Assembly: GCA_023143145.1 (NCBI GenBank)
Contig: JAGLID010000002.1
Location: 1 to 36,286 of the forward strand
Length of the DNA stretch: 36,286 nucleotides
Source: Minisyncoccota bacterium
Lineage (GTDB): Bacteria; Patescibacteriota; Minisyncoccia; JAHIHE01; JAGLIN01
Direction: 5' to 3'
Position numbers and translations under genes: made by a program. Below are positions 1 to 36,286 of this stretch, piece by piece. Positions within the stretch are counted from its first letter, which is position 1. The number at the start of each line of letters is the position of its first letter. Below the pieces are notes generated by a model. That model worked only from the letters and a program-made list of their open reading frames with translations. It had not been told where the DNA came from and did not search any database.

Positions 1-44
1 TAGTTTTTCTATTTTTTGTAACGATTTTTTCGTCATAATATATT

Positions 45-2057
45 CTATTTTTTATCAATCCTCAATTTCAAATCAAACACTTTTCCCTTATCTTTTTTAA
101 TAAACAAAATAGATGCTTCTTGAAAAACTTTTTCAACTCCGTCTTGGGAGTTGGCGAAAGAATAAATCGGAACAATAAACACATCCGCTTCGCTAAAATC
201 AAATTGGAGATATATATTTTTAAACTGATCAGCGATTTTCAAACTTTTTATTTTTCTTAATTTTATTTTTCTCTTCAAATCCATTTCTCTTTCTTTACTA
301 TAAATTTTTACATACCTCATTGACTCAAAAAATAGATTAAATTCCGTCGCAAAATTATATTTTTTTAATATATCATCATTTTGGAAATTATATTTTATAT
401 TCATTCCAGCATTCAGTCCCATCTTAATTCTTTTTGTGAATTCTAAATCTTTACCCTCGTATTTATAATCCAACGAGACAAATTTTTCTTGTTTTTCAAA
501 GGACGATTTATAAACATCATGAGAAAGAGTTTTGAATTTTTGCTGTTTGTTGAAATTATCTAAAGTTATTTTTTTATCCAAAAGATGATCAACTAAACTC
601 AACCGTTCATATTTATCATAGATAATTTCTTGTTTTTTGAATATTTTTCCTTTTCTTGTTTTTGCATTCTTACCTTTTATTTTTGAATGATACGATTCTT
701 CTTTTCTTGTGATTGTGTTTAGCAAATTGAAATTTCTATCTTTGAAACTTAGCTCCAAAAGAGTTCCGCCTTTATCTGAAAAAGAAGAAATTATGCGTTT
801 GTTTTTTATAATTGTTTCTGAAAGACCATCAAAATCAAAATCAGCTTTTTGAATTATTAAAGAATTTTTTTCATATTTATCATCCAATTTCTTTTCCGCT
901 TTTATTAAATTTTCATAGATTGCAGCCCTGATATTGCCATAATAAAATCCGCCAAACAAACCATGCCAATATCCACAATTGCACTGAGCTTTATAAAGGT
1001 CTTGAAATATTTCTTTGTCTTTCTTATAAGTCGTCTTTTTATGAATACTGTCGCTTAAATAAAGCATCTTCTTGTGCATATAATTCACGCGAGGATATTT
1101 GACGAAAAAATTCCGGAAAAATCCCGCCCTCAAATAATTTCTTAATTTTCCATAATCAGAAAATTTTTTCAAACGGTCTTTCAACTCCCTGTAATATAAA
1201 AATTGCTTCGGAGCCATCGTCCATTCATCCATTTCCGGATATGAAGAAGTGGGTAAATATATTAAACCTTTTGGTTTAAATTTTTTCAATGCATCTGAAG
1301 TAGTAATAGATTCAATTGATTTTTGATTTTTCAAAAGCAAACTGAAAAACTTTTTTAGCCATTCTTTCGTATAAACCCAATCATATGTCCAAGGCCATGA
1401 ACCAAATTTTTCTCCGTCATCAAAAAAGGTAACCAAAACATCTTCTTTTTGTGAAAAGCTTTTTATGAGAGCCACTGTTTCTTCAGCCTTTGAAAATGGA
1501 ATCTTAAATCGAAGAGTTTTATTTATCGGAAAAACCGCAATTGACTTCGCGTCATTTTCCGTTGTGTAATATCCCGTTAATTCCTTTTCGCAGACGCCCG
1601 CAGAGCGAAAATGAACATCATCTAAAAAAGTATATTTGAGTCCTGCCCTTGAAATGATGCTTGCCAATTGCGGTTCCCAAATACGCTCTGCCAACCACAT
1701 TCCCGCTGGCGCTTTACCAAACTCTTTTTTCACAAAATCATTCATCAAACGAATTTGAGCAAGTTTATCTCTATTAGAAACAATAGGAAGAATGGGTTCG
1801 TAATATGCTCCTCCTGTAATTTCAATTTGTCCCTTGTCAGACATTTCTTTCAGATCTTTTATGTATTGCGGTTTATTTTCCACAATCCAATCATAAAGCG
1901 GTCCACTCGTATGGATATTACATTTTATATCCGGAAATTCTTTTAAAATTTCAAGAAACGGATAATAACAATCCTCAAAAACCTTATTAAAAACAAACGA
2001 ATCATTTCCTACCGGCTGATGATTATGTATTCCGAATATAAAATATACTTTTGACAT
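45..2057 (-). CDS. Glycoside hydrolase family 57 protein (4-alpha-glucanotransferase / alpha-amylase-like)
   Basis: 670-aa ORF. N-terminus 'FIFGIHNHQPVGN' and 'GMWLAERIWEPQLASII' are typical of GH57; the long C-terminal beta-rich region fits the DUF1925/1926 modules. Confidence 0.88.
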   Translation of the reverse strand: MSKVYFIFGIHNHQPVGNDSFVFNKVFEDCYYPFLEILKEFPDIKCNIHTSGPLYDWIVENKPQYIKDLKEMSDKGQIEITGGAYYEPILPIVSNRDKLAQIRLMNDFVKKEFGKAPAGMWLAERIWEPQLASIISRAGLKYTFLDDVHFRSAGVCEKELTGYYTTENDAKSIAVFPINKTLRFKIPFSKAEETVALIKSFSQKEDVLVTFFDDGEKFGSWPWTYDWVYTKEWLKKFFSLLLKNQKSIESITTSDALKKFKPKGLIYLPTSSYPEMDEWTMAPKQFLYYRELKDRLKKFSDYGKLRNYLRAGFFRNFFVKYPRVNYMHKKMLYLSDSIHKKTTYKKDKEIFQDLYKAQCNCGYWHGLFGGFYYGNIRAAIYENLIKAEKKLDDKYEKNSLIIQKADFDFDGLSETIIKNKRIISSFSDKGGTLLELSFKDRNFNLLNTITRKEESYHSKIKGKNAKTRKGKIFKKQEIIYDKYERLSLVDHLLDKKITLDNFNKQQKFKTLSHDVYKSSFEKQEKFVSLDYKYEGKDLEFTKRIKMGLNAGMNIKYNFQNDDILKKYNFATEFNLFFESMRYVKIYSKEREMDLKRKIKLRKIKSLKIADQFKNIYLQFDFSEADVFIVPIYSFANSQDGVEKVFQEASILFIKKDKGKVFDLKLRIDKK

Positions 2058-2106
2058 GATTGATTTTATTTAATTATTACCGATAATAATGCTGCTATTT
2101 TTTAAC

Positions 2107-3699
2107 TTAATCTTTGAGACAGCGTATAGATCTACCATACTCCCTGTTTGCTGCTATTCTTAAAATTCTAGATTCGTCCGAACGAATAAAACGATACCAT
2201 GTTTTATCTCCATAAACAGAAGAAGACCAAAATCCTGCATATCTGCCCCAACTATGAATTGTACCGTATTTGTCTATATCACGATATCCTGCGAAAGGAG
2301 CATCAAATCCACTAGAACCATTTATTCTAATTTTTGTACCCGCAGAACCACAACCCCATCCTGTTCTATTTTGACTACAAGCTTGTCCCTCGTCTTTTAA
2401 ATAATTTTCTAAAACAAACCACTCTAAATCCTCAGGAATATGCCAGCCATTAGGACAAATACCTTGTGCACCTTCTTTCATTAAACCATCCATTGCAGTA
2501 TTCCAATCATAAAGTCCTCCATCATTATTACAAGAACTTGCATTATCATTTAAGCAATAACGAACAATTTTTTCTCCTTCTGGATTTTTTGTGACTTTCA
2601 AATTTTCTTTCATCCAACATTGCTCTCCAATTTTTACAGTGTTATAAATGTTACCATCAACATCTTCGATAATAGAATCACCGCAAGAAAATATTTCTTT
2701 GTCTTTTTCTATAAATCTAAAAGTAGAAAGAATAGGATTTATAATTTCTTGAATAGCATTTTTTCTATCATTAATATTTCCATTATTATTTGCAAAATAA
2801 TCTAAACTTAACTGTAAAACATCTTGATTTAATTGAATTAATACAACTTCACTATTACCAACACCTTCTTGGTAAAAATACTTGTAGCCCAAATGATCTC
2901 CAATGTCTATCTTTTCCATTTCAACGTCAGAAATATTTGGATCTAAATTATAATTTTTCTTGATATTTATTGCAAAATATATTTCTTCTTTTACATTTTT
3001 TAAAACTAATAAACCAGAAGAATAATTGGAGGTTTTCCAATCTTCTGGATACTGAAGCTCAAAACCATATTCCTCATTCCTATAAGTTTGCCAACTAGCA
3101 ATATTGGGAAGTTCTTTTTCACTAATTTTTACTAATTTATTTTCTTTCAGTTCGTATTCAAAAACTTTTCTCAAGGTTGGACAACAACCTTCATCTCTTG
3201 GCCCGTGCATAATCATATCAATTATTATTTTTCCATCTTTTATTTCCAACGAATTGAATATAGTCCTATCGCCTAAATTCTCAGACGCAATTTGAAACGG
3301 CTCGCCATTCCTATCAAGAACAATAGTGAGCTCATAAAAATGTCCTGTGCCACCACTTGAACTATCAAGAATTACTACTGCATCATTTTTTCCATCATTA
3401 TCAAAATCTCCAAAAACAATCCTCTCGTCAAAAATGCCAACATAATTTTCTGAAGCAGTGTCAGAAAATGTTTCAACATAAGACCCGTCTGTAAGTTTAT
3501 ATTTTTTATCACCAGAACCAAAACTATATTCAAAATTCTTTATTTCTTCAACATCTAATATTTTTACATTTTTTTCTTCTAAAGTATTGCTCGATTTGTT
3601 TTTTGCTAAAAAAATAAGACCAAACAAAGTCACAAATAGAAGAGTTATTATTATCACTAATATTATCTTTGGTGCATTAATTGTTTTTTGTTTTTCCAT
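2107..3699 (-). CDS. Membrane-anchored/secreted protein with C-terminal FISUMP domain and FG-GAP/VCBS-like segment
   Basis: N-terminal TM 'IILVIIITLLFVTLFGLIFL'. 'VDGNIYNTVKIGEQCWMKENLKVTK', 'GICPNGWHIPEDLEW' and 'GFWSSSVYGD..WYRF..........REYGRSIRCLKD' are classic FISUMP motifs. 'FGDFDNDGKNDAVVIL' resembles FG-GAP/VCBS. Confidence 0.82.
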   Translation of the reverse strand: MEKQKTINAPKIILVIIITLLFVTLFGLIFLAKNKSSNTLEEKNVKILDVEEIKNFEYSFGSGDKKYKLTDGSYVETFSDTASENYVGIFDERIVFGDFDNDGKNDAVVILDSSSGGTGHFYELTIVLDRNGEPFQIASENLGDRTIFNSLEIKDGKIIIDMIMHGPRDEGCCPTLRKVFEYELKENKLVKISEKELPNIASWQTYRNEEYGFELQYPEDWKTSNYSSGLLVLKNVKEEIYFAINIKKNYNLDPNISDVEMEKIDIGDHLGYKYFYQEGVGNSEVVLIQLNQDVLQLSLDYFANNNGNINDRKNAIQEIINPILSTFRFIEKDKEIFSCGDSIIEDVDGNIYNTVKIGEQCWMKENLKVTKNPEGEKIVRYCLNDNASSCNNDGGLYDWNTAMDGLMKEGAQGICPNGWHIPEDLEWFVLENYLKDEGQACSQNRTGWGCGSAGTKIRINGSSGFDAPFAGYRDIDKYGTIHSWGRYAGFWSSSVYGDKTWYRFIRSDESRILRIAANREYGRSIRCLKD

Positions 3700-3762
3700 A
3701 TTTTTTTAATTAAGTTAAACTAATATAAAACCGATAGCACTTACTTGTTGTTAAAAACTTTA

Positions 3763-4845
3763 TTATTTCTTAAAATTCTCAATCGCCCTTTTATAAACTC
3801 TCTCATATCCATCAACCATTTTTTCAACCGAAAAATATTTTTCAACATGAGCCCTGCATTGCGTTCTGTCTATTTCCCCCACTCTTCTAACGGCCTTCGC
3901 CATCTCTTTGAAATTTTCAACAATAAAACCAGTCTTTCCGTCTTTAACAATTTCAGGCACAGCTGCACCATTAAATCCGATAACAGGAGTTCCGCACGCC
4001 ATTGCTTCAATCATAATCAACCCAAACGGCTCTTCCCATTGTAACGGAACCAAAATCCCTTTAGCTCCACCCAAAAGTTTATTCCTTTGAAATGGGTTCA
4101 CAACTCCGACATATTCTATTTGTCCTTTTTTCAGATACGGCTCAATTTCCTCTTCAAAATATTTCTCACAATATTTGTAGCTTCCAGCTAATTTCAATTT
4201 TACCCTCGCTCTTCTGGCAGCCCGAACCGCCAAATGAGCTCCTTTGTTCGGAGTAATATAGCCCAAATATAAAAAATAGTCTTGAGAATCTTTTTTAAAT
4301 TTGAATTCTTCCAGGTCAATTCCATTATGAACAACAGTTCCGCTATCTTGCATAAAAGCATTCTTTTTCTGATTTCTGCTAACAAATACATGCTGCATTC
4401 TTCTATATCTCGCTCTACTATCTTTTAGATATTTGTCTTGAATACTTTTCTTCGGCAGATATTTTTTTGGAATCTTATGAATTGGACTATGTATAGTTTC
4501 AACGAGTGGAATCTTAATCAAATTTGTAAAATAATACGCAACTTGTCCAAGGTGCGTATGAATTACATCAAATTCCTTTTCCATATCAATTGCTTTTGTA
4601 AGTGCTGTCATTGAGTATTCTGTTCCTCCCCATCCAAATAATCTTTTTTTCGCTGCAGGATATGGTAAAACATCAATTAGTCTTGCGCTTGTTTTAGAAT
4701 CAGCAGTAGCAAAAAGCGTAACATCATGTCCGCGTTTAACAAGCTCTTCCGTTAAATAATGAACAACATACTCAAGCCCGTTTTTCCCTTTTGGTGGCAC
4801 AGACTCTTGAAGCGAAACAACTTGCGCGATTCTTAGTTTTTTCAT
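3763..4845 (-). CDS. GT4-family glycosyltransferase
   Basis: 'FLYLGYITPNKGAHLAVRAARRA' and 'EPFGLIMIEAMACGTPVIGFNGAAVPEIVKDGKTGFIV' match the GT-B/GT4 C-terminal motif. Confidence 0.92.
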   Translation of the reverse strand: MKKLRIAQVVSLQESVPPKGKNGLEYVVHYLTEELVKRGHDVTLFATADSKTSARLIDVLPYPAAKKRLFGWGGTEYSMTALTKAIDMEKEFDVIHTHLGQVAYYFTNLIKIPLVETIHSPIHKIPKKYLPKKSIQDKYLKDSRARYRRMQHVFVSRNQKKNAFMQDSGTVVHNGIDLEEFKFKKDSQDYFLYLGYITPNKGAHLAVRAARRARVKLKLAGSYKYCEKYFEEEIEPYLKKGQIEYVGVVNPFQRNKLLGGAKGILVPLQWEEPFGLIMIEAMACGTPVIGFNGAAVPEIVKDGKTGFIVENFKEMAKAVRRVGEIDRTQCRAHVEKYFSVEKMVDGYERVYKRAIENFKK

Positions 4846-5904
4846 TTATTTATTTTTAATTATTTTCTCATAAACCGCTTCATAATTATCAACCATTTTT
4901 TCAATTGTAAACTTTTTCTCCACATGTGCTCGACAATTTTCTCTTTTAATTTTATCTATATTCTTAATTGCATTAATCATTTCTTTTTCATTTTTGACAA
5001 CAAAACCAGTCTTCCCGTTTTTGACAACTTCAGAAACTGAACCACGATTAAAAGCAATGACAGGTGTTCCACAAGCCATGGCTTCTGCCATCACAAGACC
5101 AAAAGGTTCTTCCCAGCGAATTGGAAATAGCAAAGCCTTAGCATTTGAAAAATATTTGATTTTTTGCTTTTCGGAAACCTCTCCGACATATTTAATATTT
5201 TTCCCATCAATTTTTGATTTTATTTCTGCAAAATATTCTTCATCAGACTTACAGGTTATATTGCCCGCAATGATTAGTTTTTGTTTTATTTTTCTAGCAA
5301 CTTCAACTGCCTCGGCCAAACCTTTACCATGATGAATTCTACCCAACCAAAAAAAGTAATCTTTATACTTTGGACTAAATTTGAGTTTATCAACATCAAT
5401 TCCATTATAAACATTATCAACAAAATTAAATTTTATATCTGTGTGCATTCTCTGATTCAAACTAATACTGATAAAATTTGTTTTTTTGGCAAAATATTTA
5501 TATGCGATATATTCATCTGATTCTTTTGATTTCACAGTGGGGAGAACATTGTGCAAAGTTGTCACAACTGGAGTTTTTGTTCCTTGCGTAAAAAACATAG
5601 CATTATCTCCCGCATGATTGTGAATGACATCAAATTGATCAGCAAGTCGAAAGGCATTGGAAACATTAATCAAGTTCTGCGACCGGTGATACCAATCAAC
5701 ATTCATTTCAATAAGTGACTTTGGAAAAACTGAATTAAGCTTTGCCTTTGTCTTTGAATTTCCACTAGCAAAAAGCGTAACACTATGTCCCCTTCGCACC
5801 AGCTCATTGATAATTTTTTCCATCATAATCTCAATCCCTCCATATTTCTTCGGTGGCACTGGTTCCCACAACGGAGCAATTTGCGCAATTCGTAGTTTTT
5901 TCAT
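4846..5904 (-). CDS. GT4-family glycosyltransferase (tandem paralogue of the preceding gene)
   Basis: 'FFWLGRIHHGKGLAEAVEVARK' and 'EPFGLVMAEAMACGTPVIAFNRGSVSEVVKNGKTGFVV'. Shares the N-terminus 'MKKLRIAQ....EPVPPK' with ORF 3763-4845; its TAA stop directly abuts the ATG of that gene. Confidence 0.92.
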   Translation of the reverse strand: MKKLRIAQIAPLWEPVPPKKYGGIEIMMEKIINELVRRGHSVTLFASGNSKTKAKLNSVFPKSLIEMNVDWYHRSQNLINVSNAFRLADQFDVIHNHAGDNAMFFTQGTKTPVVTTLHNVLPTVKSKESDEYIAYKYFAKKTNFISISLNQRMHTDIKFNFVDNVYNGIDVDKLKFSPKYKDYFFWLGRIHHGKGLAEAVEVARKIKQKLIIAGNITCKSDEEYFAEIKSKIDGKNIKYVGEVSEKQKIKYFSNAKALLFPIRWEEPFGLVMAEAMACGTPVIAFNRGSVSEVVKNGKTGFVVKNEKEMINAIKNIDKIKRENCRAHVEKKFTIEKMVDNYEAVYEKIIKNK

Positions 5905-6143
5905 TTTGTTTATTTAATATTTTTCAAAACTTGATTTATTTAATTCAACAAACTTTTAATGTTTTTAATTTTCGATTAGTAACTTTCATATATACTCATA
6001 TTGTTCTTATATTAACATGTTATAGAAGTTCTTGCACATACCTTATATCTGAACGAATGGAATATCACATCTTATTTTATTTTATCATTTTTAAGAGTAA
6101 ATTCAAAGGTTTTAACACATTTTTTACTATTAATTTTCCAAAG

Positions 6144-6170
6144 TTTGTCATTCTGAGCTTGACTCAGAAT
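6144..6170. repeat. Short inverted repeat of the 'TTTGTCATYCTGAGCTTG' type
   Basis: attctgag(6150-6157)-cttga-ctcagaat(6163-6170). Shares TTTGTCATyCTGAGCTTG with the element at 33780-33796. Confidence 0.6.
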
Positions 6171-6218
6171 CTTTAATCAATTACAACTAATCAATCCCAT
6201 AAATCACTGAATGTTCGT

Positions 6219-6352
6219 AACATTTCTTTTAATTCAATAAAGTTTGTGCTATATTAATGATAGATAAATAGAACTAAATATTCGTATAATATACAAATAT
6301 CACTAATTAATTAAACGTTTATTCGTATATAAACGAGTTATATGAAATTTTT
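6219..6352 (+). repeat. Direct repeat copy 1 (~134 bp)
   Basis: Aligned by eye to 8556-8689 with about 15 mismatches, including the identical 33-nt block taaatattcgtataatatacaaatatcactaat. Confidence 0.88.
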
Positions 6353-6424
6353 ATATTTGAGAAAAAAGAAAAAGAAAAGCCCCTTTAAGTAAATTATTTA
6401 AAACCTTAACCAATTAGTATTAAT

Positions 6425-7135
6425 ATGAGAGAGAAAACAGAACTAAAAACACAAGATGATTATATAATTTATGGCACTCTTGATTCAAATAATAATAAAA
6501 CATTATTAATTTTTGTTCATGGTTTTACTGGAGGCCAAGATGAACACCACTACCTCAATGCAGCTCCATTTTTTATTAAAAACAATTTTGATACATTCAG
6601 ATTTGACTTTTATTCCAGAAACAATAATACAAGACCATTAGCAGAAAGTTCTATCACATCTCATTCAAAAGATCTGAAATTAATAATTGATAATTTCAAA
6701 GATAAATATGATGAATTGATTTTGATTGGGCATAGTTTCGGTCCACTAGTTATTTTGAGCACTGATTTATCAGATATTTCAAAATTAATTCTATGGGATC
6801 CAACTACCCCATTTAAAAATATTAAAGACAAAAATGCATCATTTGATTCAAGTCTGAATAAGTACATATTTCATTGGGGCATGGATTTTCTTGTTAGTAA
6901 GCAAATGGTTGATGAGTGGATGTCTGCAGATTTGAATTCTTTAGTTGAAAAATTATCAATTCCATGTAAAATTATATTTGCTGGAGATTGTAATAAACAT
7001 AAATTGTGGAAGTCGTATTTACCCAAATTTAAAGTAAAACATGAATCTGTAATTATAGAAGGTGCAACTCATGGTTTTATAGAAGAAGGAACTGAACAAA
7101 AATTATTTGAAGAAACATTAAAGTGGATTAAATAG
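6425..7135 (+). CDS. Alpha/beta hydrolase
   Basis: 'LLIFVHGFTGGQDEHHY' oxyanion region, 'LILIGHSFGPLVIL' nucleophile elbow GxSxG, C-terminal 'GATHGF' His. Confidence 0.88.
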   Translation: MREKTELKTQDDYIIYGTLDSNNNKTLLIFVHGFTGGQDEHHYLNAAPFFIKNNFDTFRFDFYSRNNNTRPLAESSITSHSKDLKLIIDNFKDKYDELILIGHSFGPLVILSTDLSDISKLILWDPTTPFKNIKDKNASFDSSLNKYIFHWGMDFLVSKQMVDEWMSADLNSLVEKLSIPCKIIFAGDCNKHKLWKSYLPKFKVKHESVIIEGATHGFIEEGTEQKLFEETLKWIK

Positions 7136-7302
7136 AACGGGTCTTTTTTCTAAATATTGACTCACTACGCTCGAAATTAATAATCGTCTCAAATATAAAA
7201 ACTCAAGGGGGCGCTGCGCTTTCACTCCACTTCGTTTCGTTTCGTTCACCCTCATATAACAAGGGATAAAAAGTATTTAATATAGTAAAATTTAATTTAA
7301 GT

Positions 7303-8208
7303 ATGATAAAAATAGTAGTTTCAAAAGATTCAGGTTTAAACTCTGATGAAATAAAAAGGTTAGAAAAATTAGGTAATTTAACAATCTATGAAAATTTACC
7401 TAAGACTTATGATGAATGGGTTGAAAGGTGTAAAGGTGCAGATGTTATTTGTTCTGGAAAATTTGGTTTAAAACAAAGGTATCAAGAATTAAATAATGTT
7501 TTTATTTCTCTCCCATTTATTGGAGTTGGTTTTTTTGATAAAGAAATATTAAAAAAGAATAATATTACAGTTGCTAACTCTCCTGGTGCTAATAAAGATG
7601 GCGTTTCAGAATGGAATATCTTTATGTTATTAAATTTATTTCGAGAATTTTATAATGTGGTTAATGTTAAGGATATTCCTAGTAGAAAACCAACAATAAC
7701 AAAAAGCGTATTTGGAAAGTCAGTTTGTATTTTAGGTAAAGGAAACATTGGTTCAAAAGTTGGAAAAGTTTGTGAAGCTTTAGATATGAAAGTTAATTAT
7801 TTCAAAAGAGGAGATAATTTAATTAATTCAATAAGAAATGTAGATGTTGTAATTAATTGTTTAACTACAAATGAAACTACTTTAAATTTATTAGATGAAG
7901 AATTCTTTTTTTCATTTAAAAAAGGAGCATATTTTATTAATGTTTGTGACTATGTAATCTACGACATTGATGCTCTTATAAAATCTTTAGATGAAGGTCC
8001 TATTGAAAGGGTGGCTATTGATGCTATGGGCATACAAGTAGGAGATACTTCTGATTCTTTTTATCAAAAAATAGTTTCACATGAAAAAATATTATCAACT
8101 CCTCATATAGCTTGGGCTACAGATAAAAGTAGTCAGTTGGGAAATAAAATAATGATTGATAACATTGAAGCTTGGATTAACAAAAAATCAATTAATGTAA
8201 TCAATTAA
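7303..8208 (+). CDS. D-isomer-specific 2-hydroxyacid dehydrogenase family protein (degenerate catalytic motifs)
   Basis: Rossmann 'SVCILGKGNIGSKVGKVCEALDMKV', 'VINCLTTNETTLNLLDEEFF', 'LSTPHIAWAT'. Confidence 0.82.
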   Translation: MIKIVVSKDSGLNSDEIKRLEKLGNLTIYENLPKTYDEWVERCKGADVICSGKFGLKQRYQELNNVFISLPFIGVGFFDKEILKKNNITVANSPGANKDGVSEWNIFMLLNLFREFYNVVNVKDIPSRKPTITKSVFGKSVCILGKGNIGSKVGKVCEALDMKVNYFKRGDNLINSIRNVDVVINCLTTNETTLNLLDEEFFFSFKKGAYFINVCDYVIYDIDALIKSLDEGPIERVAIDAMGIQVGDTSDSFYQKIVSHEKILSTPHIAWATDKSSQLGNKIMIDNIEAWINKKSINVIN

Positions 8209-8555
8209 TTATGGTGCCCCTTTTATTTCTTGTCTTTTATAGTTGCTTTGCTCCTATTATAGACACGGGCTTATTACTTACGACTCTGCGTCGCTCCACT
8301 CCTTGCCACGCCTTGCAGGCTTGAAACTGCGTTTTAGGTTGTCTAACACAAAATATAGAGAAAAATCTTGCTGATTTTTCCCAAATTTTCTTCACTTCGT
8401 TACAAAAACTTCTTTTATCCCCAATGTTAACTGAAATATATGTTTTTCTTTTCGGCTAATCCTCCCGAGACGGACAGGCGCCTAACTCCTAAAAAGGAAT
8501 TCAACAAATAATCATTTACAACTTAGAATGACATTTTTTGCTATCAATTTTCTCC

Positions 8556-8689
8556 AAAATTTCTGTTAATTCAGTGAAGTTTATGCTATATTGATGACAG
8601 ATGAATAAAACTAAATATTCGTATAATATACAAATATCACTAATCGATTAAACGTTTATTCGCATATAAGCAAGTTATAAGAAATTTTC
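8556..8689 (+). repeat. Direct repeat copy 2 (~134 bp)
   Basis: Aligned by eye to 6219-6352. Confidence 0.88.
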
Positions 8690-8848
8690 CTTTTCTTTTT
8701 AGGGCTATCGCCCGATTGTTTTAAAAAATTTTAAAATTATTTTTCATTAATTGTAGAGGGGTATAAGATGTTTTCTCCGCTCCGCTAAAAAAACGATTTA
8801 TTTATAAGGGAAAAACGAATACAATATAACTATCCAATTTAACTAAGT

Positions 8849-9964
8849 ATGGCAAATAATAATCTTACAAACGCAAAAAAGGCAAAGAACGATGAGTTTT
8901 ATACTCAGTTTGGCGATATTCAAAAAGAGATTGCGGCGTATTTGGAATATAATCCCGATGTATTCCGAGGCAAGGTGGTATATTGCAACTGCGACGATCC
9001 GTTTGAGAGTAATTTCTTTCGCTATTTTGCGCTTAATTTCAACAAGATTGGATTAAAACAGCTTATCACTACCAGCTATAAACCTTCGCCTGTAGCTAAT
9101 ACGCAGCTAAGTTTGTTTGGGGATGACAAGACCCTCGCGAAATCAAAAGGCCGTCCTAAAATAAATGCCAACAAATTTATTATTAACGAAGCGCGCGACA
9201 TAAACAGCGACGGCGAATTTAACTTAAAGGATATTGCCAAGCAGTTAAAGTCAAACAAACAGAACGAATGGACTCCGCTAGAGGGCGACGGCGATTTTCG
9301 CAGTGATGAATGTATAAATCTGCTTAAACAATCCGACATCGTGGCAACAAATCCGCCGTTCAGCCTGTTTCGCGAATATGTTAAACAGCTTGTTGATTAC
9401 GATAAAAAATTTGTCATTATTGGCAGTATGAATGCGATTACTTATAAAGAAGTTTTTCCTCTGATAAAAGATAATAAGATGTGGCTTGGTAATGGTTTTC
9501 ATGCCGGCAACGCATATTTCTTTACGCCAAATACCCGCGATTTTGCTTCAGGAGTTTATGATACAAAAACAGGTTTGGTGAAGTTCCGCAATGTTTGTTG
9601 GTTCACCAATCTTGACCACGGACGCCGTCACCAGCCATTGCCGCTTATGACGATGGAAGAAAATTTGAAATACAGCAAGCACAAAGAAATTAAAGTCAAA
9701 AAAGCGTATGATAAATATGACAATTATGATGCGATTGAAGTTTCGTTTACTGATTCTATTCCGAGTGATTATGATGGTGTGATGGGGGTGCCGATTAGTT
9801 TTTTGGATAAGTATAGTCCGGAGCAGTTTGAGATTGTTGGAATGGCAGAAGATAACGGCAAGGGTTTCTCTGGTGGAATTTGGGATGGTAAAAATCCGCA
9901 TTGTGTTATAAATGGGCAGAATAAATTTAAACGAATTTTTATTAAGTATAAGAAATATGAATAA
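8849..9964 (+). CDS. EcoRI-family adenine-specific DNA methyltransferase
   Basis: 'AKNDEFYTQFGDI', 'GKVVYCNCDDPFESNFFRYFALNF', 'GDGDFRSDECINLLKQSDIVATNPPFSLFREYVKQL' (NPPF motif IV), 'YDNYDAIEV' and 'SDYDGVMGVPISFLDKYSPEQFEIVG' match remembered M.EcoRI motifs collinearly. Confidence 0.93.
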   Translation: MANNNLTNAKKAKNDEFYTQFGDIQKEIAAYLEYNPDVFRGKVVYCNCDDPFESNFFRYFALNFNKIGLKQLITTSYKPSPVANTQLSLFGDDKTLAKSKGRPKINANKFIINEARDINSDGEFNLKDIAKQLKSNKQNEWTPLEGDGDFRSDECINLLKQSDIVATNPPFSLFREYVKQLVDYDKKFVIIGSMNAITYKEVFPLIKDNKMWLGNGFHAGNAYFFTPNTRDFASGVYDTKTGLVKFRNVCWFTNLDHGRRHQPLPLMTMEENLKYSKHKEIKVKKAYDKYDNYDAIEVSFTDSIPSDYDGVMGVPISFLDKYSPEQFEIVGMAEDNGKGFSGGIWDGKNPHCVINGQNKFKRIFIKYKKYE

Positions 9965-9972
9965 GGAATTTT

Positions 9973-10668
9973 ATGACTAACAGAATAACAATAGGAAAAA
10001 TAAAAAATAGGTTTAAAATTATTGAAAATGAAATATCGCAACTCGTTGAGGATCAGTATGTTTTTGAAAAATATAAAGAATATATAAAAAACAGTGAAAA
10101 TGTTGATAAAGGAAGTGAATTTTTATTTTGGATTGCAAAGAACTATCAGATTTTGTCAGTAATAAATGTTTGTAAGCAGGTTGATGAAGATAGCAGGTCT
10201 GAAAGTTTGGTTAATCTGCTTAAAGATATTAAAAACAATAAAAAGTTATTTACTTTAAAATGGTATAGAAGACAGTGGAAGCCAGTCCCCATCGCTAAGA
10301 CTAATAAGAAAAATTCTCGTTTAAAAGAGGCTGAAGAATGTTTTAAAAAATTCGCAATAAAAAACAATAATTTAATCAGTAGTCAAAAAATAAATAAAGA
10401 TATTAAAGAAATTAAACAGGCAATATGTGGAGTAAGATTTGGCAAAGAAAGACAATCTGTTGAAAGTTTGAAAAAATATAGAAATAAAAGGGGGGCACAT
10501 TTTGCAAGTGGCAACAAGAAAGCAATCGTTCCTATGGAAAAATTGTTTGATGCGATTGATTTGCTGGAAAAAATAACAATCAAATATAATTTATTGCTTA
10601 ATCAAGCTGGGATGAATACCTTAAATATAGATGATTATATTGAGCTTGATAAAATTTTTAGAAAATAA
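9973..10668 (+). CDS. Putative HEPN-domain protein (AbiU2-like)
   Basis: 231 aa, alpha-helical. 'FWIAKNYQILSVINVCKQVDEDSRSESLVNLL' and 'SLKKYRNKRGAHFA' (HEPN-like R-x5-H) resemble AbiU2-family HEPN proteins. Starts 9 bp after the MTase stop codon. Confidence 0.6.
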   Translation: MTNRITIGKIKNRFKIIENEISQLVEDQYVFEKYKEYIKNSENVDKGSEFLFWIAKNYQILSVINVCKQVDEDSRSESLVNLLKDIKNNKKLFTLKWYRRQWKPVPIAKTNKKNSRLKEAEECFKKFAIKNNNLISSQKINKDIKEIKQAICGVRFGKERQSVESLKKYRNKRGAHFASGNKKAIVPMEKLFDAIDLLEKITIKYNLLLNQAGMNTLNIDDYIELDKIFRK

Positions 10669-10672
10669 TTTC

Positions 10673-10780
10673 ATGAACAAACAAAACAAAAACAATCAAA
10701 TCATCATCTACAACACCGAAGACGGCGGGACTAAGATTTCTTTGCGGGAACTGGTTTGTAACCAGTTCCCATGGTTTTGA
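10673..10780 (+). pseudogene. N-terminal fragment of RhuM-like (virulence RhuM family) protein, truncated at a REP hairpin
   Basis: ATG at 10673 gives MNKQNKNNQIIIYNTEDGGTKISLREL-VCNQFPWF*. 'IIIYNTEDGGTKISLRE' resembles RhuM N-termini. The reading frame then enters hairpin 10746-10770 and stops at 10778-10780. Confidence 0.5.
10746..10770. repeat. REP-like hairpin (family A)
   Basis: gggaactggtt-tgt-aaccagttccc, perfect 11-bp arms. Confidence 0.85.
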
Positions 10781-10818
10781 AATTTCAACAAGCTTTGCGA
10801 TTTTCAAAAACAAAAAGA

Positions 10819-10867
10819 GACGGGTTACAAACCCGTCCCCGCGAGAGAAACCCGTCCCCGCGAGAGA
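10819..10867. repeat. REP-like hairpin (family B) plus 19-bp tandem repeat
   Basis: gacgggtt-aca-aacccgtc at 10819-10837; aaacccgtccccgcgagag repeated with a 19-bp period at 10829-10847 and 10848-10866. Confidence 0.8.
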
Positions 10868-10886
10868 TTCTCAAAAACTTTTTCGC

Positions 10887-10913
10887 GGGAACTGATTTTT
10901 TCAACCAGTTCCC
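10887..10913. repeat. REP-like hairpin (family A, degenerate)
   Basis: gggaactga...aaccagttccc. Confidence 0.7.
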
Positions 10914-10945
10914 AATGTTTCCCAAGCAAATAGTTTTACAACATT

Positions 10946-11449
10946 ATGCCATCTATCAAAATCTCAAAAGAACTAAAAGCAGGAACATATTTTCTTACTT
11001 TCACTATAAAAAACTGGTATTATATCTTTGATAGACATAACAGATTTCAAATTCTCAGTGATTCAATTCAGTACTGTCAAAAAAATAAAGATTTAAAACT
11101 CTTTGTGTATGTTTTTATGTTGAACCATATCCATTTAATCGCTTCTTCCTCGGATATGATCGCTTTCGTCAGAGATTTTAAGAAATTCACTTCCAAAGAG
11201 ATACAGAAGAATATTATCGCCACTGAACCGAATATTTTAAGGTTATTTCGAGTTGGTGAAAATAAATATGAATTTTGGCAAAAAACAAATATGCCTAAAT
11301 TAATTGAATCAGAGAAGTATTTTTTTCAAAAAGCAAATTATATTCACGAAAATCCAATGAGGAAACAATATGTAGCAAATCCCAAACATTGGTATTGGTC
11401 TTCCGCCAATCCGCAAAGCGAGATAAAAACAGAAACTATTGATACTTAG
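10946..11449 (+). CDS. REP-associated tyrosine transposase (RAYT), Y1/IS200-like
   Basis: 'GTYFLTFTIKNW', 'VFMLNHIHLIA' (HUH motif HIH) and 'KANYIHENPMRKQYVANPKHWYWSSA' (catalytic Tyr region) are typical; flanked by REP hairpins. Confidence 0.9.
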   Translation: MPSIKISKELKAGTYFLTFTIKNWYYIFDRHNRFQILSDSIQYCQKNKDLKLFVYVFMLNHIHLIASSSDMIAFVRDFKKFTSKEIQKNIIATEPNILRLFRVGENKYEFWQKTNMPKLIESEKYFFQKANYIHENPMRKQYVANPKHWYWSSANPQSEIKTETIDT

Positions 11450-11456
11450 AAACATA

Positions 11457-11481
11457 GGGAACTGGTTATAAACCAGTTCCC
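11457..11481. repeat. REP-like hairpin (family A)
   Basis: gggaactggtt-ata-aaccagttccc, perfect 11-bp arms, just downstream of the RAYT gene. Confidence 0.85.
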
Positions 11482-11523
11482 GCGCGCGCGAGAAAAATCA
11501 ATAAATTTTAATTTAATAATAAT

Positions 11524-12693
11524 ATGGAAACAACTTTAAAAACTGACATCACTGTTAAGGATATTTGCGAAGGGTTTGTCTATAATGAACTTGAAGGCAA
11601 AGGTTTGTTCGGCTTGTCTGGCAAATTGACTATTCAACCAGAATATCAGCGCAACTATATTTACGCGTCTGACAATGGCAAAAAAGAAATGGCTGTCATT
11701 GAGTCAATTCTCAAAGAATACCCGATAGGATTAATCTATTTTAATAAAGTAAGTGAGAGCAATTTGGAAGTTTTGGACGGACAGCAACGCATCACCAGTC
11801 TCGGGCGATTTATAACTGACAAATTTGCTATCAAAGACGAAAACGGAATGGAGCAATATTTTAGCGGTATGGCAGAAGACAAGCAGAATAGAATTTTAAA
11901 TACTACTTTGCTTATTTACGAATGCGAAGGAAAAGAGAGCGAGATAAAAGAATGGTTTAAAACAATAAATATTGCTGGTGTTCCGCTTAATAATCAGGAA
12001 CTGCTTAATGCGGTATATTCCGGGCCGTTTGTGACGCTTGGCAAGGAAGAATTTAGCAATAGCCAAAACGCCAACATTCAAAAATGGAGCGCGTATATAA
12101 AAGGCAGCGCCAATCGGCAGGAATTTTTAGAACGCGCGCTGGATTGGGTAAGCAAAGGCAATATCGGCGACTATATGAGCCGCCATCGCTCTGACAAAAA
12201 TATCACCGAGTTAAAAACCTATTTCAACAGCGTGATTGATTGGGTTTCCAGTGTATTTAATGATGTAGAAAGCGAAATGCGCGGACTTGAATGGGGACGG
12301 CTTTACGAGGAATATCACAAGAAGGCGTATAATCCCGCGAAAGTGTCAGCTGAATTGCGAAAACTCTATGCCGATCCGTATGTAAAAAATCGCAAAGGAA
12401 TTTTTGAATATATTCTCGGCGGTTCCGTTGACACAAAATTGCTTGAAGTCAGAGTTTTTGACGAAGCGACAAAGAAAGCTGTTTATAAAACGCAAACAGC
12501 CAAAGCGGAGAAAAAAGGTAAATCAAACTGTTCACATTGCGCCATGGGGCATAATGCCAACAAGAATAAAATTTGGAGTTTCGGCGAAATGGACGCCGAC
12601 CATGTGACAGCTTGGAGTAAGGGTGGAGCTACAGATATAAAAAATTGTGAGATGTTATGCAAGACACATAATCGAGCAAAAGGAAATCGATAA
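11524..12693 (+). CDS. DUF262 (ParB/Srx-like, GmrSD-type) protein with C-terminal HNH endonuclease domain
   Basis: '[11 protein letters not shown]', '[17 protein letters not shown]' (DGQQR) and C-terminal '[53 protein letters not shown]' (HNH). Confidence 0.92.
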
Positions 12694-12863
12694 ATAGAAG
12701 TTTTGGGGAAGGAGGAATTTACCCCCTTAATTCCCCTCCACTCTTTGCCCAATCTGCTTGCCGACAGACAAGAACGAAAAACCAAAATTTAATTCTTTTT
12801 AAGAGTAGCCCTGCTGGATTGCGGAGCTCCGAAAACAATTTTTTAAAACTCTAACATTGAATT

Positions 12864-14876
12864 ATGAAAAATAATTTAATCAAAAATTTCAAGCAACTTT
12901 CTAAAAACGATACCAAAATCGCTGGGGGGAAAGGAGCGTCTCTTGGAGAAATGACTCAAGCAAAAATTCCCGTGCCAGAAGGTTTTGTGATTCTTGCCAA
13001 TGCTTTTGAAAGATTCATCAAAGAAACAAATTTGGATGTCAAAATCGATGATACTTTGGATAAAGTAAATATCAAAAAAGTTCAGACTGTTGCATATGCT
13101 TCAAAAAAAATAAAGGCGATGTTTCTTTCTCGAGAAATGCCGGAAGACATCAAAATAGAAATTATAAGAAATTATAAGAAATTAGATTGTAAGTTTTTTG
13201 CAGTTCGTTCTTCTGCAACATCAGAAGATTCTGCTTCTGCCGCTTGGGCAGGACAATTAGACAGCTATCTCAACACAACAGAAAAAACGCTTATAGAAAA
13301 TGTAAAAAACTGCTGGGCTTCTTTGTTCACTCCAAGAGCTATTTTTTATAGATTCGAAAAGAAGCTGAGTAAAGATAAAATTTCCGTTGCAGTAGTTGTT
13401 CAAAAAATGGTGAAAAGCGAAAAATCTGGAATTGCTTTTTCTGTTCATCCCGTTACGCAAGACGAAAACCAAATAATTATCGAAGCTGGCTTTGGTTTGG
13501 GAGAGGCAATCGTTTCTGGCTCAATAACTCCAGACGCTTACATTATTAATAAACAAGGATTTAAGATTTTAGATATTGATATAAATGATCAGACAAAAGC
13601 ATTATACAAAAAATCAAAAGGCGGAAATGAATGGAAAGAATTAGGAGAAAAAGGAAAGAAACAAGTTTTAACAGAAAAGGAGATCATAGAACTTTCGAAG
13701 CTTATTGTAAAAATTGAAAAACATTATGGGTTTCCGTGTGATATAGAGTGGGCAAAAGAAAAAAGAGAATTCAATATTGTTCAGAGTAGACCAATTACAA
13801 CTCTACGAGAGAAAAAACCAAAAAATCAGCAAAAAGTATATAAAAAAATATTCAATCGTTATTTACCAATTTATGCCGCGGAATATAATTATATCGGAAA
13901 AACCGAAACAATTAAAAAAATAACGGGAGGCAGCGCAAACTTCCCACCACTTTATATAAATATTCCCGGCAAAGGTAATGATGTATATTATGATGAAGAA
14001 ATGTATGAATTGAGCTCAAAGAGGGCACTTGAATATTTTAAAGGAAATCCTCAGGAAATGAAAAAAATAAGCGATGATTACAAAAAGATTTGTGAGGCTA
14101 ATTTTGATTTTATTAAAAATGCCAAAGTTAAGGATATTAAAAAGCTTTTTAATCTTAATGCTAACTATATCAGTCCCATGATGACTATCCTGATACTTAT
14201 TGGTCGTGAAGAATTTGACAAAGAAATAAAAGGGGTTGCCCATATAGCAAAGAAGATTAGATATTGGAATGACAAAATTTTGTACGAAGTTGGACTAAAA
14301 ATTTTTGAATTGATAAATACAAAATTTTCTTGGTCTCAAAATTGTGATAAAGCTGATTATATAACGATAAAAGAATCCTTGGCATCCAAACCTATATCAC
14401 TTAAAGAAATTAACAAAAGAAAAAAATCGTGGATATTGCTTGAGGGTAAAAAATTATACACAGGCAATAAAATCGAAGATTTTTTATTAAAAAATAATAT
14501 CATTCTCAAAAAAGAAAAAATAATAGAAAATCTCGAAAATATACACGAAATCAAGGGGAATGTTGCGCGAAATGGTATTGCAAAAGGAAAAGTAAAAATA
14601 GTATTTACAATGGATGATTTGTTTAAGGTGCAAAAAGGAGATATAATTGTCTCCTCAATGACCGGACCTGATTTTATGATAGCTATAAAAAAATCAGCAG
14701 GAATAATTACTGACGAAGGAGGAATAACTTGTCACGCTGCAATTGTAAGTAGAGAATTAAAAATCCCGTGTATAATCGGAACAAAAATTGCAACACGACT
14801 ATTAAAAGATGGCATGGAAGTAGAAGTAGACGCTAACCAAGGAGTTGTTCGGATTATAGATAAAGTAAAGAAGTAA
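12864..14876 (+). CDS. PEP synthase / pyruvate phosphate dikinase-like (PPDK N-terminal ATP-grasp + PEP-utilising phosphohistidine domain)
   Basis: 'KNDTKIAGGKGASLGEMTQAKIPVPEGFVI', 'FFAVRSSATSEDSASAAWAGQLDSYLN', 'IEWAKEKREFNIVQSRPITTL' and 'DEGGITCHAAIVSRELKIPCIIGT'. No PEP-binding TIM barrel in the ORF. Confidence 0.88.
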   Translation: MKNNLIKNFKQLSKNDTKIAGGKGASLGEMTQAKIPVPEGFVILANAFERFIKETNLDVKIDDTLDKVNIKKVQTVAYASKKIKAMFLSREMPEDIKIEIIRNYKKLDCKFFAVRSSATSEDSASAAWAGQLDSYLNTTEKTLIENVKNCWASLFTPRAIFYRFEKKLSKDKISVAVVVQKMVKSEKSGIAFSVHPVTQDENQIIIEAGFGLGEAIVSGSITPDAYIINKQGFKILDIDINDQTKALYKKSKGGNEWKELGEKGKKQVLTEKEIIELSKLIVKIEKHYGFPCDIEWAKEKREFNIVQSRPITTLREKKPKNQQKVYKKIFNRYLPIYAAEYNYIGKTETIKKITGGSANFPPLYINIPGKGNDVYYDEEMYELSSKRALEYFKGNPQEMKKISDDYKKICEANFDFIKNAKVKDIKKLFNLNANYISPMMTILILIGREEFDKEIKGVAHIAKKIRYWNDKILYEVGLKIFELINTKFSWSQNCDKADYITIKESLASKPISLKEINKRKKSWILLEGKKLYTGNKIEDFLLKNNIILKKEKIIENLENIHEIKGNVARNGIAKGKVKIVFTMDDLFKVQKGDIIVSSMTGPDFMIAIKKSAGIITDEGGITCHAAIVSRELKIPCIIGTKIATRLLKDGMEVEVDANQGVVRIIDKVKK

Positions 14877-15011
14877 TACGTTTTGAAAAATGACGCTTCC
14901 ACCTTCGCCTTCAGCTTAGGAGCGCAGATACTCTTTGATTCCCTTCTGCCCTTCCCTCAAAACGAAATAATTAAAATTATTTTATTCTAAAATCTAACTT
15001 AATTCGACAAC

Positions 15012-15050
15012 AAAAAATACCCCTTTAATTTTTCATACGGGGTGTTTTTT
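15012..15050. terminator. Bidirectional Rho-independent terminator between convergent genes
   Basis: aaaaaatacccc...ggggtgtttttt hairpin with A/T tracts on both sides, between + strand dikinase and - strand HAD gene. Confidence 0.8.
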
Positions 15051-15194
15051 AATTTAAAAATAAGGCAAATGCTACATTTTTCGATTTTTTGCATAAATAC
15101 TAGAACACCGCCTAATTTTCTTTCACTTCTAGACGAATTCTGTCCAAAAGTTTCATTTATCGCTTTGTGGTATTCTTAATCTTCTATATATAAT

Positions 15195-15815
15195 TTAATT
15201 ATTTTTAATTATTTTTTTTAAATCCAGAATATTATCAATGATATAATCCGGATTATATTTTTTCAATTCTTCTCTTGATTGATAGCCATAGGTCAAAACA
15301 ATTATTTTTATTCCAGCAACCTTTCCAGCTTCTATGTCATGAACCATATCACCTACATAAATTGTTTCATCTAATTCAAACTTATTTATCTTCAATATTT
15401 TCTTTATGACTTTTGTCTTATCGTGAACATCAGCATATATTTCTCCAAAATAATCAACAATACCATAATCACTTGCTTCTATTACAATATTCTTTTTACT
15501 GCAAGAACTAACTATTATCATATTTAACTCTTGCTTATAAAAAGACTTAATAATTCTTTTTACACTAGGATAAAGTTTTGTATTCACTGTTTCTTGATAA
15601 GCGATACTATATAGCTTATCGACTTCTTGCTTAGAAAGATTTATAGAATACTTTTTATAAAAATTCATATACGGCAAAACAAACTCTTTTCTAAATTCAT
15701 TTTTAGAGATTGGTTTTCTCCCAAGTTTTTCAAACACAATAGCGACAGCATCATAAACCAAAGTAAAATCATCATTCAACGTTCCCGACCAGTCAAAGAT
15801 TATATTTTTTATCAT
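15195..15815 (-). CDS. HAD-superfamily hydrolase (phosphoglycolate phosphatase/phosphonatase-like)
   Basis: 'IKNIIFDWSGTLNDD' motif I, 'MIIVSSCSKKNIV' motif II, 'ETIYVGDMVHDIEAGKVAGIKIIVLTYGY' motif IV. Confidence 0.87.
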   Translation of the reverse strand: MIKNIIFDWSGTLNDDFTLVYDAVAIVFEKLGRKPISKNEFRKEFVLPYMNFYKKYSINLSKQEVDKLYSIAYQETVNTKLYPSVKRIIKSFYKQELNMIIVSSCSKKNIVIEASDYGIVDYFGEIYADVHDKTKVIKKILKINKFELDETIYVGDMVHDIEAGKVAGIKIIVLTYGYQSREELKKYNPDYIIDNILDLKKIIKNN

Positions 15816-15840
15816 AATTATTTTGTAATATTTTGAAAAA

Positions 15841-18306
15841 TTACATCCTCACCAACCCTTCAAATCCTTCTAACGCAGTTTTTATGGTTTTCAAAGAAAC
15901 ATCAATCACGCCTTTTTTATAAATTTTCTTACACGCAACCGCGTTCCATTTTATTTCTGCCATCGCTTGTTCAATTACGGTAATTCTGAAAATTTCCATA
16001 AACCTATTCTTTTCTTTTGCGGAAAGACTTTCCAGAAATTCTTTCAATAATTTTGAACGCCATTCTGGATATCTCCAAGTTTGAACCCAAAGATGCGTCA
16101 AATCTGCCGCGATATTATCAATACGAACTGAGTCCCAATCAGAAAGATAAATTTTTCCATTTTTTCCAGAAACGATTTGATTAGCAAGGGTAAAATCACC
16201 TTGAGCAATTACAAAATCTTCGTCTAATGTTTTTTTGTTTTTCAGAAGTAACTCATAAACACTCTCGAAATCTATTTTTCCACTTCCAACTTTTTGCTTT
16301 TGGTAATATTCAACCGTATTGAAATAATCCGCATATCCTCTTTTTACTATATATTTTATTACCCCGTTTTTTTCCACTTCTTTTATAAACTCGTCAGACA
16401 CGCTTTGCAAATTTCTCAAATTTTCAACAGAGCCTTTGACGTAGATATCTTTTTCATGTTTTTTGGGCATATCATAAAAGTCTCCCAGAATATCTCCTTC
16501 AATATATTTATAAGAATACCATTCTGGAATATCATTTAAAGACCCTCCTAGAAATCCTGTAAAATTAACTTTGCTTGATATTTTTTTGTTTTCAGTCATT
16601 ATTCTTGAAATTTCCATTCCCTTTTCAATCCCAGAAATATAACCTTTATTCGCTGTAATTCTCGCTTTCAAAAATATTTTCTGATCACCTTTCATAACAC
16701 TATGAGCATAATAGTTTTTTTGCTTTTTAACAAAATGGCTAACTGGTTTCGTAATTTTGAAACCTCTTTTCACAGCAAGCTTTTTTATTTTTTCATTAAT
16801 GTCCTTAATTGTATTGTACATAAAATTTTTTCCCCTTTTAGAATTTATCGCTTTTTTATAAAGTATTGCATATTTTTTAGCTGGAACCTCCCAAGAAAAA
16901 GATTCTTGCATCCCTTTTTTAATCAAGTCTCGCCACTGATCTTTATATTTATATGTTTCCAGCGCTCTGACAATCGCGACAAGAAGATCATTGGGATCAT
17001 AAGTTTTAAACACGAATCCGTTTCCATTTTTTGTTTGTGGATTATAATTTATAATTGTATCTGACAATCCTCCAGTCTCCCGAACAATTGGAATTGATCC
17101 ATATCTGAGACTTATCATTTGACCTAATCCGCAAGGCTCAAAACGAGATGGCATTAAAAACATATCTGAACCAGCATAAACTCTTGTTATCATTTTAGTT
17201 TCAAATTTCAAATGAGCTACAACTTTTTTCGGATTCTTTTTACTTAATTTTTTAAATATTTTTTTATAATAAGGGTCTGCACTGCCAATTAAAATCAATT
17301 GCATATTAAGCCTTAAAAGAGAATCTATAATCTCTAAAATCAAATCAAATCCTTTCTGTTCCGTTATCCTTGTTGCCATTGCAATCAAAGGAATATCATC
17401 ATCAACTTCAAGACCGAACTCTTCCTGAAGTTTCATTTTGTTGATAACTTTTTTTTCAAGAGAATTGTAATCATAATTTTTCCAAAGACCAGGATCAGCT
17501 TGTGGATTATATTCTTTATAATCAATGCCATTTATTATCCCAAAAAAACTTTTCTCTTGATGCTTTATTGCCAGGATATCATAAAGATCCTGCCCAAACT
17601 TTTTTTGAATTACTTCTTCAGCATATTTTTCGCTGACAGTGTTTATTATGTCCGCACTCAATATTCCTCTTTTTGTAAAATTAACTCTGTCAATTTTATA
17701 TTTATCCTTGAAGCCAGGCAACTCGCTCACGCCATCATCCTGCTCTTTCTTGTCAATTTCCCACCAATTCTTTCCGAACTGAAAAGTGAGATTATGGATC
17801 GTAAAAAGAGTTTTCGTTTTTTTAAAAAGTTCTTCTTTGCTAAATTTGGTTTTAAGCAAATACGGAATCAATCCATTGTGCCAGTCATTGCAATGTATTA
17901 TATCGGGAACCCAACCATTCATATTTCTAATCGCTTCAAAAACTGCGTAATTAAAAAACATAAAACGCTGGTTCTCGTCTTTATATCCATATATCTTGTT
18001 TCTTCCTCCAAAATATTTAAATTTGTCTATAAAACAAACTGGCAGTTCCTTGGTCAAATTACCTTTTTTTATCCTGAAATTTATATTATTGTTTTTTGTA
18101 ATTTTTACTTTTAAATCATCTTTTACAAGTTTTATGTTATGTTTTTTCTCATCTATAACTCCGTGCCTTGGCATAATAATTCTGACATCATGGCCCACTT
18201 TTGAAAGCGCTTTAGGTAAAGACCTTGAAACATCACCAAGACCGCCCGCTTTTGAAAAAGGAGACAGGTCTGTAGTCACAAAAAGTATTTTGAGCGGTTG
18301 TGGCAT
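15841..18306 (-). CDS. Glycogen/starch synthase (GT5) fused to a C-terminal APH/maltokinase-like kinase domain
   Basis: N-terminal 'PFSKAGGLGDVSRSLPKAL', 'IIHCNDWHNGLIP' and 'MPSRFEPCGLGQMISLRYGSIPIVRETGGLSDTI' are typical GlgA. C-terminal ~330 aa has 'DFVIAQGDFTLANQIVSGKNGKIYLSDWDSVRIDNIAADLTHLW' (APH-fold kinase motifs). Confidence 0.88.
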   Translation of the reverse strand: MPQPLKILFVTTDLSPFSKAGGLGDVSRSLPKALSKVGHDVRIIMPRHGVIDEKKHNIKLVKDDLKVKITKNNNINFRIKKGNLTKELPVCFIDKFKYFGGRNKIYGYKDENQRFMFFNYAVFEAIRNMNGWVPDIIHCNDWHNGLIPYLLKTKFSKEELFKKTKTLFTIHNLTFQFGKNWWEIDKKEQDDGVSELPGFKDKYKIDRVNFTKRGILSADIINTVSEKYAEEVIQKKFGQDLYDILAIKHQEKSFFGIINGIDYKEYNPQADPGLWKNYDYNSLEKKVINKMKLQEEFGLEVDDDIPLIAMATRITEQKGFDLILEIIDSLLRLNMQLILIGSADPYYKKIFKKLSKKNPKKVVAHLKFETKMITRVYAGSDMFLMPSRFEPCGLGQMISLRYGSIPIVRETGGLSDTIINYNPQTKNGNGFVFKTYDPNDLLVAIVRALETYKYKDQWRDLIKKGMQESFSWEVPAKKYAILYKKAINSKRGKNFMYNTIKDINEKIKKLAVKRGFKITKPVSHFVKKQKNYYAHSVMKGDQKIFLKARITANKGYISGIEKGMEISRIMTENKKISSKVNFTGFLGGSLNDIPEWYSYKYIEGDILGDFYDMPKKHEKDIYVKGSVENLRNLQSVSDEFIKEVEKNGVIKYIVKRGYADYFNTVEYYQKQKVGSGKIDFESVYELLLKNKKTLDEDFVIAQGDFTLANQIVSGKNGKIYLSDWDSVRIDNIAADLTHLWVQTWRYPEWRSKLLKEFLESLSAKEKNRFMEIFRITVIEQAMAEIKWNAVACKKIYKKGVIDVSLKTIKTALEGFEGLVRM

Positions 18307-18591
18307 AAAATTGATTTTATATAAAAATATTACTTTTAATTATTAAGCTCGCAATTCTAAGTTAAGCTCAAAATAATACGAAAATTTAGAATATCACTCC
18401 TATATATTCTAAGACAAATTATTTGCATAATAAATTAACCAGAAAACGCACATCTGATTACATTATAGCTTAAATATTGAAATTTTGGAACAGTTTTAAT
18501 TATGTAAACGATTTAGTTTATTTGAATTATAGCTCCATCTCTGTACTTATATTTCTTTTTCTTAATTAACATATTTTTTTCCATTTAGTCC

Positions 18592-19560
18592 TTATTCCGA
18601 TTCTAAATCAATTTCCATTCTTTGCAAGCCATCTGCCCATTCATTATCAACCCAGCCTCCTTCAATATCCAAAATTGCAATTTTACACTGAGCTGGACTA
18701 CCGTCCCATTCTATTTCACATTCTAATCCGCCATTAACTTCTTTAAGATTTCCTTTAATCTCTTTTCCTTTATTTCTTTCTTCTTTCTCTTTTTCGCACC
18801 AACTGTTGAAATCTCCTCTCAAGTCAACTTTGTCAATTTTTCCTAAAAACTTAGCCAATTCTATTACTGGATGACCTGGAAGTATTCGTATTTTTACTGT
18901 ATTTTCCCCTCCTTCAGCTTCTTCAATCTCTATTCCATGAAAATCTATTCCAAGGGCCAATACTTGATTTGCATCCCATCTACCATTTTCTTTCACAAAT
19001 TTTGATAAATATTTATTATCTCCTTTTTCATCTTCAACTTCTTTTATATAAACTTCTGCGCTTTCAGCGATTTCTTTTTGTTCTTCTGTAAGTTCAACCC
19101 ATTCTTGATTCAAACACATCCAATTGCTTTTTTCTTTTTTATCACGCCCCAAACCATTTATTCTTTCTTCGCCATATTTCTGCTCAATAATTAGCTTTAA
19201 TCCTTCTTTTCCTTCTTTAAGGCTAAAGTCTACACCTACAGTTTTTCCTTCTATTATGATTTCAGTTTCCGTTCCTTTTACAGGAACACCGAACGCCATT
19301 AAAAATGGCATAAATTGCTCGAATCTTTCTTTCTCTCTATCGCTAAACTCTACGCCCATAACTTTTCCTTCTGTCGTGATTTCAGTTTCTGTTCCTTTCA
19401 CGGGAATACCATATTTCATAAAAGATTTTTTTAATTCTTCAAGTTCACCTTCTTTTTTTTCTCTAAATTCTTGCCTCTCATCTTTCGACATTTCTGCATA
19501 AGTTTTCGCTTTTTGTTCTTGTTCTTCATCTAAATTTTGGTTGAATCCTTCTGTTCTCAT
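18592..19560 (-). CDS. Hypothetical acidic protein with internal 40-aa tandem repeat
   Basis: 322-aa ORF; repeat units 'GIPVKGTETEITTEGKVMGVEFS' and 'GVPVKGTETEIIIEGKTVGVDFS'. Confidence 0.72.
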   Translation of the reverse strand: MRTEGFNQNLDEEQEQKAKTYAEMSKDERQEFREKKEGELEELKKSFMKYGIPVKGTETEITTEGKVMGVEFSDREKERFEQFMPFLMAFGVPVKGTETEIIIEGKTVGVDFSLKEGKEGLKLIIEQKYGEERINGLGRDKKEKSNWMCLNQEWVELTEEQKEIAESAEVYIKEVEDEKGDNKYLSKFVKENGRWDANQVLALGIDFHGIEIEEAEGGENTVKIRILPGHPVIELAKFLGKIDKVDLRGDFNSWCEKEKEERNKGKEIKGNLKEVNGGLECEIEWDGSPAQCKIAILDIEGGWVDNEWADGLQRMEIDLESE

Positions 19561-19577
19561 ATATTTATTATTAAAAA

Positions 19578-20696
19578 TTACTTTCTAATTAAATTTATAA
19601 AAACGCCTGATAATGAACTTATAATAATTCCGCAAAATAACGCGTCTTGCAACGAAAGGGATTGAATTATCAACATAAAAAGAGCAAGAAGTACCAACGA
19701 CACGAATGCTCCGCCCATTTCAAAAAAGCAAACATATTCTGTACGAGGCTCTTTGTCCATATGTTCCTGAATTTTAACATCCCATGCCATTCTTTTTGCT
19801 TTTTCAAAAGCCACTGAAGAAGTGTTTAAAAGAAGAACACTAGCAAATGAACTGGCAAACACTCTGATTAAATCAGTAAAAACACTAATCAAACTCCCCC
19901 ACATCAATACTTTCTTTCTATTGAATTTATCCACCAAAATGCCCAAAATATAAAAAACTATAATAGACACAAATAAAGAAATCGTTTGAATTAATCCAAC
20001 TTTATCATATTCTAAAACAATTAAAAAGATAAAAATAGACCAAACCATGTATCCTAAATAAATTTGGAAATTTAAAAACCCATTGGCAATTAAATCTGGA
20101 TAAATCTTTTTAATATTAATAAGCCCAAAATTTATTTTTCTGATCTTTGATATTTCAGGAGTTAACAACAGTAACAAAATGGCGGGAATAATAAAAAGAA
20201 TAACTGCTACAAATCCCGCGCTAAATCCATAACTGCTTATTATTATTCCTCCCAAAATAGGCCCCGATGCCCCTGCAACTGCTGAATATATATTCAGTTT
20301 TCCAAGAATTTTACCACGGTTATTGTTTGGAGACATCTTTGATAAATGAACAAGAAATGGTAAAATATAAAACGCAATAACCGCTCCATATATCAAAGCG
20401 CTTAGATAAAAACCGTTTGACAAAGAATCAATTTTATCCAATGTTAAATAAAATATTATTGATGCAATGAACGAGAAACCAATCATTTTTTTCGCTCCAA
20501 TAACGCTTGAAAGCCAGGCGCTGATTGGCAGAAAGATCAAACGACTTAATTGGACTAGAACAAAAAATAATATAATAGCAGACAAAGAATACCCTTTTTC
20601 AAATAAATATATGGGTATAAAAATGCCAACTATTGAATTAGCAAAATTAAAAAAGCTATTACTAGCATAAAAAAGTTTTATTTCTTTGTGATTCAT
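19578..20696 (-). CDS. MFS transporter
   Basis: Multi-TM ORF, 'NIYSAVAGASGPILGGIIISSYGFSAGFVAVI', 'GILVDKFNRKKVLMWG'. Confidence 0.85.
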   Translation of the reverse strand: MNHKEIKLFYASNSFFNFANSIVGIFIPIYLFEKGYSLSAIILFFVLVQLSRLIFLPISAWLSSVIGAKKMIGFSFIASIIFYLTLDKIDSLSNGFYLSALIYGAVIAFYILPFLVHLSKMSPNNNRGKILGKLNIYSAVAGASGPILGGIIISSYGFSAGFVAVILFIIPAILLLLLTPEISKIRKINFGLINIKKIYPDLIANGFLNFQIYLGYMVWSIFIFLIVLEYDKVGLIQTISLFVSIIVFYILGILVDKFNRKKVLMWGSLISVFTDLIRVFASSFASVLLLNTSSVAFEKAKRMAWDVKIQEHMDKEPRTEYVCFFEMGGAFVSLVLLALFMLIIQSLSLQDALFCGIIISSLSGVFINLIRK

Positions 20697-20721
20697 AATT
20701 TAATTTATGAGATTCAGAGGC

Positions 20722-21924
20722 TTAGCCCCTGTTAAGTTTTTCGTTTTTCAGCTTTATTTTCAAAACTACTGTCGCAATTCCAAAAAATACCCATATCAAA
20801 ACAGCATAAAATAATAAAACCATTTGAGGAGCCAGCATGGTCAAAAGTATCCCTGCCAAAAATGGAGATAATGCTTCAAGCAAATAGCCAAATATGGTTA
20901 GAATAGCAATAATTTCCGCTCTATATTCGCTTTCAATATTTTTAATCTCCAAAACTCCTCTTGCTGGACCGCCTATCGCAAGTCCAACAGAGAACAGCCC
21001 CGCTAATATCCAAAACATAGATAAACTTACAGAAAAAGCCATCACAAAGGTCGAGATTCCCATTATAAAAAAAGCCCATCTCATTCCGGTCATATATGAT
21101 CTTTTGTCAACTAATTTTCCCGCAAAGGGAAGGACAATCATTGCCACAATTCCCTGAGTCGCAAACACGCTCCCTATCACAGTACTTGAATTAATAAAAG
21201 AAATAATAATTAGAGGATATAAAATAATTTCCACAGACCACATCATTCTAAATGGAATTTCAAAAAGAAAGCGATAAACGAGATATGGTTTTGATAAAAT
21301 ATATTTAATCCCAAAAAGGTAATTATGTTTTTCTTCTGATTTTTTGATTTCCTCTTTTTCTCTGCCAAAAAATTTCAGAGCAAGAAAAAATGGGATTAAA
21401 AGAACTGCAAACTGCAGATAATAAGGCGCGCCTAAAAAATATCTGTCAGCTACAAACCCACCAAATATTGCCCCAAAACTTCCTGCAATTGACTGGGCTG
21501 AATATAAATACCCCAAGAGCTTACCTTGATTTTTTTCCGTTGAAAGATGATTCTGAAGATACGCGATCAAAAGCGGTCCCATCGCCGCGCCAGCAAAACC
21601 AAAAATCATCTTGCCTCCCATATACTGCAAAATATTTGTGGAAGTCGCGTAAATCAACGGATAAACAATTCCTAACGCCGCGCCTGCAATTATAAATTTG
21701 TTTTTCCCATAAATTCTGGAAAGCCGCGCGAAAATCAGAGCGATTAAAGACAAGCTCAGAGTTCCAAGAGCAAAAGTAAGCCCCATCAAAACGCTGTTCT
21801 CCGTCAAGCTGGAAATAAATCTTTGCTCAATCGGAGCAATTAAACTCCCCGAAAAAACAACGGAAATAGACATCAAAAAAACAATAAGATATTCTTTTTT
21901 GAAATTTTGAAAAATTTTAAACAT
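20722..21924 (-). CDS. MFS transporter
   Basis: 'LIFARLSRIYGKNKFIIAGAALG', 'YLYSAQSIAGSFGAIFGGFVADRY', 'FAGKLVDKRSYM'; ~12 TM. Confidence 0.9.
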   Translation of the reverse strand: MFKIFQNFKKEYLIVFLMSISVVFSGSLIAPIEQRFISSLTENSVLMGLTFALGTLSLSLIALIFARLSRIYGKNKFIIAGAALGIVYPLIYATSTNILQYMGGKMIFGFAGAAMGPLLIAYLQNHLSTEKNQGKLLGYLYSAQSIAGSFGAIFGGFVADRYFLGAPYYLQFAVLLIPFFLALKFFGREKEEIKKSEEKHNYLFGIKYILSKPYLVYRFLFEIPFRMMWSVEIILYPLIIISFINSSTVIGSVFATQGIVAMIVLPFAGKLVDKRSYMTGMRWAFFIMGISTFVMAFSVSLSMFWILAGLFSVGLAIGGPARGVLEIKNIESEYRAEIIAILTIFGYLLEALSPFLAGILLTMLAPQMVLLFYAVLIWVFFGIATVVLKIKLKNEKLNRG

Positions 21925-22118
21925 AATGGTTAAAATATTCTTTAATAACTATATTCTGTATTACTATTGATATCTTATAAAAATCTACGCAATTGAATTT
22001 GAAAATTGAAAAATACTAAAGTTGAGAAAGAAAAGTTTGATTTCTTTGTGGTTTGAATTCATTTTTCTTATTATTTCTTACATTCAAAAAAGGTTATTCG
22101 TTCTGGATTAAATACAAT

Positions 22119-22760
22119 TTATTTCGTTCTGCTTTCTTTTTGATATTCAAAATATGAATAAGCAAACAAGTAAATCGATGTCAAAATAATAGGAAATATA
22201 ATAAACAACAAAGCATGCTTTTCAAATAATATTCCCGGGATAACAAGCGCACCACAAAGCTTGAATAATTTTCCACCAATCTTGTGAGTTTTATCCCAAA
22301 CCGTTTCGCTACTCAAAGTCCAAGGAGTTCGAATTCCGATAAACCAATTTCTCTTGGCATTCTCCATTAAAATTCCACTATAATAAAATAGCGGAGCAAT
22401 CATCAAAAAAATCATTGTAGTCATATTAAATCTATAACCAAGATTCCAAAATATGGTCAGCAAATGAACATAGGACAAAAACAAAAGGACTAGTACTATA
22501 AATTCATCATAATATCTTCTAAATTTTTCAATATTTGATTTCAAGGGATCGATTTTCGGAATAAGTAAAAATATACCTATTAACCCAAGAGACAAAAAAG
22601 GAGTAAAAAACACTCCCCAAAATTTTGACATATAGCCGTTAACTTCTCCCTTTTCATTCCAATGAGAAGCCATTTGCTCAGGCATTGAAGGATAGAGAAT
22701 GACTCCAATAATAAACAAAACTGCCACAATTCCCAAAAATATTGTTTTTTGATTTTTCAT
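22119..22760 (-). CDS. SdpI family / DUF1648 membrane protein
   Basis: 'YPSMPEQMASHWNEKGEVNGYMSKFWGVFFTP' (DUF1648) and 'KRNWFIGIRTPWTLSSETVWDKTHKIGGKLF' (SdpI). Confidence 0.9.
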   Translation of the reverse strand: MKNQKTIFLGIVAVLFIIGVILYPSMPEQMASHWNEKGEVNGYMSKFWGVFFTPFLSLGLIGIFLLIPKIDPLKSNIEKFRRYYDEFIVLVLLFLSYVHLLTIFWNLGYRFNMTTMIFLMIAPLFYYSGILMENAKRNWFIGIRTPWTLSSETVWDKTHKIGGKLFKLCGALVIPGILFEKHALLFIIFPIILTSIYLFAYSYFEYQKESRTK

Positions 22761-22832
22761 ATATTTAGATTTAATTTATAAAATATCTACAACTATATTA
22801 ACCACTTTGTTGCTTATTATATTTTATAAAAA

Positions 22833-24914
22833 CTAAATTATCTCATCTATTATTACTTGAACTTTTTCTTTTGCGTCGTCTGGCATCCACTCCGTCATAT
22901 TTATTTCCCTTTTTAACTCTTCTTTCGATTTACCTGTCACAGTAAAATATTCTTCGACTATTTCTTCAAAATCATCTAGACGATCGAACTTGACATAAAA
23001 ACTAAAAAGCGAAAAATATGCATCAGAATATTGCTTGTTAATTTCAATTGCAAATTTCATTTCTTTCTCATAGATATCTAACTTTCCTAATTCGTTATAA
23101 ACTAGTGCAAGTTCATAATGAAAAACAGAAGATTCTGGAATATTATTTATACCATATTCAAAGAGTTCAACTTTCTCAGCTAATTTTCCTTGATAACCAT
23201 ACATAAGCCCCAAACCATAATATGCCTTTTCAAATTTTGAATCTAATTCAATAGCTTTTTTATATTCCTCTATAGCCTTGTCTACGTCACCAATTTGAGC
23301 ATGTGCACTCCCTAGATTAAGATGAAAATCAGGAACTTCAGGAGCTATTTCAATTGCAGTTTGAGTTTCTTTAATTGCTTCAAAAAACCTTTCTGTCCTT
23401 GAATAAGCTATTCCTAAATTTGAATACGCCCATGCATAAGTAGAATCTAAACTAATCGCTTTTTTTGCAGATGCAATTGCTTTATCAAATTCATTATATC
23501 GCATATAAACAGATGCCATTGAGCTCAAAGACGGAACATGTTCAGGATTTATAAACAGAGCCTTTTCGTATTCTGATTTTGCAACTTCAACATTGCCCAA
23601 TTTATAATTTGGAAGACCAATCCAATAATGTGCCTCAACCGCTTCTTCGCTATTTTCGGATGCGTCGAGAGCTATTTCTGCTTGCACAATAGCTTCATTG
23701 TAATTTCCATCTGCATAAAATTGTTTTGAATACAACATATTAAATGAATAATTACCTGATGCACCGTCCTCATTAATACTAAAAGAAATTAATAAATTTA
23801 ATATTTGATAAACCTCTTTTGACGCCACATCAAAAACATCTTGAAATTCAACCGAATTCTTTGGTTCGATTATACTCGAGGCCCCATTATATCTTGAAAA
23901 GATTATATCTCCCACCTCATAATATACATCTTCGCTTGTTACATTTTTTATCTCACCTTCAACTTCAAAGAATAGTCTTGTTAACGTTCCAAGAGAAAAA
24001 CCTTTGTCTACTTCTTTTTTTGTATTTTCCTGAAATTCTGGCAGCATGAAAGAGATTTTATAAAAATTACCAGAATTATTATCAATTAAAATTTCTGCCA
24101 TATCAACATCCCAGTTATCGGTTTCTTCTATTGAATCTATTATCGAATTTATATCCGACAATTTTATATCTAAATTATAGTCTTTCAGACTTTCAAAAAA
24201 TGAAATCAACTTTTCTTTGCTTAACCCAACTATAATTCTGTGATATTTTTTATCATTTACTTTATAATTTTTATCATAAGACCTAATAACGATAGCATTC
24301 TTTGCACTCTTAATAATTTTATTTACATCCTCATCACTTAATTGATTTGCAGACTGCATCATATTTTCTTCGCTTCCTGGAGGAATAGAAATATGAAGCC
24401 ACCTATCGCCTGCAATTACTGGCTGTAATATTTTATAAGTTTCCAAAAACAATAGTTGTGGATAAATACGATTTATTTCCCTTGTTAGATTATCAGAATT
24501 ATTATAATCAAACAAAAGAAAAAGATTTTCTTTATTCCACCGAGATACCATTTTTATAATATTGTTTTCTGATTCTACTAGATCCTCTACGACCAATTCA
24601 ACTTCAGACATTTTCTCAGAATTTTTATGATAGTTAAGCACAATTTCAAACTTATCAACTTCTTCATTTTCTACACCTGTAAATTTTGCAACGAAAGATT
24701 CCGACTGCAAAAGATTATTCCAGCTTCTTTCAAGAACAGCCACTGGATTTTCGGTAGAAACAGGAGTAATTATCTTCAAAATAATTGCAATTAAAAAAAC
24801 AACAGAAATCACAATTGCAACCAACATTATTTTTTTAAAAGAATGCTTTTGCGCAGGCTTAACACCAGCAGGACCGGAAATTGGCGCATTTGAGTTTTGA
24901 TTATCTAAATTCAT
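22833..24914 (-). CDS. Membrane-anchored TPR-repeat protein
   Basis: N-terminal TM 'IMLVAIVISVVFLIAIIL'; C-terminal TPRs e.g. 'AWAYSNLGIAYSRTERFFEAIKETQTAIEIAPEVPDFHLNLGSAHAQIGDVDKAIEEYKKAIELD'. Confidence 0.88.
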   Translation of the reverse strand: MNLDNQNSNAPISGPAGVKPAQKHSFKKIMLVAIVISVVFLIAIILKIITPVSTENPVAVLERSWNNLLQSESFVAKFTGVENEEVDKFEIVLNYHKNSEKMSEVELVVEDLVESENNIIKMVSRWNKENLFLLFDYNNSDNLTREINRIYPQLLFLETYKILQPVIAGDRWLHISIPPGSEENMMQSANQLSDEDVNKIIKSAKNAIVIRSYDKNYKVNDKKYHRIIVGLSKEKLISFFESLKDYNLDIKLSDINSIIDSIEETDNWDVDMAEILIDNNSGNFYKISFMLPEFQENTKKEVDKGFSLGTLTRLFFEVEGEIKNVTSEDVYYEVGDIIFSRYNGASSIIEPKNSVEFQDVFDVASKEVYQILNLLISFSINEDGASGNYSFNMLYSKQFYADGNYNEAIVQAEIALDASENSEEAVEAHYWIGLPNYKLGNVEVAKSEYEKALFINPEHVPSLSSMASVYMRYNEFDKAIASAKKAISLDSTYAWAYSNLGIAYSRTERFFEAIKETQTAIEIAPEVPDFHLNLGSAHAQIGDVDKAIEEYKKAIELDSKFEKAYYGLGLMYGYQGKLAEKVELFEYGINNIPESSVFHYELALVYNELGKLDIYEKEMKFAIEINKQYSDAYFSLFSFYVKFDRLDDFEEIVEEYFTVTGKSKEELKREINMTEWMPDDAKEKVQVIIDEII

Positions 24915-25074
24915 TTTTATTAATTTTATTTTTTTATATTTATTTATATTTTTAATAATACTTCTAAAGCGTGAAGAAATTATTATCTATTTTTATATTA
25001 CCCTACTTTCAACTAAAAAACAACAGAAATTTCACAAAATATGTTTCCTATATAATATACTTTCGACTAAAAAT

Positions 25075-25096
25075 CCCCTACTCAAATGAGGAGGGG
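25075..25096 (-). terminator. Rho-independent terminator of the ATP-grasp operon (minus strand)
   Basis: cccctactc-aaat-gaggagggg; on the minus strand the stem is followed by atttttagt, ~90 bp downstream of the last operon gene. Confidence 0.65.
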
Positions 25097-25187
25097 GCAA
25101 AGAATGGTCAACAAAACGTCAAAACTAAAACATTATAAAAAATACAAACATCTACATTCGCGTTTTAGCTATTTTGGTTTATGCTTA

Positions 25188-26216
25188 TTATTTTTTAATA
25201 TATTTGCCTCTTGTCTCTGAAAATAAAATATCAATTATTCCTTTTGCCACATTTCTTGATTTCCCTTGATAGGGAGAATAATGCATAAATATTCCGGGGT
25301 ATGAGTTTATTTCAATTATTACGTAGCTATTTTTTGTCGGTTTTTTAGAAATATCTTGATTAGTCATAAAATCAACACCAGCATAGGCAAGTCCAGGAAT
25401 TGCTTTTATTGTTTTAATAGCAATTTTTTTAATATCTGAATGGACTCGATCTGTTACATCAATACTGTCTCCACCCGTTGAAATAGCAGCTTCTTTTCTC
25501 AAATAAATTTTTTCTCCTTTATTCGGAATATAATTAATATTTATACCTTGTTCAAATAAATTTTGTTTTATAGTTTTATCTATTTTAATTTTTACGAGTG
25601 GACTTCTATAATGTTCTCCTCTTTTTGGATCGCTATTCTTAGCTTTAATTAATTCCTTAATATTATAAATCCCATCACCAATAACATTTGCTGGTTCTCT
25701 ATTGGTCACAGCAAAAACTTTATCACGACTTACTACAAACCTAAATTCTTTTCCTTTAAATTCTTTTTCAACCAAAATATAATTATTTTTCTTCAAAATT
25801 TTTTCAATTGCCAAGTTACAATCTTTTTGATTTTTAATTCCAACAAAAACCAAATTTCCACGGCTACCGTCATTTTTTTTAACTACAATTGGATATCCTA
25901 TTTTTTTTATAAACATAAAAGCTTCAGCTATATTTTTCTTGCTAAAAAGCATTCCTTTTGACACATTAATTTTTTTTCTCTCTAGAAAAATTTTTGTTAA
26001 ATATTTATTCGTAACACAATGATGTGTTATAGCAGTCATTTTTGAAATAATGCCACCAGAAATATACTCAAAATGATTTTTATATGATAATTCAAAAAAC
26101 GCCATATCACCCTGCTTCTTGTTTAAATAATCCACATTTATTCCTCTTGCAAGAGATTCCTCTATTAACAGCCTCTGGCTTATATATTTTATATTTTTTA
26201 ATTCACTATATTTCAT
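25188..26216 (-). CDS. ATP-grasp domain protein (cyanophycin synthetase/GshF/RimK-like amide ligase)
   Basis: 'YPIVVKKNDGSRGNLVFVGI', 'ILVEKEFKGKEFRFVV', 'YAGVDFMTN.......YVIIEINSYPGIFMHYSP'. Confidence 0.85.
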   Translation of the reverse strand: MKYSELKNIKYISQRLLIEESLARGINVDYLNKKQGDMAFFELSYKNHFEYISGGIISKMTAITHHCVTNKYLTKIFLERKKINVSKGMLFSKKNIAEAFMFIKKIGYPIVVKKNDGSRGNLVFVGIKNQKDCNLAIEKILKKNNYILVEKEFKGKEFRFVVSRDKVFAVTNREPANVIGDGIYNIKELIKAKNSDPKRGEHYRSPLVKIKIDKTIKQNLFEQGININYIPNKGEKIYLRKEAAISTGGDSIDVTDRVHSDIKKIAIKTIKAIPGLAYAGVDFMTNQDISKKPTKNSYVIIEINSYPGIFMHYSPYQGKSRNVAKGIIDILFSETRGKYIKK

Positions 26217-26221
26217 AAAGA

Positions 26222-27100
26222 CTATTTTAAAAGATTAATAATTTCTTTTGGGAAATTTGCTCCCGTGGCTTCTTCAAATCCCTTAAAATCACAAAAGAAA
26301 TTAACCTCTAAAATTAAATATTTTTTACCTGTCAAAATTATATCTATACCCAAATAGTCACATTGAAAAAGCTTGCAAATCTCTAAACAGTCTTTGATAA
26401 TTTTTTTATCATTCAATCCAAAATTTTCAATACTGCCCCCTGCTGAAAAATTATTAACAACACTCCCTTCTTTTGCGCTCCTGCTCATTGCTCCAATAAT
26501 TTTTTTTCTAGTACAAATTATTCTTAAATCAAAACTATTAGGAACAAACTTTTGAATTAGTATGTCACTAGCAGAATAATCTTTTCCCCTCTCTATAAAA
26601 TCCATTTCATTCTCTATTTTAAATATATCAACTCCTCTGGACCCACTTCTTGGCTTAACAATAAAAGAACTATTTATACTTTCTAATTTTTTAGATAATA
26701 AATAATTAGAATTTAAAAAATATGTTGGCTTGATAATTGGAAAATTATTTTTTTCCAATAAATAATATTGAAACAACTTATCTCTTGCAGAACCTAAATT
26801 TAGAAAAAGATTGAGATTAATTGTTTTTATCGTCAAAGAATTTAAGTGATTTAGCAATATATCAAAAAAAACATGGTCTTTACTGTCCTTAAATTTTGGA
26901 TTCCTGAGAACTGCCATGTCATTCTTTTCAAAATTGATTTTTTTTCCCTTATACTTGAATTCTGCTTTTTTATTAAACTCTAGAGATATGTGTTTATATT
27001 GTATAGCTTTAAAACCAAATCCCATTTTTTTGGATTCTTTCTGAAATCTTTTCATTGCATATGAGCCTATAACAGGTGTAAAATATAATACTCTTTTCAT
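26222..27100 (-). CDS. ATP-grasp domain protein (RimK-like ligase)
   Basis: 'SSFIVKPRSGSRGVDIFKI', 'ILIQKFVPNSFDLRIICTRKKIIGAMSR', 'CDYLGIDIILTGKKYLILEVNFFCDFKGFE'. Confidence 0.87.
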   Translation of the reverse strand: MKRVLYFTPVIGSYAMKRFQKESKKMGFGFKAIQYKHISLEFNKKAEFKYKGKKINFEKNDMAVLRNPKFKDSKDHVFFDILLNHLNSLTIKTINLNLFLNLGSARDKLFQYYLLEKNNFPIIKPTYFLNSNYLLSKKLESINSSFIVKPRSGSRGVDIFKIENEMDFIERGKDYSASDILIQKFVPNSFDLRIICTRKKIIGAMSRSAKEGSVVNNFSAGGSIENFGLNDKKIIKDCLEICKLFQCDYLGIDIILTGKKYLILEVNFFCDFKGFEEATGANFPKEIINLLK

Positions 27101-27126
27101 TTTTTTAAAATTAATGATTAAATATT

Positions 27127-28515
27127 TTATAAATTATCCCACATCGTCTCAGCTATCTTTTCAATCTTTCTTGCCCTTTTTTGCAGAATCTCAGACTCTT
27201 TATAGAATCCTATCTTTATTAAATCGGAAATCAATTTTGGGTCTACTTTGGATATTAAAGGATATATATCTACTTCATTTTTTTTCATTTTTTCAGCAAT
27301 AAAAACTCCCTCAAAATATGTCTTATCTTTGGAGAAATAATAAGGGAAGAGGCCTCTATAAATTCTCACTAGCACTCTTTTTGTTGATTCTTTTGCCTTT
27401 ATTTCACTTGTCTCTTTATTGTACCCCGTGACTAACATTTCTTTTTGATATAAATTAAAAATATAATTATAAATATTTTCTATATCATCCTGTTTATTTT
27501 CTTCTATTAGTTCTTTAGCCTTATAAATAGCTAAAATATAATAAACACCCAATCTTAACTTAAATTCTGGAAATGAATCTCCCATGATTTTTCTCTTCAT
27601 ATTCTCCTCACTGACAAGAGCCATTCCCTCATGAACGATTTCCCAGTCTCGACCTATACTCAGTCCGTCTATACCGAGTTCTTTGTTTCCCATATTTGCT
27701 AATGCATGACACCCTATTTCATGGGCTATAAGCTGAAACATTTTTCTCTTACCAGCTCTTCTTTCTTTCGGAATAAATATTACAGGTGAGCTATACCCGG
27801 GTGAGCTATATCTTACATCTATTGAAGTAACACTACTATCAATAACTGTTTTAAAACCGTATTTATCTAACTCACTCTTTTCCAAAGATAAATCAAAATA
27901 TTTCTTAATATATTCAGCATCAAATTTTTCCCGCTTAATGCTATTTTTTACTATGCTAGTAGCAAGCCCTTTTTTCTTTCTTTCATTTAAAAAAGCAATT
28001 CTTTTCTTATAATATTTCAAAGCCTCTTTTTGTAAATCTTCATCAATATCTCCATATGCTTTTTTGGCACATTCAAACGCCTTTCTTTTATTTTCCTTTT
28101 TTAATTCAATTAAGATATTTATCTTTGCTTGAAACGATGAGGCCGTATCAATAATTATATTCCGGATATATTTATTTTCTTTTTCTGCCTTTTTCTTGAT
28201 TGTCTCTAAATCATCAACTTTTTTTTCAAGGATTTTAATGTCTATTCCCTTAAGTTTTGGAAGTTCTGCTTTTATGTGATATTCTAATCCCTTTTCTTTA
28301 TTTTCTAAATACTTTTCTAATTCATTTTGAAAACTTCTGTCATTCTTTTTGCTTGGCTCAAAATAATAATAAATCATTTCATAATTTTTTCCTATACTAT
28401 AAATTTCTTTAGCATAAAAAAGAAATCTTTCTTTTAATAGCGGGTCTATTTTCTTATTTCTCACTCCTTTTTCTGCTTTTTTAATATCTTCAATTATAAG
28501 ATTGATGTCGGACAT
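27127..28515 (-). CDS. DUF1704 / MATCAP-type (QEGLA-motif family) metallopeptidase
   Basis: 'LIAHEIGCHALANM' (HExxxH) followed by 'WEIVHEGMALVSEE' (family E-G-x-A motif; third ligand Glu). Confidence 0.82.
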   Translation of the reverse strand: MSDINLIIEDIKKAEKGVRNKKIDPLLKERFLFYAKEIYSIGKNYEMIYYYFEPSKKNDRSFQNELEKYLENKEKGLEYHIKAELPKLKGIDIKILEKKVDDLETIKKKAEKENKYIRNIIIDTASSFQAKINILIELKKENKRKAFECAKKAYGDIDEDLQKEALKYYKKRIAFLNERKKKGLATSIVKNSIKREKFDAEYIKKYFDLSLEKSELDKYGFKTVIDSSVTSIDVRYSSPGYSSPVIFIPKERRAGKRKMFQLIAHEIGCHALANMGNKELGIDGLSIGRDWEIVHEGMALVSEENMKRKIMGDSFPEFKLRLGVYYILAIYKAKELIEENKQDDIENIYNYIFNLYQKEMLVTGYNKETSEIKAKESTKRVLVRIYRGLFPYYFSKDKTYFEGVFIAEKMKKNEVDIYPLISKVDPKLISDLIKIGFYKESEILQKRARKIEKIAETMWDNL

Positions 28516-28534
28516 ATTTATTTTTATAAATTTT

Positions 28535-30028
28535 TTATTCTACGCTGCTCATAATTGTTTGTGCTTTTTTACTTGGGTCTATAATAAACTTGAGCAAATC
28601 CTTCTTCCCTATAATTACTGGAAATTCTAAATGGCTTCGGTCAATTACTGACATTCTTGAAAAAACCTCAACACCAGACAAAATAATTTCCATATTAACC
28701 ATCAGCCTATAAGATATACCATGACTTGATCTTATTAAAACTGTACTAAAGTTTTCTCCCCATTTCAATAATTTGTCTTTGATTTCCTCATCGAGGTCAT
28801 CGGCTTTGGAACTCTGAGTAATTTCTAAATCTTTAACAACTTCATCGAATTCGTCTATCACATCACCATAACCAAGCTTTCTCGCTATTTCTTTGTCTAT
28901 TGAAGATACACCTGCTCCAGTATCAATTTTTGCTTTTAGCTCCATTTCCTCTAGTTTACTCTCATTCTTTTCTGTGATTACTTTATCATTTCCTCCATCA
29001 TCAACCTCCGCAATTTCTTTTATTTTATGTTTGATTTTTATAGACTCAATAATTCCCAAAACCTGTTTTCCAGAGATTTCTTCAATTTCCTCTTCAATTT
29101 CTCCTCCAAAAAGATCTTGCGCAATTCTGATGCCGTGAGCCTCGTCTTGAACTTTGATTCCTTGAACTTTTTGCAATCTATATTTCAGTGGTGCCAAATT
29201 AGCAATTTGAATCGAAAGTCCAGAGTGTGCATTAATCTCAAGCACAACTGGTCCTCTTTCCTTGTCAATTGCGACATCAACTCCAATATAACCAAGCTTT
29301 GAAACTTGCTGACATTTAATTGCAATTTCCAAAATTTTCCTCCAATAAGGAATCCTGATTCCACTTAATTTTAGTTTTGAATCCGGATGTTTTTCAATCA
29401 GCTGATCTCTTTGAACGGCGTGAGTAGAGATCCCATTGGTAATATCGATTCCAAGTCCAATACCACCAAGATGAAGATTGGCCTTCCCGTCCGACTCTTT
29501 CGTAGGAAGACGAAGCATGGCCATCACAGGAACATTGTTATAAACAATAACTCTGATGTCGGGGATACCTTTATATGCATAAGGCTTTAAAGTTTTTGAA
29601 ATTTGAATTCTTTCTTCAAAAAAAGCAATGTCTGAAACTCCAGAAAGAGAATAAAATCCTTCAAAAACATCCATTATATGATTTCGCAAATCTTTTATCG
29701 TAATTCTTCTCCCTTCTGTCGAAACCCAGCTTTGATCTTTTTTCTGACCAAATATTATTTTTATTCCTTCTCCGCCTCTTCCATGATTCGGCTTGAGAAC
29801 AAAACTTTTTGGCAAGTCTGCCCATTTAAACATTTCCAGATCTTTTCTATTTTTTATAACACCAAAAACCTTCGGGACAGGTATTCCGTTGTTGAAAAGT
29901 AATTCCTTGCTTCTCAACTTATTGTCTGCAAGGCGAATCGCATCTTGAAGATTACTTGGTCTAATATATGTTAGGTTTCTGGAATTCATTCCCAAAAGAC
30001 CTCTACTTTTTTTAATTGTTGTCAACAT
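28535..30028 (-). CDS. ATP-grasp ligase (ATPgrasp_ST / alpha-L-glutamate ligase-like) fused to retropepsin-like (RimB/PF05618-type) domain
   Basis: 'SFVLKPNHGRGGEGIKII', 'DIRVIVYNNVPVMAMLRLPT', 'GYIGVDVAIDKERGPVVLEINAHSGLSIQIAN'. C-terminal 'ELKAKIDTGAGVSSIDKEIARKLG' and 'EFPVIIGKKDLLKFIIDPSK' are typical of the retropepsin-like family. Confidence 0.85.
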   Translation of the reverse strand: MLTTIKKSRGLLGMNSRNLTYIRPSNLQDAIRLADNKLRSKELLFNNGIPVPKVFGVIKNRKDLEMFKWADLPKSFVLKPNHGRGGEGIKIIFGQKKDQSWVSTEGRRITIKDLRNHIMDVFEGFYSLSGVSDIAFFEERIQISKTLKPYAYKGIPDIRVIVYNNVPVMAMLRLPTKESDGKANLHLGGIGLGIDITNGISTHAVQRDQLIEKHPDSKLKLSGIRIPYWRKILEIAIKCQQVSKLGYIGVDVAIDKERGPVVLEINAHSGLSIQIANLAPLKYRLQKVQGIKVQDEAHGIRIAQDLFGGEIEEEIEEISGKQVLGIIESIKIKHKIKEIAEVDDGGNDKVITEKNESKLEEMELKAKIDTGAGVSSIDKEIARKLGYGDVIDEFDEVVKDLEITQSSKADDLDEEIKDKLLKWGENFSTVLIRSSHGISYRLMVNMEIILSGVEVFSRMSVIDRSHLEFPVIIGKKDLLKFIIDPSKKAQTIMSSVE

Positions 30029-30662
30029 GTTTTATAACATCTTTAAATCTAAAATATTCTCTTAACCTTAATCCAGTCCATTTTCCTAAAATAATATTAA
30101 TGACGAGAAGCAGGATTATGTATTCTGGATGGTTAAGAATTAAATTTCGAAAGCTATCCCAAACAATAAAATAATATCCAGCGCTTGAGATGATTATTGT
30201 TTCTATTGATAAAATTGTCGCCGTTCTTATTCCTTTTTCAACTTGAGTAGAGATGAATTTTTCAATCAATGTTATCATAATCAAAATTGGCAAAATTGAA
30301 GTTGAGGCAAGTCCAATTTTTCCAAATGAGCCCGCCAAAGTTAACAACCCTAAAATCGCAATACTAATCACGGTGAGCACAATGGCAATTCGCGGAAGAT
30401 ATAACAATCTAAATTTTTTCAAAAAATATCTCATTGCAGTTCCAGAAATCAAAACGACAACAAAAATGGCAAGGCCATATTTTAATCCTATCGCCCAAAA
30501 AGCAAATGTTAGAACAAGTGGAGTATATACTCCAAAAGACTTTACTCCAATGATTTGTCTGAAAATGACAATCAATGTTGCAACAAAAGGAAGAGCAAGA
30601 ATCAAATATACAGTTTCAACATCTACTCCCTGAGAAATTATAACATTTATTATTTCTGACAT
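30012..30662 (-). CDS. 7TM membrane protein resembling the 7TM half of '7TM inactive transglutaminase' proteins
   Basis: 'LILALPFVATLIVIFRQIIGVKSFGVYTPLVLTFAFWAIGLKYGLAIF'; ~7 hydrophobic helices; overlaps the next gene by 17 bp. Confidence 0.75.
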   Translation of the reverse strand: MSEIINVIISQGVDVETVYLILALPFVATLIVIFRQIIGVKSFGVYTPLVLTFAFWAIGLKYGLAIFVVVLISGTAMRYFLKKFRLLYLPRIAIVLTVISIAILGLLTLAGSFGKIGLASTSILPILIMITLIEKFISTQVEKGIRTATILSIETIIISSAGYYFIVWDSFRNLILNHPEYIILLLVINIILGKWTGLRLREYFRFKDVIKHVDNN

Positions 30663-30815
30663 AAAATTGTATTAAATATTAAGTATTAATTATTAAGTAT
30701 TAAGCTTTATGCCTGACACTCAATATTAAATACTTTATTTTTGGCTTTTGTGTCTTGCTCCTTTCCTCTCATTTTTGATTTCACGCATCTATAAACTTGA
30801 AAATTATGTCGATTC

Positions 30816-31316
30816 TTATTTTGCACCACCCTGCACTGCTTTTGCAAATTTTATACTACTTTCACAACACACAGCCACTGCCAGAGCATCCGCTGCATCA
30901 TCTGGCTTAGGAATCTCTTTTAAACCAAGAATCGACTTCACCATCTGCTGAACTTGCTTTTTCTCAGCGCGACCATATCCTACCACCGCCTGCTTAACCT
31001 GTAAAGGGGTATATTCACAAATTTCTAAACCTTGATTTTTCCCGATAAATAAAATAACCCCGCGAGCTTGGCCGACAGTTATAATCGTTTTGTTATTCTT
31101 AAAAAAGAATAACTCTTCAACGGCCATTACTTGGGGTTTATGTTTTTTTATGACTTGCTGCAATTCTTTTGCAATCAGATTAAGCCTTTCGGGCATATCT
31201 AAATTTTTATCAGTTTCTATACAACCGAAATCTAAAACTTTTAATTTATTTATTTGGCTCTCAATCACTCCAAATCCAGTAGTTGCAGTCCCAGGATCAA
31301 CACCAAGGATAATCAT
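30816..31316 (-). CDS. ruvC: Crossover junction endodeoxyribonuclease RuvC
   Basis: 'MIILGVDPGTATTGFGVIE', 'AVEELFFFKNNKTIITVGQARGVIL', 'YTPLQVKQAVVGYGRAEKKQVQQMV', 'PKPDDAADALAVAVC'. Confidence 0.97.
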   Translation of the reverse strand: MIILGVDPGTATTGFGVIESQINKLKVLDFGCIETDKNLDMPERLNLIAKELQQVIKKHKPQVMAVEELFFFKNNKTIITVGQARGVILFIGKNQGLEICEYTPLQVKQAVVGYGRAEKKQVQQMVKSILGLKEIPKPDDAADALAVAVCCESSIKFAKAVQGGAK

Positions 31317-31356
31317 ATAATAAATTTAAAAATAAATACTCTTTGAATAAATGCTA

Positions 31357-32097
31357 TCATTCTTCCAAATTCGAACTAACATCATTTACATCCTCTTGCT
31401 CGTCAAGAGCTTCAAAAAGTTTTTCAATTCTGTTATGAATTTTTTCATCTTCAATTTTGATTGTATTTTTTGCTTTCCATTCAAAACCAACATCAGCAAT
31501 CGTAAAATTTTTTTTCTCTAAATTTTCTTTTACTTTATATAAATCAGCTGGTTTAGTATAAACTACGATTACTTGATGATCTTCTTCTGCAGGAACAACA
31601 CTAAAATCTTCCGCCCCAGAATCTATAATTATCATTTCTGTTTCCTCTTCATTGGTTTGCAAATCTTTTTTCTCAATCTCAATATATCCAAATCTATCAA
31701 ACATCCACTTTACACTTCCAACCTCTCCGAGTCTACCACTATTTCGAGAAAGAATGTGCTTAATCTCCGCTACCGTCCTATTTGTGCTATCTGTAGTTCC
31801 TTCAATGATTAAAGCAATTCCTTCTGGCCCATAAGCCTCATATAAAACTTCTTCAATTGCACCACCTTCAAGTTCTCCTGTTCCTTTTTTAATTGCTTTC
31901 TCAACATTGTCAGAAGGCATATTAACCTGTTTCGCTTTTTCAACTGCAAGTTTTAATGCTGGGTTCATTGCAGTATCTCCGCCATTTTTTGCCTCTAATG
32001 TAATTTGCTTTGAAAGTTGAGAAAAAATCTTCCCCTTCTTCACATCAGCAACTCCCTTTTGCCTTTTAATTTTTGACCATTTATTATGTCCAGACAT
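31357..32097 (-). CDS. yebC: YebC/PmpR family (TACO1-like) protein
   Basis: 'MSGHNKWSKIKRQKGVADVKKGKIFSQLSKQITLEAKNGG', 'YEAYGPEGIALIIEGTTDSTNRTVAEIKHILSRNSG'. Confidence 0.97.
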   Translation of the reverse strand: MSGHNKWSKIKRQKGVADVKKGKIFSQLSKQITLEAKNGGDTAMNPALKLAVEKAKQVNMPSDNVEKAIKKGTGELEGGAIEEVLYEAYGPEGIALIIEGTTDSTNRTVAEIKHILSRNSGRLGEVGSVKWMFDRFGYIEIEKKDLQTNEEETEMIIIDSGAEDFSVVPAEEDHQVIVVYTKPADLYKVKENLEKKNFTIADVGFEWKAKNTIKIEDEKIHNRIEKLFEALDEQEDVNDVSSNLEE

Positions 32098-32205
32098 AAA
32101 GTTGCCTTATTTCCAATAAAAAAAGAGTATCACTAACAACACTCTAGCTTGTTTTAAGTATAGTAGAAAAGAAATGTTTGGTCAATAACAAAATAATATT
32201 ATCGC

Positions 32206-32230
32206 GGGAACTGGTTTGAAACCAGTTTCT
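32206..32230. repeat. REP-like hairpin (family A, dispersed copy)
   Basis: gggaactggtt-tga-aaccagtttct. Flank 'gcgggaactggtttg.aaccagtt........ttttgaaatttca' also matches the copy at 10744-10788. Confidence 0.75.
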
Positions 32231-32398
32231 TTTGTTTTGAAATTTCATTTTTGTTTTTGTTTTTACAGTCAAACCCCACAACTCAATTCCTTCCAATCTC
32301 AAAATATCAAGAACAGATTGCAAATCCACTCTCGCATTAAAAACGATATTTTCCAATTCTCGCATAAACATTTTTTGAAAAATATAAAGTCTTCTGTT

Positions 32399-32422
32399 GG
32401 CTCCAGTCTCCTGACTGGATCC
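32399..32422. repeat. Imperfect inverted repeat
   Basis: ggctccagtc-tcct-gactggatcc, 9/10 paired. Confidence 0.6.
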
Positions 32423-32534
32423 TTTTGTGATTTCAAAAAATATTTTCCGACTTACACAAAAGCTCCATACGGGAACATGAAGCCAACTTGAACTCTGATG
32501 AGCCAAAAAGTTATATGAAAGAAATATAATCTCT

Positions 32535-33686
32535 CTATTTCCTAGCTTCCAATCTTTTATAAACATACCAAACTACTCCTCCAAAAGCCCATACAGAAAT
32601 CAAACATACAGCCAGCCAGCCAACAACAGGAATAATCCATAAAACCATCAGGACTAAATATCCCAAAATGAAATTCATCCACGGAAATTTTCTTGTCAAT
32701 TCTCTTTCTCGAAATTGTTTATTGATTAAATGTCCTACGGCAATTATGGCGATAATCTTAGAAATCATCATCGCAGTTATAAAGCTAAATAGAATAACCA
32801 TCATAAGAGGCATCCCTATCAAAGAAACCAAAAGAATAATCAAAAACACTGGAATTAAAATCATAGCAAGAACACCAACTGCCAAATTTTTCCATGGCTC
32901 TTTTTCCATAGAATTATAAATGTCTCTCCCGTTTCTATAAAATATTTTATACAAGACAAGCCCTAAAATCAAAAGTCCGAGGAACCTTAACAGCTCAAAT
33001 CCTAAAAGAAATCCCAAAAAGCCACTTTTTTCATTTTTACTGACTGGCAAGGATTTTTTGATAATTTCTCCTGCGACAATATTTTCGTTAATAGAAAGAT
33101 TTCTATCACTGTGGTAAATTAAATTCCCCCCGATTTTTGCATCTGGTCTAATCGAAATTTCTTCTGCCCAAATTTCCACATCACCATCGGTTCTACCTGA
33201 TAAGAGCACTCGTCCACCTGCAGCTTTAATATCACCTTTGACATCACCTCGTACCTCAATGTTTCCCCCTGCAATATAAACATTTCCGTCAACAATACTA
33301 TCTTTTTCTATCGCAATACTTGCTCCAGCGAGAGTAGCATTCTTAGTCACACTTCCTTCAACTGAAATGTTACTACCAACTGCCCTTACATTACCTTCTT
33401 TTTCTCCACCAATTTTTATCTCCCCTCCTGCAACCAAAACATCACCAAATGATTTTCCTGAAAAATTAATCATTCCTCCTGCGACCATCACATCTCCGTC
33501 AACAGTTCCCGCTACATCAACAACCCCTGCAGCACCTAAATAATCTCCATCTACTGTCTCGCTTTCAGACAAAAAAACTTCCTTTTCTTGAAAATCAGTT
33601 CGCCCAGAAGCAAAAATTGTTCCTGCGCCAACAAAAAGAAAAATCGCCATAATAAAAGCAATTTTTATTGTAATTTCTTTTTTCAT
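32535..33686 (-). CDS. Bactofilin-like/polymer-forming beta-helix protein with C-terminal membrane helices
   Basis: Signal-like N-terminus; repeated 'VDGDVMVAGGMINFSGKSFGDVLVAGGEIKIGGEKEGNVRAVGSNISVEGSV..' pattern; then several TM segments. Confidence 0.78.
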   Translation of the reverse strand: MKKEITIKIAFIMAIFLFVGAGTIFASGRTDFQEKEVFLSESETVDGDYLGAAGVVDVAGTVDGDVMVAGGMINFSGKSFGDVLVAGGEIKIGGEKEGNVRAVGSNISVEGSVTKNATLAGASIAIEKDSIVDGNVYIAGGNIEVRGDVKGDIKAAGGRVLLSGRTDGDVEIWAEEISIRPDAKIGGNLIYHSDRNLSINENIVAGEIIKKSLPVSKNEKSGFLGFLLGFELLRFLGLLILGLVLYKIFYRNGRDIYNSMEKEPWKNLAVGVLAMILIPVFLIILLVSLIGMPLMMVILFSFITAMMISKIIAIIAVGHLINKQFRERELTRKFPWMNFILGYLVLMVLWIIPVVGWLAVCLISVWAFGGVVWYVYKRLEARK

Positions 33687-33776
33687 ATATTTAACTTAAT
33701 AATTAACACCTACTACAAGAATAATCCTATTTAAAAATTAAACAAGTTAATTATCCACAAGTTTAATGTATGTTAT

Positions 33777-33855
33777 AATTTGTCATCCTGAGCTTGTCGA
33801 AAGTTGGTAAACACGCAAAATTTAGCGTAGTTCGACAAACTCACTATGACAAATT
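33777..33855. repeat. Long imperfect inverted repeat (MITE/REP-like)
   Basis: aatttgtcatcctgagcttgtcgaa (33777-33801) pairs with ttcgacaaactcactatgacaaatt (33831-33855), 22/25. Confidence 0.75.
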
Positions 33856-33893
33856 TAGCTATTTCGTAATTCAAAATAATTAGCTTTGATTTA

Positions 33894-34355
33894 TTATTTC
33901 AATATTATTTTATTCCCAGCCTCAATTCCCATCTCCTCCGCTAATCCACTATTTATTTCCAAAACATATTTTGCTTTTTGATTTGGTCCAAAAGATTCAC
34001 ATTGTTCAACCTTACAGGGCTGGGCATTTTTTTGAATAAAAATAATTTTATCATTCGTATTAATCCAAATGATATCGAGAGGAATCAATGTGTTCTTCAT
34101 CCAAAAATTATGAATCCCTTCTTTTTCAAATATAAAAAACATCCCATCATCAGCCAGCATGTTTTTTCTGTTCATTAATCCGATTTCTCTTTTTTGTGGA
34201 GTATCTGCGATTTCTACATCAAAACAATTACTTTCGATACATACCATGGTAGAGATGGGTTTCAAACCTGTCCCTACGTTATTCACACCATTTTGCGGAA
34301 ACAAATAAATTACAATAATAATTACAATCAATAAAATATAGATTAGTTTTTTCAT
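33894..34355 (-). CDS. DUF192 domain-containing membrane-anchored protein
   Basis: N-terminal TM; 'DTPQKREIGLMNRKNMLADDGMFFIFEKEGIHNFWMKNTLIPLDIIWIN' is the DUF192 signature. Confidence 0.93.
   Translation of the reverse strand: MKKLIYILLIVIIIVIYLFPQNGVNNVGTGLKPISTMVCIESNCFDVEIADTPQKREIGLMNRKNMLADDGMFFIFEKEGIHNFWMKNTLIPLDIIWINTNDKIIFIQKNAQPCKVEQCESFGPNQKAKYVLEINSGLAEEMGIEAGNKIILK
34249..34277. repeat. REP-like palindrome inside the DUF192 coding sequence
   Basis: gtagagatgggtttcaaacctgtccctac; 23/28 identical to agagacgggttacaaacccgtccccgcg at 10817. Confidence 0.6.
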
Positions 34356-34606
34356 ATTTTATATAAAAATTTATTCAACTGTTGTCGGATATGTCAGACA
34401 CGAGATAATATGATTTTCATCTTATCTTAGCTTAAAATTAACTTAGCTTAAAATAATTACAATAGATTCAAAGTAAAAATTCTAATTACATTATAATATG
34501 TTTATACAGCGTTGACAATCCTAATTATAAAAATAATTTAAAAATATGTTCAAAACTATAACTCAAAATTCAATGTGTTTATCACTTATCAATAATATAC
34601 GCAAAT

Positions 34607-34690
34607 GGCCGAAGCTTTTTATTATGCTCAAATAAAAATATCTTAAAACTAACAAAAAGATTCGGCCTACAAAATAGGTCGTTTTATTTT
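34607..34690 (+). promoter_or_regulatory. Candidate terminator/antiterminator-like overlapping hairpins upstream of the amidohydrolase
   Basis: ggccgaagcttttt (34607-34620) pairs with aaaaagattcggcc (34654-34667). cggccta (34663-34669) alternatively pairs with taggtcg (34675-34681), followed by ttttatttt. Confidence 0.5.
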
Positions 34691-34931
34691 GACTAGTTCT
34701 CCCTTATTTTACTTTATTCACTTCTACCGAGTTTGTCTTTCGGAGATTAATTCAAGAAAATATTAATTAATAATTATTCGTCTATCTCTCGGAATGACAC
34801 ATAACCTTTATACACAATCTAGATCTGTTAATCTCCTATTTTTTGCAAGTTGAAAATAATTTCATTTGCAAAAAACAGGAAATTATAATTCCTGCGTTCA
34901 TTGACAATTGAATATAAGATGAGGTGATAAA

Positions 34932-35789
34932 ATTAGAAAAGAAATTAAAAAGAAACTTACACGTGCAAAGATCATTGATAATCATGCTCACCTGAGTATG
35001 TATCCCCAAAGCCGGGCGAATATGCAAAATTTGCAGGCAGATATGGCAAACAACAAAATTGATTTTGCCATTACTCTAGCAGCATATTTTCCCCGCAAAA
35101 CTGGAAGCATCTCAAATGAGCAAGTGCTTTCTGCTACTAAAGATTATGACAACATCATTGTCTTTGGTAGCTTAGATATCGAGAATAATCTCGACCAAGG
35201 AGTTGCGGAATTGAGAAGACTTCTGGAAGATGAGAAAATTTTTGGCATCAAGCTCTATCCGGGATATCAATTTTTCTATCCTAGCGACCAGAAAATTGAT
35301 GCCGTCTATGAACTGGCGCTTGAATTTAATGTGCCAGTTATGTTTCATAGCGGACTTGCCTATAAAAGTCCTGGGGGAATAAAATATTCCCGCCCGATTC
35401 ATTTTGATGATGTGGCAGGAAAATTTCCAGAGCTCAGGATAATTATCAGCCATCTTGGAGACCCAAACACAAAAGAAGCTGTGGCTGTGGCTCATAAAAA
35501 TCCGAATGTCTATTTGGACTTTTCCGGACTTATCAGCAACACAACTAAAAGCACAATCAAAGAGGATAAATGGAAGAGAAAAAATGAAGATATGATAGTC
35601 AAAACTGTAGCAGAAGCGATGACCGATTTGATGGGGACTGAAAAATTTATTTTCGGAACCGATTGGCCAATCTCTTCATATGAATCGTCTCTCAGGCTTG
35701 TTGACTCTCTAGAAGAAATTCTTGAGCTCAACAAAGAAGAGAAAGCACAAATACTATCCAAAAACATATTGAAAGTACTTGGAATATAA
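34932..35789 (+). CDS. Amidohydrolase-family (TIM-barrel metal-dependent hydrolase) protein; likely non-AUG start
   Basis: ORF-track start is 34998, but the in-frame upstream codons encode IRKEIKKKLTRAKIIDNHAHLS with the metal-binding H-x-H; gaggtgat SD at 34921-34928. Also 'VPVMFHSG', 'IISHLGDP', 'KFIFGTDWP'. Confidence 0.82.
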   Translation: MRKEIKKKLTRAKIIDNHAHLSMYPQSRANMQNLQADMANNKIDFAITLAAYFPRKTGSISNEQVLSATKDYDNIIVFGSLDIENNLDQGVAELRRLLEDEKIFGIKLYPGYQFFYPSDQKIDAVYELALEFNVPVMFHSGLAYKSPGGIKYSRPIHFDDVAGKFPELRIIISHLGDPNTKEAVAVAHKNPNVYLDFSGLISNTTKSTIKEDKWKRKNEDMIVKTVAEAMTDLMGTEKFIFGTDWPISSYESSLRLVDSLEEILELNKEEKAQILSKNILKVLGI

Positions 35790-35801
35790 GGAGGTTGAAT
35801 A

Positions 35802-36286
35802 ATGGAAAATCAGATACTGAAAGGAAGAAAAATTATCGTAACTGCTGGAACAACTTGGGTTGAGATTGACAATGTTCGCGTTATCACAAACGTCTTTGGA
35901 GGGACGACAGGATACAGAATTGCAATTCTGGCTGCAAGTATGGGAGCAAATGTAACTCTTTTGCTGGGACCACACAATATCGAAGACACGACAATCTTTG
36001 CTGATGATCCTACCGAAATTGTTATGGATAAGGTCAAAAAAAACATGCTCGATAAAGAGGAGATTATCGCAGCGGGAGGAAGTCTGGAAATTGTACAATA
36101 TAACTATTTCCAAGAACTCATGGATTTGATGGAACGCTATATATCCACAAAAGAATTTGCAGCTGTTATCCATTCTGCCGCAGTTGCTGATTATGCCCCT
36201 GTGAAAACTGAGGGAAAAATTGGATCTGGTCTGGCTGGTTTTGATATCAAGACAACACAAACCCCAAAGATTATCAAACATATCAA
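35802..36286 (+). CDS. Phosphopantothenoylcysteine synthetase (CoaB/DFP)-like, partial (runs off the window)
   Basis: ATG preceded by aaggagg. Translation MENQILKGRKIIVTAGTTWVEIDNVRVITNVFGGTTGYRIAILAASMGANVTLLLGP...AAVIHSAAVADYAPV...; DFP-like 'TAGTT..ID.VR.ITN..' and 'HSAAVADY'. Confidence 0.85.
   Translation, partial: MENQILKGRKIIVTAGTTWVEIDNVRVITNVFGGTTGYRIAILAASMGANVTLLLGPHNIEDTTIFADDPTEIVMDKVKKNMLDKEEIIAAGGSLEIVQYNYFQELMDLMERYISTKEFAAVIHSAAVADYAPVKTEGKIGSGLAGFDIKTTQTPKIIKHI

Follow-up and report, generated by a model that had tools for sequence, protein, structure and literature searches.

A Patescibacterial Rlo-type operon with a fused ATP-grasp ligase and retropepsin: a candidate system for writing and trimming glutamate-type tails

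The operon and its products

The window, i.e. the whole stretch of 36,286 nucleotides that was analysed, is contig 81 of a genome of 1.28 Mb. It contains five ORFs on the minus strand, separated by junctions of -17, +19, +26 and +5 bp and followed by a terminator-like hairpin, all of which lie where a first-pass annotation made from the sequence had placed them. Searches with Pfam and NCBIfam were used to assign domains, and they bear out the identities proposed at that stage (a 7TM protein, a fusion of ATP-grasp and retropepsin, a DUF1704 protein and two further ATP-grasp proteins). The features are the following.

30012..30662, minus strand: RloB-like 7TM membrane protein that lacks both the inactive transglutaminase and a PKD ectodomain (216 aa; PF14402, 9.6e-30; NF052267 RloB, 7TM part only)
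28535..30028, minus strand: RloC-RloA fusion (ORF B), ATP-grasp ligase and retropepsin in one chain (497 aa; PF14397, 5.6e-78; TIGR02291, 8.7e-90; PF05618, 3.8e-8)
29162..29980, minus strand: RloC ATP-grasp domain, residues 17-289 (K79, D157, R159, D251, E264 and N266 intact)
28565..28969, minus strand: retropepsin domain, residues 354-488, with DTGA (D369), K367, R441 and R464 (alignment to P. aeruginosa RloA; residue roles from PMC12239564)
27127..28515, minus strand: MATCAP (DUF1704) zinc carboxypeptidase-like protein (ORF C; 462 aa; PF08014, 6.6e-8)
27706..27723, minus strand: HEIGCH (HExxxH) metal-binding motif, MATCAP residues 265-270 (H265, E266 and H270 invariant in 29 homologues)
27628..27630, minus strand: E296, third metal ligand, in HEG (equivalent to EEG of human MATCAP; E296-G297 invariant)
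26222..27100, minus strand: RimK-type ATP-grasp ligase (292 aa; PF08443, 6e-20; TIGR00768, 6e-33; nearest PDB structure RimK; the family keeps the catalytic residues)
25188..26216, minus strand: CphA/GshB-type ATP-grasp ligase, single domain (ORF E; 342 aa; TIGR02068, 3e-84; PDB matches GshAB, 2e-51, and cyanophycin synthetase; catalytic residues kept)
25075..25096, minus strand: terminator-like hairpin followed by a U-run (-12.7 kcal/mol, z -3.0)

The hairpin is absent from the listing of a simple terminator scan, and a promoter scan gave matches no more numerous than in shuffled sequences. A small precursor peptide encoded within the operon was considered and rejected because the intergenic gaps leave no room for it.

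The RloC part of ORF B scores 301 bits against TIGR02291, just under the curated cut-off of 314, with its catalytic residues intact. The nearest PDB fold is RimK (5zct), and D-Ala-D-Ala ligases rank lower. In the retropepsin, K367, D369, R441 and R464 correspond to K46, D48, R114 and R137 of P. aeruginosa RloA, and the two arginines are 23 residues apart in both proteins. The AF2 model of ORF B (mean pLDDT 85.8, pTM 0.64) consists of two confident domains joined by a flexible linker. The retropepsin sits behind the ATP-grasp domain and no signal peptide is visible on inspection of the sequence; it is predicted to be held on the cytosolic side by its fusion to RloC, unlike the Pseudomonas RloA, which has a signal peptide.

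ORF C is divergent (Pfam score of 32 bits), but the profile of its family matches human MATCAP (7z5g) at 2e-38, and the motifs HExxxH, EG, RG..D and KD..Y..G are common to the MATCAP proteins of the window's family and to human MATCAP. The top fold match of its AF2 model (mean pLDDT 90.6) is human MATCAP (probability 1.00, E 0.009, modest TM-scores of 0.41/0.55), followed by M32 carboxypeptidases. ORF C is therefore regarded as a putative metallopeptidase of the MATCAP fold, with a predicted HExxxH + EG metal site. Human TMCP1/MATCAP and TMCP2 shorten posttranslational polyglutamate (PMC10499314); a search of the literature gave no function for bacterial proteins of the MATCAP/DUF1704/QEGLA type.

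PF14402 (7TM_transglut) matches only the 7TM part of the membrane protein, which has no transglutaminase domain. In the Patescibacterial 7TM proteins of about 500 aa that were examined with Pfam, a PKD domain replaces the inactive transglutaminase, while those of the window's family consist of the 7TM part alone.

Degeneracy of the active sites, which by the first-pass annotation would have refuted its interpretation, is not seen: the residues are intact in both peptidases and in all three ligases. Judged by these residues, a RimK-like ligase and a retropepsin, both apparently intact, are joined in one polypeptide, which is encoded beside a 7TM protein, a MATCAP and two more ligases.

Conservation in the family and across the phylum

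The family sample comprises 14 genomes, including that of the window; four genomes that belong to other families of the order were compared with it. The RloC-RloA gene was found by search in 12 family genomes besides the window's own, and MATCAP in 11 family genomes; neither occurs in the four genomes from the other families. All named relatives of ORF B belong to Patescibacteria or to unclassified bacterial metagenome bins. The first-pass annotation had named absence of the gene order from related genomes as a refutation of its interpretation; the order ruvC, 7TM, RloC-RloA is constant in the family loci that were read out, usually with yebC close by. The 7TM and RloC-RloA proteins have 64-95% identity to those of the window (complete copies aligned), which, together with the constant order, excludes a chance arrangement.

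The genes downstream behave differently. The identity of MATCAP to the window's protein falls to 25-72% in the family, and the cassettes contain one to three MATCAP genes, CphA-like and RimK-like ligases, L-amino-acid-ligase-like ATP-grasp enzymes and GNAT proteins. Thus, the 7TM and RloC-RloA genes form a conserved core, and the ligase/MATCAP cassette downstream is variable. The set of three ligases and two peptidases on which the first-pass annotation was built is present in the window, but it is not fixed, since the cassette differs between genomes. The L-amino-acid-ligase-like enzymes have only a weak match to LAL_C2, and one cassette includes a protein that was judged glutamylcyclotransferase-like by eye alone. 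RloC, retropepsin and MATCAP form a single chain in the family genomes G005 and G011 and in the contig-cut G010; in G014, a contig-cut chain joins the end of the retropepsin to MATCAP.

Across Patescibacteria, the 7TM domain is present in 110 of 380 genomes and MATCAP in 86 of 380. Sixty-eight of these 86 also have the 7TM domain (Fisher p 3e-29, uncorrected for relatedness), the two lying at most 10 kb apart in 59 of the 68, and 18 have MATCAP without 7TM. The usual pair at 7TM loci is a 7TM protein and an RloC fused either to the retropepsin or to MATCAP. Fusion to MATCAP is seen in 36/98 RloC proteins of the sample, and also in further family members; the 36 fusions have a degenerate retropepsin between the two domains. 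In at least 28 genomes, the unit encodes the 7TM protein and RloC-MATCAP but no additional ligase. Mapped on the RloC tree, fusion takes four steps, and the catalytic site or the flap is lost in three. The RloC-MATCAP fusions arose independently, at least three times. A search beyond Patescibacteria found no such fusion among plasmids. Small neighbouring proteins at the loci of other lineages look RNase H-like or membrane-bound, by eye.

A retropepsin was considered competent when the catalytic Asp and the two Arg are present at the aligned positions, as defined by the biochemistry of RloA (PMC12239564); contig-truncated sequences were excluded from the count of losses. Of the retropepsins in 97 Patescibacterial genomes, 43 are competent by this criterion and 54 defective. 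All 54 defective retropepsins are in genomes with MATCAP, which is fused to RloC in 36 of these cases, and a competent retropepsin is present in each of the 33 genomes without MATCAP (p 2e-17). The same comparison made on unfused proteins alone gives 18/18 versus 10/43 (p 1e-8). In an independent-pairs test, 3.6 of about 4 pairs agree and none disagrees (p 0.125), but only about four losses are independent, so that a phylogenetically controlled test has no power. The largest class of defective retropepsins is one clade. The retropepsins of one family read DTG-I/V/E, i.e. DTG is kept. The catalytic residues of the ligase are intact in 38/38 fused proteins: the eraser changes, the writer does not. 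The fusions of the ligase to either peptidase, and the replacement of the retropepsin by MATCAP, strongly support the write/erase idea put forward when the locus was first annotated.

Relation to known systems

The rloABC genes of P. aeruginosa (mBio 2025) play a part in the tolerance of hypoosmotic conditions, in cell shape and in sensitivity to antibiotics, and the substrate of RloA is polyglutamate (PMC12239564). RloA and RimB both cleave polyglutamate; RloA requires 8 or more residues, and it needs R114 and R137, whose mutation abolishes rescue (PMC12239564). As in the window, a 7TM protein, an RloC-type ATP-grasp enzyme and an RloA-type retropepsin are encoded together (PMC12239564), with the catalytic Asp and the polyglutamate-binding Lys and Arg in common; the same three genes are present in Legionella. 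The systems differ in several respects. The ligase and the protease are encoded by separate genes in Pseudomonas and form one chain in the window, where the protease is tied to a ligase expected to be cytosolic; the Pseudomonas RloB has an inactive transglutaminase, which is lacking in the window and replaced by PKD in the long Patescibacterial versions; and MATCAP and the extra ligases occur only in the Patescibacterial system. The operon had first been described as a candidate uncharacterised system. This does not hold for its first two genes, the counterparts of rloB and rloC-rloA (PMC12239564). The first interpretation is in part supported: it was right in outline, and part of the system was already known as Rlo.

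Three other comparisons can be made. The RimK-RimB pair, involved in S6 glutamylation, also combines an ATP-grasp ligase with a retropepsin that cleaves polyglutamate, but it has neither a membrane partner nor MATCAP, and RimK proper belongs to another subfamily than RloC. Human MATCAP/TMCP proteins oppose the ATP-grasp ligases TTL/TTLL on C-terminal and glutamate tails (PMC10499314); there, the substrate is the eukaryotic cytoskeleton and the proteins are separate, whereas many Patescibacteria combine ligase and carboxypeptidase in a single polypeptide. In Proteobacteria, a QEGLA/DUF1704 operon places a MATCAP-family protein beside an ATP-grasp ligase. The Sinorhizobium example encodes an N-formylglutamate amidohydrolase, QEGLA and a glutathione-synthase-like ATP-grasp enzyme, and no 7TM, RloC or retropepsin is annotated within the stretch that was read.

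A proposed write/trim system for glutamate-type tails

We favour, with moderate confidence, the explanation that the operon encodes an Rlo-type system which writes and trims glutamate-type tails, and in which MATCAP and the retropepsin are interchangeable erasers. RloC would attach glutamates, or acidic residues like them, to an acceptor on the cytoplasmic side of the membrane, and the RimK- and CphA-type ligases would make the chain longer or more varied. Long chains would be cleaved internally by the retropepsin domain, and MATCAP would take residues off the C-terminus. We propose that the two peptidases act on the same chain and can therefore stand in for each other; other lineages have MATCAP fused to RloC and a decaying retropepsin. 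The 7TM protein probably connects the product to the envelope, via export or signalling.

The core of the case for polyglutamate is that two peptidases, unrelated to each other but known to share a substrate, have been swapped beside one ligase. The structures nearest to RloC, which are RimK polyglutamate synthetases, and the conserved K/D/R/R set of the retropepsin point in the same direction. We infer that glutamate is also the substrate that RloC itself ligates; the literature search turned up no measurement of RloC activity in any organism.

Peptidoglycan precursors or cross-bridges receive amino acids from the ATP-grasp D-Asp ligase and from FemXAB enzymes. The ligases of the operon might likewise act on the cell wall, the peptidases trimming wall peptides, although we consider this rather unlikely. 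In Moranbacteria and some other families, the gene directly after RloC-RloA encodes a class A penicillin-binding protein, some cassettes of the window's family include a GNAT enzyme (PF13480) that may be a FemAB relative, and rlo mutants of P. aeruginosa are altered in cell shape and ampicillin sensitivity (PMC12239564). However, no penicillin-binding protein was found near the window or at the loci of its family that were examined, the retropepsin retains its polyglutamate-binding arginines, and the fold of RloC is closer to RimK than to D-Ala-D-Ala ligases.

Somewhat less likely still is the production of a small peptide, secreted or kept in the cell and resembling glutathione, cyanophycin or a dipeptide, which the peptidases would recycle and the 7TM protein would transport. 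The similarity of ORF E to GshAB and cyanophycin synthetase, the L-amino-acid-ligase-like and glutamylcyclotransferase-like cassette members mentioned above and the variability of the cassette, which resembles that of biosynthetic clusters, would agree with it. But the minimal system, 7TM and RloC-MATCAP, does without extra ligases, and an endopeptidase requiring at least 8 Glu is ill-suited to a di- or tripeptide. RimK and RimB act on ribosomal protein S6, and a similar modification here, with MATCAP and retropepsin trimming the S6 tail, is very improbable: the S6 of this family does have a long K/E-rich C-terminal tail, but this tail does not follow the operon, being equally present in same-order families without it, and the membrane partner is conserved.

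Within the write/trim reading, the penicillin-binding proteins adjacent to RloC-RloA in other lineages make an envelope target plausible, and such a target is suggested here. Weighing against this reading are the small number of independent retropepsin losses, the divergence of the window's MATCAP and the 18 genomes that have MATCAP but no 7TM. The downstream genes diverge rapidly, as might also be expected if the product changed and were not a fixed polyglutamate tail. A more speculative version, to which we give limited credence, is a "tail code", in which one polypeptide writes and erases an acidic tail, MATCAP has repeatedly taken the role of the eraser, and fast-changing ligases diversify the tail among relatives. 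If this were true, the eukaryotic pairing of ligase and MATCAP on tubulin tails would have a bacterial counterpart.

The new elements are the fused Patescibacterial variant, a ligase cassette that can expand, and evidence for mutual substitution of the retropepsin and MATCAP. From the pattern of replacement, bacterial MATCAP is predicted to remove glutamate chains, the target of RloA-type retropepsins. Should this prediction hold, bacteria would have a parallel to the enzymes of the tubulin tail. The operon also represents an expanded candidate modification system in small-genome, mostly uncultured bacteria.

Genes next to the operon

A TPR protein with a membrane segment at its N-terminus is encoded directly downstream of the operon; the nearest relative (L042; L-numbers designate DNA stretches from Patescibacterial genomes) has no TPR protein at the matching position. 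RloC-RloA and its ligases are followed immediately by a gene for a class A penicillin-binding protein in Moranbacteria, as they are in several further families.

Features and the stretches in which they occur
Window 22833-24914: TPR protein
L120-L128, L131, L135, L137, L142, L144, L159, L199, L208, L209, L221, L233: class A penicillin-binding protein downstream of RloC-RloA
L152, L153, L154, L157, L190, L195, L198, L209, L226: PKD-7TM RloB-like proteins
L270-L273, L278, L280, L283, L285, L286: rpsF, S6 tail (window genome's copy: contig 114)

Ribosomal protein S6

Ribosomal protein S6 (rpsF) of the window's order has a long Lys/Glu-rich C-terminal extension, which terminates in a conserved LEDLE-KLDEIL helix. 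The extended S6 is present in operon-bearing and operon-free families alike.

Other domain and gene arrangements

The 7TM part of the long Patescibacterial RloB-like proteins examined is joined to a PKD ectodomain, which takes the place of the inactive transglutaminase. In another type of fusion, RloC and the retropepsin are followed by about 430 additional residues (L168, 5408-8173; L235, 3218-5782), which in L168 include another ATP-grasp domain. In 7TM-free genomes with MATCAP, the latter is clustered with ATP-grasp genes, including RimK proper in L264, and a separate RimB-like retropepsin (L264-L267).
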